The position numbers and the translations under genes were made by a program. The notes below the pieces were generated by a model, which saw only the letters and a program-made list of their open reading frames with translations, did not search any database and was not told where the DNA came from. Source: Limnothrix sp. CACIAM 69d (GTDB taxonomy: Bacteria; Cyanobacteriota; Cyanobacteriia; CACIAM-69d). From it: a DNA stretch of 64,000 nucleotides. Location: contig MKGP02000041.1 in assembly GCA_001913845.2 (NCBI GenBank), positions 1 through 64,000 on the forward strand. The letters are read 5' to 3'. Shown here piece after piece: positions 1 to 64,000 of the stretch (position 1 is the first letter of the stretch; every line of letters starts with the position of its first letter).

Positions 1-243
1 GGTTTCAGAAAATTCTGCATCAGTCCTGACTGCCTGAGGAAGGCCAATGACCAACGCTTGCTAGGTTAATAGGCTCTGCCAGGTTGCTGCCTTCCTGAAA
101 AACGTGCTAGCTTGAATGGCAATCAGGCCTAGTCCGCCATTTAGCTTAAAACAGCAGGCATTCAGCCTTCGGGCAATGTCCAAGTTTTAGCAGTTGGCTC
201 AAGGTGATTGAGGCCCTTTGAATAAAGACAGGAGGTGATGCCC

Positions 244-318
244 ATGGGTAGTAGCAGTAGTATGTCTCAGGGTTTTCAAGTTGGAGGATACTGGCTGTGT
301 ACCGGGCTGGTTGCCTAG
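244..318 (+). CDS. Possible 24-residue peptide
   Basis: A very short ORF starts with ATG at 244 (or in-frame ATG at 238) and stops with TAG at 316-318. It follows AGGAGGTGAT at 230-239, which is a full-length match to the anti-Shine-Dalgarno end of 16S rRNA. The peptide is rich in Ser and Gly, with one Cys and one Trp near the C-terminus, and has no clear membrane segment. A strong terminator lies 100 bases downstream on the same strand. I recognise no family. It could be a real small protein, a leader peptide or chance; the ribosome binding site is the main support. Confidence 0.35.
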   Translation: MGSSSSMSQGFQVGGYWLCTGLVA

Positions 319-417
319 GTAAGCCCTCCCTCTTCAAAAAGGGTCACGTCACTCGACGGGGCGGTTAAAGCTTTCGCAATACCCGGCAGTTGAGTTTCAA
401 GTTGATAACCCGCTAGA

Positions 418-458
418 CCGCTCCTATCCGTTGTTTCGGGTAGGAGCGGATAGTTTTT
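418..458 (+). terminator. Rho-independent terminator
   Basis: The stem pairs 418-430 with 437-449, 13 bp with one G-T pair, around a 6-base loop. It is followed by ATAGTTTTT. It ends a plus-strand transcript whose only visible coding content is the short ORF at 244-318, or the end of something left of the window. Confidence 0.75.
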
Positions 459-583
459 GGGGGGTTTGAGCGTGTTTTGATTGAGGGCTGCGGGGCGATC
501 GCGCTGGGCTAATTCCCAGTTGCCTTGGGCCTTGCTCTGCTGGGGTTGAGTTGGGGGCTGAACTTTGGGGGTCAATCAACGGT

Positions 584-1486
584 TTAGCTGTCGCGGCGAT
601 CGCGCATGAGCCAAAAGCCCGCAAAGCGCTCCTCATCGGGGTTGGTTTGCACCGCCAGAAAATGCACTCCTTGGGCCCCTTGCTTTTGGGCTTCAAAGGT
701 TTGTCCCTCGGCTTTTTGGGCCGCATTGGGCAAGGTCGAGAGCACCCAAGCATCGCCAATGCCGGTTTCCAAAATCACCCGATCGGGAAATTCCTCCCGA
801 TCGCTCGACAGGCTGGAAGGCTTCACCTGTTGTTCAATCCGCACAAAGCCCATTTCCAAACCCGACATCCAAGCGGAGATGGCCATGGCCCGAGGCGAAA
901 AAATCAGCAGCCCGGGAACTGGCGTATCGGGCGCTAAATTGACCATGGACAAGGGAAACGCCTCGCCAAAGTCGATCGCCCATTCATGCAGCTCGCCAAA
1001 GGCCGACGCTTCCAGGGAAACAAAGGCCCACTTTTGCCCCAACAACGCATCGGGCAAGGGCTGAGCGGCCGGTGGCGGCATGAACACGCCCGCCGTTTGG
1101 GCGGTGGCTTGGTAGCCCGGTTCTTGGGGATAGACCGTTTCGAGCCGATCGGCAATCCAATCCTTGATGGCGTGGGTGCGGTGGCTGAGGGAGCAGGGCA
1201 ACTCCGCATCTTGGCAGGCTTTGACGATCATGTTCTTCATGGCCTGCCGGAAAAAACGAATCCGGCTGGGGGCCTGGCCTGCCTTGGCGATCGCCTCTTC
1301 GATCGCCTGCATCAGGGTCACGGAATTGACCTCGCTGTTGGAGCAATATTTGCTGTAGCGAAACAGGGACTGCCAATCGGCCCGCGAGTCAGTGGGACTC
1401 TCACAAATCAAGATTTCCCAAACCTTTTTTTGGTCTGCATCTAAAATCGGACGCGAGTAAAAATCCAGTTCCCAGATAACGGCCAT
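584..1486 (-). CDS. Tab2/Atab2 family RNA-binding protein
   Basis: This 300-residue protein belongs to the Tab2/Atab2 (DUF1092) family. In algae and plants that family binds mRNA and supports translation of photosystem reaction-centre subunits; the cyanobacterial role is less clear. The family signature is visible at the N-terminus, which begins MAVIWELDFYSRP, and at the C-terminus near FAGFWLMRD. I start it at 1486 because the family begins there; the open frame runs 39 codons further but that extension is arginine- and proline-rich with no likeness. The product should be cytosolic. It is the last gene of a minus-strand series and is separated from the upstream permease gene by a hairpin, so it probably has its own promoter. 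Confidence 0.9.
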   Translation of the reverse strand: MAVIWELDFYSRPILDADQKKVWEILICESPTDSRADWQSLFRYSKYCSNSEVNSVTLMQAIEEAIAKAGQAPSRIRFFRQAMKNMIVKACQDAELPCSLSHRTHAIKDWIADRLETVYPQEPGYQATAQTAGVFMPPPAAQPLPDALLGQKWAFVSLEASAFGELHEWAIDFGEAFPLSMVNLAPDTPVPGLLIFSPRAMAISAWMSGLEMGFVRIEQQVKPSSLSSDREEFPDRVILETGIGDAWVLSTLPNAAQKAEGQTFEAQKQGAQGVHFLAVQTNPDEERFAGFWLMRDRRDS

Positions 1487-1598
1487 TGCTAAAAAATTTG
1501 CCGGACGGCTAAGTTGAGGCTTGCGGTTGGGCAGCGACCCGGGCAGAAGCTGGGCGATCGGGCGATCAACCCCATACCAAACCCCAGGACACCAAAAT

Positions 1599-1635
1599 TC
1601 CAAACCGTTTCAACTGTACCGTTCCGTTGAAACGG
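1599..1635 (-). terminator. Hairpin, probable terminator of the permease gene
   Basis: CCGTTTCAAC at 1605-1614 pairs perfectly with GTTGAAACGG at 1626-1635 across an 11-base loop. On the minus strand the stem is followed by TTTGGAATTTT. The site lies between the permease 3' end and the Tab2 start, so a weak terminator fits; an operator for the Tab2 gene is the alternative. Confidence 0.45.
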
Positions 1636-1709
1636 GCGATCGCTCAAAAACGGGTGAAATCATCCCTTGCGGCATGGACTGAACCCAGGACAACCGCCCT
1701 AACCGTTGA

Positions 1710-2573
1710 CTAACCCTTCACGCCACTGCCCGTTTCACTGGGCACAATGTAATTTTGCATCACCAAAAAGAAAGCCAGAATTGGGGCGATCGAAATGACC
1801 GAACCCGCCGCAATCAAGCGCCAATCGAGGGAAAACGTGCCCGACAACCGCGCCACCCCCAGCGGCAATGTGTAGTAATTCGGGTCATCCAAAATTAGCA
1901 GTGGCCAGAGAAAATCGCTCCAAGCGCCAATAAATACAAAAATTGCCAGGGTAATCAGCGCCGGCCGCACCGATGGCAACATCACATGCCACCAAATTCC
2001 CAACTCAGAACAGCCATCAATCCGGGCCGCTTCTTCCAAATCCTTCGGCACGCCCATGAAGGCCTGGCGCATCAAAAAAATGCCAAAGGCCGAGGCGATC
2101 GCCGGGAAAATTAAGCCAATAAAACTATTTCGCAGCCCTAAATTCACGGCCAAGATATAGAGCGGAATCATCACAATCTGGAAGGGAATGGCAATGGTGG
2201 CCACGATCGCGCTAAAAATCCATTCCCGCCCCTTAAACGACAACCGCGCCAAGGGATAGGCCGCCAAGGAACAGATCAATAAGTTCAACGCCACGGTTAA
2301 CCCTGCCACCAGCGTGCTGTTGAGCAAATATTGCGCAAAGGGGGCACTCGTCCAGGCTTTGGCAAAATTTTCCAAGGTCGGCGCAGCGGGAATCAGCCGA
2401 GGCGGAAAGGAAAAAATATCTTCCGTGGGCGACTTCAACGATGTGCCCATCAGCCAGAGCAGGGGCAACAACATCACCAGGGCGATCGCCCCTAAAAGCA
2501 CATATTGAGCCAGGATTTTCCAGGGCGATGCTTTGGAACCGAAAGTCTGGTGAGTGGTTTGATCAATTTCCAT
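1710..2573 (-). CDS. Carbohydrate ABC transporter permease, MalG type
   Basis: This 287-residue inner membrane permease is of the MalG/UgpE class of binding-protein-dependent sugar importers. It has about six membrane segments, starting at residues 22-44. The cytoplasmic EAA loop that docks the ATPase is visible as EEAARIDGCSELGIWW at about residues 182-197. The length is normal. The substrate cannot be read from the sequence; glucosylglycerol, trehalose or maltose-type sugars are family possibilities. Its 5' end lies 16 bases after a DrrA-type ATPase gene, but that ATPase belongs to an exporter class. No MalF-type partner, binding protein or MalK-type ATPase is in the window, so the rest of this transporter must be encoded elsewhere. 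Confidence 0.88.
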   Translation of the reverse strand: MEIDQTTHQTFGSKASPWKILAQYVLLGAIALVMLLPLLWLMGTSLKSPTEDIFSFPPRLIPAAPTLENFAKAWTSAPFAQYLLNSTLVAGLTVALNLLICSLAAYPLARLSFKGREWIFSAIVATIAIPFQIVMIPLYILAVNLGLRNSFIGLIFPAIASAFGIFLMRQAFMGVPKDLEEAARIDGCSELGIWWHVMLPSVRPALITLAIFVFIGAWSDFLWPLLILDDPNYYTLPLGVARLSGTFSLDWRLIAAGSVISIAPILAFFLVMQNYIVPSETGSGVKG

Positions 2574-2589
2574 GGGCGGTTGCCCCCAG

Positions 2590-3441
2590 TTAATCCAGTT
2601 GGCGGCCTGTCAGCTCCACAAAGATATCCTCTAGGTTCGATGGACGCACCATCAACCCGGTTTTCACCGCCTGGGAATCTAAGTATTGATTCGCTTCCAA
2701 AAGGGTGGGGAAGAATTTGTAATCCCAGCGATCGGCCGTTTGTTTCATGACCAACCCTTCCCCATGTTTGGTGCGAAAATCTTGGAGCGTTCCCAACTCA
2801 ATCAGTTGGCCCGCGTCCATAATGCCGATCCGATCGCACAAATATTCCACTTCGTCCATGTAGTGCGTCGTCAGCAGCATGGTCATGCCACCGCGATTCA
2901 GGTCGCGAATAATTTCCCACAGGCGGCGGCGCGTTTGCGGATCCAACCCCACCGTTGGCTCATCCAAAAATAAAATTTCCGGCTCATGCAACAGGGCCCG
3001 GGCAATTTGCAACCGACGCTTCATCCCGCCCGACAGGGTTTTCACGAGACTATCGCGGCGATCGCCCAGTTCCACATAGTCCAACCAGCGATCAATCCGC
3101 CCTTGGCGCTCTTTGGCGGGAATGTGGTGCAGCCGGCCGTGGAATTCCAAATTTTCCCAAACGGTTAAATCGCCATCCACGCTGGTTTGTTGCAACACCA
3201 CGCCAATTTGTTGCCGCACCTCTTGCATTTGGCGAGCCACATCAAACCCAGCCACCTGAATTTGTCCAGCGGTGGGGCGAGTGAGAGTGGTGATCATCCG
3301 AATGGTGGTGGACTTGCCCGCGCCGTTGGGGCCCAGCAGCCCAAACATTTCTCCCGCTTGAATCTCAAAGCTGAGATCCTTCACCACGGGGCGATCGCCA
3401 TAGATTTTTTGTACGTTGTGGAGGGAAACCGCCGCGCCCAT
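2590..3441 (-). CDS. ABC transporter ATP-binding protein, DrrA/CcmA type
   Basis: This 283-residue ATPase energises an ABC exporter of the daunorubicin-resistance (DrrA) class. Walker A is GPNGAGKST at about residues 37-45, the ABC signature is LSGGMKRR, and Walker B is ILFLDEPTVGLDP. The DrrA-type C-terminal tail of about 70 residues ends with a typical LEDIFVELTGR segment. I place the start at ATG 3441, which has AGGCAAG upstream; the frame is open for 37 more codons but they match nothing. The usual DrrB-like permease is not adjacent. The MalG-type permease that follows by 16 bases is an unlikely true partner, though the two may be co-transcribed. Confidence 0.88.
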   Translation of the reverse strand: MGAAVSLHNVQKIYGDRPVVKDLSFEIQAGEMFGLLGPNGAGKSTTIRMITTLTRPTAGQIQVAGFDVARQMQEVRQQIGVVLQQTSVDGDLTVWENLEFHGRLHHIPAKERQGRIDRWLDYVELGDRRDSLVKTLSGGMKRRLQIARALLHEPEILFLDEPTVGLDPQTRRRLWEIIRDLNRGGMTMLLTTHYMDEVEYLCDRIGIMDAGQLIELGTLQDFRTKHGEGLVMKQTADRWDYKFFPTLLEANQYLDSQAVKTGLMVRPSNLEDIFVELTGRQLD

Positions 3442-3562
3442 TGTTTTCTTGCCTGTGAATTGCCCAGCCTGTAACAGCTTTGTAACACTGGCTTCTACTG
3501 TACCTGTTTGGGTTAAACAACGGTCTCCGAATTCCACAGGCGGCGACTCCAATTAACTCCAA

Positions 3563-4108
3563 TTAATCCGTATCCTGATCCGCCGCCGGGTCATAGAGCA
3601 CCACGTTTTCCTGTTCGTTGGGGTCATTGCGGGCCACCAACGCTTGGGCCGGCTCGCTGGTGCTGAGGTTGTGGGGCTGGTGGGGAACGCCAGCGGGGAT
3701 GAAAATAAAGTCGCCCGCCTCATGGATGATCGATTGTTTCAGTCCTTTGCCATAGCGGGTTTCAACCCGTCCTTGGAGCAGATAAATCGCTGTTTCATAG
3801 TCCCGATGGAAGTGGGGTTCGGCTGCGCCCCCGGGCGGAATAATCACCAGGTTTAGGGAAATACCCTTGGATCCTGCGGTGGCCTCTGAAATGCCCACAA
3901 AGTAGGGCAATCGCTGGCGTGTGAGGGTTTCCGCGTCGGGGCGAACGGTCACAATTTCACCGTCAATGGCTTGATCAATGGCTTGATCAATGGCTCGATC
4001 GACCGGTTCCGGTTGCGTGGGCTGAGCCACCGGATCGCGTCGATCGAGCCTAGGGGCCGATGGTGATGACTCGATCGAAGCGGTAACGGGCATCCCTGAT
4101 TGATCCAT
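3563..4108 (-). CDS. Cupin domain protein
   Basis: This 181-residue soluble protein has a C-terminal cupin beta-barrel from about residue 70 onward. The first cupin motif is visible as PHFHRDYETAIYLLQG, giving metal-ligand candidates His, His and Glu. The second motif contains GDFIFIPAGVPHQPHN, which supplies the last His. The N-terminal 50 residues are low complexity and include a short in-frame repeat DQAIDQAID encoded by 12-base DNA repeats. Proteins of this kind bind a metal and may be enzymes or small-ligand sensors; I cannot assign a substrate. It lies upstream of the ABC ATPase gene on the same strand with a gap of about 120 bases. Confidence 0.8.
   Translation of the reverse strand: MDQSGMPVTASIESSPSAPRLDRRDPVAQPTQPEPVDRAIDQAIDQAIDGEIVTVRPDAETLTRQRLPYFVGISEATAGSKGISLNLVIIPPGGAAEPHFHRDYETAIYLLQGRVETRYGKGLKQSIIHEAGDFIFIPAGVPHQPHNLSTSEPAQALVARNDPNEQENVVLYDPAADQDTD
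3964..3999. repeat. 12-bp tandem repeat inside the cupin gene
   Basis: AATGGCTTGATC is repeated three times, the last copy with one change. The unit is a multiple of three and encodes the DQAI repeats in the N-terminal linker of the cupin protein. Confidence 0.7.
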
Positions 4109-4155
4109 GGTTCCGAAGCCGGCTCGGCCGGTTTGAACGGGTTGAAATAGACAAG

Positions 4156-4200
4156 TCCAGCAAATTCAGCAAATCCAGCAAACCCAGCAAACCCAGCACA
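4156..4200. repeat. 9-bp tandem repeat, five copies
   Basis: Five units of the form TCCAGCAAA with single-base changes lie between the cupin start and the first GT39 gene. No gene is seen here. Confidence 0.75.
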
Positions 4201-4239
4201 ACAATCAAAGCGATTAAAGCGATCGGCGGTGGCCAGTGG

Positions 4240-5919
4240 CTAAGTTGAGGGGCGATCGGGAGTTGAGGATTGCAATCGCCACAAATTCCACCAACTGGCC
4301 CCAAAGGGAACCAACCGTTGACCCCGCTGCTCGATCGCTTTGGGCAGTTTCTTGCCGGGAACGAGCACAAAGGTATTAGAACGCTCGGGCCAGTTCAAGT
4401 TCTGAATGCTGGGAGCTAACCAAAAGCTGATGTTACGAGCCTTCAGGCGATCGCTGGCATAACTCAAAGACAGGGCCGAGGAAGAATAGCCAGGAACCGC
4501 TGTCATCACGATTAACGGGCGATCGACCTCTTTCAAGGCCTTGGCAACTTCCACCCAACCCGGCCCACCCTTGCTCCACCAGGATAATTGCCAGGAGCGG
4601 GCTTTTGCCGCATTCAAGTTAGCCACGACCAACAAAATCGCCAAGCTACTCGCAAACAGTTGAGGCATCCAACGCCAACGGCAGAGATAAAACCACAGAG
4701 GTTGAGGCAATTCCTGACCAGGCTTAGGGGGAATCCGATCGCAAAGCGTGGCAATCCAATCGGCTAGGGCCACTTGCACACCAATGATCAGCGGCAATTG
4801 ATAGCGAATGATGGTGGCCATGGTGCGATCCATCACGATGGCGGGCAACCAAAGCAACAGGAAAAATGGGGCAATGGTACTAAAGACAAATCGCTTAACC
4901 ATTGGCTCACTCGATCGCCCACAATGGACCAGCGCTACCCCAAACACCACCACCACAACCCATCGCAGGAAATCGGCGGAGGATGGGTTCCAGATGCTGG
5001 GCTGGCCATCCCACAAAACGGCCGCAAATGTGCGCATGGCTGACCAACGCTGCATCCCGGGGGCAGAGGTCTGATTTAGCCACTCCAGGGACGTGGCGGC
5101 TCCCTTCCTAACCTGAAACAGTGTCCATAGCCAAGGGGACATGGCCAACAGGGTTCCAGTCGCCGCGATCGCCCAAGGGATAACCCGTCGCCAGTGCCGA
5201 TCGCCCGATCGCCACCACCAAACCCCAACCCAAAGGCCATGGCCCAGCAACACCAACCCCCCAAGCAAGTGGCTATACCAATTGAGGGTGAGGGTGATGC
5301 CATACAGCAACCAGTGAATGCCAGTGGACTTTTGCACAGAATTTTGCGCAGAATTGCGCAGCGATCGGGCTAAAAATCCACTGGAAAGCACCACAAAAAC
5401 TAGCCAAATGGCATATTCTCGCGCCTCTTGGGCATAGAGAATTTGTAGCGGTGACAGGGCCACCAGCACCGTGCCAATCCAAGGCAAACTGGGGCGATCG
5501 CTCAATTGGCGTAAGAGCCAAAACACACTGGGCAACAACGCAACTCCCATCAGAGCCGCCACCATGCGGAGGCTGACAATGTTGTTCCCAAACCAGTGGG
5601 CCCAACCTCGGGCTAGCAAGTAATAGAGGGGTGGGTGATGGGCATTGGCAGAAGCCAAAGACTGAACCGTATCCCAAGCCGTTTTGCCCGGTTTTGCAGC
5701 AAGACTGCGCCAGAGATCGGCCATCACCTGTTCGCGGCCTCCCCATTGTTGAAGGAGTTCAGGATCCGTCTGGTTCGCAATATGCCGCAGGGTCGAGAAT
5801 TCGTCGTACCAAGGAAGGAACTGTCCTAAATCGGAAAATCGCAGCAAGCAACCAATGGTGATTAGTCCGATCGACCCCAAAACTAGCCAACGTGGTGCTC
5901 GTGCGTTTGGATCAGCCAT
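4240..5919 (-). CDS. GT39-like membrane glycosyltransferase, copy 1
   Basis: This 559-residue polytopic membrane protein is of the PMT/ArnT-like glycosyltransferase class (GT39/GT83), which uses polyprenyl-phosphate sugars on the outer face of the membrane. After the first membrane segment (residues 11-27) the catalytic acidic pair sits in WYDEFSTL at about residues 37-44. The family motif HHPPLYY is at about 94-100. About eleven further hydrophobic segments follow, and the C-terminal 120 residues form a soluble domain. It is a close paralogue of the next gene and the pair arose by tandem duplication including flanking DNA. The acceptor is unknown; lipid, glycan or protein are all possible. 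Confidence 0.82.
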   Translation of the reverse strand: MADPNARAPRWLVLGSIGLITIGCLLRFSDLGQFLPWYDEFSTLRHIANQTDPELLQQWGGREQVMADLWRSLAAKPGKTAWDTVQSLASANAHHPPLYYLLARGWAHWFGNNIVSLRMVAALMGVALLPSVFWLLRQLSDRPSLPWIGTVLVALSPLQILYAQEAREYAIWLVFVVLSSGFLARSLRNSAQNSVQKSTGIHWLLYGITLTLNWYSHLLGGLVLLGHGLWVGVWWWRSGDRHWRRVIPWAIAATGTLLAMSPWLWTLFQVRKGAATSLEWLNQTSAPGMQRWSAMRTFAAVLWDGQPSIWNPSSADFLRWVVVVVFGVALVHCGRSSEPMVKRFVFSTIAPFFLLLWLPAIVMDRTMATIIRYQLPLIIGVQVALADWIATLCDRIPPKPGQELPQPLWFYLCRWRWMPQLFASSLAILLVVANLNAAKARSWQLSWWSKGGPGWVEVAKALKEVDRPLIVMTAVPGYSSSALSLSYASDRLKARNISFWLAPSIQNLNWPERSNTFVLVPGKKLPKAIEQRGQRLVPFGASWWNLWRLQSSTPDRPST

Positions 5920-5948
5920 GTTTTTGTCAATTTTTCGCCATTTTTCTG

Positions 5949-5975
5949 GTTATAGCTCATGCTTCATGGGCCCAA
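5949..5975 (-). promoter_or_regulatory. Candidate promoter of GT39 copy 1
   Basis: On the minus strand TTGGGC (5975-5970) is followed after 15 bases by TATAAC (5954-5949), about 30 bases before the start codon. The same arrangement stands before copy 2, which supports it. Confidence 0.45.
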
Positions 5976-6049
5976 TTTTCGCCAGTTCAGTGCAAGAGAT
6001 CTGCGCAAGCAATCTGCATTGTGCGCTCTAGAAAAATGATCGGCGGTGG

Positions 6050-7726
6050 TTAATTTGAGGGACGATCGGGCGCGGGGCGATCGGGGGTTGAGGATTGCAA
6101 TCGCCACAAATTCCACCAACTAGTTCCGAAGGGAATCAACCGCTGACCCCGCTGCTCGATCGCTTGGCGGAGATCGGGGGATGGACTAAACAAAAAGGTG
6201 TTGGGGCGATCGGGCCAGTTCAAGCCTTGGAAACTGGGAGCCAGCCAAACGGTAACACCGCGAGATTTCAACCGATCGCTGGCGTGGCTCAAGGCCAAAG
6301 CGGAAAGGGAATACCCAGGGATATCGGTCATCACCAACAGGGGGCGATCAACTTCTTTCAGGGCTTTGGCAATTTCGACAGGAACGGTTCCCCCCTTGCT
6401 CCACCAGGACAATTGCCAGGAGCGTGCTCTGGCGGCGTTCAGGTTCGCAACCAGCAGCAAAATCGCCAACAGCGCCGCAAAACAGTGGGGCATCCAGCGC
6501 CAGCGAAATAGATAGAACGATAGGGGCTGGGGCCATTCCTGGACAGGCTTCGGGGTAATTTGCTCGCAGGTCGTGACAATCCAGTTGGCCAACACCACTT
6601 GCATTCCCAAAAGCAAGGGGAGCTGGTAGCGAATGATGGAAGCCATCGTTCGATCCATCACAATCGCCGGCAGCCAGACCAGCACGAGGAACGGGGCCAC
6701 TGCACTGAGAACAAACCCCTTGAGCAAGGGTTCTCCCGATCGCCAACATCCCACCAAGGCCACAATCATCCACAGGGTCACCATCAGGTAGGGAATGTCG
6801 GTCGCCGTTGGGAAGGAAGCCCACAAATTCGGTTGGTTATCCCACAGGGTGGCGGCAAAGGCCCGCAGGGCCGCCCAACGGTGAATTCCTGGGGGCCCCG
6901 CCTGGTTGAGCCAGGCCAGGGAGGCGATCGATTGGGTTTGGGCCCGGTAAAGCACCCAAATCCAAGGGGAAATGGCCAGCAGGGTGCCAACGGCGGCGAT
7001 CGCCCAAGGGATTGCCCGTCGCCAATTTCGATCGCTCGATCGCCACACCCAAACCCCAACCCAAAGGCCATGGCCCAGCAGCACGAATCCCCCCAGCAAA
7101 TGGCTATACCAATTCAGGGTGAGGGTAAGGCCATACAGCAACCAGTGAGGCCAAGAGGAATGGCGCAGCGATCGGGCTAAAAATCCGCTGGACAGCACAA
7201 AAAAAATCAGCCAGATCGCATATTCCCTCGCCTCCTGGGCATAGAGAATTTGTAGCGGTGACAGGGCCACCAACACCGTGCCCACCCAAGGCAGACTGGG
7301 ACGCTGGCTCAGTTGCCGCAGGAGCCAAAAAACACTAGCCAGCAGGATCACCCCCATGATCGCCGTGGCGGTGCGGAGGCTGACGATCGTGTTGCCAAAC
7401 CAGTCGGCCCAGACGCGAACAAACAGGTAATACAGGGGCGGGTGATGGGCATCGTGGGTGGCGAGGGATATGACCATATCCCAGGTGGTCTTTTGGGGTT
7501 TTGTCGATAGGCTGTGCCATAGGTCGGCCAAAACCTGTTCGCGCCCCTGCCACAGTTGGGTGAGATCCAATTCCGATTGGACGGCGATGTGCTGCAATGT
7601 CGCCAATTCGTCATACCAAGGCAGGAACTGGCCTAGACCGGAAAATCGCAGCAGGCAGCCAATGGTGATTAGCCCAATCGACCCCCAAACCAACCAACGT
7701 GGTGCTCGCATTGCTCGATCGGTCAT
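6050..7726 (-). CDS. GT39-like membrane glycosyltransferase, copy 2
   Basis: This 558-residue paralogue of the preceding protein has the same layout: an N-terminal membrane anchor, the acidic pair in WYDELATL, the motif HHPPLYYLF, many membrane segments and a soluble C-terminal domain. I start it at ATG 7726 because it then aligns with copy 1 from the first residue. The open frame to 7825 would read through the conserved promoter-like element at 7784-7811. The two proteins differ mainly in loops and in the C-terminal domain, so they may use different acceptors or donors. A PMT-family function in extracytoplasmic sugar transfer is well supported; the substrate is unknown. Confidence 0.82.
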   Translation of the reverse strand: MTDRAMRAPRWLVWGSIGLITIGCLLRFSGLGQFLPWYDELATLQHIAVQSELDLTQLWQGREQVLADLWHSLSTKPQKTTWDMVISLATHDAHHPPLYYLFVRVWADWFGNTIVSLRTATAIMGVILLASVFWLLRQLSQRPSLPWVGTVLVALSPLQILYAQEAREYAIWLIFFVLSSGFLARSLRHSSWPHWLLYGLTLTLNWYSHLLGGFVLLGHGLWVGVWVWRSSDRNWRRAIPWAIAAVGTLLAISPWIWVLYRAQTQSIASLAWLNQAGPPGIHRWAALRAFAATLWDNQPNLWASFPTATDIPYLMVTLWMIVALVGCWRSGEPLLKGFVLSAVAPFLVLVWLPAIVMDRTMASIIRYQLPLLLGMQVVLANWIVTTCEQITPKPVQEWPQPLSFYLFRWRWMPHCFAALLAILLLVANLNAARARSWQLSWWSKGGTVPVEIAKALKEVDRPLLVMTDIPGYSLSALALSHASDRLKSRGVTVWLAPSFQGLNWPDRPNTFLFSPSPDLRQAIEQRGQRLIPFGTSWWNLWRLQSSTPDRPAPDRPSN

Positions 7727-7783
7727 GGTTTCTGGGTCATGGTTGCTGGGTCGTGGCGTTGTTGATGTCTCGCCAGTTTTCTG

Positions 7784-7811
7784 GTTATAGCTCATGGCCT
7801 TTGGGCCCCAA
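7784..7811 (-). promoter_or_regulatory. Candidate promoter of GT39 copy 2
   Basis: On the minus strand TTGGGG (7811-7806), a 16-base spacer and TATAAC (7789-7784) lie 57 bases before the chosen start. The surrounding sequence is shared with the copy 1 promoter region. Confidence 0.45.
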
Positions 7812-7828
7812 GCCTGGCCAGTCAAGGG

Positions 7829-8638
7829 CTAAAAGTCCGGGTCGTCGGCCAGGGTTTGCAGGTGCTGCAAGAACTGCAACAGTTCCCGATCGGTCAGTTG
7901 AGCCCGGGTGCGCTTACCAAAGGCCATTTGCAAATATTCCACGCCCTGTTGCTTGTTCCAGCCCAAACGCTTCATCAGCACATCTGTTTGGGCGATCGCG
8001 TCGGATAGATCCGTGGGCGTTGGCGCGGGTGCTGGTGCAGGAACGGGGGTGGGGGCTGGCGCGGGGGGACTGGCGCGGCGCGATCGCTTGGGGGCGGGAG
8101 CCGGGGCTGGCTCTGGTTCCGGCTCTGGGGGCCATTCTGGTTCCATGGTGGGCAAGGGATCGCTCTCCCCATGCTCGACCTCGTAGAGATCCTCATAGCC
8201 GGGCGATGCAGATTCCAGGGTTGGATCAATGCCCGATCGTCCATCAAATCGATCGGGCGATCGATCATCAAATCGGTCACCAACCACATCAACCATCGGC
8301 GCGGTCTCAACCATCGGCGCGGCCAGGGGAGCCGGAATCGGGGTCGAAATTGGGGTCACCACGGACAAGGCGGCCGGAAGCTGGTAAGTGGGGGTGCTGC
8401 TGATCAGTTGGGCCTGCCCCCGATCGGCCGGCTCCAAAAACAAGCCCACCGCTTCCAAGGCCCGCAACCGGGCCCGATCTTCAGCTTCCTCCAGTTGCTC
8501 CGAAGCGCCAAACCCCGTGGCCAACACCGTGCCTTCCAGGGTGACGGCCGCCCGCACAATAAACTTTCCCTGGTTCACTTCAATGATTTCGGATGTGAGA
8601 CTGCCGTTGGGATAACGGGCACGGAATTCGGCAAACAT
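7829..8638 (-). CDS. Conserved protein with Rad52/DdrA-like N-terminus
   Basis: This 269-residue protein has three parts. Residues 1-72 form a compact domain with the run SLTSEIIEV, a central ATGFG and an alanine-rich helix EEAEDRARLRALEAVGL. That order resembles the DdrA/Rad52-like annealing proteins of phages and actinobacteria, where ATG is followed by a helix of the type AETSAIGRALA. Residues 75-208 are a disordered Pro/Ala/Glu linker. Residues 209-269 are helical (LMKRLGWNKQQGVEYL, then KRTRAQLTDRELLQFL) and resemble the small C-terminal module often attached to such proteins. I think single-strand DNA binding or annealing is possible, but this is inference from pattern alone. It may share an upstream region with GT39 copy 2. 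Confidence 0.55.
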   Translation of the reverse strand: MFAEFRARYPNGSLTSEIIEVNQGKFIVRAAVTLEGTVLATGFGASEQLEEAEDRARLRALEAVGLFLEPADRGQAQLISSTPTYQLPAALSVVTPISTPIPAPLAAPMVETAPMVDVVGDRFDDRSPDRFDGRSGIDPTLESASPGYEDLYEVEHGESDPLPTMEPEWPPEPEPEPAPAPAPKRSRRASPPAPAPTPVPAPAPAPTPTDLSDAIAQTDVLMKRLGWNKQQGVEYLQMAFGKRTRAQLTDRELLQFLQHLQTLADDPDF

Positions 8639-9129
8639 GGCACAAACCGATCTCGGTTAGGTGGGCGAGCTGAGCAAACGGGGGGATGGCGGCGATCGTG
8701 CGGCTAGGGTAACCCGCGTGTCAATGATTGACAAGGTGCACGCCACGCTCTAGCGTAGATGGGCCCGAGCGCAGCCGCTCCCTCCAGTGTGTTCCTGCAT
8801 TGATTTGGTGTTTGGAGTGTCTTTGGACGAGGGTTCCCATCGACCACCCCCTCCCAATGCCACAACGCTGCAACTTCGATCTTGCCGGTTCAAGATCTTG
8901 CAGCACCCAATGCGGAACCTTTCCGGCCCTAGCTCGAGTGACGCTTGTGGATTTCCCGCCCGATCGATGCGACGGGCCCCGACCAGCAACGCTCCAGAGG
9001 CATAGGGATCGTCGTCAGTACGGTTAATGTTCATGGCATTCAACAATGCTGTTCGCAGCACTGTGATGGCTGTCGCTCGCGCCTCATTCGCCCCATCCCA
9101 TTCTCTGTGCCCGGAGGTTGACGCGCTTC
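8639..9129. other. Intergenic region between divergent genes
   Basis: These 491 bases separate the Rad52-like gene from the RNB gene. I find a promoter candidate at 8728-8756 and no convincing gene. Minus-strand ORF 8750-9061 and plus-strand ORF 8728-9027 are open but have no ribosome binding site or family likeness. If the promoter is right, the RNB mRNA has a leader of roughly 370 bases. Confidence 0.5.
8728..8756 (+). promoter_or_regulatory. Candidate promoter of the RNB gene
   Basis: A perfect -35 box TTGACA (8728-8733) is followed after 17 bases by TAGCGT (8751-8756), a weak -10 match. Confidence 0.35.
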
Positions 9130-11541
9130 ATGGAATTTTCGATCGCTTCCCTACTCGCGAGCTTTACCTCAGAAAAGTCGCTCACGCCAAAGGTTCTTGA
9201 ACAAAAGTTGGGCACTCGCGAAGGACGCGGCAATCGCCAGCTTCAGATTGCCCTGGACGCACTGGAAAAGTTGGGGATTTTGAATAAGGAGCGCGGTCGC
9301 TATCGCCGGTTGGAACAGGAGGGCATGTTTGAGGCCAAGCTGCGTTGCTCCAGTAAGGGGTTTTGCTTTGCCATTCAGGATGACGACGACGCGGAAGATG
9401 TCTATGTGCGGGAATGTCACCTGAATCATGCCTGGAATGGCGATCGGGTGTTGGTGAAGGTGATCAAGGAGGGCGGCGGTCGCAGTCGGCGGCGCAGTCC
9501 TGAAGGTCATGTGGAGCTGGTGCTCGATCGGGCGAATTCGTCTCTGTTGGCCCGGGTGGAAAAAGGCGAGGACGGGATTTTTCGGGCGGCTCCTTTGGAC
9601 GATCGATTGCTGTTCCGGGTGGAACTGGACACCAGCGGGGTGGACTTGGACGCGATCGTCAACTACCTGGTGAGCGTGGAAATTGTCCGTTACCCGATCG
9701 GGCAGTTGCCGCCCTTGGGCCGCGTGATCAAGGTGTTGGGGGCCGATGCGGACGCGGCGGCTCCGGCCGACATTGTGGTCTGTAAATATGGGTTACATGA
9801 AAGCTTCCCGGAGGAGGTTGTGGCGGCGGCAGCAGCGTTACCGGCTCCGGCGGACAGCTTGAAGGCGAGCGCCATTCAAGGACGGTTGGATTTGCGATCG
9901 CTGCTGACGGTGGCAACGGTGACCGCCACGGCCGGAGAGCTGCCCCCGGTGATCGATCGCGCCATTACCTTGGAAACCAACCCGGCAGGCCATATGCGGT
10001 TGGGGCTGCATGTGCCCGATGTGGCTCACTATGTGGAGCCGGATTCACCGCTCGATCGCGAAGCCCGGCGGCGGGGTGTGGCGGCCGACTTGGGGGCCCA
10101 ATGGTTGCCGCTGTTCCCGGCGGATCTTTACGCACGCCATGGTTCCTTGGGTCTAGGGTGCGATCGCCTGGCCACTTCCGTGCTGCTGACCTTTAATGAG
10201 CAGGGTGAATTACTGGAGTTTGAAATTCATCCCAGCGTGGTGCGGGCCGATGCCACCCTGACGGAAGCACAGCTCGATGCGTTCTTGGACGGCAACCAGG
10301 CGGATCCGGAGTTGCCCCAAGCCCCCGCGATCGGGGATTTGTTAACCCAACTGAAAACCCTGGCGGCGGCCCTGCGGGGCCAGCGGCTCAGTCGGGGTGG
10401 GTTTGATCTGAGCGGTTACCGAGGGCTGACCTCGTTTGATCGCGAGGATGTGCCCGGTGCGCCGATCGCCCCGATCGGGATTGCCCCCACGGCCCGTGTC
10501 CTGTTAGCGGAAGTGACGATCGCCGCCAATGCCGTGGTCGCCAGCCATCTGCAAGCCCTGCAAGTGCCCACACTCTACCGAGTGCAAGCGGCCCCCAGTC
10601 CTGGGGATGTGCAGGAAACCCTGCGGTTGGCCGGCAACCTGGGCTTGGAGCTGACCCTGGAACAGGCCGATCAGGTGACCCCCCGCGATGTGCAACAGTG
10701 GCTGCAACAGGCCACCGATGGCGACACCCGCAAAATCCTAAATCGTCTGTTGGTGGAAGCCCTGAAGCCAGCCGCCTACAGCCACGAACCTCGCTCCCAC
10801 TTTGGTTTGGCCCTGCCGGTTTACACCACCCTGAATGCGCCCACTCGCCATTACGGAGACCTGTTGGTGCAACGGAGCTTGAACACCCTCTTTGCCAAGG
10901 GGCGCGATCGACGCACGGCCCGCAGCAAAGAAGGCGTGAATTTGCACCACAGTTCTTGCCATGGGGCGATCGGTTGGAACCTGTTGCCCACGGAAGATCA
11001 ACAGGAGTTGGAAGCCTCGATTACCAGTGCGGCCTGGCTGCTGAGCGATCGGGAACGATTGATCCAAGAAGCCGCCGCCGACAGCCACGGCCTCCGCAAA
11101 ACCGCCGCCATGCGGGCCCGGATTGGCGAAACCTTCAGCGGCCCGATCGTGGGCGTGCAGTCCTACGGCTTCTTTGTGGAGCTAGAGGCCTTGGGCATTG
11201 AAGGGCTGGTGCATGTGTCCTCCCTGAAGGATGACTGGTACGAGTATCGATCGCGCCAGCAAATGTTGATTGGTCGCAAGAGCCGCCGCCAATATGCCCT
11301 CGGGGGCCGTGTGGAAGTGGAAGTGCGCGGCGTGGACTACTACCGCCAGCAAATTGACTTGGTGGCCGTCAGTGGTGGGGCCGAGTCCAACTTTGATGCG
11401 CTGGTGGACGATGAAGACGAAGCCGATGATTCGGATCTGACCTTTGGCTACGGGGCTGAGGAGCCGGAAGAATCGGATCTTGTGGATCTCCATGAGCCGG
11501 ACGATTTGGAAGCACCCCTCGACGAGTTCGACGACGACTAG
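9130..11541 (+). CDS. RNB-family (RNase II/R) protein, probably Zam type
   Basis: This 803-residue protein has an N-terminal winged-helix region, a cold-shock-like region containing LRCSSKGFCFAIQDDDD, a central RNB domain, an S1 domain (about residues 670-750) and a very acidic tail of about 50 residues. The family degrades RNA 3' to 5'. The RNB core is recognisable in HVPDVAHYVEPDSPLDREA and in APTRHYGDLLVQR, which keeps the arginine of the active site. The usual TID...DxDDA aspartate cluster is replaced by TVATVTA...PVIDRAI, leaving one Asp near residue 276. It resembles the cyanobacterial Zam protein linked to acetazolamide resistance. ATG 9130 is chosen because GGAGG lies 12 bases upstream; a TTG at 9118 is less likely. 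Confidence 0.82.
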   Translation: MEFSIASLLASFTSEKSLTPKVLEQKLGTREGRGNRQLQIALDALEKLGILNKERGRYRRLEQEGMFEAKLRCSSKGFCFAIQDDDDAEDVYVRECHLNHAWNGDRVLVKVIKEGGGRSRRRSPEGHVELVLDRANSSLLARVEKGEDGIFRAAPLDDRLLFRVELDTSGVDLDAIVNYLVSVEIVRYPIGQLPPLGRVIKVLGADADAAAPADIVVCKYGLHESFPEEVVAAAAALPAPADSLKASAIQGRLDLRSLLTVATVTATAGELPPVIDRAITLETNPAGHMRLGLHVPDVAHYVEPDSPLDREARRRGVAADLGAQWLPLFPADLYARHGSLGLGCDRLATSVLLTFNEQGELLEFEIHPSVVRADATLTEAQLDAFLDGNQADPELPQAPAIGDLLTQLKTLAAALRGQRLSRGGFDLSGYRGLTSFDREDVPGAPIAPIGIAPTARVLLAEVTIAANAVVASHLQALQVPTLYRVQAAPSPGDVQETLRLAGNLGLELTLEQADQVTPRDVQQWLQQATDGDTRKILNRLLVEALKPAAYSHEPRSHFGLALPVYTTLNAPTRHYGDLLVQRSLNTLFAKGRDRRTARSKEGVNLHHSSCHGAIGWNLLPTEDQQELEASITSAAWLLSDRERLIQEAAADSHGLRKTAAMRARIGETFSGPIVGVQSYGFFVELEALGIEGLVHVSSLKDDWYEYRSRQQMLIGRKSRRQYALGGRVEVEVRGVDYYRQQIDLVAVSGGAESNFDALVDDEDEADDSDLTFGYGAEEPEESDLVDLHEPDDLEAPLDEFDDD

Positions 11542-11560
11542 ATCCGCTGCCTATCCTAGA

Positions 11561-11591
11561 AGGAGCGATCGCCCCGGTGATCGCTCCTTTT
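11561..11591 (+). terminator. Terminator after the RNB gene
   Basis: AGGAGCGATC (11561-11570) pairs perfectly with GATCGCTCCT (11579-11588) around an 8-base loop and runs into a short T tract. It lies 20 bases after the RNB stop and before the carbonic anhydrase gene. Confidence 0.75.
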
Positions 11592-11678
11592 GCTTGGGAA
11601 CCGGTTCCTGAACGCTGGTTCCTGAACCTTGGGAATCGGGAACTCGAAATCGGGCCATTCGGAAGTCAAGAGCAAGCC

Positions 11679-12473
11679 ATGAAACGTCGTCAGTGGTTGT
11701 GGCAAGGATCCCTCGCGCTGGGCGGGGCCCTTGGCAGTTGGGCGGGATTGGGCGATCGCCCCGTTCGGGCCGCCACCCGTTGGAGCTATGACGGCCCCAC
11801 CGGCCCCAACCACTGGAGCGAGCTGGATCCTGCCTTTGCGACCTGTGGCCTCGGTCAGCGCCAATCCCCGATCGATCTGGCTGCCCAGAAACAGCTTGGG
11901 CCCGTGGATTTGCGGTTGGCTTACCAATCCGTACCCCTGACGGCCCGCAACACGGGGCGATCGATCTTTGTGGACTGCCCGCCCGGCACTTGCACCCTGC
12001 ATCTGGGCGATCGACCCTATGACCTCTTGCAATTCCACTTTCACCACCCCAGCGAGCATCACCGCGCCGGCCGCACCTTTCCCGCAGAAGTGCATTTTGT
12101 CCATCGCGATCGGGCCGGATCCCTGTTGGTGTTGGGCCTTTGGTTAACGGCCGCAGCCCCAACCAAAACCGCCAGTTCCCCGCAGGCCGCCCCCCAACTG
12201 TTGCAAGAATTATTAGCCCACGCCCCGATCGCCCTCGGAACCAGCCTCGATCGCGCTTGGCAAGGGAACCCCGCCGACCTGTTGCCCCCCATTCCCCGAT
12301 CGCTCTACCACTACCAAGGCTCCCTCACCACGCCCCCTTGTTCCGAAGGGGTGACTTGGCTGCTGTTGCCAGAACCCCAGTCGATCGCCCCCGCCCTGCT
12401 CACCGAGTTGCAAACCCGCTTGGGAACCAACGCCCGCCCCCTCCAGGCCCAGCTTGCCACCCCCAAAGCCTAG
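11679..12473 (+). CDS. ecaA: Alpha-class carbonic anhydrase, exported
   Basis: This 264-residue enzyme interconverts carbon dioxide and bicarbonate, probably in the periplasm. Zinc ligands are His120 and His122 in FHFHHPSEH and His139 in AEVHFVH. The substrate-pocket motif SLTTPPCSEGV is present near the C-terminus, and Cys residues near 56 and 100-105 could form a disulfide. The N-terminus MKRRQWLWQG with a hydrophobic stretch looks like a twin-arginine signal. I start at ATG 11679 for that reason; the open frame extends 34 codons upstream through the terminator of the preceding gene. The gene ends 3 bases before the end of the convergent kinase gene. EcaA is the name used for cyanobacterial alpha-type enzymes. 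Confidence 0.9.
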   Translation: MKRRQWLWQGSLALGGALGSWAGLGDRPVRAATRWSYDGPTGPNHWSELDPAFATCGLGQRQSPIDLAAQKQLGPVDLRLAYQSVPLTARNTGRSIFVDCPPGTCTLHLGDRPYDLLQFHFHHPSEHHRAGRTFPAEVHFVHRDRAGSLLVLGLWLTAAAPTKTASSPQAAPQLLQELLAHAPIALGTSLDRAWQGNPADLLPPIPRSLYHYQGSLTTPPCSEGVTWLLLPEPQSIAPALLTELQTRLGTNARPLQAQLATPKA

Positions 12474-12475
12474 GC

Positions 12476-13897
12476 CTAGCGTTGGGAATTCGCCGACTCC
12501 TGCGCGGGCGAATCTGTCAAATTGGTTTGCTGAGTTGGAATTTGGATCGTGAAAGTTGTGCCCTGGCCGTATTGCGATCGGCAACTGAGTTTCCCCCGAT
12601 GCTTTTCCGTAATGATCTGATAGCTGATGGCTAGTCCCATTCCAGTTCCTTTACCTACATCCTTGGTTGTGAAAAAAGGATTGAAAATTTTGCCCTGAAT
12701 CAGTAGCGGAATTCCGATCCCATTATCAGCAATTTCAATCGCAATCCATTCGCTATCTAGAACAAAGGTACTGATTTCAATTGTTCCAAAATAGGTGGAA
12801 CTGCTGGGCATGATAATTTTCGAGTCTACTTTTTTAACGGCTTCCCCGATCGCATCGATCGCATTCTCTAAAATACTCATTAATGCTTGATTGAGGTATC
12901 GAGGATAGCATTCCACCAAAGGCAATTGACCATAATTTTTGGAAATAGAAATTGACTGTAATTTGGCTTTTAGTTGATAATTTAAGATTTTAAGGATTCC
13001 GTCAATGTCTTCATGCAAACTGATAGTTTTTAGCTCAGATTCATCAATTCGCGAGAAGCTTCGTAAATCCAAGACAATTTGTCGAATGCGATGAGTCCCC
13101 GTCCGCATCGAGCTGATGATTTTTTGAGAGTCTTCTTTCAGAAATTCTAAATCAATGGTTTCAGTGAGTGATGAAATCGCAGCAGCAGTTTTCGAGTTAT
13201 GGGCTTGATGAAACTCCAAAGATTGAATCAGCGTTTGCAAATATTCTTCTAAATATTCCAAATTTCCATGAATAAAGTTCACGGGATTATTAATTTCGTG
13301 GGCAACCCCAGCCACAAGCTGCACCAAGCCCGACATTTTTTCAGACTGCACCAAATCGCATTGGGCTTGCTGAAGCCGCTCGATCGTGGCTTGTAACTTC
13401 TGATTAGCCGCATTTAGAGCTTGCGTTCGTTGGGCAACCCGTTTTTCGAGTTCTGTGTTCATCCGTTGCAACAATTGCTCAGCCTGGTGGCGATCGGTCA
13501 CATCCGTTAAGGATCCTGAAAATTCACCATCTGCGCCCCGGGGCTGAATCGTAATTTCTAACCAAACTGTCTGCTGACTGTGGTCTCGAAAGTGAATTTC
13601 CTGTCGCAAAGTGGCGCAATGATCTAAGTCAGCCAAAATCATTTGCCAGCCCCCTTGCTCGGTTTCATCCATAAACTGGGCCAAGGGCTTGCCTAGGCAC
13701 AAATCAATTGGAAAGCCAAGAATCTTTGTCCAAGCTGGATTTAAAAAGGTAATTTGACCCAAATGATCAACCTTAAAAACAATTTCACTCAGGTTTTCCA
13801 CTAGGGTTCGATAGCGGCGTTCGGATTCCGCGAGCCTCTCAATGAGTCGGTATTGAATTTGGGTATTTAGCTCATCACTTTTACTAAAATCAGTCAT
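12476..13897 (-). CDS. PAS-domain sensor histidine kinase
   Basis: This 473-residue kinase has no membrane segment. Residues 1-25 are helical, a PAS domain with a PAC-like end covers about 26-140, a coiled coil spans about 140-185, and the HisKA dimerisation region carries the phospho-acceptor His200 in VAHEINNP. The ATPase domain shows the N box ENAIDAI, the G1 box DNGIGIP and the G2 region KGTGMGLAIS. No response regulator is adjacent, so it is an orphan cytosolic kinase of unknown signal. The gene is more AT-rich than its neighbours, which may mean later acquisition or relaxed selection. A MITE-like element lies directly upstream. Confidence 0.88.
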   Translation of the reverse strand: MTDFSKSDELNTQIQYRLIERLAESERRYRTLVENLSEIVFKVDHLGQITFLNPAWTKILGFPIDLCLGKPLAQFMDETEQGGWQMILADLDHCATLRQEIHFRDHSQQTVWLEITIQPRGADGEFSGSLTDVTDRHQAEQLLQRMNTELEKRVAQRTQALNAANQKLQATIERLQQAQCDLVQSEKMSGLVQLVAGVAHEINNPVNFIHGNLEYLEEYLQTLIQSLEFHQAHNSKTAAAISSLTETIDLEFLKEDSQKIISSMRTGTHRIRQIVLDLRSFSRIDESELKTISLHEDIDGILKILNYQLKAKLQSISISKNYGQLPLVECYPRYLNQALMSILENAIDAIGEAVKKVDSKIIMPSSSTYFGTIEISTFVLDSEWIAIEIADNGIGIPLLIQGKIFNPFFTTKDVGKGTGMGLAISYQIITEKHRGKLSCRSQYGQGTTFTIQIPTQQTNLTDSPAQESANSQR

Positions 13898-13912
13898 TAT
13901 CCTGTTTTACCT

Positions 13913-14046
13913 AAGAGGATGTCTGAAAAGCCCAAATTGATACGCTGCAAGCTTCGACAATCAACAGGAGTAAGACACTTAAGCCCTTTGCCCCTGTGAT
14001 CGCCGTCCCTTAACTCGGTATTCCAAACACTTTTCAGACATTCTCT
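13913..14046. mobile_element. MITE-like element, copy 1
   Basis: About 134 bases are bounded by inverted repeats: AGAGGATGTCTGAAAAG at the left and CTTTTCAGACATTCTCT at the right, identical over 12 bp and near-identical beyond. There is no coding capacity. The interior contains a degenerate copy of the CTTAAGCCC palindrome at about 13974-14000. The right repeat encodes the last residues and stop codon of the isochorismatase-like gene. A degenerate relative lies at 18207-18345. Confidence 0.55.
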
Positions 14047-14636
14047 AAAGACTTGAGAAAAGACTCAGAATCAGTCACATTGGCATAAAGGGGAAACACA
14101 TTTTCTAAGTAAAATTCCTGCTCAAATGGAGTTCTGGCACAGGTGCAATCGGCCAAAACTGACACGCGATAGCCCTTTTCGTGGGCAGCTCGACCGGTGG
14201 AATCAATACAAACGGAAGTGACCGCACCGGCCAGCACGATATGGGTAATTTGATGTTTTTGGAGCAGCTCATGCAACGAGGTTCCCGTGAAGGCATTTAA
14301 ACCCCGCTTTCCGGGCACAACCCAAATTTGATCGTGAAAGGGCAAGAGGGCCTCAACCGTTTCTGCACCTTTTTTCCCTGCTTGGAAGGCTCCCACGTCG
14401 CGGACGGTTTTAAGGATACCAACGGGATCCACCAATTCTTCATAGGTGGGGGTGAAAAAAATTGGGGTCGCAATGGTAGGAACCCCGTGGGCGATCGCCC
14501 CGCGCACCACTTGTACCGTACTGTCCAGGATCCGATCGACTGGAACGGCCTGGTCAATCACAGACCGCAGGATCCCATCAGCAGCAAAATAGTCGTTTTG
14601 GAACCCAATCAAGATCAGGGCAACTGAACAGGACAT
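14034..14636 (-). CDS. Isochorismatase-like cysteine hydrolase
   Basis: This 200-residue protein has the isochorismatase/nicotinamidase fold. The catalytic Cys143 is in GAVTSVCIDSTG and the Lys110 equivalent is in VVPGKRGLNAF. The usual catalytic aspartate in the first strand (IDMQNDF in the family) is Gly11 here, in LILIGFQNDYF, while the following QND is kept. The protein may therefore use an altered mechanism or be a non-hydrolytic member; I recall related sequences with the same change, so it is probably a subgroup. The C-terminal codons fall inside the right inverted repeat of a MITE-like element. No neighbour suggests a substrate. Confidence 0.82.
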   Translation of the reverse strand: MSCSVALILIGFQNDYFAADGILRSVIDQAVPVDRILDSTVQVVRGAIAHGVPTIATPIFFTPTYEELVDPVGILKTVRDVGAFQAGKKGAETVEALLPFHDQIWVVPGKRGLNAFTGTSLHELLQKHQITHIVLAGAVTSVCIDSTGRAAHEKGYRVSVLADCTCARTPFEQEFYLENVFPLYANVTDSESFLKSLENV

Positions 14637-14828
14637 AACAAGCTTGGCTATTGGTCTTCTGTTCAGTTTTACGATCTCAATCTTGAGAGAGCAAGCGAAT
14701 TAGCCTAACCGACTTCTTCACGATCGATGCTATTGAATGGTGCTCAGAACCGTTGCTTTTAAAGCGACTTAGATTAGCGACTTAGATTGATGAGTTTGAT
14801 CTGAGCAATGATGACTTCATTCAAGGCA

Positions 14829-16016
14829 TCAATCGCATTCCGCAACCGGGGAAGGGGCCGCCGCCGCAATACCCACAGATGGTGATTCCGGTTCCACTTC
14901 GGGCAGAGATTTCACAGCACCGGGAGTGGGATCTTGGGCCCGCAAATTGGCCAAGGCTTCCTTGAGCAACACAGCCATGGGCACGGCCACCACCACGCCC
15001 AACAGGCCGCCCACGCGCACACCGGTGAGGATGGCCACAAACACCCAAAAGGGGTTCAGACCCGTCACACTGCCCAACACCCGAGGGGCCACCAGGTTTT
15101 CCACCACTTGCTGCACAATCAGAGCCGCAGCCAAGGCTTGCAGGGCCAGGCCAATATCCTGGAGGGCAATCAGGGAGATCACCGTGCCAATGCCCACGGA
15201 GCCGCCAAAGGGAACCAGAGCCATCAGCCCGATGGTGAGGCCAAAGAGCAGGCCAAAGGGAATTTTGAGCAACACAAACATGGTGGTTAGCCCCAGACCC
15301 AAGCAGGTGGCCGTGAGGATTTGCCCAATGAAGTAGTTTTGGAAGCTCGATCGCAGGGTGCGGGAAAAGGGCTGCTGAACCCGATCGGGCAGCCAAGCAA
15401 TCAAGCTATCCCAAATTTCTTCGCTGTGTTGCAGCAAATAGAAAGTGAGGACGATGGTTAGCACCACATCCAACAACCGAACCACCGTCACCACCGTGAC
15501 ATTCAGGGCCAAGTTGAGGGTGCGGCCGGCAATGCTTTGGAGTTCGGTTTTGAGGCGATCGTTCAGTTGGGAAATCACCCCATCTAAGCTGATGGGCAAA
15601 CCAAACAAGTCGGCTCGCTCATTCAGCATCATCAGTTGGCGCTGGCCCGAGTCAATCCATTCCGGCAGCCGCGCCACCAATTGTTGCGCCTGGGCCACCA
15701 CCAGCGGCACTAGGGTCACGCCCACGCCAATGACGATCGACAGGGCCACCAAAAACACCACGACGGCGGCCAGCCCTCGCTTCACCCCTTTGGCCGCGAG
15801 CCAGTTCACGGGATAGTTCAGCAAAAAGGCCAGCAAGGCCGTGACCAACAGCACCCCCAGCAACGATTGGAAGTAGCCAAAAATCGTGGCCAAGGCCCAG
15901 GCATTGAGCACGGTCAGGGGAGCAGCCAGGGCAAAGAATAGAAACCGTGATAGCGGCGAGAGCGATTCCCACCATTGAACCAGCTTGCTTGCGGGAAGTG
16001 GCTCAGTGTTGCTCAT
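14829..16016 (-). CDS. AI-2E family transporter (PerM/YdiK type)
   Basis: This 395-residue membrane protein of the AI-2E exporter family (UPF0118) has about eight membrane segments in the usual pattern. A pair lies near the N-terminus, a long extracytoplasmic loop with amphipathic helices follows, and a C-terminal block contains VPFGGSVGIG and the motif VVENLVAPRVLG. Family members have been linked to autoinducer, metabolite or ion export, so the substrate is uncertain. I choose ATG 16016 because AGGAG lies about 8 bases upstream; ATG 16058 and a longer frame to 16271 have no such site. It follows the iron-uptake genes on the same strand after 122 bases, but I see no functional link. Confidence 0.86.
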   Translation of the reverse strand: MSNTEPLPASKLVQWWESLSPLSRFLFFALAAPLTVLNAWALATIFGYFQSLLGVLLVTALLAFLLNYPVNWLAAKGVKRGLAAVVVFLVALSIVIGVGVTLVPLVVAQAQQLVARLPEWIDSGQRQLMMLNERADLFGLPISLDGVISQLNDRLKTELQSIAGRTLNLALNVTVVTVVRLLDVVLTIVLTFYLLQHSEEIWDSLIAWLPDRVQQPFSRTLRSSFQNYFIGQILTATCLGLGLTTMFVLLKIPFGLLFGLTIGLMALVPFGGSVGIGTVISLIALQDIGLALQALAAALIVQQVVENLVAPRVLGSVTGLNPFWVFVAILTGVRVGGLLGVVVAVPMAVLLKEALANLRAQDPTPGAVKSLPEVEPESPSVGIAAAAPSPVAECD

Positions 16017-16138
16017 GCGGGCGCGGCTCCTGCGCTGAGTTAGCAATGGTTTTCCCATTATCGCCAACTTGGGCGGGAAGCAACCCTTCTCTAGGACAAA
16101 ACTTTTGCAAAGGGGGCGATCGGGGCGGTGAATGGGAG

Positions 16139-17269
16139 TCAGGGACTGGGGCGATCGGTTGGGAGGGTTGCCATGGCGGGCGATCGCTTGCGATGTTGCC
16201 ACATCTTCACGCCCGTCCAAAACAGGGCGATCGGGGACAGACCCACCAGCACATAGAGCCAGCGCGTCCACAAACCGCCAAAGGTGCCAAAGTGCAGCGG
16301 CCCAAAGCTGTTCAAGATGCGATCGCCCAAGGCCGCCTGCCGGCTGTCATTCACCCGCAGCACCTGACCACTGTAGGCATCCAGAATCACATTGCTCTGG
16401 CCGTAGGCACTGGGTTCGTGGGTTTGGCGCTTGCCAATCCGCACCACTCCATCCGGTGTTCTGGGCAGCGCGATAAAAGTCGTGGCAGCTCCGGGTAATG
16501 CTTGATTCGATCGCCCCACCAGCTCCGACAAAGGCAAGGTTTTTTGATTGGGCAATACCTTGGACTGCCAAACCGGCTCCGCAGGGGTGAAGGTAATCGC
16601 TTTGATCACCGCCGTTGATTGGGCATAGAAATTCCAACAAAACCCTGTGAATCCGGTCAGCACTAAAAAAACAGCAGCAATGATACCCACAACCTTGTGA
16701 AGATCAAAATTTAGTCGCTTCGGGTGCGCATTCCACTTAATTTTGAAACCCGCTGCCAACCGTCGCCAACCGGGCCAAAGGGCAATGCCTGTAATCCCCA
16801 AAATGGTCATGAAAAACCCTGAAATGCCAACAATAATCAGCCCCGTTGTGCCGGACAACAACTGATAATGCAGCCGAAAAGTCCAATTCATCCAGTTATC
16901 TTGCGCTGATAGGGTTCCTAGCACCTTTCCGCTGTAGGGATGAATAAAAAGCTGAATGAGCTGATCGCTCTGCCAAAGGCGAACTTGGTAAGGCTGGCCA
17001 GGGTGTTGAGGAAACAAAATACCCTCAACCATGGAACCCGATAACTGTTGGGCGAAGGTTTGGGCAGCATTGGACACTTGGTCAATACTCACGAGGGTTG
17101 CTTGGGGGGCGATCGCGCCGAATTTTTCAACGATCAGCCGATCTTGCAACTCATGGGAAAACACCAATAGGCTCCCCGTCACCCCCACAACAATCAGAAT
17201 CAACCCAACAACTAAGCCTAGGTAGCGATGCAGCGGAAACAGGATCGATCGAATCTGGTGAGCTTGCAT
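16139..17269 (-). CDS. PepSY-associated membrane protein (siderophore locus)
   Basis: This 376-residue inner membrane protein belongs to the PepSY-TM (PiuB-like) family found beside TonB-dependent siderophore receptors. It has four main membrane segments: about residues 13-37, 140-165, 190-212 and 337-358. PepSY-like domains lie in the two periplasmic loops. Conserved histidines occur at the membrane edges, in FPLHRYLG, RLHYQLL and FDLHKVVG, and could bind haem or metal. Family members are thought to reduce or release iron from siderophores after import; that is inferred from context and from characterised relatives. The gene starts 44 bases after the lipoprotein gene, so the two are probably co-transcribed. 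Confidence 0.86.
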   Translation of the reverse strand: MQAHQIRSILFPLHRYLGLVVGLILIVVGVTGSLLVFSHELQDRLIVEKFGAIAPQATLVSIDQVSNAAQTFAQQLSGSMVEGILFPQHPGQPYQVRLWQSDQLIQLFIHPYSGKVLGTLSAQDNWMNWTFRLHYQLLSGTTGLIIVGISGFFMTILGITGIALWPGWRRLAAGFKIKWNAHPKRLNFDLHKVVGIIAAVFLVLTGFTGFCWNFYAQSTAVIKAITFTPAEPVWQSKVLPNQKTLPLSELVGRSNQALPGAATTFIALPRTPDGVVRIGKRQTHEPSAYGQSNVILDAYSGQVLRVNDSRQAALGDRILNSFGPLHFGTFGGLWTRWLYVLVGLSPIALFWTGVKMWQHRKRSPAMATLPTDRPSP

Positions 17270-17313
17270 AGTCCCCTCGGGTTCCGATTTAGTTGAAAAT
17301 CAATCCTGAAAAT

Positions 17314-18090
17314 CTACTTCAAGATGAAAATGCCGTAATCGGCCACCACATCACCCACCGTGAGACGATCGACCCCTTGCACGATCGCCACCAAATCACC
17401 GCTTTTAGTTGAAATACGTAAGGTTTTATCCTGGGGTTGCAGGCTGTAATCTTCCGGTTTGCCTGCGAGCAAAATTGTGTCCTCACCGGGTTTAAAATTG
17501 TCAATTTGGGCGTAGTCTGCATCCCCCTTACCCACATAAAAAGGCGCAGACTTGGGATTAGCGGTCGTGATCAAACTGCCCAGGATAAATTCATCCTCGG
17601 AGCCGGGTTGACCCACCAGGCGATCGACTTCTCCTTGACCCAAAGTTTTGGGACGAATCGGCAACTCGCCACCCTTATCAGCCACAATCTCAAACGCCAC
17701 GCCTGAGATATGTGGGTGATGGCCAAAGCCCGAAATGGTGTCATTGCCACCTGTGCCCATAAAAAAGCCCGCAATGTCTTCGCCGTTGGCATCTTTTCCT
17801 GACTGTCCCACCGCTTGATAGTGGGCGAGGGGAGAAGCGAATTTACCAGCTTTCACCTCTTTATTCACTTCGGGATAGGCGAGGGCATAAAGGGCTTGAT
17901 CAAAATGCCGAGTATTGTCATTGACCGCAGCATTATTGACCGCAGCATCGGTGGCTTGGGGACTGCTAGCGGGTTCAACGGCGGCGGGACTCGCAGGACT
18001 AACGGGGCTGGACGCTTCAGGGCTTGGGACGGATTGGCAAGCGGTGATCAAGCTCAAGGTCAGCAGGGCGATCGCGTAGGTTTTTTTCAT
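17314..18090 (-). CDS. Lipoprotein of the iron-uptake island, single RTX-like repeat
   Basis: This 258-residue protein begins with a lipoprotein signal peptide whose lipobox is LITAC, so it should be membrane-anchored. A Ser/Pro/Ala/Asn-rich linker follows to about residue 65. Next is a helical segment (FDQALYALAYPEVNKEV then LAHYQAVGQSG) of a kind repeated in some cyanobacterial surface proteins. A single glycine-aspartate calcium-binding-like motif, GTGGNDTISGFG, comes after it, and the remainder is beta-rich. I start at ATG 18090 because the signal peptide begins there. It lies between a TonB-dependent receptor and the PepSY protein, so it may help capture or hand over the siderophore. I know no characterised homologue. 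Confidence 0.75.
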   Translation of the reverse strand: MKKTYAIALLTLSLITACQSVPSPEASSPVSPASPAAVEPASSPQATDAAVNNAAVNDNTRHFDQALYALAYPEVNKEVKAGKFASPLAHYQAVGQSGKDANGEDIAGFFMGTGGNDTISGFGHHPHISGVAFEIVADKGGELPIRPKTLGQGEVDRLVGQPGSEDEFILGSLITTANPKSAPFYVGKGDADYAQIDNFKPGEDTILLAGKPEDYSLQPQDKTLRISTKSGDLVAIVQGVDRLTVGDVVADYGIFILK

Positions 18091-18206
18091 GATCAGGATT
18101 GGGTTTGAAGAATGTTTTGAGTCATGCTTGAAATGCTGATTCAAGCATCAGTTATGGCTAGAACAGGGAAGATGACAAACCAGAAGTCAACTCTAGAACC
18201 GAGGCT

Positions 18207-18345
18207 AAAGAGAATAGCTGGGAAGTAACTTTCAGTACGAGCTAGGCATCAATTGTTGTGGGAGCAAGGGGCTTAAGCCCCTTGTCTGGGTCGATCGCCG
18301 GGGCGGACAGAGTAGCAATTTTGGCTTTTCAGGCATCCTCTAAAA
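18207..18345. mobile_element. MITE-like element, degenerate copy 2
   Basis: The right end, CTTTTCAGGCATCCTCT at about 18327-18343, matches the right inverted repeat of the element at 13913-14046. The left end near 18209 matches its left repeat only in part (about 13 of 18 bases). The interior carries the perfect palindrome CAAGGGGCTTAAGCCCCTTG at 18265-18284. It separates the first receptor gene from the lipoprotein gene. Confidence 0.45.
18265..18284. repeat. Palindromic repeat, perfect 20-mer
   Basis: The sequence is CAAGGGGCTTAAGCCCCTTG. Identical or near-identical palindromes lie at 58083-58102 and 60551-60570, all intergenic. It can form a strong hairpin. Confidence 0.85.
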
Positions 18346-20871
18346 CTAGAACCGGATGGAAGCCGATCCAGTGACCGTGAAAGGTGTACCTACTTCGAGA
18401 CCCGTATTGCTTCCCACCGTGGATTTGATGTAGGTTTCATCCGTGAAATTCCGGAAGTTCAAAGCAAACCGATAGTTATCCCGCTGATAGAAAATGGCAG
18501 CATTTCCGATGAAATAGTCTCCAATTTTGTAGTCGTTGGCCAGGTTGCCGTAGCGATCGCTCGCATATTCAAACCCCGCCCCAAAGCCCAATCCTTTGAA
18601 GGAGCCAGACTGAATTTCATAGGTTGTCCAAAGGGTGGCTTTATGCTCAGGAATGCCATACAGTCGATTCCCAATCAGAGCTTCATTGGTATCTTCCGTA
18701 ACTTTGCTGTCGATATAGGCATAGGAACCCAAAATTTTCCAGCCGGGCAACAGTTCGCCAATCAAATCAAGCTCAAGGCCGCGATTGCGTTGCTCCCCTG
18801 AAGAAACTGAAAAGAGAAGATTATCTGGATCAGTCACCGGCACATTTTGTTTGGTGATGTCGAAGTAGGTGAGGGTGGCCAGGAGGCGGCGATCGAACAA
18901 TTCAGCCTTCACGCCCACTTCAAACCCTTCACCTTCTTCAGGCTTCAAGATTGAACCATCCGCACCGGTCGAAGTGGTGGGACGAAAAGATTGGGAATAG
19001 TTGGCAAATAGCGATAGTTCAGGAAGCGGGCGGTAAAGAATCCCGAGGCGCGGTGTCCAAGAACTCAGTTCAATATTGTTGCCTTCACGGCGACCCAATT
19101 GATCCTCGGTTTCAATACCGATCGTGTCGTAACGCAGACCGGCAACCACGATCAAATTGTCCGTGAGATTAATTTGATCCTGAAGATAAAATCCGAGACG
19201 ATTGGCAGTGGTCAGATCATCATTGAAAGGGGGTAGATCAGAGCGATCAGGGCGAACCACCGCATCATAATTGCGGTCAAAAATGTTGATGATTGACGGT
19301 TTCGAGCGATCAAACAGCGTAGCAATTCGCGATTCACTACGATTCAGATCAAGACCAATAGTTGCTTGGTGGGCGATCGATCCAGTTTTGAAAGTACCCA
19401 CAAGACTGGTTTGCAAGGTGTAGGATTGATCCTCACCATCTTGATCAGCATAGAAGCGAGTGACCCTGGGGCCATTGGCAGTCAGGGGCAGCGCCACCAC
19501 GCTGTAATCGTAGTCATAGCTGATGTAGCGGAAGCCGTTGCGAATTTTCCAGTTGTCGCTAAATCGATGCTCGAATTGATAACCGGTGCTGAAATAGTCC
19601 GTTGTAATGGAATCCTCAGGATCCGTAATAATCAACTCGCGATCGACCGGTGCAACCCCATCTTCAAATCGACTCAAACCAAAATCAGACGGCCCCTTTT
19701 GGTGAATGTATTCAAGGTTGAGCGATAAATCCGTTTGATCGCTGATTTTCCAAGCCAGCGCGGGGGCGATCGAAAAGCGATTGGTGTCGGTTTCAAAGTC
19801 CCGAAAAGGGGCTTGGTGCTGATAAACACTATTTAGCCGATAGCGCAAGCTGCCATCTGCCGTCAGCGGGCCACCAAAATCAATTCGAGGACGAATTAAT
19901 TCATTGCTGCCGCCCTGAAGTTCAACTTCATAAAAGGGTTCGGCGAGGGGTTGTTTGGACACCAGGTTGATAATGCCACCCGGTTCAATTTGCCCATACA
20001 GAATGGAAGCTGGCCCCTTCAACACTTCGATTTGTTCAAGGTTGGCGACTTCTGGAATCGCTTGAAAGGAACCGTAGAGTCGATAGCCATCGCGCAAAAC
20101 CGATACGGTGGCGGGATATTGGTTACCAAATCCGCGAATGCTCACCGTCGCTTCCCGACCGCTGTTGCTCCCGGCATAGGACACACCACTCACATTGGTC
20201 AGTGCATCTTCGATGTTGATTACCTGCTGATCGCGCAGGACGGCTTGGGGAATCACCTGCACTGAGAAAGGCGTTTCCAGAATTGGGGTGTCTGTGCCGG
20301 TAGCGCTGGAGGCATTGGGAACCCGGTAACTGGGCGATCGCTGCCCCGTCACCACCAGTTCTTCTTCAGACGCATTGGCATCCACGTTCAAGCCGTAGGC
20401 CAAGTCACCCGTGGCCAAGGTCACGTCCTGGGTGGGCAACCCATTACGACCCGTCACCACCACTTGGATTCGATCGGGCGCAATCTGCCAAATCCGAACC
20501 GAGGACACTTCAGAGGTGGGATCAGCTTGGTTGAACTCGGCCCCTTCCGGCAAGGACAGGTTGGCGTTGCTGATCTCGGCGATCAGTTGGTTGCCCTCGG
20601 CCCGGAACTGGTTCGCATCAATCAACAAGGACTGACCGGCTGGGGTTTCCAGGGCAATTTCCAACTCATCCGGCAGGGGCGTAACCACCACACGGGTCAC
20701 GGTGGTGGGGCGATCGGCTTGGGCCAGCCAGGACTCTACTGAGGTGGCGGGGGCAGTGCTACGGAATCGATCGAGTGGCTCCGGTGGAACAGACTCAGCC
20801 CCAGCGGGAGCGGCCAACAAGCCGATCGTCACCAACAAAACCGACAGAGACAGAGGAGATGCAGATTTCAT
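18346..20871 (-). CDS. TonB-dependent siderophore receptor with AMIN domain, copy A
   Basis: This 841-residue outer-membrane receptor imports ferric siderophores using TonB energy. A Sec signal peptide occupies residues 1-26. An AMIN domain covers about 55-160, a common addition in cyanobacterial receptors. A TonB-box-like EEELVVTGQR follows near 168-177. The plug domain runs to about 330 (LEQIEVLKGPASILYGQIEPGGIINLVSK) and the 22-strand barrel ends with the typical aromatic C-terminus SIRF. The N-terminal 250 residues are nearly identical to copy B while the barrel differs, as expected for two receptors with a shared TonB interface and different siderophores. The start is 112 bases after the stop of copy B. 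Confidence 0.92.
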   Translation of the reverse strand: MKSASPLSLSVLLVTIGLLAAPAGAESVPPEPLDRFRSTAPATSVESWLAQADRPTTVTRVVVTPLPDELEIALETPAGQSLLIDANQFRAEGNQLIAEISNANLSLPEGAEFNQADPTSEVSSVRIWQIAPDRIQVVVTGRNGLPTQDVTLATGDLAYGLNVDANASEEELVVTGQRSPSYRVPNASSATGTDTPILETPFSVQVIPQAVLRDQQVINIEDALTNVSGVSYAGSNSGREATVSIRGFGNQYPATVSVLRDGYRLYGSFQAIPEVANLEQIEVLKGPASILYGQIEPGGIINLVSKQPLAEPFYEVELQGGSNELIRPRIDFGGPLTADGSLRYRLNSVYQHQAPFRDFETDTNRFSIAPALAWKISDQTDLSLNLEYIHQKGPSDFGLSRFEDGVAPVDRELIITDPEDSITTDYFSTGYQFEHRFSDNWKIRNGFRYISYDYDYSVVALPLTANGPRVTRFYADQDGEDQSYTLQTSLVGTFKTGSIAHQATIGLDLNRSESRIATLFDRSKPSIINIFDRNYDAVVRPDRSDLPPFNDDLTTANRLGFYLQDQINLTDNLIVVAGLRYDTIGIETEDQLGRREGNNIELSSWTPRLGILYRPLPELSLFANYSQSFRPTTSTGADGSILKPEEGEGFEVGVKAELFDRRLLATLTYFDITKQNVPVTDPDNLLFSVSSGEQRNRGLELDLIGELLPGWKILGSYAYIDSKVTEDTNEALIGNRLYGIPEHKATLWTTYEIQSGSFKGLGFGAGFEYASDRYGNLANDYKIGDYFIGNAAIFYQRDNYRFALNFRNFTDETYIKSTVGSNTGLEVGTPFTVTGSASIRF

Positions 20872-20983
20872 GGGAATGTTCTAAGGGAATTCAAGGAGTA
20901 ATCAGGGAAAGTTTTTTGAACATTGGCCTCATGAAGACCAGGAATGAGATCAACACAATGGTTGCAAGCACTTCCTACGAAAC

Positions 20984-23506
20984 TTAGAACCGAATTGAAG
21001 CTGACCCTGTGACTGTGAAGGGTGAACCCACTTCAATACCGCCTTCATTTCCAGTGGCCCCTTTGATGTAGTTTTCGTCAGTGAAGTTGCGGAAATTCAA
21101 AGCAAAGCGATAGTTATCTCGCTGATAAAAAATTGCTGCATTGCCAATCAGATAGTCACCGAGGCGATAGTCATTGGCTAAGTTTCCATAGCGATCGCTC
21201 GCGTACTCAAACCCCACACCAAAGCCCAATCCTTTGAAGGAACCGGACTGGATTTCATAGCTTGTCCAGAGAGTGGCTTTATGTTTTGCCAAGCCCGCCG
21301 GTCGATTACCAATTAAGGCTTCATCGGTGTCTTCAGTAACTTCCCCATCGATGTAGGCATAGGAACCCAAAATTTTCCAGCCGGGTAATGGTTCCCCGAT
21401 CAGATCCAGCTCAACGCCTCGGTTGCGTTGTTCACCGGAGGCCACAGAAAAGAGAGGATTTTCGGGATCTGAAACTGCAACGTTTTGCTTGGCAATGTCG
21501 AAGTAGGTGAGGGTGGCTAGCAGGCGGCGATCGAACAATTCAGCCTTCACACCCACTTCAAATCCTTCGCCCTCTTCCGGGGGCAGAATTGCACCACTGG
21601 AACTGGTGGCCGTCGTGGGTCGAAAGGATTGGGAATAGCTGGCGAAGAGGGCTAATTCGGGAATTGGCTGATACAAAATTCCGAGGCGGGGTGTCCAAGC
21701 ATCTGCGTTAAAGCTGCTGCTTTCATCGGTCAGCTTCTGATCGGTTTCGCTGTCGATCGTGTCGTAACGCAACCCGGCAATAATCATCAAGTTATCGGTT
21801 AGATTAATCCGATCTTGTAGGTAAATTCCTAACCGAGTGGATGTTGTGATGTCATCTTGAAAAGACGGCAAATCTGAGCGATCGGGCTTGGGAACTCGCT
21901 CATATTCCGGGTTGAAAATATTGATCGTGCTCGGATTAGCCGTATCAAACAGAGTCTCAATTGCGAACTCGCTGTAGTTGAGATCGAGGCCGATCGTCGC
22001 TTCGTGTTCTAGGGAACCCGTTTTGAAGTTCCCAATAACGCTGGTTTGGGCTGTGTAGGAGCGATCGTCTCCGTCTTGATCAGCATAAAAGCGAGTAATC
22101 TCCGCATCATTCACGATAATCGGCAGGGCTATAACGCTGTAGTCATAGGTGTAGTTGATGTAGCGGAAGCCATTGCGAATTTTCCAGTTGTCGCTGAAGC
22201 GGTGCTCAAATTGATAACCGGTATTCAAGTATTCAGTGGTAATTGAGTCATCGGGGTTGTTGATCACAAACTCTCGATCAACAGGCGCAACGCCATCCCC
22301 AAATCGGCTAATTCCAAAGTCTGCTGGCCCCTTTTGATGGATATATTCCAAATTGAGAGATAAATCAGTTTGATCACTGATTTTCCAAGCTAATACTGGG
22401 GCGATCGCAAGGCGGTTTATATCTGTATCAAAATCTCGAAAAGGTGATTGATGTTGATAAAGGGCATTCAGTCGATAGCGCAAACTGCCATCACTGGTTA
22501 AGGGGCCGCTGAAGTCAATTCGGGGACGGACTAGCTCATCACTGCCAGCCTGGAATTCTGCTTCATAAAAAGGTTGATCTAAGGGTTGTTTGGAAACCAG
22601 GTTAATGATGCCACCCGGTTCAATTTGTCCATAAAGAATCGAAGACGGCCCCTTCAACACTTCAATTTGTTCCAGGTTGGCAACTTCCGGAATCGCTTGG
22701 AAACCGCCATAAATGCGATACCCATCTCGCAACAACGGGGCCCCAGTGGAAAATTGATTGCCGAATCCGCGAATGCTGAAACTAGCTTCCCGGCTGCCAT
22801 TGCTCCCAGCAAAAGCTACGCCACTCACGTTGTTCAGCGCGTCTTCAATGTTGATTACCTGCTGATCGCGCAAGACAGCTTGGGGAATCACCTGCACCGA
22901 GAAAGGCGTTTCCAAAATTGGGGTGTCCGTCCCAGTGGCGCTGGAGGCATTGGGAACCCGGTAGCTGGGCGATCGCTGGCCCGTCACCACCAGTTCTTCT
23001 TCAGACGCATTGGCATCCACGTTCAAGCTGTAGGCCAAATCACCCGTGGCCAAGGTCACGTCCTGGACGGGCAACCCATTACGACCCGTCACCACCACTT
23101 GGATTCGATCGGGCGCAATCTGCCAAACCCGCACCGAGGCCACTTCAGAGGTGGGATCAGCTTGGTTGAACTCGGCCCCTTCCGGCAAGGACAGGCTGGC
23201 GTTGCTGATCTCGGCGATCAGTTGGTTGCCCTCGGCCCGGAACTGGTTCGCATCAATCAACAAGGACTGACCGGCTGGAGTTTCCAGGGCAATTTCCAAC
23301 TCATCGGGCAGGGGCGTAACCACCACGCGAGTCACGGTGGTGGGGCGATCGGCTTGGGCGAGCCAGGACTCTACTGAGGTGGCGGGGGCAGTGCTACGGA
23401 ATCGATCGAGTGGCTCCGGTGGCACAGGCTCAGCACCAGCGGGAGCGGCCAGCGCTCCGATCGCCACCAACAAAACCGACAGAGATAGGGGAGATGCAGA
23501 GTTCAT
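20984..23506 (-). CDS. TonB-dependent siderophore receptor with AMIN domain, copy B
   Basis: This 840-residue outer-membrane receptor has the same order as copy A: signal peptide (1-26), AMIN domain (about 55-160), TonB box near EEELVVTGQR, plug domain with IEVLKGPSSILYGQIEPGG, and a barrel ending in SIRF. Compared with copy A, changes in the first 200 residues are few, whereas barrel loops differ often. Specificity for a different ferric siderophore is likely but cannot be read from the sequence. The gene lies 168 bases downstream of tonB and upstream of copy A on the same strand, within a probable iron-regulated operon or regulon. Confidence 0.92.
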   Translation of the reverse strand: MNSASPLSLSVLLVAIGALAAPAGAEPVPPEPLDRFRSTAPATSVESWLAQADRPTTVTRVVVTPLPDELEIALETPAGQSLLIDANQFRAEGNQLIAEISNASLSLPEGAEFNQADPTSEVASVRVWQIAPDRIQVVVTGRNGLPVQDVTLATGDLAYSLNVDANASEEELVVTGQRSPSYRVPNASSATGTDTPILETPFSVQVIPQAVLRDQQVINIEDALNNVSGVAFAGSNGSREASFSIRGFGNQFSTGAPLLRDGYRIYGGFQAIPEVANLEQIEVLKGPSSILYGQIEPGGIINLVSKQPLDQPFYEAEFQAGSDELVRPRIDFSGPLTSDGSLRYRLNALYQHQSPFRDFDTDINRLAIAPVLAWKISDQTDLSLNLEYIHQKGPADFGISRFGDGVAPVDREFVINNPDDSITTEYLNTGYQFEHRFSDNWKIRNGFRYINYTYDYSVIALPIIVNDAEITRFYADQDGDDRSYTAQTSVIGNFKTGSLEHEATIGLDLNYSEFAIETLFDTANPSTINIFNPEYERVPKPDRSDLPSFQDDITTSTRLGIYLQDRINLTDNLMIIAGLRYDTIDSETDQKLTDESSSFNADAWTPRLGILYQPIPELALFASYSQSFRPTTATSSSGAILPPEEGEGFEVGVKAELFDRRLLATLTYFDIAKQNVAVSDPENPLFSVASGEQRNRGVELDLIGEPLPGWKILGSYAYIDGEVTEDTDEALIGNRPAGLAKHKATLWTSYEIQSGSFKGLGFGVGFEYASDRYGNLANDYRLGDYLIGNAAIFYQRDNYRFALNFRNFTDENYIKGATGNEGGIEVGSPFTVTGSASIRF

Positions 23507-23674
23507 GGGGTTTTCCTAAAACAAACTCAAAACAGCAAGTTCAAAAATCAGCAAACTCCAAACGGTCAACCTCTTGAGCCAGACCACTCGCGCCCGAATT
23601 CTGCCCAGCACGATCGGGAATCACGCCGCAGCAACGGTGGATCCGGGATAGGGCATCAGTGGTGTTCGATCGCG

Positions 23675-25078
23675 CTAGTTGGTGGGACTGCTGGCGGGTT
23701 CCGGAGCGCTGGGGGCGGCCGGGGCGACCGGCGCGGGCTGAGGAGCCGGGGCTGCTTGGGCCGGGCGGGGCGATCGCCGAGGTCGGGGAGATCGGGTGGG
23801 CCGGGGACTGCGGCGGACTGGGGCAGCCGGAGCCTCAGCGGCGGGACTGCGGGCCGGTGGTTCCGCTGGGGCCACGGGCGATCGGGCGGGGGCCACCACT
23901 GCGGGGCGGGCCGGTTCCGGAGCCGGGCGGCTAGGACTTGGATCGCTAGCGTTGCTGGGCGCACTGGGGCGACTGGGGCGTGGTTCCCGGTCAGTGCTCG
24001 CTGGAGCGGCGGGGGCGGATCCCGTGGAGGTGGCCGCGGGCGCGGGGCTGGCCGGTTGCTCCGCTGTGCGATCGGTGGGGCGTTCCGTCGGATGTTCAGA
24101 GGGGCGCTCAACCGGACGATCGGCGGTCGGTTCCATGGGGCGTTCAGCGGCCCGTTGCCGTTCCGCCTGCTCTGCGGCCTGGCGACGTTCTGATTCCTCG
24201 CGACGACGGGCTTCGTTGGCCCGCTGGAACCGCGATCCCTCCTCTTCGTAGGTGACGCGCATCGGTCGGCGCAGGCCGCCCTCGGGCACGGTTTGCGGAT
24301 CAAAGCGCCATTGCCGCATCGCTTCTAGGGTTTCGCGATCGACCGCCGGGTTGCCACTGGATTGGCGCAACCGCACTTCCACGCTGCCATCGGGCCGAAT
24401 CCGCAAATCCACACGGGGGCTGGCTTCCGTGCCCTGATAGCGCGGCAGGGGACAGCTCACACATTGGGGCTGGCCGGGCGATCGGGCGGGAGCAGGCGGC
24501 GGACTCGGGGGCGGGCTGGCCACGGGCGGCCCCTCCAAGATGCCAGCCGGTTCCCCATCGCTCGACCCCGTGCCCTCGGGATCGCCGTCCGGTGTGCCCG
24601 AGGTGAATCCAGTGGCTTGGCTGGCATTGCCGAACCCGTTCCCTGTGCCGTTGGGATCGCTAATTGGGCCGGTACCCGTGGCCATGGCCGGTGCATCCCC
24701 CGTGGGACTGGTGCCGGGGGCGATCGGGTCGCGATCGCCCGTGGGATTGGGGTTGCGAGTGGGCGCATCTTCCCCGGCTTTCAAAGGAGCCTGACTTTGG
24801 GGAGCCAACGGAACCCGATCGCGCTGCGGATTGGCAACGGGGTCAGTCGGGAGAGGTGTGGCCAGGGGGGCCGGCGGCTGGTCGGGCGTGACGTTGGAAA
24901 TGGTCACTTCCATTTCGCTGTTGGTGGTGACCGAGCGATCGCCCCACCAGTTGCGAACTTGCCACCCCCAGGCCAACCCATGCAGGGCGATCGACCCGCA
25001 AACGCTGCCAAACAGAAACCGTTTCAGCCACCGAGATTCCTTTTGGCGCTGCTGACCAATCAGTTGCGAGCTGTCCAT
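23675..25078 (-). CDS. tonB: TonB-family energy transducer with long C-terminal extension
   Basis: This 467-residue protein should span the inner membrane once (about residues 20-42) and reach through the periplasm. Residues 63-205 are a Pro/Gly/Thr-rich spacer. The TonB C-terminal domain is at about 206-278 and shows the family patterns RIRPDGSVEVRL and EAMRQWRFDPQ. Normally a TonB ends there. Here a charged helix (RREESERRQAAEQAERQRAAE, about 291-311, written with overlap of the helix start) and about 155 further residues rich in Pro, Ala, Arg and Ser follow. Its neighbours are exbD, exbB and two TonB-dependent receptors, so the role in powering ferric siderophore import is clear. The function of the tail is unknown. 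Confidence 0.85.
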   Translation of the reverse strand: MDSSQLIGQQRQKESRWLKRFLFGSVCGSIALHGLAWGWQVRNWWGDRSVTTNSEMEVTISNVTPDQPPAPLATPLPTDPVANPQRDRVPLAPQSQAPLKAGEDAPTRNPNPTGDRDPIAPGTSPTGDAPAMATGTGPISDPNGTGNGFGNASQATGFTSGTPDGDPEGTGSSDGEPAGILEGPPVASPPPSPPPAPARSPGQPQCVSCPLPRYQGTEASPRVDLRIRPDGSVEVRLRQSSGNPAVDRETLEAMRQWRFDPQTVPEGGLRRPMRVTYEEEGSRFQRANEARRREESERRQAAEQAERQRAAERPMEPTADRPVERPSEHPTERPTDRTAEQPASPAPAATSTGSAPAAPASTDREPRPSRPSAPSNASDPSPSRPAPEPARPAVVAPARSPVAPAEPPARSPAAEAPAAPVRRSPRPTRSPRPRRSPRPAQAAPAPQPAPVAPAAPSAPEPASSPTN

Positions 25079-25128
25079 AGGCGGATTTAAACCATCAAGC
25101 TATCGAGCAAAAACAGGTAAGCAATCCC

Positions 25129-25545
25129 TTAGGGTTGCGTGGGTTTTTGGGTGGCGATCGCCAGTTTGGCCCCCTCCACCTGGCGCACTCGATCCATCAC
25201 CGCCACCACGCGATCGTGGGTCACCGAACCATCGGCATTCAGGACGATCGTTAAATCCTGTCCCGATTGCTGAAGTCCTCGAATCGCGTTGGTCAAAGAC
25301 TCGATCGCCACGGGGGTTTTGTTCAGAAATAAACCACCTTGGGGATCGAGTGTCACCGTGGCTCGAATCACCTTTTGGGGCTTGGCCGACTGGGCTTTTG
25401 GCAAATTCACCGCCAACCCCTCAAATCGCCCCAAAAAGAGCGTAGACATAATGAAAAAGGTCAGAATGGCGAAGATCACATCGATCATCGGCACAATTTC
25501 AATCCGAGGCGGCAAGTCCGGTTCATCAATGGTTCGCCTGCGCAT
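25129..25545 (-). CDS. exbD: ExbD biopolymer transport protein
   Basis: This 138-residue inner membrane protein is part of the ExbB-ExbD proton channel that energises TonB. The single membrane segment, about residues 20-40, begins MIDVIFAILTFFIM and contains the conserved Asp of the proton path. The periplasmic domain shows VTLDPQGGLFLNKTPV and a regular ExbD ending. It starts within the last 20 bases of exbB, so translation is probably coupled, and tonB follows 50 bases later. Confidence 0.93.
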   Translation of the reverse strand: MRRRTIDEPDLPPRIEIVPMIDVIFAILTFFIMSTLFLGRFEGLAVNLPKAQSAKPQKVIRATVTLDPQGGLFLNKTPVAIESLTNAIRGLQQSGQDLTIVLNADGSVTHDRVVAVMDRVRQVEGAKLAIATQKPTQP

Positions 25546-26200
25546 AGGTTGCTCCCTCCGTTGTTTTAATCCGCATCTTTTTCAAGTAGCGCCGATGCCG
25601 TAATTCCAGTTCCGCTGAGTATTCCTGAATCAGGGCAATTTGCCGCAGATAAAAGCCTCGGAACGTGTTAGCAAAAAACAGCGTGAACAACGCCACCACC
25701 AAACCAAACGCCGTAGAAATCAAGGCTTCACTAATCCCGGAAGTAACTGCGGTGGTCTTTGCGCCGCCCACATCACCCAAATTCAGGGAGCTAAAGGATT
25801 GAATTAGCCCCAACACCGTCCCCAACAATCCCAACAACGGCGACAGGGTAATGATCGTGTCAAAGATGTTGTTAAAGCGTTTTAAGACGGGAATTTCTGC
25901 CTGAGTTGCCCCATCGATCGCCAAGGCAATTTCATCGGGTTCAGCCTCTTCTAAGGAAGCCGCCGCCAGAAAAATTCGCCCTAGTGGTAAATCCACATTA
26001 CGTTTGAGTTTTTCAACTGCTAGCAATGGATCAAATTCATAGAGATCCAACACTTCTCGAATGGCTTTGGTTTGCCGTCGATTCACCCGAAACCAAAAAA
26101 CTACTCGCTCGATGATCAGAGCGATCGCCAACACTGAAAACAACGTGAGGGGAACCGCAACTGCTCCCGCTGCCACCAAAATTTCACCCAGTTTCTGCAT
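25526..26200 (-). CDS. exbB: ExbB/TolQ/MotA family proton channel
   Basis: This 224-residue inner membrane protein forms the ExbB pentamer that uses the proton gradient to drive TonB. It has three membrane segments: about residues 10-30, 105-130 and 150-175. The conserved stretch LSPLLGLLGTVLGLI and the pattern SEALISTAFGL are both typical of ExbB. ATG 26200 has GAAGGA close upstream; an alternative GTG at 26215 would add five residues. The gene is the first of the exbB-exbD-tonB cluster, and its upstream region has the 21-bp-spaced direct repeats described separately. Confidence 0.92.
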   Translation of the reverse strand: MQKLGEILVAAGAVAVPLTLFSVLAIALIIERVVFWFRVNRRQTKAIREVLDLYEFDPLLAVEKLKRNVDLPLGRIFLAAASLEEAEPDEIALAIDGATQAEIPVLKRFNNIFDTIITLSPLLGLLGTVLGLIQSFSSLNLGDVGGAKTTAVTSGISEALISTAFGLVVALFTLFFANTFRGFYLRQIALIQEYSAELELRHRRYLKKMRIKTTEGATYAQANH

Positions 26201-26768
26201 CGTTCCTTCACCCACCTTGTCAACAAATTGCTTGCGAATTTTGCAAAAAATGCCAATAAATGCTCATTTAGTGCTCATCAATGAATTGTTCATTCGCGGT
26301 TTTCAAGGAGATTTTTCAAAAATTTATTCTGAAATGTTCGTCAAACCAAAACAGCAATGAAAACAAAGAGTTCAAGTTTCTTTCTGGTTCTTGTTGGTTA
26401 CGGTGGCTGGAGGCAAATAGATCAAGCTTGAGGCTGCAGACATTTTTATTCTGAGCTGACGTTTCTACTGTTCAAGCGCCCTTGGTCATGGGTTTGCCAG
26501 CCATCAAATTTAAATCCACGAGCCACACCAATCTCTTCGCGCCAGCCTGCATGACGGTGGAGCGCCACCGCCGAACCTCTCAGTTGAGAACTACTTTCAA
26601 TTAATTGGCGAGATGATCTTACGGTGCTGCGACCTCAGAAGGGGGAACTAAAGTTTGCTGAAACGGAATTTTTCTTTGGCGAAACGGAATTTTTAGTGAA
26701 ATTGGGGCCAGGGGACGATCGCGCAGTAGTCCCTTGATCGCCCCTTGAGCCTCGGCTGGCCGTCAGTT
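26201..26768. other. Upstream region of the exb-ton cluster
   Basis: This AT-rich 568-base stretch lies between exbB and the AraC gene, both on the minus strand. I see no gene. It contains two direct repeats at 26660-26694 that may be regulator sites, and several TGCTCAT repeats near 26260. Confidence 0.5.
26660..26694. promoter_or_regulatory. Direct repeats spaced 21 bp, candidate AraC operator
   Basis: GAAACGGAATTTTT occurs at 26660-26673 and again, identical, at 26681-26694. The 21-bp period places both on the same face of DNA, as in many AraC-family sites. They lie just past the 3' end of the AraC gene and upstream of exbB. Confidence 0.45.
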
Positions 26769-27401
26769 TCAGCCTTGTCGCTGGAACGATCGGGGACTGA
26801 GGCCAAATTTTTTGCGAAATGCCGTACTGAAAGCGCAAAGGTTGGTGTAGCCCACTCGCCGGGCCACTTCCGTCACAGACCACTGGCGATCAAGCAACCA
26901 GCGGCGGGCTTGCTCCATTCGGTAATCGTGTAAATAGCCAAAGACGGTTTTGCCAAACACCTGCTTAAACTGGCGCTTCAGGGTGCAGTCATTTAGCCCC
27001 ACCTGTCGTGCCAAATCTGTCAAGGACGGGGGAGTCTGGAACCGTTGCAGCAAAATATCCCGCGCCTGATAGATCCGATCGAGGTCAGATCCCTTCAGGG
27101 GCAGCGAGCGATCGGCAATGGGTCGATCGGCTCCCCCTTGGTCTTCCACTTGAGCTAACCACAGGGTCAACAGTTCCACGAACTTACTTTCCAAATACAC
27201 CTGCCTCATCGCGCCGTGGTGGGGGCAATGGAGCATCTGTTGCAGCACCACTTGCATCGCAGGCGTGATTAGGGTCAATGGATCGGTGGAATCGGTGGAA
27301 TCTTGGAAATCGGGGGAATTTTGGGGATTGAAGGGGTGGGCCATCTGGCGGCTGGCTTGCCACAAGTCCCGCCAGTCACCGTCAGAGATGCCAGGAGCCA
27401 T
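26769..27401 (-). CDS. AraC-family regulator of iron uptake (PchR-like)
   Basis: This 210-residue protein carries an AraC DNA-binding domain over its last 100 residues. The first helix-turn-helix is in PSLTDLARQVGLNDCTLKRQFKQVFG and the second is in WSVTEVARRVGYTNLCAFSTAFRKKFGLSP (both quoted here only as positions 120-145 and 170-200 with key motifs ARQVG and ARRVGY). Such PchR-like proteins sit beside siderophore genes in many cyanobacteria and activate them when the siderophore is bound. The family is usually about 300 residues, so roughly 90 N-terminal residues are absent here. The remaining N-terminal part keeps the HCPHHGAMRQVYLESK segment. It heads the iron-uptake island. Confidence 0.85.
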   Translation of the reverse strand: MAPGISDGDWRDLWQASRQMAHPFNPQNSPDFQDSTDSTDPLTLITPAMQVVLQQMLHCPHHGAMRQVYLESKFVELLTLWLAQVEDQGGADRPIADRSLPLKGSDLDRIYQARDILLQRFQTPPSLTDLARQVGLNDCTLKRQFKQVFGKTVFGYLHDYRMEQARRWLLDRQWSVTEVARRVGYTNLCAFSTAFRKKFGLSPRSFQRQG

Positions 27402-27471
27402 GTCAGATAAGTGATTTTTGGTGAAATTTAGGAATGGAATTATTAGGAATTGCTAGCAGTTTCAAAAGTTG

Positions 27472-27488
27472 GCATTTATTTTAAATGC
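27472..27488. promoter_or_regulatory. Palindrome upstream of the AraC gene
   Basis: GCATTTA (27472-27478) and TAAATGC (27482-27488) form a perfect 7-bp inverted repeat with a 3-base centre, in AT-rich DNA about 70 bases before the AraC start. It could be a repressor site; it is not a clear Fur box. Confidence 0.3.
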
Positions 27489-27635
27489 AAATGACTTTCA
27501 AAAAGTATCGCAGTCAACCATCGGACGCACCCGATCGGGGGAGCAGGCTTGCTGAAGAAGGATGGGAAAGGCCGCAGAACGGCCGGAAATTGGAGCGATC
27601 GAGCAGTTCTGGATTTGCGTTGGGTTAGCCCTGGG

Positions 27636-29420
27636 TTAACTCTGGGTCAACAGGTGGTTGACGGCCGTTTGGAAGCGATCGAACGGAATCCAAATCCCAT
27701 CAGCCCCGGGATCCGAGAAGCGATAGTTCAAAATCGCCTCCGGATCGGGATAGTGATCCAGGGGCTCACCCACCAGGTGATAGTGCGCGAGGCCAATCAG
27801 GTCGGCAATTTCCCAAAAGTAGCTGGGCACATAGCGCGGCGAAAACAGTTCCAGGACGATCGTGCCCGGTTGGCAAAAAACCAGATTGGTGAGGCCGGCT
27901 CCGTGGGGCGCAATCACCACCTTGGCTTGGGCCAAAAGGGAAACCTGTTGGGCAAAGGACAGACTTTCCAGCAGCACAATTTTGAACCCATGCTGACGCA
28001 CCAGCCAATCACTGAGTTGGCGATCGTCCACGACGCGGCGATATTTGGCCCAATCACGACTGATATAGAGCCGATCGCGCGGGGCCATGGATTGGATAAT
28101 GGCGGGTCGCAAAAACAGTTGCCGCAGGGTGTCGCAAATCCAGGGCGTGGCGCGATCGACCCGCGAGGGCACCACCAACCGATCGGCCACAATATGGCGA
28201 TCGTCTGGATTGCTAATGATCAGCTTTTGGGGCGAAATGCCCAACAGTTCGAGGGTTTCCACTTGGTAGCGATATTCCTGCTCATTCACCGCCACATAGT
28301 CAAACTGATCCAACGTCCAGCCCGCATCGGCCAACAACCGCAACCGCGACAGGAGATTTAGCAACCAGTGACAAAACATTGACCCCCCCGCCACCGACAA
28401 CAGGGCGACGGTTCCCGCAACCCGACGCGGCGGCGGCAATTGCTCCGACAGGGCCACCAACTCCACGCTCCCGAGGGAGAGTTCCTGAACCAATGCGCCC
28501 GTTTCGGTAAAAATGGCGCTGGTGTAATGATCCGTCCAGGCCCGGCCCTGGGGCAGGGTGACCACAAAGGTGGGATCGACTTCGTATTCAGTGGCGCAAA
28601 GGTCGGGATGGGGCGGCTCTCCGAGGGGCGATCGAGAGGCCTTGAGCTGCACCCGATCGGCCGGGTCGATCGGGCAATAGTCCAAGGTGGCGGCGGGCAA
28701 TTCCGGGGGAACTTGCTGGCGATCGGCTAACACCAGGGAGCGCGGAACCCACTTACGCCCACAGGACAGGGCATCCTCAAAACGGCCCGCCCGTTGGAGC
28801 AACCGAAACAAGTGATCGTAGGGTCGGCGGTAGGTGGGATTGCGGTACAGGGCCTGAAGATAGGCGGCCAGGGCCCGATCGACCCGCTCCGGTTCCAAGG
28901 CCGGGTCGGGACAGTCTCGCCACCAATCACCCAAAGCCGTCCAAGTGGTCGGTGCGTCTGGATTGAGGGCGATCGCCTCCTCCAAGGCCATGCGGGCCCC
29001 CAACCAACAGTCCTGATCGCGCAGCCACAGGGCCAGTTGGTGATGGGCGTGGGCCTGCTGCTCGATCGCGCAGGTGGGCAGCAGATGATATTCCTGGTAG
29101 GCCAAGTCCGCATCGTCCCAACCGGCACAGAGGGCCTGATGCAAAAACGCCCACAGGGCCGGCACTCGTCGCCCCAACCTTGCCAGTGCTGCCCCCAACT
29201 GGCCATAACACACCGCTGCTTCTGGCCCGATCGGTTGCTGGCGCAGGGCCGATCGCAACTCAGCCAACCTGGCCAGGGCCGTTGGCTGCGGATCAAGACC
29301 GGCCAAAGACGGGGAAGCTGGGAGTTGGGAAGGCGACAAGCTCAAAATCAAAACCCTCGATCGCGCGATCGGCTGTGGGGAATGCCCATTCACCCAAACC
29401 ATGCCCCAGGGCCGACTCAT
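27636..29420 (-). CDS. TPR-linked GT61-type glycosyltransferase
   Basis: This protein of about 594 residues has a helical, TPR-like N-terminal half with units such as ALARLGRRVPALWAF and MALEEAIALNPDAPTTWTAL. The C-terminal half is a DUF563/GT61-type glycosyltransferase. The latter shows HWLLNLLSRLRLL, a LYISR strand, and the family hallmark VIAPHGAGLTNLVF followed by LELFSP. It probably transfers a sugar in polysaccharide or glycoprotein synthesis at the cytoplasmic side. The start is uncertain: ATG 29420 has AGGA 11 bases upstream, while a GTG at 29486 would add 22 residues. No other polysaccharide gene is next to it. Confidence 0.82.
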   Translation of the reverse strand: MSRPWGMVWVNGHSPQPIARSRVLILSLSPSQLPASPSLAGLDPQPTALARLAELRSALRQQPIGPEAAVCYGQLGAALARLGRRVPALWAFLHQALCAGWDDADLAYQEYHLLPTCAIEQQAHAHHQLALWLRDQDCWLGARMALEEAIALNPDAPTTWTALGDWWRDCPDPALEPERVDRALAAYLQALYRNPTYRRPYDHLFRLLQRAGRFEDALSCGRKWVPRSLVLADRQQVPPELPAATLDYCPIDPADRVQLKASRSPLGEPPHPDLCATEYEVDPTFVVTLPQGRAWTDHYTSAIFTETGALVQELSLGSVELVALSEQLPPPRRVAGTVALLSVAGGSMFCHWLLNLLSRLRLLADAGWTLDQFDYVAVNEQEYRYQVETLELLGISPQKLIISNPDDRHIVADRLVVPSRVDRATPWICDTLRQLFLRPAIIQSMAPRDRLYISRDWAKYRRVVDDRQLSDWLVRQHGFKIVLLESLSFAQQVSLLAQAKVVIAPHGAGLTNLVFCQPGTIVLELFSPRYVPSYFWEIADLIGLAHYHLVGEPLDHYPDPEAILNYRFSDPGADGIWIPFDRFQTAVNHLLTQS

Positions 29421-29687
29421 GCCTTGGGCATTCCTGACGGGTTGCTTCAGCGCATATTTCCGCTTCAAGACCGAGGATATGGGCACATCACCGAAACGAT
29501 GGGCACATCATCCAAGGCGTGAGTCAAGAAACCGGCTTGGGCCTATCCATTGGCTACAAGTCTATTGGCTACAAGATTATGCAGGAAAAACTATGCAGGA
29601 AAAACACAGCGGTCGTCGCCGCGATCGAACCCCGTTAGGATTTTGCAGCATTCAAAGCATCTAATCCCCAGCGCCCAATTTTCAGCG

Positions 29688-29867
29688 CTAATCCTCGCTC
29701 AGACACCAAACCAAAAAAGCCAATCCCCCAAAAGCCGCCAACCAACCGGGCAACGGCAACACCCACCCCACCCAGCCGCGCACAACAGCCACAAAAGCCC
29801 CCACCACAGTCCAGTCCAAGAACAGCAGCAGGGCCACCGCCCCGATCGCCCCCAAAATTAACGGCAT
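29688..29867 (-). CDS. Small membrane protein, 59 residues
   Basis: A short gene starts at ATG 29867 with GGAG 7 bases upstream and stops at TAG 29690-29688. The product begins MPLILGAIGAVALLLF and has two hydrophobic stretches (about 3-30 and 38-55) separated by a short RGWVG turn, ending in an acidic SED. This looks like a two-helix membrane protein. I recognise no family. Codon use and GC agree with the neighbours. The alternative minus-strand frame over the same bases (29635-29961) is glycine-rich and unconvincing. Confidence 0.55.
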   Translation of the reverse strand: MPLILGAIGAVALLLFLDWTVVGAFVAVVRGWVGWVLPLPGWLAAFGGLAFLVWCLSED

Positions 29868-29988
29868 CGTCGTCTCCGTGGAACTGCCACAGTCGGATCA
29901 AAAATAGGTCGAAACGGCGGGCCAAGGTCGCACCGCTGAGAATAGGTTGAATAGTACCCATTCAGCTTGCGACTGGAGACCTTGAACC

Positions 29989-30456
29989 GTGAAACCTGCC
30001 CTGATTTTGACCTTAGGTTGTGCCATGGTGAGCTGCTGGGCCACCCGCACGATCGCCCAAACTTCCATTGATGGGGACTTGACCCTTTCCAACGGCAACC
30101 CCAAAGGGTCTCTCACCGGCACGGCGATCGGCTCCCATGACTTGCCCTCCGCTGTCCTGGGGCGATCGGCCGACCAAGCGGGCCACGATTGTCTTGGCTT
30201 CAGCTCCCTGAGTCCCAATCACCGCCTGACCCTGCAAACCCCGATCGCCAACTTGACCCTCAGCGTCAACAGCGGCCAAGACGACACCACCTTGGCCGTG
30301 CGCGGCCCCAACGGACTGCTCCTCTGTGGCGATGACACCGTGGGCACGGCTTCCGCCCAAGTGACCGCCCCCCAGTGGCCCGCTGGCATCTACGAGGTTT
30401 GGGTTGGAACCTTCAAGCCCGGAATGCGCAGCCCCTACCGGTTAACGGCAGAGTGA
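29989..30456 (+). CDS. Secreted protein with PPC-like beta domain
   Basis: This 155-residue protein has a Sec signal peptide (about residues 1-24, ending IAQT). The rest is predicted beta-rich and resembles the bacterial pre-peptidase C-terminal (PPC) domain, with hydrophobic alternation in NLTLSVNS and TLAVRGPNGLLLCGDD and an ending of the form GIYEVWVGTF. Two Cys, in HDCLGF and LLCGDD, could form a disulfide. The start is GTG 29989 with GGAG 11 bases upstream. It should be periplasmic or exported; the function is unknown. It stands alone, between divergent small genes and metG. Confidence 0.72.
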   Translation: MKPALILTLGCAMVSCWATRTIAQTSIDGDLTLSNGNPKGSLTGTAIGSHDLPSAVLGRSADQAGHDCLGFSSLSPNHRLTLQTPIANLTLSVNSGQDDTTLAVRGPNGLLLCGDDTVGTASAQVTAPQWPAGIYEVWVGTFKPGMRSPYRLTAE

Positions 30457-30764
30457 GTGCAGTTTTAGGGCATTTCTGGTTTAGGGCATTTCTGGGGCAT
30501 CTTCCGCGCAAATCTGCACAAATCTATGGAAACCCCGATCGTTCTCTCCGCTTTTCCCCCTCATCGCCTAGGGTAAAGCTGGCCCCAGTCCCCCAGTTCG
30601 GTTAAATTGAAGCCCAAAATTGGATCCAAAATTCCTTCAACTCTCCCAGACTCCCGCCCCGTACTCCATAGACGGCAAGCTCGGTTCGGCCGTATTCTAA
30701 GAAGCTGTGAAAAAATACTCAGTTTTTCCGCTTAACAAATCCCCCTAATCTCGTCTGTCGATCC
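30457..30764. other. Intergenic region before metG
   Basis: No gene or tRNA is visible. A tandem repeat of TTAGGGCATTTCTGG (two copies) lies at about 30471-30504. The rest should hold the metG promoter, which I could not pin down. Confidence 0.5.
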
Positions 30765-32378
30765 ATGGTTGTCACCGAAGATTTGACCAGTTCCCCGCCT
30801 CCCTTGCAACCGTCCCCCTTCACGATCACAACCCCCCTCTATTACGTCAACGCATTACCCCACATCGGTAGTGCCTACACCACGATGGCGGTGGATGCGG
30901 TGGGCCGTTTTTATCGGTTACAGGGACACCCGGTGCTAATGATTACCGGCACCGATGAGCATGGCCAAAAAATCGAACGGACAGCCCAGGAACGCAACAA
31001 AAACCCTCAGGAACACTGTGATGAAATTGTCCAGGGTTTCGCCGATCTCTGGCAAAAACTGAATATCCGTTACGATCGCTTCATTCGGACAACGGACGAG
31101 CGGCATCGCGCCATTGTGGTGGAATTTTTTGAGCGCGTTTGGGCTGCGGGGGACATTTATTCTGGAAAGCAACAGGGGTGGTACTGCGTTTCCTGCGAAG
31201 AGTTTAAGGAAGAACGGGAGCTAACGGAGGATCATCATTGCCTGGTGCATCCCAACAAGCAGGCTGAGTGGCGCGATGAGGAAAATTATTTTTTCCGGCT
31301 CTCCAAATATCAAGCGACCCTTCAGCAATTTTATGGAGACCATCCGGAGTTTATTCAACCGGAAAGTCGCCGCAATGAGGTGTTGGCATTTGTGGAACGG
31401 GGGCTGCAAGATTTCTCCATTTCACGGGTCAATATCGATTGGGGATTCGCGCTGCCCAATGATCCCAAGCACACGCTTTATGTCTGGTTTGATGCGCTGT
31501 TGGGCTACGTGACGGCACTGTTAGAACCCGGTGAAGCCCCGACGCTAGAGAATGCCCTGAAGCATTGGTGGCCGATCAGCACCCATGTGATTGGTAAGGA
31601 TATCCTGAGGTTTCATGCCATTTATTGGCCAGCAATGTTAATGTCGGCTGGGTTACCGATTCCCCAACGGTTGTTTGGTCATGGCTTCTTAACGAAAGAT
31701 GGCCAAAAGATGGGCAAAACGCTGGGGAATACGATCGATCCGGTGGCATTGATCGATCGTTATGGGAGCGACGCGGTTCGTTACTACTTCCTCAAGGAAA
31801 TTGAGTTTGGCCGCGATGGGGACTTCAATGAAACGCGGTTTATTAATATCGTGAATGCGGACTTGGCGAATGATTTGGGAAATTTGCTGAACCGAACCCT
31901 CAAGATGGCCCACAAGTATTGCGAGGGTCGGGTGCCGTCAGTGACGGTGGCGGAAACGGATCCGTTGCGCCAATTGGGCACGACGTTGGGCGATCGGGCC
32001 GGGCGGGCCTATCGGGCCATGGCGCTGCACGAAGCTTGTCAGTCGGTGCTGGTGTTGGCGCAAACGGGCAACAAGTACTTAGACGAGCAGGCTCCTTGGA
32101 CGAAGTTCAAACAGGGCGATCGGGCGGCTGTGGAAGCAATCCTGTATGCGGTGTTGGAGTCGGTGCGGTTGGCGGCCTACTGGCTGTCCCCGATCGTGCC
32201 TCAACTGAGCAGCCGGATTTATGGCCAATTGGGGTTTGCAGTGGATTTCGATCGCGTGAATGCGGATCCGTCCCTGCGGGAGCAATTAGGGGGGCATGGC
32301 CATTGGGGTGGCCTACCGACAGGGCAAGGGCTGGCGGAACCGCAACCCGTGTTCCAAAAGCTGGAAATGCCGCAGTAA
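30765..32378 (+). CDS. metG: Methionyl-tRNA synthetase
   Basis: This 537-residue enzyme charges tRNA-Met in the cytosol. The class I HIGH motif is HIGS in ALPHIGSAYT (about residues 27-36). The KMSKS loop reads KMGKTLGNTIDP (about 311-322). The connective peptide has a zinc-type pattern with CVSCEEF and a second His/Cys pair. The C-terminal anticodon-binding helices are present, and the extra C-terminal tRNA-binding domain of some bacteria is absent. The start ATG 30765 fits the family. It appears to be a single-gene unit and precedes a LabA-like gene by 205 bases. Confidence 0.96.
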   Translation: MVVTEDLTSSPPPLQPSPFTITTPLYYVNALPHIGSAYTTMAVDAVGRFYRLQGHPVLMITGTDEHGQKIERTAQERNKNPQEHCDEIVQGFADLWQKLNIRYDRFIRTTDERHRAIVVEFFERVWAAGDIYSGKQQGWYCVSCEEFKEERELTEDHHCLVHPNKQAEWRDEENYFFRLSKYQATLQQFYGDHPEFIQPESRRNEVLAFVERGLQDFSISRVNIDWGFALPNDPKHTLYVWFDALLGYVTALLEPGEAPTLENALKHWWPISTHVIGKDILRFHAIYWPAMLMSAGLPIPQRLFGHGFLTKDGQKMGKTLGNTIDPVALIDRYGSDAVRYYFLKEIEFGRDGDFNETRFINIVNADLANDLGNLLNRTLKMAHKYCEGRVPSVTVAETDPLRQLGTTLGDRAGRAYRAMALHEACQSVLVLAQTGNKYLDEQAPWTKFKQGDRAAVEAILYAVLESVRLAAYWLSPIVPQLSSRIYGQLGFAVDFDRVNADPSLREQLGGHGHWGGLPTGQGLAEPQPVFQKLEMPQ

Positions 32379-32403
32379 CTTGCGAGCACCGATTGCACTG
32401 GAA

Positions 32404-32431
32404 TTGACCACCGGAGCGATCGGGTTATCGT
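32404..32431 (+). promoter_or_regulatory. Candidate promoter of the LabA-like gene
   Basis: TTGACC (32404-32409), a 16-base spacer and TATCGT (32426-32431) lie about 150 bases before the start codon. Confidence 0.4.
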
Positions 32432-32583
32432 GAAGGGAGTTGCTAGAACTCTCCTGAAAAGTCCCGAGCTTTTGATGATCTTTTTCTTTCTTTTTGCTCT
32501 TTAAGAACCTTTGAAACCTTTTTCGATGGGCTGGCGATCGAGCGGGTTCCATCTCCTTCTTTAAACGACGAGGCATAACAATC

Positions 32584-33183
32584 ATGAATAACAACATGGA
32601 GCGAGATCCGATCTTTACGCCAGAGCAAGTTCTGGAAAATCGAGGGCGGGTGGCCATCTTTATTGATGGATCGAATTTGTTCTATGCAGCGCTGCAATTG
32701 GGCATCGAAATCGACTACACCAAACTGCTTTGCCGCCTAACCGCCGGATCGCGGCTGTTGCGATCGTTCTTTTACACCGGGGTCGATCGCACCAATGAAA
32801 AGCAACAGGGCTTTTTGTTGTGGATGCGGCGTAATGGTTATCGGGTGGTGGCCAAGGACTTGGTGCAGCTCCCCGATGGGTCTAAAAAGGCCAACCTCGA
32901 TGTGGAAATCGCCGTGGACATGATGGCGCTGGTGGGTTCCTATGACACGGCCATTTTGGTCAGTGGCGATGGGGATTTAGCCTATGCGGTGGATGCGGTG
33001 AGCTATCGCGGGGCCCGGGTGGAAGTGGTCAGCTTGCGATCGATGACCAGCGACAATTTGATCAACGTGGCCGATCGTTATATTGATTTGGATGCGATCA
33101 AGGACGACATCAAAAAAAGCCCCCGCCAAGGCTACACCTACCATCCCTTACCCCATGCGGATGAAGAGCGCTTAGAAAGCTAA
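32584..33183 (+). CDS. LabA/NYN-domain protein (DUF88)
   Basis: This 199-residue protein is a PIN-like NYN domain of the LabA family. In Synechococcus LabA acts in negative feedback of circadian output; other NYN proteins are RNases. Acidic residues of the metal site are visible in AIFIDGSNLFYAA (about 22-34), in DVEIAVDMMALV (about 102-113) and in LVSGDGDLAYAV (about 121-132). The C-terminus continues VVSLRSMTSDNLINVADRYI, as in close relatives. Paralogues of LabA exist in cyanobacteria, so I do not give the symbol. Confidence 0.85.
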   Translation: MNNNMERDPIFTPEQVLENRGRVAIFIDGSNLFYAALQLGIEIDYTKLLCRLTAGSRLLRSFFYTGVDRTNEKQQGFLLWMRRNGYRVVAKDLVQLPDGSKKANLDVEIAVDMMALVGSYDTAILVSGDGDLAYAVDAVSYRGARVEVVSLRSMTSDNLINVADRYIDLDAIKDDIKKSPRQGYTYHPLPHADEERLES

Positions 33184-33486
33184 GCTTGCGCCCCGTTGCA
33201 GCCCTCGGTTGCGGTGCGCATGGCAGCCCACTGGGGCCCAGTCCCGCAAGAAACGAACCTTGGCAATCCCGTCCCTGCCCGTTCGCCTTTAGAATTGCGG
33301 TTGACGATCGCGGTTTTTCGATCCCCAGCGATCGCCCATGGGCTAGCCCCCCTCGGCCACGATCGAGCCGAATTCAACCCCAACGAATTCAGCCGGATCC
33401 AACCCAGAATCCAACCCAGAATCCAACCCAGAACCCAACCTAGGGGCCAACCCAGGATCAGACTCAGGATCAACCGCTGCTGCCCT
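33184..33486. other. Intergenic region with 12-bp repeats
   Basis: Six degenerate units of AACCCAGAATCC lie at 33401-33472, directly before the lipoprotein gene. The frame of that gene stays open through them and would encode repeated QPRI. I regard the region as untranslated because the lipoprotein signal starts at 33487. Confidence 0.5.
33401..33472. repeat. 12-bp tandem repeat, six degenerate units
   Basis: The first two units are identical (AACCCAGAATCC) and later ones drift to AACCTAGGGGCC and GACTCAGGATCA. Confidence 0.75.
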
Positions 33487-35202
33487 ATGAGCTTTCCAAC
33501 TCGCGCTATTCGGGGACTGGTCGCCCTTGCACTGATTGCCGGCCTGAGCACGGCCTGTGGCAATCGCAACCGAGGGGAGGAACGAATTGCCGCCGACACG
33601 AAGGCCGCCGAAGACTTCCAAGGAGACTTGGTGTTTGACAATTTGACCCTGAACCGAGCAGACAAACAGGGGCAGGTGTTGTGGGAAGTGCGGGCCAACC
33701 AAGCACGCTATTCTCGCGATCGCAAGCTGGCCAAACTGTCGGACGTGAAGGGCAAGCTGTTCCAGGATGGCAAGGTGATCTATGAGATCACGGCCAAACA
33801 GGGGGAAGTGGAACAAAACGGGCAAGTTTTGAAGGTTTCCGGCAACTTGCGCGCCAAGGATGTGCGGGAAAAAATGGAATTCCAGGGCGGCTCCGCCACC
33901 TGGGAACCCGCGAAGTTCCAACTGCAAATGAAGGGCGGGGTGACGCTGAATCATCCCCAGGCCAAGATCCAATCCCAGGAAGCGGTGGCGTTCAGTCGTG
34001 ATCGCCGGGTGGAGATGGTGCAGGCGGTGAAGCTGATCTCTAAAGATCGCCAGATGAAGTTGGACAGCGATCGGCTGATTTGGCAAATGAAGGCCGATGA
34101 GCTACAGGCGATCGGGAAGGTGGTGGCCACCGGCAGCAAGCCCGAGATGAAGCTGACGACCGATCGGCTGGTGTGGCAACGCAAAAAACAAGTCAGCGAG
34201 GCGATCGGGAATGTGGTCGCCGTTCAGAACAAGGGAGCCAACCGACTGACGGCCGATCGGGTGCTGTGGCAAATGAAAGATCAAGTGGCCCAGGCGGAGG
34301 GCAAGGCCGTTGCCACCGGCCAAAACCCGCCGATGCAACTGCGGGCCGATCGCATTATTTGGCAAATGAAAGATCAAGTGGCCCAGGCGATCGGGAACGT
34401 GGTAGGCGTGCGCCAGGATCCCGCCGTGCGCGTGCAATCCCAGCGGGTGGTGTGGCAACAGAAACCGCAACTGGTCAGCAGCGACACCCGCACCATCATC
34501 GAGCGGTTTAACTGTGCGGGCGGTCGCTGTGTCATTTCCGATCGGGCCGTGGGCAACTTGGTAGATGTGAGCTTGAAAGATCGCGTTGCCTTTTTGCGCA
34601 ACCAAGCCCAAGTCAGCACCGGCAATCCCGGGGTTGATGTGGCCAGCGATTCCCTGATTTGGCAGTTCCAAGCCCAGTCCCTGACGGCCGATCGCCCCGT
34701 GACGGTCTATGAACGACAACAGCAGGTGGTGTTAAACGCCGATCGGGGCTTCATGGATCTCAAAAACCAAAATGCCGAAATGTTGGGCAATGTGCGCGGT
34801 GTGTCCCGTCTCCGCAGCGCCAACCTCAGCAGCGATCGGCTGATTTGGTCCATGCGCGATCAGCAACTCCAAGCCTTTGGCAATGTGTTTTATCAACAGG
34901 CCAACCCCTTCCTCATTTCCCGGGGTAACTATGGCGTGGGTTCCATGAAAGACGGCGCAATCTTCCTGCAATCCGGGGGCAACAGCCGCGCCCGATCGAC
35001 CTTCTTCCCGGAAAATCTCCAGGCCGCCGCTTCCCCTGCGCCCGCGCCCAGTCCCGTCGTTGGTGCGCCCGCGCCGGGGCCCGCTGCCACGCCCGTGGGC
35101 CCGCCGCCCGTTCCCAGCACTCTGCCGCCGATTCCGCCGGCCCTGTTGGGGACAGAAACCGGCGTTTTTGAAGATCCGTTCTCAAACCTATTTGGCCCCT
35201 AG
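33487..35202 (+). CDS. LptC/LptA-like LPS transport lipoprotein, extended
   Basis: This 571-residue protein has a lipoprotein signal with lipobox LSTAC (about residues 20-24). Residues 45-190 form an LptC-like beta-jellyroll. Several repeats of about 31 residues follow, with the core DRLIWQMKDQVAQAIGNVV, which continue the OstA/LptA type of stacked strands to about residue 500. A Pro-rich tail ends the protein. LptC and LptA bridge lipopolysaccharide across the periplasm, so this one protein may cover both roles. It is much longer than a typical LptC (about 190 residues). Two repeats are identical over 30 bases of DNA (34267-34296 and 34360-34389), showing recent duplication. The start is ATG 33487. 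Confidence 0.8.
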   Translation: MSFPTRAIRGLVALALIAGLSTACGNRNRGEERIAADTKAAEDFQGDLVFDNLTLNRADKQGQVLWEVRANQARYSRDRKLAKLSDVKGKLFQDGKVIYEITAKQGEVEQNGQVLKVSGNLRAKDVREKMEFQGGSATWEPAKFQLQMKGGVTLNHPQAKIQSQEAVAFSRDRRVEMVQAVKLISKDRQMKLDSDRLIWQMKADELQAIGKVVATGSKPEMKLTTDRLVWQRKKQVSEAIGNVVAVQNKGANRLTADRVLWQMKDQVAQAEGKAVATGQNPPMQLRADRIIWQMKDQVAQAIGNVVGVRQDPAVRVQSQRVVWQQKPQLVSSDTRTIIERFNCAGGRCVISDRAVGNLVDVSLKDRVAFLRNQAQVSTGNPGVDVASDSLIWQFQAQSLTADRPVTVYERQQQVVLNADRGFMDLKNQNAEMLGNVRGVSRLRSANLSSDRLIWSMRDQQLQAFGNVFYQQANPFLISRGNYGVGSMKDGAIFLQSGGNSRARSTFFPENLQAAASPAPAPSPVVGAPAPGPAATPVGPPPVPSTLPPIPPALLGTETGVFEDPFSNLFGP

Positions 35203-35261
35203 GGTCGATCCGCAGAATCCGCCATTCTGGGTTCGATCGCCCGTTCAGGATCCCCAAAATC

Positions 35262-35531
35262 TCAGGCGGGCCCATCTTCAGCCCGATCACCCGATCGATC
35301 GGCCAGCTCCCGCAATTTGCCCAGTTCCCGCAACAGCACCGTCGTGGCCAACTGTTGCTGCTGCAGGGTCATCACCACCAAACCGGTTAAAAGGCCCACA
35401 TAGAAATTTTCAGCACCAAACCCAAAGCCCACCCCCAACGACAGGGCCACCAATAGCCCCATGGCAAACTCTCGCCGATCGTGAGGCGTGGCCAACTGCC
35501 AAATTTGCAAAGGATTGGTGGGGCGGTTCAT
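35262..35531 (-). CDS. Small membrane protein, 89 residues
   Basis: The product has two membrane segments, about residues 23-40 (AMGLLVALSLGVGFGFG) and 44-60 (FYVGLLTGLVVMTL), then a helix rich in Gln, Leu and Arg and an acidic tail. I know no function. It ends 60 bases from the convergent lipoprotein gene. A plus-strand ORF at 35060-35623 covers it but is proline-rich with no family likeness. Confidence 0.62.
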   Translation of the reverse strand: MNRPTNPLQIWQLATPHDRREFAMGLLVALSLGVGFGFGAENFYVGLLTGLVVMTLQQQQLATTVLLRELGKLRELADRSGDRAEDGPA

Positions 35532-35676
35532 GGCTGTTAGGGGAACTGATTACGGTGAATGAGGCGATCAACACATCTCAAGCAACCCCGTCGCTGGCGC
35601 TGAATCCCCCAATCAAGCCATGATCAATCAAGCCATGATCGAGGATTCAGCGCCCTGATTGAACGCTGATGGCCGC

Positions 35677-36840
35677 CTACTGCAAAGAAGCCACAAACTT
35701 ATCCAGGCGATCCATGCCCCGCAAAATCGTATCCAGATCCGTGGCATAGGACAGGCGGAAGTTGGCATCCGACCCAAAGGGCAAGCCGGGAATCGTGGCC
35801 ACTTGGAACTCCTCCAGGAGGCGCTGGCAAAACTCGATCGACCCGAGGCCCAGCTTCGTAATATTCGGGAACAAATAAAACGCACCTTCCGGCTCTGAGC
35901 AGGTGATCCCCGGCAAGGCCCGAATCCGTTCCAACATCACCGATCGCCGCTTCGTGAACGCCACCAACATTTCCGCCACGCAGTCTTGGGACTCTTCCAG
36001 GGCCGCCACTGCCCCAAACTGAGCAAAGGTACAAACATTGGAAGTGGCATGGCCCTGAATGGTGGCCACGGCGTTAATCAGGGCATGGGGCCCCGCCAGG
36101 TAGCCCACCCGCCAGCCAGTCATGGAATAGGCCTTGGCGAACCCATTGCAAACCAGGGTGCGATCGAACATGCCCTCCACGGCCGCAATGCTCAGATGCT
36201 CGGCCCCGTCGTAGAGAATTTTTTCGTAAATTTCATCGGACACCACCGCAATATCCGCATCGATCACCACCTGGGCGATCGCTCGAATTTCGTCGGGGCT
36301 GTAAACCTTGCCCGTGGGGTTCGAGGGCGAATTCATCACCAGCAGCTTGGTGCGCGGCGTAATCACCGATCGCAACTGTTCCGGCGTAATCTTGTAGCCC
36401 GTCTCCTCGGTGGTGGGCACAATCACCGGCTTGCCCCCCGCCAGCACCACCATCTCCGGATAACTGAGCCAGTAGGGCGCGGGAATAATCACCTCATCGC
36501 CCGTCTCAATCATCGCCATCATCAAACCGTAGAGGGCATGTTTGCCCCCATTGGTGACAATTACCTGCTCCGGTTCATAGGGCAATCGGTTATCGCGGTT
36601 CAGCTTCCGGGCGATCGCCTGGCGCAGGGCCGGTTCCCCCGCCGCCGGGCCATAGCGGGTTTTGCCTTCATCCAAAGCCTTTTGGGCTGCCGCCACCACA
36701 TGGGCCGGAGTGGGGAAGTCTGGCTCCCCGGCGCTGAAGCTACAGACATCCAAACCGCTCGCTTTCATGGCCTTAGCCTTGGCAGTGATGGCGAGCGTGA
36801 TGGAGGGGGTGACTTGTCCGACCCGCGCCGCTAGTTTCAT
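35677..36840 (-). CDS. Class I PLP aminotransferase (aspartate/prephenate type)
   Basis: This 387-residue cytosolic enzyme belongs to aminotransferase subgroup I-gamma. It transfers the amino group of aspartate to 2-oxoglutarate, and in relatives also acts on prephenate. The PLP lysine is in [16 protein letters not shown] (about residues 230-245). Other family landmarks are [13 protein letters not shown], the Asn of NSPSNPTG, the Asp and Tyr of VSDEIYEK, and the C-terminal Arg in FRLSYA. Length and start (ATG 36840) are normal. It appears monocistronic. Confidence 0.93.
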
Positions 36841-37066
36841 GTTTCTCGGAAGTTCACATTAGGGATGACTGCCAGATCAGGCGTTGCCAAGGTTGCCGGT
36901 CGGCAGCGCTACAAGCTCGTGGCTGGCGTTAATGGTCTAGTCTCTCAGGGAACTGTAGCTTGCGTCAAAATCAATTGCTACCGTTTTGAAGAAGTTTTGG
37001 GGCCATGATTGGCCCTTGGCATTCTGGGAATTGAAGAGTTCAATGAAACGGTGAAGGAGCCGTGGC

Positions 37067-38254
37067 ATGAGCTTGTCTGTTGAAAAATCTGAGGGGAGCA
37101 CGGGCGGTCGATCAATGCTGGTCGATCGAATTGCCTCACCCCTATCCCGCACCCTGACCACGGTGGTTGTGCCCACCACGATCGCCCTGTTAGCCATGGG
37201 GCTAATTTCCGGCAATCTCTGGCTGGGGTTAATTGGTGGCTTGGGAGCCTTGGGCACGGGTCTATGGTTGCTCACACCGTTTCGCAGCCAGCTCTGGACT
37301 CAACTGATCCCCGTTTCCTGGCGTGTGCCGATCGCGGGGGCCTTGGGGTCGATCATTGGGGTCTTTGGGTTGCTGCTGTTGTGGGGCACGGAGCGATCGC
37401 AAGGGGAACAGGGAACCCGCCTCAGCATCAATTGGGATGCGGTGGGAGCCATCAGCGAAGCCCTAGGAGCCTTGGGCCAAATTGCGATCGCCGTGTTGGC
37501 GGTCTATGTGGCCTGGCAACAATATGTACTCTCGCGGGATTTAACGATTCAGCAAAACCGGATTACCCAACAGCAAACCATCGATGCCTATTTCCAAGGC
37601 GTGTCCGACTTGGCCTTGGATGAGCAGGGTTTTTTGGAAGATTGGCCCCAAGAACGGGCGATCGCGGAAGGCCGCACCGCCGCCATCCTGGGCAGTGTGG
37701 ATGCGGAGGGCAAGGCCAAAATTGTGCGCTTTTTGTCCCAAGCCAAGCTGGTTACGCCCCTCAAGCGTGATCGGCTGCTGGGTCGGCCAATCTTGGATGG
37801 CTCCGGCGGCTATGAAGAAGATCGGGCCCGGGGCGTGCGCGTCATTGATCTGGGCGTGATGTTGGCGGGAGCCGACCTTCAGGGCACAGACCTACGGTGG
37901 GTTGACCTGGGGGAAACCAACCTGGTGCGAGCCAACCTCAGCGGTTGTAACTTAACCCGGGCCAACCTCAGCCGCACGATTCTATTTGAGGCCAATTTGC
38001 GGGGAGCCGACTTGAAGGGAGTCAGGCTGTTTTACGGCAATTTGGAAACCACCACGCCCCGATCGCGCGAGGACGACGAAGCCAACTACCAAACCGGCGA
38101 AGGCACAGGAGCCGTGATTGAAAATGCCGACTTAAGCGGCGTGGTTGATCTGTCCGAGGCCGATCGGGTCTATTGCTGCATGTGGGGCGGGGAACGCACA
38201 CGCGGCACAATTCCCGGCGGTTGCGAAGGGATTGAAAACAAGCTCGGGCGCTAG
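37067..38254 (+). CDS. Membrane protein with pentapeptide repeats
   Basis: This 395-residue protein has three or four membrane segments within residues 30-170 (for example VPTTIALLAMGLISG and IIGVFGLLLLWG). A cytosolic helical part follows, and then a pentapeptide-repeat region at about 265-315 with units such as ADLQG, TDLRW, ANLSG, CNLTR and ANLRG. The C-terminal part ends with a cysteine-containing segment, YCCMWGGE. Such repeats form a right-handed beta helix used in protein interaction. I do not know a function. The start ATG at 37067 is preceded by AAGGAG at a normal distance. Confidence 0.82.
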   Translation: MSLSVEKSEGSTGGRSMLVDRIASPLSRTLTTVVVPTTIALLAMGLISGNLWLGLIGGLGALGTGLWLLTPFRSQLWTQLIPVSWRVPIAGALGSIIGVFGLLLLWGTERSQGEQGTRLSINWDAVGAISEALGALGQIAIAVLAVYVAWQQYVLSRDLTIQQNRITQQQTIDAYFQGVSDLALDEQGFLEDWPQERAIAEGRTAAILGSVDAEGKAKIVRFLSQAKLVTPLKRDRLLGRPILDGSGGYEEDRARGVRVIDLGVMLAGADLQGTDLRWVDLGETNLVRANLSGCNLTRANLSRTILFEANLRGADLKGVRLFYGNLETTTPRSREDDEANYQTGEGTGAVIENADLSGVVDLSEADRVYCCMWGGERTRGTIPGGCEGIENKLGR

Positions 38255-38346
38255 GCTCAGCAAAGAACCAGCCTAGAATGGAAACAGTCCCGTCTGGTCT
38301 ACACTCCCGGTCAACCTCAAGGTCAAGCCATAGGACGTTTTGAGTT

Positions 38347-39294
38347 TTGCAATCGCCGTTTGAACTACCGCCCACCCCAGATCCCCAACCCAATCGGAAC
38401 CGATCGCGCCGGCCCGGTCGTCCTCCGGCGCGATCGCCCCGGTCGGGCCCTTGGGGTTGGATCGCCACCCTGTTGCGGCTGGCCCTGCTGTTGGGACTGG
38501 GGATTGCAGGGGTTTTGGGCGGGGTAGCGGCCGCTCGCTGGGTTCCGGGAACCATCACCAGCACCCCACCGCTGGAATTGGCCCTGCGCCAGTTGGATCA
38601 ATGGTTAACCCGTTGGCCTCGATCGCCCGGCCCGCTGGCCTTACCCCCAGCCACCATTCCCAGCCCCAGTCCAACCCTGAGTGCATCGCCGGTTCCAGCC
38701 AACCCCCTCAGCCCCGATCGACGCAAGGCCCTGCAAACCCAACTGCAAGCCCTCGAAGCGGATCTGAATGCCCTGATTGGGGAGGCCACGGCCATTGAAG
38801 GGGAGTTGGGCAATCGCAATCCCACGGGGCCGATCGAGCAACGGGTGCAGGCGATCGCCCAAGCCCTGAACAGCACGGAATCCACGCCCCGCAGCGCACC
38901 ATCCCCCACCCGCAGCACCCCCACCCAAGCCGCCGGCCGCCTCACCATCGCCCTGCCAACGGATTTGTTGTTTCAGGACAATCACAGCAATCTGCAACCG
39001 GCAGCCGGAGCCATTCTGGACACCATTGCCGCCGACTTGCAAAACTACCCAGGCGCAACCGTGCGCATTGCCGGCCACAGTGACGCGATCGGGGATCCGG
39101 TGGCCAACCGAGAATTAACCCTGCGCCGGGCCAAGGCCGTGGGTCAATACCTGGCCGATCGGCTCACGGGCCCCTACCGTTGGGTTACGGCCGGCTTCGG
39201 GGCCAGCCGTCCCCTCACGCCCGACCCGGATCCCGCCAGCCAGCAACGCAATCGACGAATCGAAATCGTGATTGAACCGTTGATGACCCCCTGA
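38347..39294 (+). CDS. OmpA/MotB-like peptidoglycan-binding protein
   Basis: This 315-residue protein has an Arg/Pro-rich cytosolic N-terminus and one membrane segment (about residues 40-64). A Pro/Ser linker with a short coiled coil follows, and then an OmpA C-terminal domain (about 205-310). The peptidoglycan-binding motif is visible in VRIAGHSDAIGDPVANRELTLRRAKAV, quoted here by its core GHSD...N..LT..RA. It is anchored in the inner membrane, unlike true OmpA, and resembles MotB-type or cyanobacterial envelope proteins. The start is TTG 38347 with AGGA 11 bases upstream; no ATG is available in frame before the membrane segment. Confidence 0.8.
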   Translation: MQSPFELPPTPDPQPNRNRSRRPGRPPARSPRSGPWGWIATLLRLALLLGLGIAGVLGGVAAARWVPGTITSTPPLELALRQLDQWLTRWPRSPGPLALPPATIPSPSPTLSASPVPANPLSPDRRKALQTQLQALEADLNALIGEATAIEGELGNRNPTGPIEQRVQAIAQALNSTESTPRSAPSPTRSTPTQAAGRLTIALPTDLLFQDNHSNLQPAAGAILDTIAADLQNYPGATVRIAGHSDAIGDPVANRELTLRRAKAVGQYLADRLTGPYRWVTAGFGASRPLTPDPDPASQQRNRRIEIVIEPLMTP

Positions 39295-39400
39295 TCGGCC
39301 CCCCTGATCAGCCCGCTGGTCACGGTGTTTGGCTTGCGTTGGGTTCAGCATCGATCGCCCCTCCGACCGACCCTCCGACCGTTTTGTTTTTCCTATCACC

Positions 39401-40414
39401 ATGCGGCTTGTTTTTTTCGGTACTCCCGCCTTTGCGGTTCCCAGTTTGCAGCGCCTGATCAACGAGCCAGATTTTGAGGTCTTGGCCGTGGTCACCCAAC
39501 CCGATCGACGACGGGGACGGGGCAGCGACCTGATTCCTTCCCCGGTGAAGCAACTGGCCCTGGCGGCGGGCATCCCGGTTTGGCAGCCCGATCGGGTCAA
39601 AAAAGATCCCGAAACCCTCGATCGCCTGCGTGCCACCCAAGCCGATGCCTTTGTGGTGGTGGCCTATGGGCAACTGCTGTCGGCGGAAATGTTGGCCATG
39701 CCCCGGTTGGGTTGCATCAATGGCCATGGCTCCATCCTGCCGGCCTATCGCGGCGCGGCCCCGATTCAGCGCTGTTTGCAAGCGGGCGATCGCCTCACGG
39801 GCATTGTCACCATGCTGATGGATGAAGGAATGGACACGGGCCCGATGTTGCTGCGGGGCGACACCCCGATCGACCTCCTGGACAACGCCCAAAGCTTGGC
39901 AGAACGGTTGGCGGCGATCGCGGCGGATCTGTTGCCCCCCACCCTGCACGGTTTGGCCGATGGATCGCTACAACCCCAACCCCAACCGGCCGGAGCCACC
40001 CACGCCCCCCCCATCAAAAAAGAGGAATGGGCGATCGACTGGTCGCACTCGGCCTTGGCAATCCATAACCAAGTGCGGGCCATGATCCCCAACGGCCACA
40101 GCCAGTTTCGCGGCAACGGCCTAAAGCTATTGGAAACAGCCCCTTTGGGTGCAGCATTTTGGTCTCAATTACCCGAGGGTTTTGGTTCCCTCGCCGCCCA
40201 ATGGGAGAATTTACAGGCCCAGTGGCAGGCGATCTCGGGGCCACCCGGAACGATCGTTGGCATCCTGAAGGGATGGGGCCCCGTGGTGCGCACTGGGCAA
40301 GATTACTTACTGTTGCGCCAAGTGGTGCCTGCGGGCAAACGGCCGCAAGCTGGCTGGGACTTTGCCAACGGCCTGCACCTGCAACCCGGCGAATGTTTAG
40401 GCCCCGATGCTTGA
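39401..40414 (+). CDS. fmt: Methionyl-tRNA formyltransferase
   Basis: This 337-residue enzyme formylates initiator Met-tRNA using 10-formyl-tetrahydrofolate. The N-terminus MRLVFFGTPAFAVPSL is typical. The catalytic Asn-His region is in CINGHGSILPAYRGAAPIQ (about residues 105-123) and the conserved Asp is in MDEGMDTGPML. The C-terminal OB-like domain is complete. ATG 39401 is chosen because the family starts there, although the frame is open from 39329. It lies about 100 bases upstream of the hybrid kinase gene on the same strand. Confidence 0.95.
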   Translation: MRLVFFGTPAFAVPSLQRLINEPDFEVLAVVTQPDRRRGRGSDLIPSPVKQLALAAGIPVWQPDRVKKDPETLDRLRATQADAFVVVAYGQLLSAEMLAMPRLGCINGHGSILPAYRGAAPIQRCLQAGDRLTGIVTMLMDEGMDTGPMLLRGDTPIDLLDNAQSLAERLAAIAADLLPPTLHGLADGSLQPQPQPAGATHAPPIKKEEWAIDWSHSALAIHNQVRAMIPNGHSQFRGNGLKLLETAPLGAAFWSQLPEGFGSLAAQWENLQAQWQAISGPPGTIVGILKGWGPVVRTGQDYLLLRQVVPAGKRPQAGWDFANGLHLQPGECLGPDA

Positions 40415-40518
40415 GTCGGGGGGCGATCGATCAATCGCCTCGGCTCCAATTTCAATTGCCTCGGCCTCAAATGTTGATTAGCCCCTTGCTTGCGCCTCGG
40501 CCCTAGAGGAGAGCACGC

Positions 40519-43500
40519 TTGAAACCAACCGCCCCAGAGTCGCCACCCCAGGTTCGATCGCAGACCACCGCTCCTTCGGCGGGCGGCGGTTGGGCGGTTT
40601 CTCTGCGGTGGCTGATCATTGTGCCGTTCGTGATCCAATTGGTGTTGGTGGTGGGGGCGATCGCCTACTTAGCCCTGCGCAGCAATCGCACCGTTGCCAC
40701 CGAAAACACCAAGCAACTGCTGCAAATGAGCAGCCAGCAGGCCCATTTACAGCTCACCAACCTTTTTCGTACCTACAACACCGTTGCCCAACTGCAAACC
40801 AATGATTTCCTGACGGGGCACTGGCCCCAAGGAGATTGGCGGGCGATCGAGCAATACCTCTGGCGGCGGTTGCGGGAATTTCCCGACTTGGGCCAGTTGG
40901 TTTATAGCGATCCCCAGGGCAATTTGCGCGGGGTGTCGCGGTTAGGGGGGTGGCGGCGCTTTGCCAATGGCCAAAGCCATAACCAAAGTGTCTGGCAGTG
41001 GTCCGTGAGCGATCGGGGACATCCAGCCGGTCGCCCTCGGCTCTATTGGACCAGCGAACCCCAATCCCAGGCTTGGTTTAATGCGGCGGTGGGGGTTGGC
41101 CAGCCCACCTGGAGCAGCTTGGATCAGCGCCAGCAAAACCGCAACTGGCAATGGAGCGCCGATTGGGTGATGCACTATGCCTGGCCGCTGTACGACGATC
41201 GCTCGGGCCGGTTGTTGGGGGTGTTTAGCGCCAACTTAAACCTAATGACCGTGGGGCAATTGCTGCGATCGATTCCCCTGCCGCCTCAGGGTCAGGTTTT
41301 TGTGTTCACCGATGAGGGGACGGTGGTGGCCACCTCCAGCGATCAGTTGCCCTATCGGGTGGAGCAGCGGGGCGAACTGAACCAACTGCACCCCTTGTCC
41401 TTGCAGAGCTTCCCCGATCGCGCCATCCAAAGTGCAGGCTACTATCTGCTCGATCGGTTCGGGGGATTTCGCTATCTGCCCGATCGCACCAGCCAGCTCT
41501 ACCAATTTCACGGCAAGCGCTACCTGCTGCACCTCAAGCGCAGCAGCCACCCCACGACCCCCGATTGGTGGATTGCGGTGTTGGTTCCCGAATCGGCCTT
41601 TCTGGGTGATGTGCAAGAAACCGCCGAAATTATGTTGCTGTTGGCCGGCACGGCGCTGCTGTTGGCCATGGGGATTGGATGGTGGACGGTGCAGCAGGTT
41701 TTGCGCCCCCTGGAGCAACTGAACCAGGCCACCCGCGCCGCCGCCCGCATCCAGTTTCAACCTGTGGACAGCAACACGGGGGTGCGCGAATTTGATGCCT
41801 TGGCCCAAACCTTCAACGCCATGGCGGCCACCCTGCGTTTGTCCTTCAGCGCCCTCCAAGACAGCAAAAGTCACTTAACCCAAGTGCTGGAGTCGCTGCC
41901 GATGGGGGTGTTGGTTTTGAGCCAAGACGGTTCCTTGCAGTACGTTAACTCCGTGGCAGGGGGTCTCTTGCAACTGCCGATCGGGCTGCAACCGTTGGGG
42001 CGCACCTGCGAAACCTTGCATCACCGCCTGTTTTTGGCCGGCAGCGAGATGCAATTTCCCATGCAACAGTTACCGGGAGTCCTGGCCCTGGAAGGAAAAA
42101 CCGTTGCCCCCACGCGGCTGGATGTGCAGCAAACCCACGGCCGCCGCCTGCCCTTGGAGGTGTTAGCCGTGCCGCTGTTTGACAGTGAGCAGGCCGTGAC
42201 CGGGGCGATCGTGGTGTTGCAAGACATCACCGATCGCAAGGTGACTGAGGAATTGTTGGTGAGCTACAACCAAAACCTGGAGCGACAGGTTTCGGAACGG
42301 ACGGCGGCCTTGGCGGTGGCGAATCACCACTTGGCGGCGGCCCGGGATGCGGCGGAACAGGCCAACCGTGCCAAGACAGTTTTTTTGGCCAATGTGACCC
42401 ATGAGTTGCGCACGCCACTCCACGCCATTTTGGGATTTGGGCAACTGCTGCGATCGCGCGTTTTGGGTCTGATTTCCGCCCCGACGGATCTCGCTTTGGA
42501 GCATTTGGACGCGATCGCCCGCAATGGATCCTACCTGCTGCAACTGATTGATGATTTGCTCTCGATCGCCCGTGTGGAAACGGATCATCTGGAACTGGAG
42601 CCGATCGATTTTGATCTGTTGGCCCTATTAAGCGATTTGCATGAAATTTTTGAGATGCGATCGCGCAGTGTCCGTGTTCATTTCCAAATGGCCGTGGCGG
42701 GCACAATTCCCCATTGGGTGAAGGGTGATGGCCGGCGGTTGCGGCAAATTTTAACCAACTTGCTCGATAACGCCTTCAAATTCGTTGGGATGCCCGGTCA
42801 GGTCACTCTCTCCGTTGATTTAGGCGAAGGTGACCTGCTTGTTTTTGAAATTAGCAACACCGGAGAAGGCATTCACCCCGAGGAAATGACTGACATCTTT
42901 GAACCCTTTGTGCAGGCCAAGGCCGGCCGTCGTCTGCGCCAGGGCACGGGCTTGGGCTTGGCGATCGGGCAGCGGTTGGCCCTGCTGATGGGCGGTTCTT
43001 TGGTGGCGGAAAGTCGCCCGGGCATCCTGACCGTTTTTCGGCTGCAAGTGCCCTTGCCCCGCCTGGATGGCCTGTTGGCGCATCCAGAACCGCCGGCCCG
43101 CAAGCCCCTGGCCCTGCTGAAAACCACAACCCCCGAACCCTGGATGGGGCGATTGCTAATTGTGGATCCCCTACTCGATCGGGGTCAGGCCTATGTGAAC
43201 TATCTGAAGCAGGTGGGTTTGGAAAGCCAATGTGTTCGTCACGGGTGGGATGCCCTGCGCCAATGGACTTCCTGGCAACCGCGACTGCTGTGGGTGGATC
43301 TGCGGCTGCCGGACGGGGAAGGGCTGGCCACGGTTCGCCGCATCCGGGCGATCGAGCGCAAGAACCTGGTGAATCATCCCTGTGCGATTGTGGCCATTGC
43401 CCCCAGTCCCCAAGATCACCATTGTTTGCAGGAGCTGGACTGCACCTTGCTGCCCAATTCGCCCCCGCTCTGTCCTCTGCTGTTGGATCTGATTCGCGGC

Positions 43501-43794
43501 CTGCTGGCTCCCCAGGGCCCCATCTGCCCGATCGCCGTGCCCGTGGCTCCCCATTCAGTGCCCGATGGCCAACCAAGTTTGAACCTGCGCGATCGGTTTG
43601 CGGAACTGCCGATCGAGTGGCGCTTGGCGTTGGATTTAGCCGCCCGCAGCGCCGATGAAGATCAGGTGCGGGTGCTGCTCACGGAGTTACCGCCCGACTA
43701 CCAAGACCTCTGCCAGGCGATCGAGGACTTGCTAGAAAATTTCCAATTAGAACAAATTGCCGATTTGGCGCAACCGCCAACCGTCGCTCCTTAA
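40519..43794 (+). CDS. Hybrid sensor histidine kinase with Cache domain and degenerate receiver
   Basis: This 1091-residue membrane kinase has segments at about 30-52 and 372-393 that flank a large Cache-type extracytoplasmic sensor. A HAMP domain follows (about 394-446), then a PAS domain (455-580), a coiled coil, HisKA with phospho-acceptor His628 in THELRTPLH, and an ATPase domain (NLLDNAFK, then GTGLGLAIG). The receiver-like domain near 885-1000 keeps a phosphorylatable Asp927 in WVDLRLPDG. It lacks the second acidic residue of the metal pocket and the conserved Lys, so it may be inactive. The last 70 residues are a helical region seen in many cyanobacterial hybrid kinases. Start TTG 40519 has AGGAGAG upstream. 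Confidence 0.9.
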   Translation: MKPTAPESPPQVRSQTTAPSAGGGWAVSLRWLIIVPFVIQLVLVVGAIAYLALRSNRTVATENTKQLLQMSSQQAHLQLTNLFRTYNTVAQLQTNDFLTGHWPQGDWRAIEQYLWRRLREFPDLGQLVYSDPQGNLRGVSRLGGWRRFANGQSHNQSVWQWSVSDRGHPAGRPRLYWTSEPQSQAWFNAAVGVGQPTWSSLDQRQQNRNWQWSADWVMHYAWPLYDDRSGRLLGVFSANLNLMTVGQLLRSIPLPPQGQVFVFTDEGTVVATSSDQLPYRVEQRGELNQLHPLSLQSFPDRAIQSAGYYLLDRFGGFRYLPDRTSQLYQFHGKRYLLHLKRSSHPTTPDWWIAVLVPESAFLGDVQETAEIMLLLAGTALLLAMGIGWWTVQQVLRPLEQLNQATRAAARIQFQPVDSNTGVREFDALAQTFNAMAATLRLSFSALQDSKSHLTQVLESLPMGVLVLSQDGSLQYVNSVAGGLLQLPIGLQPLGRTCETLHHRLFLAGSEMQFPMQQLPGVLALEGKTVAPTRLDVQQTHGRRLPLEVLAVPLFDSEQAVTGAIVVLQDITDRKVTEELLVSYNQNLERQVSERTAALAVANHHLAAARDAAEQANRAKTVFLANVTHELRTPLHAILGFGQLLRSRVLGLISAPTDLALEHLDAIARNGSYLLQLIDDLLSIARVETDHLELEPIDFDLLALLSDLHEIFEMRSRSVRVHFQMAVAGTIPHWVKGDGRRLRQILTNLLDNAFKFVGMPGQVTLSVDLGEGDLLVFEISNTGEGIHPEEMTDIFEPFVQAKAGRRLRQGTGLGLAIGQRLALLMGGSLVAESRPGILTVFRLQVPLPRLDGLLAHPEPPARKPLALLKTTTPEPWMGRLLIVDPLLDRGQAYVNYLKQVGLESQCVRHGWDALRQWTSWQPRLLWVDLRLPDGEGLATVRRIRAIERKNLVNHPCAIVAIAPSPQDHHCLQELDCTLLPNSPPLCPLLLDLIRGLLAPQGPICPIAVPVAPHSVPDGQPSLNLRDRFAELPIEWRLALDLAARSADEDQVRVLLTELPPDYQDLCQAIEDLLENFQLEQIADLAQPPTVAP

Positions 43795-43815
43795 CGGCGC
43801 GATCGCCTGGATGGC

Positions 43816-44163
43816 CTAGCCCGTGACACTACTGAGCAGTTCCAGCAAACCGCTGTCCTGTAAGGTTTGGCCAATTTGCTCGGACATTTGCCGACAGTGA
43901 TTATTTTGCTGAAGAGCCAGCTCTTCATTCTTGACAATCAGATTTAAGCGAGCGCGATTGCGAACTTCATCGGCGCGATCGATCACCAATTCCACCGTTA
44001 CCAAACGGTAATAGGACACTTTGCCCGGTCGTTCACGCGCAAGGAGATAATCAACGGTTTTGTGGACGACGTTGAGACCGCAATCGGTCAGCGAGGGTTC
44101 AAGCTGGCCAAGCAGTTGATCTGACGGCTGTGAGAAGGAGAATAGACAGGTATAACGAGCCAT
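43816..44163 (-). CDS. Conserved hypothetical protein, 115 residues
   Basis: The product is soluble, with an alternating pattern that suggests an alpha/beta fold: MARYTCLFSF, then YYRLVTVELVID, then helices to the C-terminus. It has two Cys near residues 6 and 28. I believe it has relatives only in cyanobacteria but I cannot give a function. It is divergent from tmk and convergent with the hybrid kinase gene. Confidence 0.68.
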   Translation of the reverse strand: MARYTCLFSFSQPSDQLLGQLEPSLTDCGLNVVHKTVDYLLARERPGKVSYYRLVTVELVIDRADEVRNRARLNLIVKNEELALQQNNHCRQMSEQIGQTLQDSGLLELLSSVTG

Positions 44164-44206
44164 GAAGATTCGATTGCGTGAAACTGCGTAGAACCGCGTC
44201 CAACCC

Positions 44207-44212
44207 TATAAT
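44207..44212 (+). promoter_or_regulatory. Perfect -10 box before tmk
   Basis: TATAAT lies in the divergent interval between the 115-residue protein gene and tmk, about 125 bases before the tmk start. The -35 region is poor (CTGCGT at 44184-44189). Confidence 0.35.
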
Positions 44213-44336
44213 ACCCAAGCGCTTTTGCTCTCGACTGTGGACTTGGGGCCCGGAACCAAGGGATCGTGAGCAAAACAGAACCAGATCCCAAGGGTTTTGC
44301 TTGGAAAAGCTGGCGATGGGGACGGAAGCAGTTGTT

Positions 44337-45068
44337 ATGGGATTGAACACCATGCCGCGATCGGGTCTGTCACCACTGGATTTATCACCGACAGTTACGA
44401 CAAATCCGGGCCGGTTGGTCACCTTTGAAGGAATTGACGGCGCAGGCAAAACCACCCAACTGGAGCGGGCGGTGGATTGGCTCAAGGCCAGCGGCATTCT
44501 GGGCGATCGCCCCCTGGTGGTGACACGGGAGCCGGGAGGCACGGCCTTGGGTCAACAAATTCGCCACTTGCTCCTGTCGGGCGATTGGGAGGTAGCCGAT
44601 CGCACAGAGCTACTGCTTTATGCGGCCGATCGGGCCCAGCATGTGGCGCAGGTACTGCAACCGGCCTTGGCCGCCGGGGCGTTGGTGGTGAGCGATCGGT
44701 TTGTGGATTCCACCGTGGCCTATCAAGGCTTTGGCCGCCAGCAGGATTTAATTCTGATTGAAACCCTGAACCGCATTGCCACGGCGGGCTTAACCAGTGA
44801 CTTAACCCTGTGGTTTGATGCCTCGATCGACTGTTGCTTGGCCCGGCGGGCGGCGCGGCGGGGCCCGGCCGATCGCCTAGAACGCAGTGCGATCGAGTTC
44901 CATGAACGGGTGCGATCGGGGTTTGCAGCCTTGGCCGCTCAGGATCCCGATCGCGTGGTGCGAATCGCGGCCGATGGAGACCTGGCCGCCACCTTTGCCC
45001 AAACCCAAGCGGTGTTGACCGAACGCTTGGCCCGTTGGTGGCCGGTTCCGGTGCAGCCCGCGCTCTAA
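44337..45068 (+). CDS. tmk: Thymidylate kinase
   Basis: This enzyme of about 243 residues phosphorylates dTMP to dTDP. The P-loop is FEGIDGAGKTTQ, the DR(Y/F) motif is VVSDRFVDSTVAYQG, and the LID region contains RRAARRGPADRLER. The family starts just before GRLVTFEGID, so the N-terminal 20 residues may be an extension. I choose ATG 44337 because GGAAG lies 8 bases upstream; ATG 44316 and 44352 are alternatives. It is followed by holB after 101 bases, a common gene pair. Confidence 0.94.
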   Translation: MGLNTMPRSGLSPLDLSPTVTTNPGRLVTFEGIDGAGKTTQLERAVDWLKASGILGDRPLVVTREPGGTALGQQIRHLLLSGDWEVADRTELLLYAADRAQHVAQVLQPALAAGALVVSDRFVDSTVAYQGFGRQQDLILIETLNRIATAGLTSDLTLWFDASIDCCLARRAARRGPADRLERSAIEFHERVRSGFAALAAQDPDRVVRIAADGDLAATFAQTQAVLTERLARWWPVPVQPAL

Positions 45069-45169
45069 TCGAACAGCCAGGGGAAGGCAGGTCGTTCATG
45101 CAAGTCATTGCGGCCGAGACAACAGGACGGGAACAAGGGGCCATGGGAATGGAGATGGAGGCCGGTTAG

Positions 45170-46156
45170 ATGCTGGAGCCAGCGACGATTCGGGCTAGGT
45201 TTGGGCCCCTGGTGGGTCAAGATTCGGTCATTGATTTTTTGACGATGGCGATCACCCGCGATCGAATTGCGCCGGCCTATCTGTTTGCGGGGCCCGATGG
45301 GGTGGGGCGCAAGCTGGCGGCTGAATGCTTTGGCCAATGGATTCTCTGTCCGCCCGATCGCCCGGAGTTGGCGGCCAGTTTGGGACGACGGGTGCGCGAG
45401 CGAATGCACCCCGATCTGATTTGGCTGGAGCCAACCTACCTCGATCGGGGACAACCAATTTCCATCAGCCAAGCCCAAGCCAGCGGTCTGGAAAAGAAAA
45501 CACCGCCCCAAGTGCGCCTAGAACAAATTCGCCAATTGGCCACCAGCCTCGGCCGGCCACCCATGGAAGCGCCCCGATCGTTCGTGGTGATTGAAGCGGC
45601 CCAAACCATGGCCGAAGGGGCCGCCAATGCCCTTTTAAAAACCCTCGAAGAACCGGGCCGCGCCACCATCATTCTGTTGGCTCCTGGCCCCGAGGCGATT
45701 TTGCCCACCTTGGTTTCCCGTTGCGCCCGGGTTTCCTTTCGCCGGTTGGCTCCCTCGGAGTTGATCCAAGTGCTCGATCGGGCGGGCCATGGCGACTTGC
45801 GCGACTCTCCCGAAGTGTTGGCCTTGGCCCAGGGCTGTCCCGGCCAGGCGATCGCCCATTGGCAACGGTTGCAAACCCTGCCGGAGGACTTGCTGATGGC
45901 CCTGCGCCAACCGCCCCAGTCCCCCTTTGCGGCCCTGGATTTGGCAAGGCAGCTCGATAAGGCGATCGACCTGGAGCAGCAACTGTGGCTGGTGAACTAT
46001 CTGCAACAAACCTGGTGGCAACAGGGCGATCGGCCTTGGCCCCAGCGCGATCGGGCCCTGCGTCGCTTGGAAGCCCTCCGCAAGCAACTGATGGGCTATG
46101 TGCAACCTCGCTTGGCCTGGGAAGTGGCCCTGATGGAACTGGCCCAAGGAGCCTAA
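45170..46156 (+). CDS. holB: DNA polymerase III delta' subunit
   Basis: This 328-residue clamp-loader subunit has the AAA+ fold. The P-loop-like region is degenerate (AGPDGVGRKLAA), as is usual for delta'. An ATPase-like sensor region shows VIEAAQTMAEGAANALLKTLEEPG, quoted only as core ANALLKTLEEP, followed by the SRC-type motif TLVSRCARVSF. The Cys zinc module of other clamp-loader subunits is reduced to LCPPDRPEL here. ATG 45170 follows GGAGG. It pairs with tmk upstream. Confidence 0.93.
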   Translation: MLEPATIRARFGPLVGQDSVIDFLTMAITRDRIAPAYLFAGPDGVGRKLAAECFGQWILCPPDRPELAASLGRRVRERMHPDLIWLEPTYLDRGQPISISQAQASGLEKKTPPQVRLEQIRQLATSLGRPPMEAPRSFVVIEAAQTMAEGAANALLKTLEEPGRATIILLAPGPEAILPTLVSRCARVSFRRLAPSELIQVLDRAGHGDLRDSPEVLALAQGCPGQAIAHWQRLQTLPEDLLMALRQPPQSPFAALDLARQLDKAIDLEQQLWLVNYLQQTWWQQGDRPWPQRDRALRRLEALRKQLMGYVQPRLAWEVALMELAQGA

Positions 46157-46490
46157 TTTCAGAACAGCATTCACGCCGACTTTTGAGGAGCGGCCTAGAA
46201 TGGCCGTAACAGCCCGATCGCCCATTGTTGAACCCGATGATCGATCCCTAAGTCGCCCCCAAGTTGCCCCCAAATCGCCACCCTCGAATGATCCGGGTTT
46301 CCATCCCCCCACCCAGAACAAGAGTTCAAGAGCCATTGCGCTAACAGTTTCCGGCACGGCTTCCAGTGCTGCCTTAGCCCTCGTTTGGGTCACCGTTTCG
46401 GAACAGTTCTGGTTGGTTGGGCCATGCCCAGTGCGGTTCCAGGCTGGCTATGGGCCTTGCGTTTGCACCGCCTCAGGAGGTTTTGTCACC
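46157..46490. other. Intergenic region before the GerMN gene
   Basis: The frame of the GerMN gene is open back to ATG 46200, which also has a GAGGAG nearby. The extra 97 residues resemble nothing I know and the stronger site is at 46491, so I leave the region as non-coding. Confidence 0.45.
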
Positions 46491-47177
46491 ATGTCCGATC
46501 GTCCCCGTCGCAATCTACCCATCAGTCTTGTGGCCGCCGTTGGTTCAACGGCCGTGGCGGTGGGGGCCGGCGTTGCCTGGTGGAACGCTTCCATGGCCCC
46601 CACCTCACCCCCCAGCCCTTCCGCCGCAACGACAATTCCCAGCCCCAGCCCTTCGGTGGCGGCCAGCGTTGCCCCCACGCCGCCCCCCAGCGCCGTGCCC
46701 CAATCACCGAAGGCAACTCCTGCCCCTGCGGCCACCGCCCCGATCGCTGAACAGTCCCAGGTCTATTGGCTGAAGGACACGGGAACCCATTTTGTGATGG
46801 CGGGTCAGCCGGCCAAAACCGTGGCCAGCAGTGAGCCAGATGAGGTGTTGCGCGGGGCGATCGAGCAAGTTTTGGCCGGGCAACCCACCGACAACAACTT
46901 AAGCAGCGCCATTCCCATCAGCACCAAGCTGTTGGACGTGAGGATCGCACCGGAAGGGGTGCGAGTGAACCTGTCGTCGGAATTTACCAGCGGTGGCGGC
47001 AGTGCCTCGATGATGGGACGGTTAGGGCAAATTGTTTACACGGCCAGCACGTTGAATCCCGCTGCGAAGGTTTGGATTTTGGTGGAAGGCCAACCCTTGA
47101 CGGTGTTGGGAGGCGAGGGTTTGGAAGTGCCGCAACCGATCGACCGAGCCACATTCGATCGACAATTTAAGCCTTAA
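46491..47177 (+). CDS. GerMN domain protein
   Basis: This 228-residue protein has one N-terminal membrane anchor (about residues 11-31), a Pro/Ser/Ala spacer and a GerMN domain (about 90-215). Family features are the VYWLKD strand, the helix VLRGAIEQVLAG, and the strand VRVNLSSEF followed by SMMGRLGQIVYTAST. GerMN proteins occur in spore-forming bacteria and in many other groups, where they are linked to the cell wall; cyanobacterial function is unknown. ATG 46491 has CAGGAGG 10 bases upstream. The product should face the periplasm. Confidence 0.84.
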   Translation: MSDRPRRNLPISLVAAVGSTAVAVGAGVAWWNASMAPTSPPSPSAATTIPSPSPSVAASVAPTPPPSAVPQSPKATPAPAATAPIAEQSQVYWLKDTGTHFVMAGQPAKTVASSEPDEVLRGAIEQVLAGQPTDNNLSSAIPISTKLLDVRIAPEGVRVNLSSEFTSGGGSASMMGRLGQIVYTASTLNPAAKVWILVEGQPLTVLGGEGLEVPQPIDRATFDRQFKP

Positions 47178-47220
47178 CTTAAGCCTTAGCGATCCGTTTC
47201 TTCTCGATCGACCATTCACC

Positions 47221-47667
47221 ATGACCCAAGAACCCAACCCCACAGCGGAAACGGGATCCAACCGTGACGCTGCCGTCACCTATGAGGGCGGTTGCCATTG
47301 CGGAGCCGTGCGCTTTCAGGTGCAAGGGCCATCGCCCTTACAGGTGCAGTCTTGCAATTGTTCCATCTGCGACAAAACGGGATTTTTGCATTTGCTCGTT
47401 CCCCGATCGCGCTTTCAACTGTTGCGGGGCGAAACGGCATTAACCACCTACACCTTCAACACGGGCACGGCCAAACATTTGTTTTGTCGCACCTGTGGCA
47501 TCAAGTCGTTTTATGTGCCCCGATCGCACCCGGATGGCTATAGCGTGAATGCCCGCTGCCTGGATGGAGTTGATTTAGCCGATCCGGCACAGGTGCTGAT
47601 TGAACCCTTTGATGGGCGCAATTGGGAAGCCAATATTGACACCCTGAGGGCAGCCACGGCGAATTAG
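47221..47667 (+). CDS. GFA/CENP-V domain protein
   Basis: This 148-residue protein belongs to the glutathione-dependent formaldehyde-activating (GFA) family. The zinc-binding cysteines are visible in GGCHCGAVRF (about 23-32), CNCSICDKTG (about 45-54) and FCRTCGIKSFY (about 91-101). The family binds zinc and in some cases glutathione-linked formaldehyde; the true substrate is usually unknown. It begins 43 bases after the GerMN gene and may be in the same transcript. Confidence 0.88.
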   Translation: MTQEPNPTAETGSNRDAAVTYEGGCHCGAVRFQVQGPSPLQVQSCNCSICDKTGFLHLLVPRSRFQLLRGETALTTYTFNTGTAKHLFCRTCGIKSFYVPRSHPDGYSVNARCLDGVDLADPAQVLIEPFDGRNWEANIDTLRAATAN

Positions 47668-47839
47668 CGCCAGAATTCAGCCCCGACGCTGAGGGATGAT
47701 TGACGACGATTGATCCAGAATCCTTGCTGATACGGACGATCGCCCGGACAGGTTCGCCAGGAGCCGAATCGATCGGTTAGACCGGAACTATCCGCCCGAT
47801 CGCCTCTGGGGCGATCGGTCTTTGCCCTGGCCCCATCCC

Positions 47840-49189
47840 ATGACCCCATCGCCTGAGCCTGTCGCCCATCCCGAGCCAAACGAGCCTGAATTAATCAAAC
47901 CTGAATTAACCAAACCTGAACACAACCTCCTGTGGCGGCCCGTGTTGGGATTGGCGGGATTACAAGGAGCCATTTCCCTGGCTTGGGTGCTGTATCGGTT
48001 TTATTTACCCCAGTTGTTGGCGGCCGTGGGGTTGCCGGGGGTTGATCGGGCGGTGTTGATTTTGGAAGATGGCCTGGCGGCAGTATTGGAGCCGGTGATT
48101 GGAGGCTTGAGCGATCGGGCCCGGTTGCGCGTGGGCAGCCGCTATCCCCTGGTGGTGGCGGGGGTGGGGCTGACGGTGTTGATGTTTGGGGCCATGGTGG
48201 CGGCGACGTTGGGGCGCGGGGCAATCATTCAAGGCCTGTTGATGGTGACTGTGGTGCTGTGGGCGGTGGCCATGGCGGTGTTTCGATCGCCCGCGATCGC
48301 CCTCATTGGTCAATACGCCTTGAGCAGTCAACTGCCCCAGGCCAACAGTCTGCTGGTTTTGTCGGCGGGCTTGGTGGGGGCGGTGGCTCCCTTGGCTCGC
48401 GATCGCGTTTTGCAGTTGGGCCCGGCCTACGCCTTTGGGTTGGGATCGTTGGCCCTGGTGGCGGCGGCGGGAGTCTTGCAATTGGCGGGGCCCGATCGGG
48501 TCTTGGGAGCCAGCGCCGTTGCCCAAAACCGTCCTGGGCCGGTTCGCTGGGGAGAAGTCGTCCGGCTGTTGGGATTGGGGGCGGCCGTGGGTTGGGGGTT
48601 GCGGCTGTTTTTTGGCATTGTGCCCGCTGCCTTGCAAAGCCAGTTGCCCCAATGGCCCAGCAGTGTAATTGGGTTGGGGGTGGGTCTGACGGTGGCGATC
48701 GGGGCGTTGGTGATGGGGCTGTTGGCGGGCCGGTGGGGCAATCGATCGGTGATGTTGGCGGGGGCGATCGCCTTGGGGATGGGGCTGCCAATGCTGACGC
48801 TGACGCAATTGGGCATCATCACTTGGCCGCTGGCGTTGGTGATGATGGTGGCCTGGGCGGGGCTGTTCAATGGGGGCATTCCGCTGGCGATCGACCTGAT
48901 GCCCGATCGGGTGGGATTGGGGATTGGGTGCTTTTTTGGTGGTTTTGCGGCCGTGAATGCCCTGCTGAGTGCCACGGGGTTGCCGCTACATCCTGGTCAG
49001 GCGGCGGGTTCCTTTGCGGTGGCGGCGGGTTGGCTCATTTGGTCACCCGTGACAACGGGGCCGATCGAGCCAATCGAGTTCATTGAAGAATTGATCGAAC
49101 CGATCAAACCGCCGAATTCTGCAACAAGTTCTGCAACGAATTCAGAACCCACCGCTCCCCCTACCAAGGGCGACGGGCCGCTTGATTAA
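47840..49189 (+). CDS. MFS transporter, GPH/SLC45-like
   Basis: This 449-residue permease has about twelve membrane segments from residue 35 to 410, with hydrophilic ends. The loop between segments 2 and 3 reads GGLSDRARLRVGSRYP, which resembles the sugar-cation (GPH/SLC45) type of MFS signature. The C-terminal tail is acidic and proline-rich with repeats of IEPIE/IEEL. The substrate is unknown. ATG 47840 is preferred; a TTG at 47822 gives six more residues. The 3' end overlaps the end of the convergent modB gene by 29 bases. Confidence 0.82.
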   Translation: MTPSPEPVAHPEPNEPELIKPELTKPEHNLLWRPVLGLAGLQGAISLAWVLYRFYLPQLLAAVGLPGVDRAVLILEDGLAAVLEPVIGGLSDRARLRVGSRYPLVVAGVGLTVLMFGAMVAATLGRGAIIQGLLMVTVVLWAVAMAVFRSPAIALIGQYALSSQLPQANSLLVLSAGLVGAVAPLARDRVLQLGPAYAFGLGSLALVAAAGVLQLAGPDRVLGASAVAQNRPGPVRWGEVVRLLGLGAAVGWGLRLFFGIVPAALQSQLPQWPSSVIGLGVGLTVAIGALVMGLLAGRWGNRSVMLAGAIALGMGLPMLTLTQLGIITWPLALVMMVAWAGLFNGGIPLAIDLMPDRVGLGIGCFFGGFAAVNALLSATGLPLHPGQAAGSFAVAAGWLIWSPVTTGPIEPIEFIEELIEPIKPPNSATSSATNSEPTAPPTKGDGPLD

Positions 49190-49844
49190 GCCCCACAATT
49201 GCCAGCAGGGCCATCGCGATCGATAACCACACCCACAGTTGGGCCCGGGGCCAGTCACCCGCTTCCACGGCGGCAAAAATGGCACTGGGAATGGTTTGGG
49301 TGCGGCCGGGAATATTGCCCGCCAACATCACCGTGGCCCCAAATTCTCCGAGCGATCGGGCGAAGGTGAGCAAGGCCGCCGCCACCAAGCCCGATCGGGC
49401 CAGGGGCAGCCGCACCCGCCAAAAAATTTGCCAACCATTCAGGCCCAAGGTGCGTGCGGCCCGCAGCAGGTCGGGATCCAACTGTTCAAAGGTGGAAAGC
49501 AAGGTGCGATAGGCCAAGGGAAAGGCCACCACCGTGGCCGCCACCACCGTGCCCAAAGGCGAAAACACCACCGACACCCCGATCGATTCCAAAGCCAACC
49601 CGATCGGCCCCTGGCGACCCAACAACACCAACAGCCCAAACCCCACCACCGTCGGCGGCAACACCAGCGGCAACACCAACACCGTATCGATCGCGCTGCG
49701 CCAGGGTTCCCGACAGGACAGCATCGCCCAGGCAATCAGCAAGCCCAAGCTCACGGCCAACCCCGTAGCCCAGAGGGCCGCCCCCACGGACAAACTCCAA
49801 GGCGACCAATCCCACTGGGTCACCCCACTGGCAAGGCTAGTCAT
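49161..49844 (-). CDS. modB: Molybdate ABC transporter permease
   Basis: This 227-residue inner membrane permease imports molybdate together with ModA. It has five membrane segments, with the EAA-like ATPase contact loop in LRAARTLGLNGWQIFWRVRLP (core AARTLGLNGW at about 130-145) and the family pattern FARSLGEFGATVMLAGNIPG. The start ATG 49844 overlaps the modA stop by four bases (ATGA), so the two are co-translated. No modC ATPase gene is adjacent in this window. Molybdenum supports nitrate reductase in cyanobacteria. Confidence 0.93.
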   Translation of the reverse strand: MTSLASGVTQWDWSPWSLSVGAALWATGLAVSLGLLIAWAMLSCREPWRSAIDTVLVLPLVLPPTVVGFGLLVLLGRQGPIGLALESIGVSVVFSPLGTVVAATVVAFPLAYRTLLSTFEQLDPDLLRAARTLGLNGWQIFWRVRLPLARSGLVAAALLTFARSLGEFGATVMLAGNIPGRTQTIPSAIFAAVEAGDWPRAQLWVWLSIAMALLAIVGLNQAARRPW

Positions 49845-50704
49845 GAATGGGCGGGCGATCGCTCAGGAGCAGCCACCGGATGCGGCAAGGGTGAGGCACT
49901 CCCAAAGCTCAGGGGCACAAACCCATAGCGGACAAAGATCGATCGGGCGGTGGGTTTCCCCAACCAGTCAGCAAATTGGCGAGCGGCGGCCGGTTGGCGC
50001 GTTTTGGTCATCACCGCGATCGGGTAAGTGATGGGCGGATGGGATCCCGGCGGCGCATCCCCCACCACCACCAACCCCTCTGGCGGCTCAATCGATCGGC
50101 GCACATCGGAGGCATACACCACCCCCGCATCCGCATTGCCGGTCACCACCGCCGTCAACACCTGTCTGACATCCTGGCCCAAAACCAACTTCGGCTGCAC
50201 GGCTTTCCAAAGATCCAAAGACACCAACGTGGCGCGGGCATAGCGACCGACCGGCACTCGCTCCGGATCCCCGATCGCCAAGAATTTCACCTCCGGCCGG
50301 GTCACGTCTTGCCACTTGCGCAGGGGAACCCCGGGCCGGGCCACCAAGACCAACTCATTGGAAAGCAAATCTCGTTGGGTTGCCGAATCCACCAGGCCCG
50401 CCCCCGCCAACTCCGCCATAGTTTTGGCATCGGCTGAAATGAACAGATCCACCGGGGCCCCTTGCAAAATTTGCTGCTTGAGCGCACCGGAGGAACCGAA
50501 ATTGAGGCTTAACTGCACCGTGGGTTCGACCAGGCGATATTCCGCTTGCAGGGTGGTGAGGGCGGGTTGCAAGCTGGCGGCGGCGGAAACGGTCAGGGTT
50601 TGTTGGGGTTTTGCTTGGCCATTGGAGCCGTTCCAGTCCACACGACATCCCGCCACCATGCCCACGATCAGACCCATGACCCAAAAGCGCCAATTCGCCA
50701 GCAT
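49841..50704 (-). CDS. modA: Molybdate-binding periplasmic protein
   Basis: This 287-residue protein has a signal sequence with a lipobox-like MVAGC at about residues 16-20. A ModA-type binding domain follows: VSAAASLQPALTTLQAEY, then LSLNFGSSGALKQQILQGAP and VDLFISAD, then the GVVYASD motif. Serines and backbone amides of these loops bind the oxyanion. The C-terminal 25 residues are extra. It probably begins a modA-modB transcript and lies 35 bases after the GT2 gene on the same strand. Confidence 0.93.
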   Translation of the reverse strand: MLANWRFWVMGLIVGMVAGCRVDWNGSNGQAKPQQTLTVSAAASLQPALTTLQAEYRLVEPTVQLSLNFGSSGALKQQILQGAPVDLFISADAKTMAELAGAGLVDSATQRDLLSNELVLVARPGVPLRKWQDVTRPEVKFLAIGDPERVPVGRYARATLVSLDLWKAVQPKLVLGQDVRQVLTAVVTGNADAGVVYASDVRRSIEPPEGLVVVGDAPPGSHPPITYPIAVMTKTRQPAAARQFADWLGKPTARSIFVRYGFVPLSFGSASPLPHPVAAPERSPAHS

Positions 50705-50739
50705 ATGCCCTCTTTTAGATGTGCTTTTTGATGTGCTGC

Positions 50740-52236
50740 CTAGGAATGGTCGGAATCGAGATCATCTAGCTCGATCGCCAGTTCCCCGGAACCAGCATGG
50801 GCCGTTTTCACCCATTTCAACTGCTTGGGCCGCACCGCAATCCGCAAACCCATGCTGGCAATGACGGGGAACCAGTGCAGCATATACACCAAACCCAAGG
50901 CGGTTTTGCTGAGGGTGCGCAACCAACTAACCAGGCGATCGCCCCAATGGGTGGGGGATTCGGTGCCCGCCGCCACCAATCGCAGCCCCAACACCATCCC
51001 CAAGGCGGAGAGCAACAGCCCCGCCGTGGCCAACGGAGTCAGCACGGGCCCATCGCCCCGAATGCCGGCCACAACCCAGTCAGCCACAATCATTTGGGGA
51101 ACGAGGTATTGGAATAGCAAAAACACGGCTAAATCCAAGGTTTTGGCGGCTCCACCGCGATTTCCAGCGATCGCCCGCCAATAGTCGAGATAGCGTTGGT
51201 AGCCCCCTTCAGCCCAGCGGTTCCGCTGATGCCACAGGGCCTTGAGGCGAGTCACGCCTTCTTCCAAAACTGCCGGGAACATCAGGCATTCAATATCCCA
51301 ACCGTTCAGGTGCAGCCGCACGGCCAAATCCAGGTCGTCGGTGATGGTGGCTTCGTTGAATCCGCCGCATTGTTCGAGGGCGGCGCGCCGAATAAATTCA
51401 CCATTGCCTCGCAGCTCGCCCACGCCACCCAGGCGGGCCCGTTGTCCTTGCAGGTGGCTATCAAGGGCCATTTCTGCCTGCTGACCCCGAATCCAAAAGT
51501 TGTCGCGATCGGGATGAAAATCAAGGGCTTCCGCTTGGACGATCGCCTTGCGCAACTGCACCGCGCCAACGCTCGATCGGGCAAAGACCGGAACCACCTG
51601 CCGCAATAGATCCGGCTGCATTTGAGCATCCGCATCAAACACCACCAAAATTTCGCCCCGAGCCTGGGCCACGGCCGCATTCAACGCGCCGGACTTGCCG
51701 CCCCCGGCCCCCGGCGGCCGCCGCAAAACGCGCAATTGCGGATAAACCGTTTGCAGTTGTTGCAACACCTGGGGCGTGCGATCGCTGCTGCCATCGTCAA
51801 TAATCCAAACTTCGTAGTGATCGGCTGGATAGTCGATCGCACAGAGGCGTTTCACCAGCGCCCCAATCACCGCTTCCTCATCCTTGGCTGACACCAACAC
51901 CGCCACCGAAGGCCAAGCCTCCGCCGCCAAAGCAACCGGCGATCGGGAAACGTCCGGGGCGATCACCGCGCGTTGATCGGTCGATCGCGCAGTCACCGCC
52001 GCCTGAGGGGCCGCCATCACCCGCAGCACATAGGCCCCCGCCAACACCGTCACCACCCACACAAAGGCCGGCCCCCAAGCCGCATAGTGCAACATCACCA
52101 CCGTGGACCAAAGGGCAAAGAGAGCAGTGGCCGCCTTGCGCCGTCGCCCTTCGAGGCCACCGCTCCAATCCCACTGGTCGCCCGATTTCGCCGTGGTTCG
52201 ATCGAGAGCATCCCGGTCAAGAAGTGGTTCCGTCAT
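50740..52236 (-). CDS. GT2 processive-type membrane glycosyltransferase
   Basis: This 498-residue protein has a GT2 catalytic domain with DDGSSD, VFDADAQ, a GNGEFIRR loop, TDDLDLAVRLH and QRNRWAEGG. These are the D, DxD, TED-like and QxxRW motifs of the BcsA/NodC class. Membrane segments lie at about 38-80 and again at 355-470. The arrangement and C-terminus (KWVKTAHAG) recall the cyanobacterial monoglucosyldiacylglycerol synthase, the first enzyme of galactolipid synthesis. I rate that possible rather than proven; a polysaccharide synthase is the alternative. Confidence 0.85.
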   Translation of the reverse strand: MTEPLLDRDALDRTTAKSGDQWDWSGGLEGRRRKAATALFALWSTVVMLHYAAWGPAFVWVVTVLAGAYVLRVMAAPQAAVTARSTDQRAVIAPDVSRSPVALAAEAWPSVAVLVSAKDEEAVIGALVKRLCAIDYPADHYEVWIIDDGSSDRTPQVLQQLQTVYPQLRVLRRPPGAGGGKSGALNAAVAQARGEILVVFDADAQMQPDLLRQVVPVFARSSVGAVQLRKAIVQAEALDFHPDRDNFWIRGQQAEMALDSHLQGQRARLGGVGELRGNGEFIRRAALEQCGGFNEATITDDLDLAVRLHLNGWDIECLMFPAVLEEGVTRLKALWHQRNRWAEGGYQRYLDYWRAIAGNRGGAAKTLDLAVFLLFQYLVPQMIVADWVVAGIRGDGPVLTPLATAGLLLSALGMVLGLRLVAAGTESPTHWGDRLVSWLRTLSKTALGLVYMLHWFPVIASMGLRIAVRPKQLKWVKTAHAGSGELAIELDDLDSDHS

Positions 52237-52559
52237 ATGCTTCAGGGAGATGGTGCAAGTAATGGGTTGGGGTTAATCAGCGGCAATCTTCCCTAGCATT
52301 AGACCGCTTGCGGCCAAATCACGCAAGCGATCCAATACACCGATTGGCGCAGTTTAGTTCCAGTGAATCAACGGTATTCTTACGACATTCTTGAGGAATT
52401 CTTGAGACCCAAACGTCCCTTGTTGAAGGGGTCTGGCTTGGCAATAATGGCAAATACGGCAATTGCCGATGGTTGACGGCCACGGCGCGATCGCCCCAAT
52501 ACTGTCACCACCCCCCATCGTCTCGTCATCCTCTCACGGCCCACAGGAGGCCACGCCAC
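52237..52559. other. Divergent intergenic region
   Basis: No gene is seen. CGCTTGCG (52305-52312) and CGCAAGCG (52322-52329) form a perfect 8-bp inverted repeat with a 9-base loop and no T tract, so an operator is as likely as a hairpin. A short repeat ATTCTTGAGG occurs near 52388. Confidence 0.45.
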
Positions 52560-52934
52560 ATGTCGTTGGACAAACTAGAACCGGCTGCCAAGGGAGCCGT
52601 TGGCGTTTATCTGCCCTACTATCAGGGCGCAAAACGAAACGTGTTGCCCTTTGCAATCGGTCTATACCAAAAGGGATCGATCGAAGGTAAACGTCGCATT
52701 GAAGGCGGCGACGATATTCCCTTTGTGGCCACCTGGCGTGTTTCCACCCTGCCGGCCGACCTAACCCGCTGTCGAATTCAGTTTGATGGCAATGCAGAAT
52801 TAAGCTACGAAGTGTCCATGGCTAATTTTGAATTTATTAGCTTTCTAATTGATGTGTTAATTGACTATAAAAAAACGCGGGTGACGGATTTTTCAAAGGC
52901 CTTTTATCGCAAGCTTCTGAGCCATTTGGAATAG
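52560..52934 (+). CDS. Conserved cyanobacterial protein, possibly EbsA-like
   Basis: This 124-residue soluble protein begins MSLDKLEPAAKGAVGVYLPY and has an ordered beta-rich middle (FVATWRVSTLPADLTRCRIQFDGNAEL, core FVATWRV and QFDGNAELSYEVSMAN). A helical C-terminus follows (FISFLIDVLIDYKK, then DFSKAFYRKLL). It strongly resembles a family I associate with cyanobacteria only, perhaps EbsA, which works with type IV pilus and secretion ATPases in biofilm control. I am not certain of that identity. ATG 52560 has GGAGG upstream at good spacing. Confidence 0.75.
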   Translation: MSLDKLEPAAKGAVGVYLPYYQGAKRNVLPFAIGLYQKGSIEGKRRIEGGDDIPFVATWRVSTLPADLTRCRIQFDGNAELSYEVSMANFEFISFLIDVLIDYKKTRVTDFSKAFYRKLLSHLE

Positions 52935-53880
52935 GATCAAGCGGACTAAAATACCCCTCTCGATCGGCCCTCGCTGGGCCCTTCGGTCTGGCCCTTAGAT
53001 CGGGCCTTGGATTGGCCCTTAGATTGGGGCGATCGCTGGTTAGACCCACCCTTCACCCTCTGACCAGCGAAACCCGATCAGGCTTTGGCCAAATCAAAAT
53101 CAGACCGAAATCAAATCCCAGAATCCAATCCCGAAATCAAATCCCACATCAGGCTCAACGGTAGGTTCAGCATCCAACCGAAATCAGGCATTATTTTTTT
53201 GGTAATGTTAGGAAACGATCGCATAATTCCCCCTTTAGCCCCATCATCCGCCAAATCGTCCGAGGAACCCTGAATTAGGTTGCTTCGGAGCTGCCCATGG
53301 GCGGGAAATTTTGGGAATGATTAACCCTAGAGGGGCGATCGGGTCACATCGGCGGCCGGCCGTCGGTTTCCAAACCCATTCTCAAACCCGGAAGAGCGAT
53401 CCCCAAACACCTCAGCCCACCCGGACTCAGGGCGCAAAACTGCGGAAACAATCCCTAACAACTTGTTACAATCGTTACCCTTCAATACCAGGTGTAATGG
53501 ACAGTTGCAATCGCTGCAATACACATTAATGATTTAATTGCATTAACAGGATTGCTATGTCTGGTATCCCTCCAGATTTGATGGGTCGATCGCACCTGAA
53601 AATTGCCCCTCAAATCTGACGACATCTGAAAGCCAATTCACGTTCTGAATACTGAAGACCGTCCACGGTTCTGGGTTGCGGAGTTTTCCCCTCGCAAAGG
53701 CCGATGGATCTGTTGAACGGGTCTGTGACGCAGCGAGAGACCCCCGCCGGTTCTGCCAACGATCGCTAACCTTTTCGATCGCCCTTCGATCGAGCCACGG
53801 TTCCCCGATTTCAACCGATTTCCCCCAACCGCAGACGGTTCATTTCGCCCCAGTTTGTTGCACAACACAGGAGTTTTAGC
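52935..53880. other. Long intergenic region, no gene seen
   Basis: This stretch of 946 bases has several short ORFs but none with both a ribosome binding site and a family likeness. It contains repeats of CGAAATCAAATCCCA (about 53108 and 53130), a promoter candidate at 53505-53532 and a 20-codon ORF at 53557-53619. A small RNA could be here, but I matched no known one. Confidence 0.5.
53505..53532 (+). promoter_or_regulatory. Candidate promoter upstream of the DRTGG gene
   Basis: TTGCAA (53505-53510), a 16-base spacer and TAATGA (53527-53532). It would give a leader of about 340 bases containing the short ORF at 53557-53619, which has AGGA 7 bases before its ATG. Confidence 0.3.
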
Positions 53881-54957
53881 GTGCCGTTTCGTCCCAGGCA
53901 TTTGATCGTCGGTTCTACGGAAGAGTACAGCGGCAAATCAGCGGTATTGCTGGGTCTGGCTCATCTGTTGGCCACCAAGGACATCAAGATCGGTTACGGG
54001 AAGCCGCTCGGTGGCCTGATGACGGCCACAGATGGCGAAGATGCGGATGTGCGGCTGATCCGCGAGACATTGAACCTCCCGAGCGATCGACTGCTGCCGA
54101 CGCTGGTGCAACTAACCTCCGATGCGGTGCTCAAGCGGTTGCAAGGGGAAGACCCCACCCACTACAGCGCCTTGCTGGAGGATTATGGCAACACCAGCGC
54201 TGAGTTGGTGCTGATGGAGGGGCCCGCCTCCTTACAAGAGGGCAGTTTGTTTGAACTATCCATGGCCCAAATGGCGCGGACGTTGGATGCGTCCGTGTTG
54301 CTGGTTTGTTCCTATGAACCCACCCTGACGGTCGATCGGCTGATGGCCGCGCGGGAACTGCTGGGCGATCGGCTGGCGGGCGTGGTGCTGAATCGTTTGC
54401 CTGCCAAGGAACTGGACGCGGTGAACGGTGTGGCGCGGCCATTTTTGGAGTCCCAAGGCATTCCCGTTTTGGGGCTGCTGCCGCGTAACGCCCTGCTGCG
54501 AAGTGTCAGCGTGGGTGAACTGGTGCGCCAACTGGATGCGGAAGTGCTCTGTTGCCGCGATCGCCTGGAGCTGATGGTGGAAGACCTGAAGATCGGGGCC
54601 ATGAACGTGAATTCGGCCCTCAAGTATTTCCGCAAGGGCAACAACATGGCCGTGGTGACCGGGGGCGATCGCGCTGATATTCAGTTTGCAGCCTTGGAAA
54701 CCTCAACCCATTGCTTGATTCTGACGGGGCAAGTACCGCCGGATCCGACAATCATCACCCGCGCCGAAGAGTTGGAAGTCCCGGTGCTGACGGTGGATCT
54801 GGACACGTTGACCACGGTGGAAATTGTTGATCGGGCCTTTGGGCAAGTGCGTTTGCAGGAACCGATTAAAATTCAATGCATCCGCCACTTGATGGGCGAG
54901 CATTTTGATCTCGATCGACTGCTGGCCCGTCTGGGGATGGAACCCGCCGCCGTCTAG
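53881..54957 (+). CDS. BioD-like ATPase with DRTGG domain
   Basis: This 358-residue protein resembles the N-terminal part of long phosphate acetyltransferases: a dethiobiotin-synthetase-like P-loop domain (1-205) followed by a DRTGG domain (about 210-320). The P-loop region is STEEYSGKSAVLLGLAHLLA. The signature LVLMEGPASLQ and the switch-like VLLVCSYEP are visible. The acetyltransferase catalytic domain itself is absent, so the protein is probably regulatory or of unknown activity. Start GTG 53881 has GGAG 8 bases upstream. Confidence 0.84.
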   Translation: MPFRPRHLIVGSTEEYSGKSAVLLGLAHLLATKDIKIGYGKPLGGLMTATDGEDADVRLIRETLNLPSDRLLPTLVQLTSDAVLKRLQGEDPTHYSALLEDYGNTSAELVLMEGPASLQEGSLFELSMAQMARTLDASVLLVCSYEPTLTVDRLMAARELLGDRLAGVVLNRLPAKELDAVNGVARPFLESQGIPVLGLLPRNALLRSVSVGELVRQLDAEVLCCRDRLELMVEDLKIGAMNVNSALKYFRKGNNMAVVTGGDRADIQFAALETSTHCLILTGQVPPDPTIITRAEELEVPVLTVDLDTLTTVEIVDRAFGQVRLQEPIKIQCIRHLMGEHFDLDRLLARLGMEPAAV

Positions 54958-55022
54958 GTCAGCCCGGCCCACAGGAACGGGTTGCCACCGGACTCTAGCC
55001 ACCGGAAGAAAGAGGAAGTTGT

Positions 55023-55769
55023 TTGATCGTGTCCGCCACTGATCCCGTGAGCGAGCAAATTAGTCTGTTCGATTTTGGGGGCATTGCACCGCCGGCCCCC
55101 CCACCTCCGCCCGCGATCGACCTCGAACGGATTCCCCTAGACGGTCGGCAACCCATTCCGCCGGGAACCTACAACAGTCTTGAAGCGCTGTTTGCCCATT
55201 GCCGCCAATGCCAGCGTTGCGAGCTGGCCGGCGGTCGCACCAATGTGGTGGTCGGTCGCGGATTGCCCACGGCCCCGATCATGATCATTGGCGAAGGGCC
55301 GGGCCAAACGGAGGACGAAACCGGGTTGCCCTTTGTGGGGCGATCGGGACAGTTGCTCGAAAAAATCCTGGAATCCGTGCGCATTGACTTGGCCACGGAA
55401 GTTTATATCTGCAATGTGGTGCGCTGTCGGCCTCCCGGTAACCGCACCCCCACCCCCGAAGAAGCGGCGGCCTGCCGGCCCTACCTGATGGAGCAGATTC
55501 GGTTAGTGGATCCGAAAATTATCTTGCTGACCGGAGCCACGGCGGTGCGCGGCGTGACCGGTCGCAAGGATGGAATTACTAAAATTCGGGGCCAGTGGCT
55601 GGAATGGGAAGGGCGGCTTTGTATGCCCATTTTCCATCCTGCTTACCTGCTGCGAAACCAGTCACGCGAGAAGGGCAGCCCCAAATGGTTGATGTGGCAA
55701 GACATCCAGGTGGTGCGGGCCAAGCTGGATGAGTTTTTGGGTCGATCGCCCATTGAGATCCAGGATTAA
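55023..55769 (+). CDS. Uracil-DNA glycosylase, family 4
   Basis: This enzyme of about 248 residues removes uracil from DNA. The iron-sulfur cluster cysteines are visible in CRQCQRCEL and in VVRCRPPGNRTP, with a fourth in AACRPY. The active-site loop is GEGPGQTEDETGLPFVGRSGQ (core GEGPG...PFVGRSG), and the closing HPAYLL motif holds the conserved His. The N-terminus has a Pro-rich 50-residue extension. The start is TTG 55023 or GTG 55029. It follows the DRTGG gene by 65 bases and may share its transcript. Confidence 0.93.
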   Translation: MIVSATDPVSEQISLFDFGGIAPPAPPPPPAIDLERIPLDGRQPIPPGTYNSLEALFAHCRQCQRCELAGGRTNVVVGRGLPTAPIMIIGEGPGQTEDETGLPFVGRSGQLLEKILESVRIDLATEVYICNVVRCRPPGNRTPTPEEAAACRPYLMEQIRLVDPKIILLTGATAVRGVTGRKDGITKIRGQWLEWEGRLCMPIFHPAYLLRNQSREKGSPKWLMWQDIQVVRAKLDEFLGRSPIEIQD

Positions 55770-55819
55770 TTAGCCGATCGCCCTAGATAATTTTCCGGGG
55801 CGAGCTGGTGGGCCGGTTG

Positions 55820-56332
55820 TCAGGCGATCGCTTCAGGCAACAGCACCCGACAAATTCGCCAGTCGGGCAAAACCGTTGCGCCCATGTGCTCATAAAACGC
55901 GATCGCCGGAGCATTCCAGTCCAGCACGCTCCACTCCACCCGCCCGCACTGTTGCGATCGGGCCCGATCGATCACCGCCTGCAAGAGTCCTTTCCCCAAA
56001 CCCTGGCCCCGATAGGCCGGCAACACGAACAGATCTTCGAGATACAAGCCCGGCCGGGTCAGAAAAGTTGAATAGTTATAGAAAAACAGCGCCATCCCGA
56101 CGATGCCGGCCGCGCCGCCCGCTGTGGGCTGGGCTTCGGCCACCAGGGCTTCGGCAAAGGGCCGATCGCCAAACAGGTGCGATCGCAGGGCTTCCGGGGA
56201 ACCGGTGACCTGATGACTCAGTTTCTCGTAGGCCGCTAGGGCTTCAATCAAATGAAAGAGGGCCGTCGCATCCGCCGGTTGGGCCGATCGAATCTGGACG
56301 GTGGCCGGTTGGGGATTTTCGATGGAAATCAC
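55820..56332 (-). CDS. GNAT acetyltransferase, diamine/spermidine type
   Basis: This 170-residue acetyltransferase uses acetyl-CoA. The CoA-binding loop is PAYRGQGLGKGLLQAV (about 108-123). The motif set LYLEDLFVLP and RVEWSVLDWNAPAIAFYEHMGA is typical of the spermidine/diamine N-acetyltransferase-like group. The true substrate is not clear. It lies 78 bases from the second GNAT gene on the same strand, so the two are probably co-transcribed. Confidence 0.88.
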   Translation of the reverse strand: MISIENPQPATVQIRSAQPADATALFHLIEALAAYEKLSHQVTGSPEALRSHLFGDRPFAEALVAEAQPTAGGAAGIVGMALFFYNYSTFLTRPGLYLEDLFVLPAYRGQGLGKGLLQAVIDRARSQQCGRVEWSVLDWNAPAIAFYEHMGATVLPDWRICRVLLPEAIA

Positions 56333-56410
56333 AGGGCTAAATCACAGGGCGAATTAACAGTGGCTAGGGATGGTGCGGCAACCTGAAAGCAGAACACTTC
56401 AGCCCGGCCC

Positions 56411-56884
56411 TCAGCCGAGGCGCTTGGTCCAAAAGTCGCGATCGAGATCCTGGAACCCCAAGGACTGATAGAGCGATCGGGCAACTGTGTTCGTTTTGCC
56501 CACTTCCAACCGCAGGGCCACCAGCCCTCGATCGCCACAGAACTGCTCGATCGCCGTCATGGTTTTGCGCCCCAACCCTTGACCGCGCCAGGCCTCGCTA
56601 ATCCATAGCTCATCGAGCAGCGCCACCATCCCGCCAAATTCGAGGCTGTAAAGGTAGGCCAACACCGCATAACCGGCAATGGAGGGGCGATCGGGCTGGG
56701 GATCACCTTCCGGCTGAATCAAAAGCACCGTGCCCCAATCCGGTTGGGCCAGGAGCCGATCGAGCGCGGGCCCCACCCGATCGAGCGCAAATTCAATGGA
56801 CTCATGCTCATAAAGCTGACCAATTAAGGACAGCACCAAATCCCGATCGGGCGATCGAGCTGGTCTTAAAGTCACTACACCCAT
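56411..56884 (-). CDS. GNAT acetyltransferase
   Basis: This 157-residue acetyltransferase has the CoA loop SEAWRGQGLGRKTM and the C-terminal pattern ALRLEVGKTNTVARSLYQSLGF. It is distinct from the neighbouring GNAT and probably acts on another small molecule or protein amine. ATG 56884 is chosen because the family starts there and AGGA lies about 12 bases upstream; a TTG at 56905 is possible. Confidence 0.86.
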   Translation of the reverse strand: MGVVTLRPARSPDRDLVLSLIGQLYEHESIEFALDRVGPALDRLLAQPDWGTVLLIQPEGDPQPDRPSIAGYAVLAYLYSLEFGGMVALLDELWISEAWRGQGLGRKTMTAIEQFCGDRGLVALRLEVGKTNTVARSLYQSLGFQDLDRDFWTKRLG

Positions 56885-57488
56885 GCGCTTGGTTATCCTG
56901 CTCAAACCATCAAAATCAGATCATCAAAATCCAGCGATCAAAATCCAACGATCCGCCGCTTCGTTAACAAGTTAATCACCAATTTCATGAATCAGTAGCT
57001 AGCTGGACTCACCCAGCACTCATCTAGCCCACAAAAAATCAGCCCACAAAAAAACTGACCAGGATCCCAATTTTGCATAGGATGCCCCAATCAGTCTACC
57101 AATCTTTAAAAACACCATGCTAGAGCAAGGACAAGGAGAAACTTGTTACTCCAGATTCTTGAGCCAACCTGATTTCAGTCCCATGGGCTGAAACATCACT
57201 TGGCAGCGAAAACAGCACGCTTATTTCTATGAACCCAATGACTTGGGTTATCGAGTTTTCGAGTCAACAAAAGATGAAAAAATGAATTTGAACACCTAAT
57301 TTGACTGACGATCGACTGAGAGAAGTTGCACAAGGGAAGTTGCAAAAGATTTGAAGGGAATATGATGCTAGCAACGTGATTAGGAACAATCTCCTGAGAA
57401 CGTGACTGCAACAATCCAATCACCGATCAAATGACCCATCAAATCATCAAAACATTGGATCGTGGACATTGGAGCGCGGTCAGCGGCG
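56885..57488. other. AT-rich intergenic region
   Basis: I see no gene in these roughly 600 bases. Repeats of ATCAAAATCCA occur at about 56908-56952. Minus-strand ORF 57196-57423 has no family likeness. Confidence 0.5.
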
Positions 57489-57734
57489 CTATTCAACCAA
57501 ATCCGGCTGAGGTTGCACCATATCGTAGTTGGATGGGTCGTAGAGATAGCGAGTGGCTTCCTCTTCGAGACGATTAATCGAAAACGCTTCCAAGGACTCG
57601 GTGTAACGCAGGGCTGCCAAGTAACCGTCAAGGTACATCCGCATATCGTCAAAGCGGTAGCCCCGATTCCACAGTTCAGCGATCGTATCGGCGATTTTTT
57701 GAAAGTGGCGGACGGCTCTAGGGTCTTGAAGCAT
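57489..57734 (-). CDS. Small conserved cyanobacterial protein (DUF6761-like)
   Basis: This 81-residue protein begins MLQDPRAVRHFQKIADTIAE and is helical, with WNRGYRFDDMRMYLDGYLAAL and a C-terminal LEEEATRYLYDP. I recall a cyanobacterial family of this length and pattern (DUF6761) with unknown function. ATG 57734 follows AAAGGAGG at short spacing, which decides the start. The start region overlaps a possible divergent small gene. Confidence 0.75.
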   Translation of the reverse strand: MLQDPRAVRHFQKIADTIAELWNRGYRFDDMRMYLDGYLAALRYTESLEAFSINRLEEEATRYLYDPSNYDMVQPQPDLVE

Positions 57735-57902
57735 AGGCCTCCTTTGGTGCAAGGCTTAGAACTCGGGAATCGCGTGCGCTTGTTGCACCCTGGCAACGCG
57801 ATTGAAGGTGACCCCGATGGAAGTTGGTATTTCTATCTTAACTGGTTGCGATCGACTGCCAATGTGGGCTGGCCGCGATCTTCAGGAAACGGTAGCCAAT
57901 GA
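57726..57902 (+). CDS. Possible small protein, divergent overlap
   Basis: The 58-codon frame begins at TTG 57726 and overlaps the start of the DUF6761-like gene on the other strand. Its product contains PPLVQGLELGNRVRLLHPG and EGDPDGSWYFYLNWL, which read like a compact beta domain conserved in small cyanobacterial proteins, but I cannot name the family. The ribosome binding site is weak. Other starts (TTG or GTG near 57747) are possible. Confidence 0.4.
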   Translation: MKHRPPLVQGLELGNRVRLLHPGNAIEGDPDGSWYFYLNWLRSTANVGWPRSSGNGSQ

Positions 57903-58082
57903 CACCTTAAACATGAGCTGGGTGCGATTTTCTCAAATTTTCTGGTTTTCTCAAGAATTCGCTGTTCCACCCGCGAAACTTCCACCCCAATTCCATCAGT
58001 TTGGTCGCTGGGGATTAGGCCCTGTCCTCATTTCTCGATATAAGGCTGAAACCCTAGATTTTCCGTTGCCAAATCGTCGTAA

Positions 58083-58102
58083 CAAGGGGCTTAAGCCCCT
58101 TG
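58083..58102. repeat. Palindromic repeat, perfect 20-mer
   Basis: The sequence CAAGGGGCTTAAGCCCCTTG is identical to 18265-18284 and lies between two gene 3' or 5' ends. Confidence 0.85.
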
Positions 58103-58156
58103 CCCCTCACGAGTAAGCCCCTTGCCCCTCACGAGTAAGCCCCTCGCCCCTCGCGA
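58091..58156. repeat. 22-bp tandem repeat, three copies
   Basis: GTAAGCCCCTTGCCCCTCAC plus GA is present three times (58091-58112, 58113-58134, 58135-58156). The first starts with T, and the third differs at two positions. The repeat grew from the right half of the palindrome at 58083. Confidence 0.85.
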
Positions 58157-58201
58157 TTTTGTCACGGTGGAATCAGGGTTTTGGGCGAAATGACAACACC
58201 T

Positions 58202-59260
58202 CTAGGGTTGGCGCGATCGAACCGTGACCCGAGGCAAACGCACCAAAACGGGCTGGGTCGATCGTCCCGATCGGGCGGCTTCGGGTTCTGCGCCCACCGG
58301 TTCCAGCACCGCCAAGGTATCCCAAGCGGCTTCATGGACGGGACGATCGCACCCCTGTTGCAACAGCAACCGCACACAGTCGGCGGCGGTGCGTGTTTGG
58401 GTGGCATCCAAGTGCCCCCGATCGGCCAGGTGGCCCAGTTGGCGGGCGGCGGCCAGTTGGGAAAGGGGATCGCGATCGCTCAATCGCTCGATCGCCCGAT
58501 GGAAGAGGCGATCGTGCTCGATCGTGGGTTGACCGAACCAGTGACGCACCAGCAGGGCCAACGCACCCAGGGTTCCGAACCCTTGAAGCACCGTGGCCGC
58601 CCCCAGCCAGCCGGTCGATTCTCCCAACACGGCCGCGGCCACGTAGGTGCTCAGCATGGCCGCACCACCGCCCACCAGGGCCAGGGTCAGCTTGCCGTTT
58701 TCGCCCCGGTTCAGTTCTCGCAACCAACCTTGAATTTGTCGATCGAGGGCTTGCCAATGGCGCGGCTCGGTGCGGTAGACCAGCCAAACCACGGCTCCAC
58801 CGACCGCAGCGGCGGATCCTAGCTGCCAATCCGACAGCAGGAGCAGGCTACCACCGGCAACCCAAGGCAACCAACGCCGGGTGATGATCGATCGGGCCGC
58901 GTAGCGAGAGCGGAGGCGTGTTTTACGCGGATGGTGGCTGGGGCGTGGCCGGCGATTGAGGGATCGATCGCCGGGCCGGTCTACGGGGCGATCGGCATAT
59001 TGGTCGGCATATTGGTTCGCATATTCATCCACGTAGCGATCGGGGTCATCGGCCCAAGGATCATCCAGCGAATCACGCCGGGCCGGCTGGGGGCGACTAG
59101 GTTGGGAATTCGCCATGGGGCCGGCCGGACGCGATGAGCGCCCCCGCCGTGCCGCCGGGCCCCGTGCCGCCGGGCCCAGGCTGGCCCGATGGCGAGTTGA
59201 GTAGAGCAGCTCTTCCACCATGCGTGCCACCGAGACCCAAGGAGATGAAGTTGCAGCCAC
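58202..59260 (-). CDS. Conserved membrane protein with armadillo-like C-terminus
   Basis: This 352-residue protein has an Arg/Pro/Asp-rich N-terminal third including the repeat NQYADQYADRPVDRP. Three or four membrane segments lie at about 130-155 and 195-240. A C-terminal helical domain has the pattern of armadillo/HEAT-like repeats: DPLSQLAAARQLGHLAD and HEAAWDTLAVLE. I recall armadillo-type proteins of similar layout in cyanobacteria, with unknown function. The start is uncertain: GTG 59260, ATG 59221 or ATG 59116 are possible, and the first gives a conserved-looking MVEELLYSTRHRASL segment. Confidence 0.7.
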   Translation of the reverse strand: MAATSSPWVSVARMVEELLYSTRHRASLGPAARGPAARRGRSSRPAGPMANSQPSRPQPARRDSLDDPWADDPDRYVDEYANQYADQYADRPVDRPGDRSLNRRPRPSHHPRKTRLRSRYAARSIITRRWLPWVAGGSLLLLSDWQLGSAAAVGGAVVWLVYRTEPRHWQALDRQIQGWLRELNRGENGKLTLALVGGGAAMLSTYVAAAVLGESTGWLGAATVLQGFGTLGALALLVRHWFGQPTIEHDRLFHRAIERLSDRDPLSQLAAARQLGHLADRGHLDATQTRTAADCVRLLLQQGCDRPVHEAAWDTLAVLEPVGAEPEAARSGRSTQPVLVRLPRVTVRSRQP

Positions 59261-59282
59261 AGCCCAGCCCTTGCCGAAATTT

Positions 59283-59310
59283 TTGAAAAGTTACCAGTCC
59301 ATGGTATCAG
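59283..59310 (+). promoter_or_regulatory. Candidate promoter of chlI
   Basis: TTGAAA (59283-59288), a 16-base spacer and TATCAG (59305-59310) lie about 136 bases before the chlI start. Confidence 0.35.
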
Positions 59311-59445
59311 CCTCCCCCAACGGGCCGATCGCCCGTTGGGAACGCAACCCCTATGGCAAAATGAAAGACGGCCGGCCGCAAGGGCCCGCCCAATTTTGAT
59401 CCCATAAGATCCAACCCTTCAAAATCGACCTTACCTGAAACGCCC

Positions 59446-60522
59446 GTGACCGCAACCGTTGTCAGTTCCGAAACCCGCCGCCGGCCCGTGTTTCCCTTCA
59501 CGGCGATCGTCGGTCAAGAAGAAATGAAGTTGGCGTTGATGCTCAACGTCATTGACCCCAAGATTGGGGGTGTGTTGATCGTTGGCGATCGGGGCACGGG
59601 CAAATCCACCACGATTCGCGCCCTGGCCGACTTGCTCCCGGAAATTGATGTGGTGGACGGCGACCCCTTCAACAGCGACCCCCGCGACCCGGAATTGATG
59701 AGCGACGAGGTACGCGATCGGGCGTTGGCGGGTCAGTCCTTGCCCGTGGTGCAGCGCAAGGTGCAAATGGTTGACCTGCCCTTGGGAGCCACCGAAGACC
59801 GCGTTTGCGGCACGATCGACATTGAAAAAGCCCTGGCCGAAGGGGTGAAAGCCTTTGAACCGGGCCTGTTGGCCAAGGCCAATCGCGGCATCCTTTATGT
59901 GGATGAAGTGAACCTGCTCGATGACCACTTGGTTGATGTGCTGCTGGATTCGGCGGCCTCGGGCTGGAACACGGTGGAACGGGAAGGGATTTCGATTCGC
60001 CACCCGGCGCGGTTTGTGTTGGTGGGTTCCGGCAACCCAGAAGAAGGGGAACTGCGGCCCCAACTGCTCGATCGCTTCGGGATGCACGCGGAAATTCGCA
60101 CCGTGAAGGAGCCGAACCTGCGGGTGCAAATCGTGGAAGAGCGATCGGCCTTTGACAGCAGCCCCCAAAGCTACCTCGATCGTTGCCAAACGGAGCAGCA
60201 AGCCCTGCAAGCCAAACTGGTAAACGCTCGGAACCTATTGCCCTCGGTGGAGCTGGACTACGATTTGCGGGTACAAATTTCCCAGGTTTGTTCTGAGCTG
60301 GATGTGGACGGGTTGCGAGGCGACATTGTGACCAACCGGGCCGCCAAGGCGATCGCCGCCCTCGAAGGTCGCACCCAAGTAACCGTCGATGACATCCGCC
60401 GGGTGATTGTGCTCTGTTTGCGTCACCGGCTGCGGAAAGACCCGCTAGAAACGATCGACTCGGGCTATAAGGTTGAGAAAACATTCTGCTCGGTCTTTGG
60501 CCTGCCCTTCGAGCAAAACTAA
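59446..60522 (+). CDS. chlI: Magnesium chelatase ATPase subunit I
   Basis: This 358-residue AAA+ subunit forms the ring that drives magnesium insertion into protoporphyrin IX, the first step committed to chlorophyll. Walker A is [10 protein letters not shown] (about 46-55), Walker B is [14 protein letters not shown] (about 147-160), and the sensor region contains [21 protein letters not shown] (core GSGNPEEG and RPQLLDRF). The length is usual for cyanobacterial ChlI. The start GTG 59446 suits the family. The other subunits, ChlD and ChlH, are not in this window. Confidence 0.96.
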
Positions 60523-60550
60523 GACGCAATTGCATCAAGATCACCATAAA

Positions 60551-60570
60551 CAAGGGGCTTAAGCCCCTTA
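60551..60570. repeat. Palindromic repeat, near-perfect copy
   Basis: CAAGGGGCTTAAGCCCCTTA differs from the 18265 and 58083 copies only in the last base. It lies about 30 bases after the chlI stop. The following ATCCCCT and later GATTTTGT also resemble the 58083 copy, so these two share a longer element. Confidence 0.8.
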
Positions 60571-60756
60571 TCCCCTGGGACTGCCCTCCCGGGATTTTGT
60601 ACGGGGTGGTCAAAGATTGGAATCAAAATAAGACCCAAGATCGATCGATTGGGCCTTAGGGCAACCCGCGCATCGGTACAGGGCAGAAAATGATGGGCGG
60701 GCCAGAGTTCCTTGGCCTGCTGAAGCTCTAGCAATCTGAGAACGGGAGGCGAAACC

Positions 60757-61806
60757 GTGGCGCTGCTGTTGGCCGGTGATGTGGGCGGAACCAAAACGAT
60801 TCTGCGGTTGGTGGAAACCGACAGCCGAACCCCTCAGGCGGTGGAATTGCAACCCCTGTATGAGGCCCAATACGCCAGCCGGGACTTCACCGACTTGGTG
60901 CCGATGGTGGAAACCTTTTTGGGGGCTTCCGGACTCAATCGCCGGCCCGATCGCGCCTGTTTTGGGATTGCGGGGCCCGTGGCCCACGGCACTTCGCGGC
61001 TAACGAATTTGGGCTGGTTCCTGGAGGTCGATCGGCTAATCCAAGCCCTCGAAATTCCCCATGTGGAACTGATCAACGACTTTGCCGCCGTTGGCTATGG
61101 CATCCCGGTGCTGGAAGCGGCGGATTTGCAAGTGTTGCAGCCGGCCAAGGCCGATCCCATGGCCCCGATCGGGATTTTGGGGGCGGGCACTGGCTTGGGC
61201 GAAGGATTTTTGATTCCAACGGGCGAACCGGGCCGCTACCGAGCCTTCAGCACTGAGGGCGGTCACACAGACTTTGCGCCCCGATCGGCCCTGGAATGGG
61301 AGCTACACAACTATTTGCAGGAGCGATATCAAATCGATCGGGTCTCCGTGGAGCGGATTGTTTCCGGTCAAGGGATTGTCGGCATCTATCAATTTTTGCG
61401 CGATCGGCAAACGGGCCACGAAAACAGCACCGTCGCCCAAGCCATCCGCACCTGGGAACAGGAAATGGGCCGCAGCGAAAAGAGCATCGATCCCGGTGCA
61501 ATCATTGCCCGTGCTGCCTTGGAAGAGTCCGATGCACTCTGCGAACAGGCCATGAACTTGTTTGTGGCCGCCTATGGAGCCGAGGCGGGCAACTTGGCCC
61601 TGAAGCTCTTGCCCTACGGCGGACTGTATGTGGCCGGAGGCATTGCCGCCAAGATCTTGCCCTTGCTCGATCGGGGCCAGTTTCTATTTCACTTTGGCAG
61701 CAAGGGCCGGGTGAGCGAGCTGCTAGAAAATGTGCCCGTTTCGGTGGTCTTGAATCCTCAAGTGGGCTTGCTGGGAGCGGCGGTGTGCGCAGCTCAATTG
61801 GGCTAG
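60757..61806 (+). CDS. glk: Glucokinase
   Basis: This 349-residue enzyme phosphorylates glucose with ATP, feeding glycolysis and the oxidative pentose phosphate pathway. The phosphate-binding start is LLAGDVGGTKT (about 5-15). Other family motifs are ACFGIAGPV, LINDFAAVGYG, LGAGTGLGEGF, STEGGHTDFAP and VAGGIAAKI. Start GTG 60757 has GGGAGG upstream. It is probably a single-gene unit. Confidence 0.94.
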   Translation: MALLLAGDVGGTKTILRLVETDSRTPQAVELQPLYEAQYASRDFTDLVPMVETFLGASGLNRRPDRACFGIAGPVAHGTSRLTNLGWFLEVDRLIQALEIPHVELINDFAAVGYGIPVLEAADLQVLQPAKADPMAPIGILGAGTGLGEGFLIPTGEPGRYRAFSTEGGHTDFAPRSALEWELHNYLQERYQIDRVSVERIVSGQGIVGIYQFLRDRQTGHENSTVAQAIRTWEQEMGRSEKSIDPGAIIARAALEESDALCEQAMNLFVAAYGAEAGNLALKLLPYGGLYVAGGIAAKILPLLDRGQFLFHFGSKGRVSELLENVPVSVVLNPQVGLLGAAVCAAQLG

Positions 61807-62227
61807 GGCGCGATCGATTCATTCATCAATTCATTCACAGGGCAATTCATCCGTGCATTGTCCGCGCATTCATTAACCCACAGCTTAAAAAGCCAAAATT
61901 AAGAAAAGCCAAAACCGAAACGGGGCCAAGACCTGCAACTTTCCTAAGATTCTCGATGAACTTGGTTGGTGACAGCGACTGGCTCAGGCTCGGTTTTAGC
62001 TTTTCAGAAACCTTTTCAGTAGATGCTTTGTAGATGCTTCGTAAATGCTGAATCAATCAGTGCTGAATCAATCAGTGCCGAATCAATCAATGCCGAAAAC
62101 GATAGGAAAGCGCATAGGATAATGCTTGAACACGACTCCAGAAGCTTTGAGGGATGGTTGATTGAACAACAGCATCTTCAAACGCTCAGATTCTGGAGTC
62201 TCCTATGGGTTCTGATTAACACAAGGG
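61807..62227. other. Intergenic region with repeats
   Basis: No supported gene. It holds 15-bp tandem repeats at 62046-62097 and a 10-bp inverted repeat GACTCCAGAA/TTCTGGAGTC at 62134-62143 and 62191-62200. A plus-strand ORF (62023-62274) reads the tandem repeat as AESIS units but overlaps the FHA gene end and has no ribosome binding site. Confidence 0.5.
62046..62097. repeat. 15-bp tandem repeat, 3.5 copies
   Basis: TGCTGAATCAATCAG is repeated at 62046-62060 and 62061-62075. A variant follows at 62076-62090 and a partial fourth copy ends near 62097. Confidence 0.8.
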
Positions 62228-62662
62228 TTAATCATCATCCGTGTCTTCCGGGTCACCCACCATGTTGGGGCTAATCAAGGTGATATCAAACTCGTCCGGT
62301 GGCCCGATCGAGAGCGTATCTTGCTTGAGGGTGTAGTAAATGGCCCGAACCTGGGGCCCAAAGACAATTTCGTCCTCGTTTTGTAAGTCGTGAACTTGCA
62401 GCTTACGACCGTTAATTAGCAGCCCATTGGCACTGGGTTTACCCTTGAGGTTGCCATCGACAATTCGGTAATAGGCTGTACCGTCGTCATAGGACAGACG
62501 AACGAGGGTGGCGTGCCGACGCGACACAAATTGAGAAACAAGGATGACATCGCACTTGGGATCGCGTCCAATGGAGTAGACGGGATTTTCGAGAATAACT
62601 TCCCGTCTCCCCTTGTCGTCTTCAACGATTAAGAGGTGATTTTGCCTGGGTTCTGCGGGCAT
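62228..62662 (-). CDS. FHA domain protein
   Basis: This 144-residue soluble protein is a single forkhead-associated domain that should bind phosphothreonine peptides. The key residues are visible in YSIGRDPKCDVILVSQFVSRRHATL (Arg of GRD, Ser and His of SRRH, core positions about 30-54). NGLLINGRKL follows at about 78-87, and DEIVFGPQ after it. The C-terminal 40 residues extend beyond the domain and end in acidic DTDDD. The target is unknown. The last codons lie inside a 7-bp inverted repeat at 62214-62233. Confidence 0.9.
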   Translation of the reverse strand: MPAEPRQNHLLIVEDDKGRREVILENPVYSIGRDPKCDVILVSQFVSRRHATLVRLSYDDGTAYYRIVDGNLKGKPSANGLLINGRKLQVHDLQNEDEIVFGPQVRAIYYTLKQDTLSIGPPDEFDITLISPNMVGDPEDTDDD

Positions 62663-62733
62663 GGGCTGATTATGCGGACTGGATTAACTGTGCTCCACGA
62701 AGTGTGGAGACTCTTGACGTAGCTCGGTTACGG

Positions 62734-64000
62734 CTAATTCTGACATGTCTGGTTTTGTTCAGGCAGCGCACTAACTGCCGATCGGGCGCTGACACGCAGG
62801 AGCAGGGAATTACTTACCACACTGACAGAACTGAAAGCCATCAGAGCGGCAGCGGTGGCAGGACTAAGCCCCAATCCAACGGAGGGTAACCAAAGGCCCG
62901 CCGCGAGGGGAATGCCAATCGCATTGTACGCGATGGCCCATAACAGGTTTTGGCGAATTTTACGGAACGTTGCGCGGCCGAGCATGATTGCGCTCGGCAG
63001 GTCGAGCAGTCGATCGCGCGTCAAAATAACACCGGCGGTTTCTAGGGCAGCATCGGTGGCCGATCCCAGAGCAATGCCAACGGGGGCGGTCGCCAGAGCG
63101 GGTGCGTCGTTGATGCCATCACCCACCATGGCCGGATGGGGCAATTGGCTGATGATTTGGGCTTTTTGGTCGGGTCGCAGCTCGGCAACTACGGCCGATC
63201 GGGGCAAGCCAACCTGATCGGCTAAGGCGTTGGCCACCTCGACCCGATCGCCCGTCAACACCCGAATGTCCAACCCCAGTTGCTGGAGCCGCTGCACGGT
63301 GGCGATCGCGTCGGGTCGCAACTCGTCGGCGGCCGACAGCAGCCCCACCAGTCGATCGCCCTCTGCCACCAAAATCGGTGTTTTCCCGGCCTGGGCCGTT
63401 TGCTGAAGGATCGATTCCACTGACTCCGGCAAGGGAATTCCCCCTTGAGCCAGCCAGGCCCGATTGCCAACCCAAACGGGGCGATCGGCCACTTGGGCCT
63501 TGGCTCCCAGGCCCGGCTCCGTCACGAAGTCTTGGGCCGGGAGGGCAGGTAGCGCAGCAGCCGCTTGGGCGATCGCTTGGGCCAGGGGGTGGCGAGTGCC
63601 CCGCTCCACGGCCGCCGCCAACTGCACCAGGCGATCGCCCGTCATCTCAGCCACCAGGGGTTGGCGATCGACCAACACCGGTCGCCCTGTGGTGAGGGTT
63701 CCGGTTTTGTCAAAGACCACCGTGGCCACCTGCTGGAGCCGCTCCAGCACATCCCCACCCCGGATCAAAATCCCCTGTTCTGCGCCCCAACTGGAGCCAA
63801 CCAAAATGGCCGTCGGCGTGGCTAAGCCCAAGGCACAGGGACAGGCCACCACCAACACGGAAATGGCGAGCTTCAGGGCCAATTGCCCAGGGGTCACCGG
63901 CTCCGACACCATGGGGGCCATCCCGGCCATGGCCAGGTGATTGACATGGGTGGTGGTTTGGGCGGCCGCTTGCAACACAGCGGGGAATCGATCGCCCCAG
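62734..64000 (-). CDS. Heavy-metal P-type ATPase, 5' end missing
   Basis: The window contains the C-terminal 421 residues of a P1B-type ATPase; the gene continues past base 64000. The metal-site motif is ACPCALGLATP, the phosphorylation site is DKTGTLTTGRP, and the hinge is GDGINDAPAL. Further TM segments follow near the C-terminus. The CPC motif fits copper or silver transport, and the family includes the cyanobacterial thylakoid and plasma-membrane copper pumps CtaA and PacS, which I cannot tell apart from this part. Copper import into the lumen supports plastocyanin. Confidence 0.9.
   Translation of the reverse strand, partial: WGDRFPAVLQAAAQTTTHVNHLAMAGMAPMVSEPVTPGQLALKLAISVLVVACPCALGLATPTAILVGSSWGAEQGILIRGGDVLERLQQVATVVFDKTGTLTTGRPVLVDRQPLVAEMTGDRLVQLAAAVERGTRHPLAQAIAQAAAALPALPAQDFVTEPGLGAKAQVADRPVWVGNRAWLAQGGIPLPESVESILQQTAQAGKTPILVAEGDRLVGLLSAADELRPDAIATVQRLQQLGLDIRVLTGDRVEVANALADQVGLPRSAVVAELRPDQKAQIISQLPHPAMVGDGINDAPALATAPVGIALGSATDAALETAGVILTRDRLLDLPSAIMLGRATFRKIRQNLLWAIAYNAIGIPLAAGLWLPSVGLGLSPATAAALMAFSSVSVVSNSLLLRVSARSAVSALPEQNQTCQN

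Follow-up and report, generated by a model that had tools for sequence, protein, structure and literature searches.

We find that the gene at 23675 to 25078 on the minus strand of the window (the whole stretch of DNA analysed here, 64,000 nucleotides) encodes a TonB whose C-terminal domain is followed by 189 further residues. The identity of the product as a cyanobacterial TonB is nearly certain. The tailed TonB is a common architecture in Cyanobacteriia, and the window protein is not exceptional. The tail has already been named in print, and the window TonB adds a member to a known architecture. The gene and the parts of its product are as follows.

23675 to 25078, minus strand: tonB, energy transducer, 467 aa (ORF; TIGR01352 and Pfam TonB_C matches).
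24944 to 25072, minus strand: N-terminal, transmembrane helix, residues 3-45, with S29-x3-H33 (AlphaFold2 helix; conservation in alignment A4).
24896 to 24913, minus strand: short strand, residues 56-61, D-box-like (ExbD-binding) segment (AlphaFold2 strand; E57 invariant in 25 rows).
24467 to 24895, minus strand: Pro-rich, disordered periplasmic linker, residues 62-204 (pLDDT mostly below 50; composition).
24245 to 24466, minus strand: TonB C-terminal domain, residues 205-278, including CxxC at 206/209 (profiles; AlphaFold2; Foldseek).
24143 to 24232, minus strand: charged helix (neck), residues 283-312, with GS at 281-282 just before it (AlphaFold2; conserved GS-x-FQR-x-N-E-x-RR).
23678 to 24142, minus strand: Pro/Ala/Arg-rich, disordered tail, residues 313-467 (no AlphaFold2 secondary structure; purifying selection; no Pfam family).

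The profile TIGR01352 (tonB_Cterm) matched residues 212-277 with 46 bits against a cut-off of 27.1, and Pfam TonB_C matched residues 214-263 with 29.1 bits against 24.6. Modeling the whole protein by AlphaFold2 (mean pLDDT 61; 75-96 in the ten-residue blocks of 201-310), we obtained strands at residues 206-208, 222-227 and 232-239, a helix at 244-255 and a strand at 269-278. A further helix is predicted at 283-312, with no secondary structure from there up to residue 467. These strand and helix boundaries place the end of the TonB domain at about residue 278, leaving 189 residues beyond it. The first-pass annotation had described an internal TonB domain with a charged helix and a Pro/Ala/Arg-rich stretch behind it, at 23675-24245, and this layout agrees with both the profiles and the model; the helix and the disorder are predicted features. 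Pfam scanning of the tail returned no family up to an E-value of 1. The tail blocks 431-460 showed a raised pLDDT of 68-76 without secondary structure (residues 431-467 lie at 23678-23788 of the window). Three tandem repeats, weak, short and of 2-3 copies each, lie in the tonB gene, and the promoter/terminator scan gave fewer sites than shuffled sequence.

Searching the PDB by Foldseek with a model of the domain plus helix (mean pLDDT 71.6), we found TonB domains at ranks 1-9 with probability 1.00 (best E-value 0.0012, none below 0.001). The fold is the same as that of the E. coli and Pseudomonas aeruginosa TonB C-terminal domains (1u07, 6fip, 6i97 and 2gsk). Those proteins end a few residues beyond the last strand, whereas in the window TonB the domain is followed by a helix of 30 residues and a tail of 155. 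Its domain start is also shortened, with a CxxC in front. This CxxCP motif (24449-24463, residues 206-210) lies directly ahead of the domain, and both Cys are invariant in 25 rows of alignment A4. TolA has a related C-terminal fold (6s3w, Foldseek rank 10); unlike TolA, the window protein is encoded beside receptors and exbBD, and a scan of six neighbouring proteins showed neither TolB nor Pal. E. coli TonB bears a Ser and a His in its membrane helix. In 25 rows of alignment A4, H33 is invariant and S29 is kept in at least 90%; a check by eye did not show the two other residues of the published SHLS motif, Leu and Ser. The sequence MEVTISN at the predicted strand 56-61 matches in part only the D-box pattern for ExbD binding, as defined in the accessible part of PMC10907165.

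We considered whether the tail arises from a sequencing frameshift near codon 280, the event that the first-pass annotation had named as fatal to it. The stretch is GC-rich and other frames are open too, which speaks for such an error. However, the same-genus relative G033 aligns end to end with the window TonB (91% identity over the aligned protein, 84% in the tail), and both frames stop at corresponding places. All 13 gap columns of the tail alignment are whole codons. The tail (residues 314-467) gave pS 0.41, pN 0.09 and a dN/dS of 0.17; the values elsewhere were 0.11 for the linker (61-204) and 0.02 for residues 205-283. The frame kept in the congener, the whole-codon indels and the low dN/dS together argue that the tail is translated in the stated frame and is constrained. 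Homologues of other families preserve the frame as well, and G299, from another family, shows 50% identity to the window TonB over residues 3-419. We thus rejected the frameshift, whose chance is now close to nil.

Surveying TonB proteins of the class, we found 40 or more residues beyond the domain in 129 of 144 distinct proteins (66 genera in 23 families, from 140 genomes; a duplicate and three truncated ORFs had been removed). These 129 tails have a median length of 145 residues (IQR 122-160), and every surveyed member carries one in 57 of the 66 genera. The survey of other cyanobacterial TonBs proposed in the first-pass annotation was worthwhile, and a tail behind the domain is widespread; the unusualness claimed for an internal domain does not hold in the surveyed Cyanobacteriia, and positive charge is not shared by most tails, 96 of the 129 being net negative. 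Since so many class homologues are tailed, we do not count a C-terminal position of the domain, usual outside this class, as TonB-defining. The 160 scored loci, all with a TonB-domain ORF, were chosen by hand (60 from searches, 100 by coordinates) and are not a random sample. Profile A1 includes part of the helix and so favours tailed proteins, which makes the picks partly biased to tails. Among the class loci taken from the Pfam search alone, 28 of 38 passed the 40-residue threshold for a tail. Deliberately divergent families had such a tail in 12 of 30 loci (two from one genome); by eye, most of these 12 belong to a different TonB-like sub-family. TonB_C matches occur in at least 234 of 291 genomes of the phylum, and A1 matches in at least 219 of 338 genomes of the class. 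In the source genome, TonB_C matches once and ExbD six times. A scan of viral contigs found no relative.

The tail is short or missing in 15 of the 144 class proteins, some of them inside a tailed genus (f7 g14), which indicates that it can be lost. We also checked 12 proteins from sister classes: 11 stop within 10 residues past the domain, and only G192, which matches weakly, continues further. Among early-branching genomes, the best TonB matches of G301, G318, f25 (including G175), f53 and f55 stop at the domain. We built a quick tree from the TonB domain only (83 rows by 83 columns). In it, 66 class rows group together (SH-aLRT 86), with many forks unresolved; the tail-less early families fall outside this group, and the tree carries nine changes of tail state. 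One gain followed by several losses would suit this tree, where the number of changes by itself fits gain and loss alike.

In close homologues, the stretch after the last strand follows roughly EEEGS-x-FQR-x-N-E-x-RRR; G281, S282, R291 and R292 are invariant in the 26 rows of alignment A3, and 114 of the 129 tails start with GS. Opposite charges spaced at i,i+3/i+4, as in single charged helices, exceed those of shuffled sequences (z 2.7 in the window TonB; medians 2.3 in f14 and 2.7 in f26), and z lies above zero in 107 of 125 distinct stretches. The signature is weak in the Nostocaceae-like f7 (median z 0.63) and in f23 (0.14), and a neck plus arm may therefore not be one general mechanism. 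Proline makes up a median of 29% of the tail versus 13% of the linker. The net charge of the 129 tails is negative in the 96 given above, positive in 32 and zero in one. Beyond the helix start, the rest of the tail keeps its length and its proline, not its charge. A second tail type (38 tails: L099, L103, L106, L108-L116, L118-L123 and others) has a well-conserved head, roughly GSxRNRxARRRGER-xx-VE[VLI]P, ending in a short strand-like segment that resembles a TonB box or a D-box.

The genes around tonB run in the order exbB, exbD, tonB and two siderophore-type receptors, each with a Pfam AMIN domain.

25526 to 26215, minus strand: exbB, 229 aa (Pfam MotA_ExbB, 109.4 bits).
25129 to 25545, minus strand: exbD, 138 aa (Pfam ExbD, 100.9 bits).
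20984 to 23506, minus strand: TonB-dependent siderophore receptor, with AMIN at residues 85-146, a TonB-box-like EEELVVTG at 169 and a plug at 197-300 (profile scans; box by eye).
18346 to 20871, minus strand: second TonB-dependent receptor, AMIN-bearing and closely similar (Pfam scan).

By eye, the TonB-box-like segment of the first receptor sits between AMIN and plug. The two tandem receptors (18346-23506) are 91% identical over the AMIN-plug stretch, and the pair is probably a recent duplication. Of the 25 named loci with a TonB ORF (L207-L232), 23 have both exbB and exbD close by. Of the 80 loci L077-L156, whose flanks extend no further than about 3 kb per side, 69 have ExbB or ExbD.

In the TonB family, the N-terminal helix takes force from ExbBD, and the edge of the C-terminal domain pairs with the TonB box of a receptor. 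We consider it fairly likely that the window protein is, taken as a whole, an ordinary ExbB-ExbD-TonB siderophore transducer whose extension forms a stiff neck followed by a Pro-rich arm. Force from ExbBD would enter through the N-terminal helix and pass to the AMIN siderophore receptors encoded next door, with the domain edge pairing with their TonB box. The charge-patterned helix, leaving straight from the last strand, is probably a stiff neck that would keep the rest of the protein off the receptor-binding edge. The cyanobacterial wall is thick. In it, the disordered Pro-rich arm would most likely act as a polymer that holds or guides the domain near the receptors. The neck-and-arm mechanism as such we put forward tentatively, as possible though short of probable. 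No binding partner for the tail was found in this computational analysis.

The tail may instead have no role and be a neutral, fast-evolving extension. Little sequence is conserved past the helix, and the nine tail-state changes on the domain tree fit such a history. Against these stand the purifying selection on the tail, its narrow length range and the conserved start of the helix, and we regard neutrality as rather unlikely. Binding of peptidoglycan or outer-membrane lipid by positive charge, another suggestion of the first-pass annotation, finds some footing in a basic patch, RRSPRPTRSPRPRRSPRP (near residues 422-439; one stretch of 20 residues has a net charge of +6), and in the f7 tails, which are basic with a median of +16. 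However, residues 314-467 of the window TonB carry a net charge of only +5, and with most tails net negative, a net-charge model fails to carry over to the relatives. We rejected net charge as a general working principle, and such binding by the window tail is improbable; binding of peptidoglycan by means other than conserved net charge is possible.

We also weighed self-inhibition, in which a strand of the tail pairs with its own domain edge or with ExbD until the TonB box of a receptor displaces it. In the GSxRNRxARRRGER sub-type, a short VE-x-P segment follows the head: 27 of 38 tails show xV[ED]xP among their first 45 residues, and 29 of 38 have V[ED]xP at some position, compared with 4.9 in shuffled tails. 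In the sub-type of the window TonB, the motif is present in 27 of 59 tails versus 6.8 shuffled, and the pLDDT of 68-76 in blocks 431-460 points the same way. Yet the motif was picked after inspection and the set of 38 was chosen by an overlapping pattern, which makes these counts partly circular. In a third set, the motif is present in 3 of 32 tails, and N-terminal linkers contain it too (10, 11 and 7 cases in the three sets). The window tail itself is without a V[ED]xP segment, and AlphaFold2 shows no strand in it. We hold self-inhibition to be very unlikely. The first-pass suggestion that the tail blocks activity until it is cut found no support here. In the accessible parts of PMC8597729 and PMC8262864, Anabaena TonB3, which bears an extension, is required for ferric schizokinen uptake, and these parts make no mention of its tail being cut off.

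A further reading has the tail cooperate with AMIN, the peptidoglycan-binding domain ahead of the receptors' TonB box. Searching 36 and 38 genomes with the AMIN-box-plug stretch of the window receptor, and scanning the fetched loci, we found that AMIN occurs in 3 receptor ORFs out of 27 where TonB is tail-less or nearly so (11 genomes), and in 13 out of 19 where it is tailed (named loci L207-L232). The accessible part of PMC12204202 offers a parallel, in which a different N-terminal domain of Bacteroidetes receptors is implicated in TonB contact. The contrast between lineages may be shared history only, and the test by locus was not significant: 17 had tail and AMIN, 8 tail without AMIN, 2 AMIN without tail and 5 neither (Fisher p=0.09; G354 counted twice, window and congener within the 17). 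G336 and G324 break the pattern, with AMIN receptors beside a tail-less TonB, and G301 has one AMIN receptor. Tail-AMIN coupling is a lead, not a result, and in itself has a slim chance.

A more far-reaching account, which we hold to be improbable, would have crown cyanobacteria add the extension to their Ton motor. In it, neck and arm would gate the receptor-binding edge (through a TonB-box- or D-box-like strand in one sub-type) or hook the domain to the wall beside receptors that had gained the peptidoglycan-binding AMIN domain. Once Gloeobacter-like and Thermostichus-like lineages had branched off, both partners would thereby have been rebuilt to suit a thick wall.

By description, the closest known systems to the window TonB are TonB2, TonB3 and TonB4 of Anabaena sp. 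PCC 7120. In these, a C-terminal extension comes after the membrane region, the linker and the region that binds the TonB box (PMC8597729, Fig. 1 legend). In the mostly open-access literature searched, this is the sole paper found to name the extension; its accessible part states no role for it that we found, and no explanation of the cyanobacterial TonB extension was found elsewhere in that literature. Cyanobacterial TonB genes are listed in PMC2771747, and the TolA/TonB domain is described as C-terminal in PMC12204202, as far as the accessible parts go.

Family profiles that end at the TonB domain miss the tail. It sits at the force-transmitting end, is kept by most surveyed members of the class and has a conserved neck in close homologues, which makes it a simple target for deletion. 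Its wide retention and conserved neck, with no role found, make the tail testable, though it is common and already named. It bears on how TonB can act as a rod through a wall as thick as the cyanobacterial one.

We noticed two further points. Other genera of the window's own family (G133, G292 and G293) carry the other TonB type, the congener G291 gave no match, and the window TonB lies nearest to f45 and f14 rows on the domain tree; replacement or transfer of the window tonB is possible from these placements. A separate sub-family of TonB-domain proteins (L170, L171, L242, L243, L248, L249, L252, L255, L256 and L259) has Cys near both ends of the domain and long, often Pro-rich tails.
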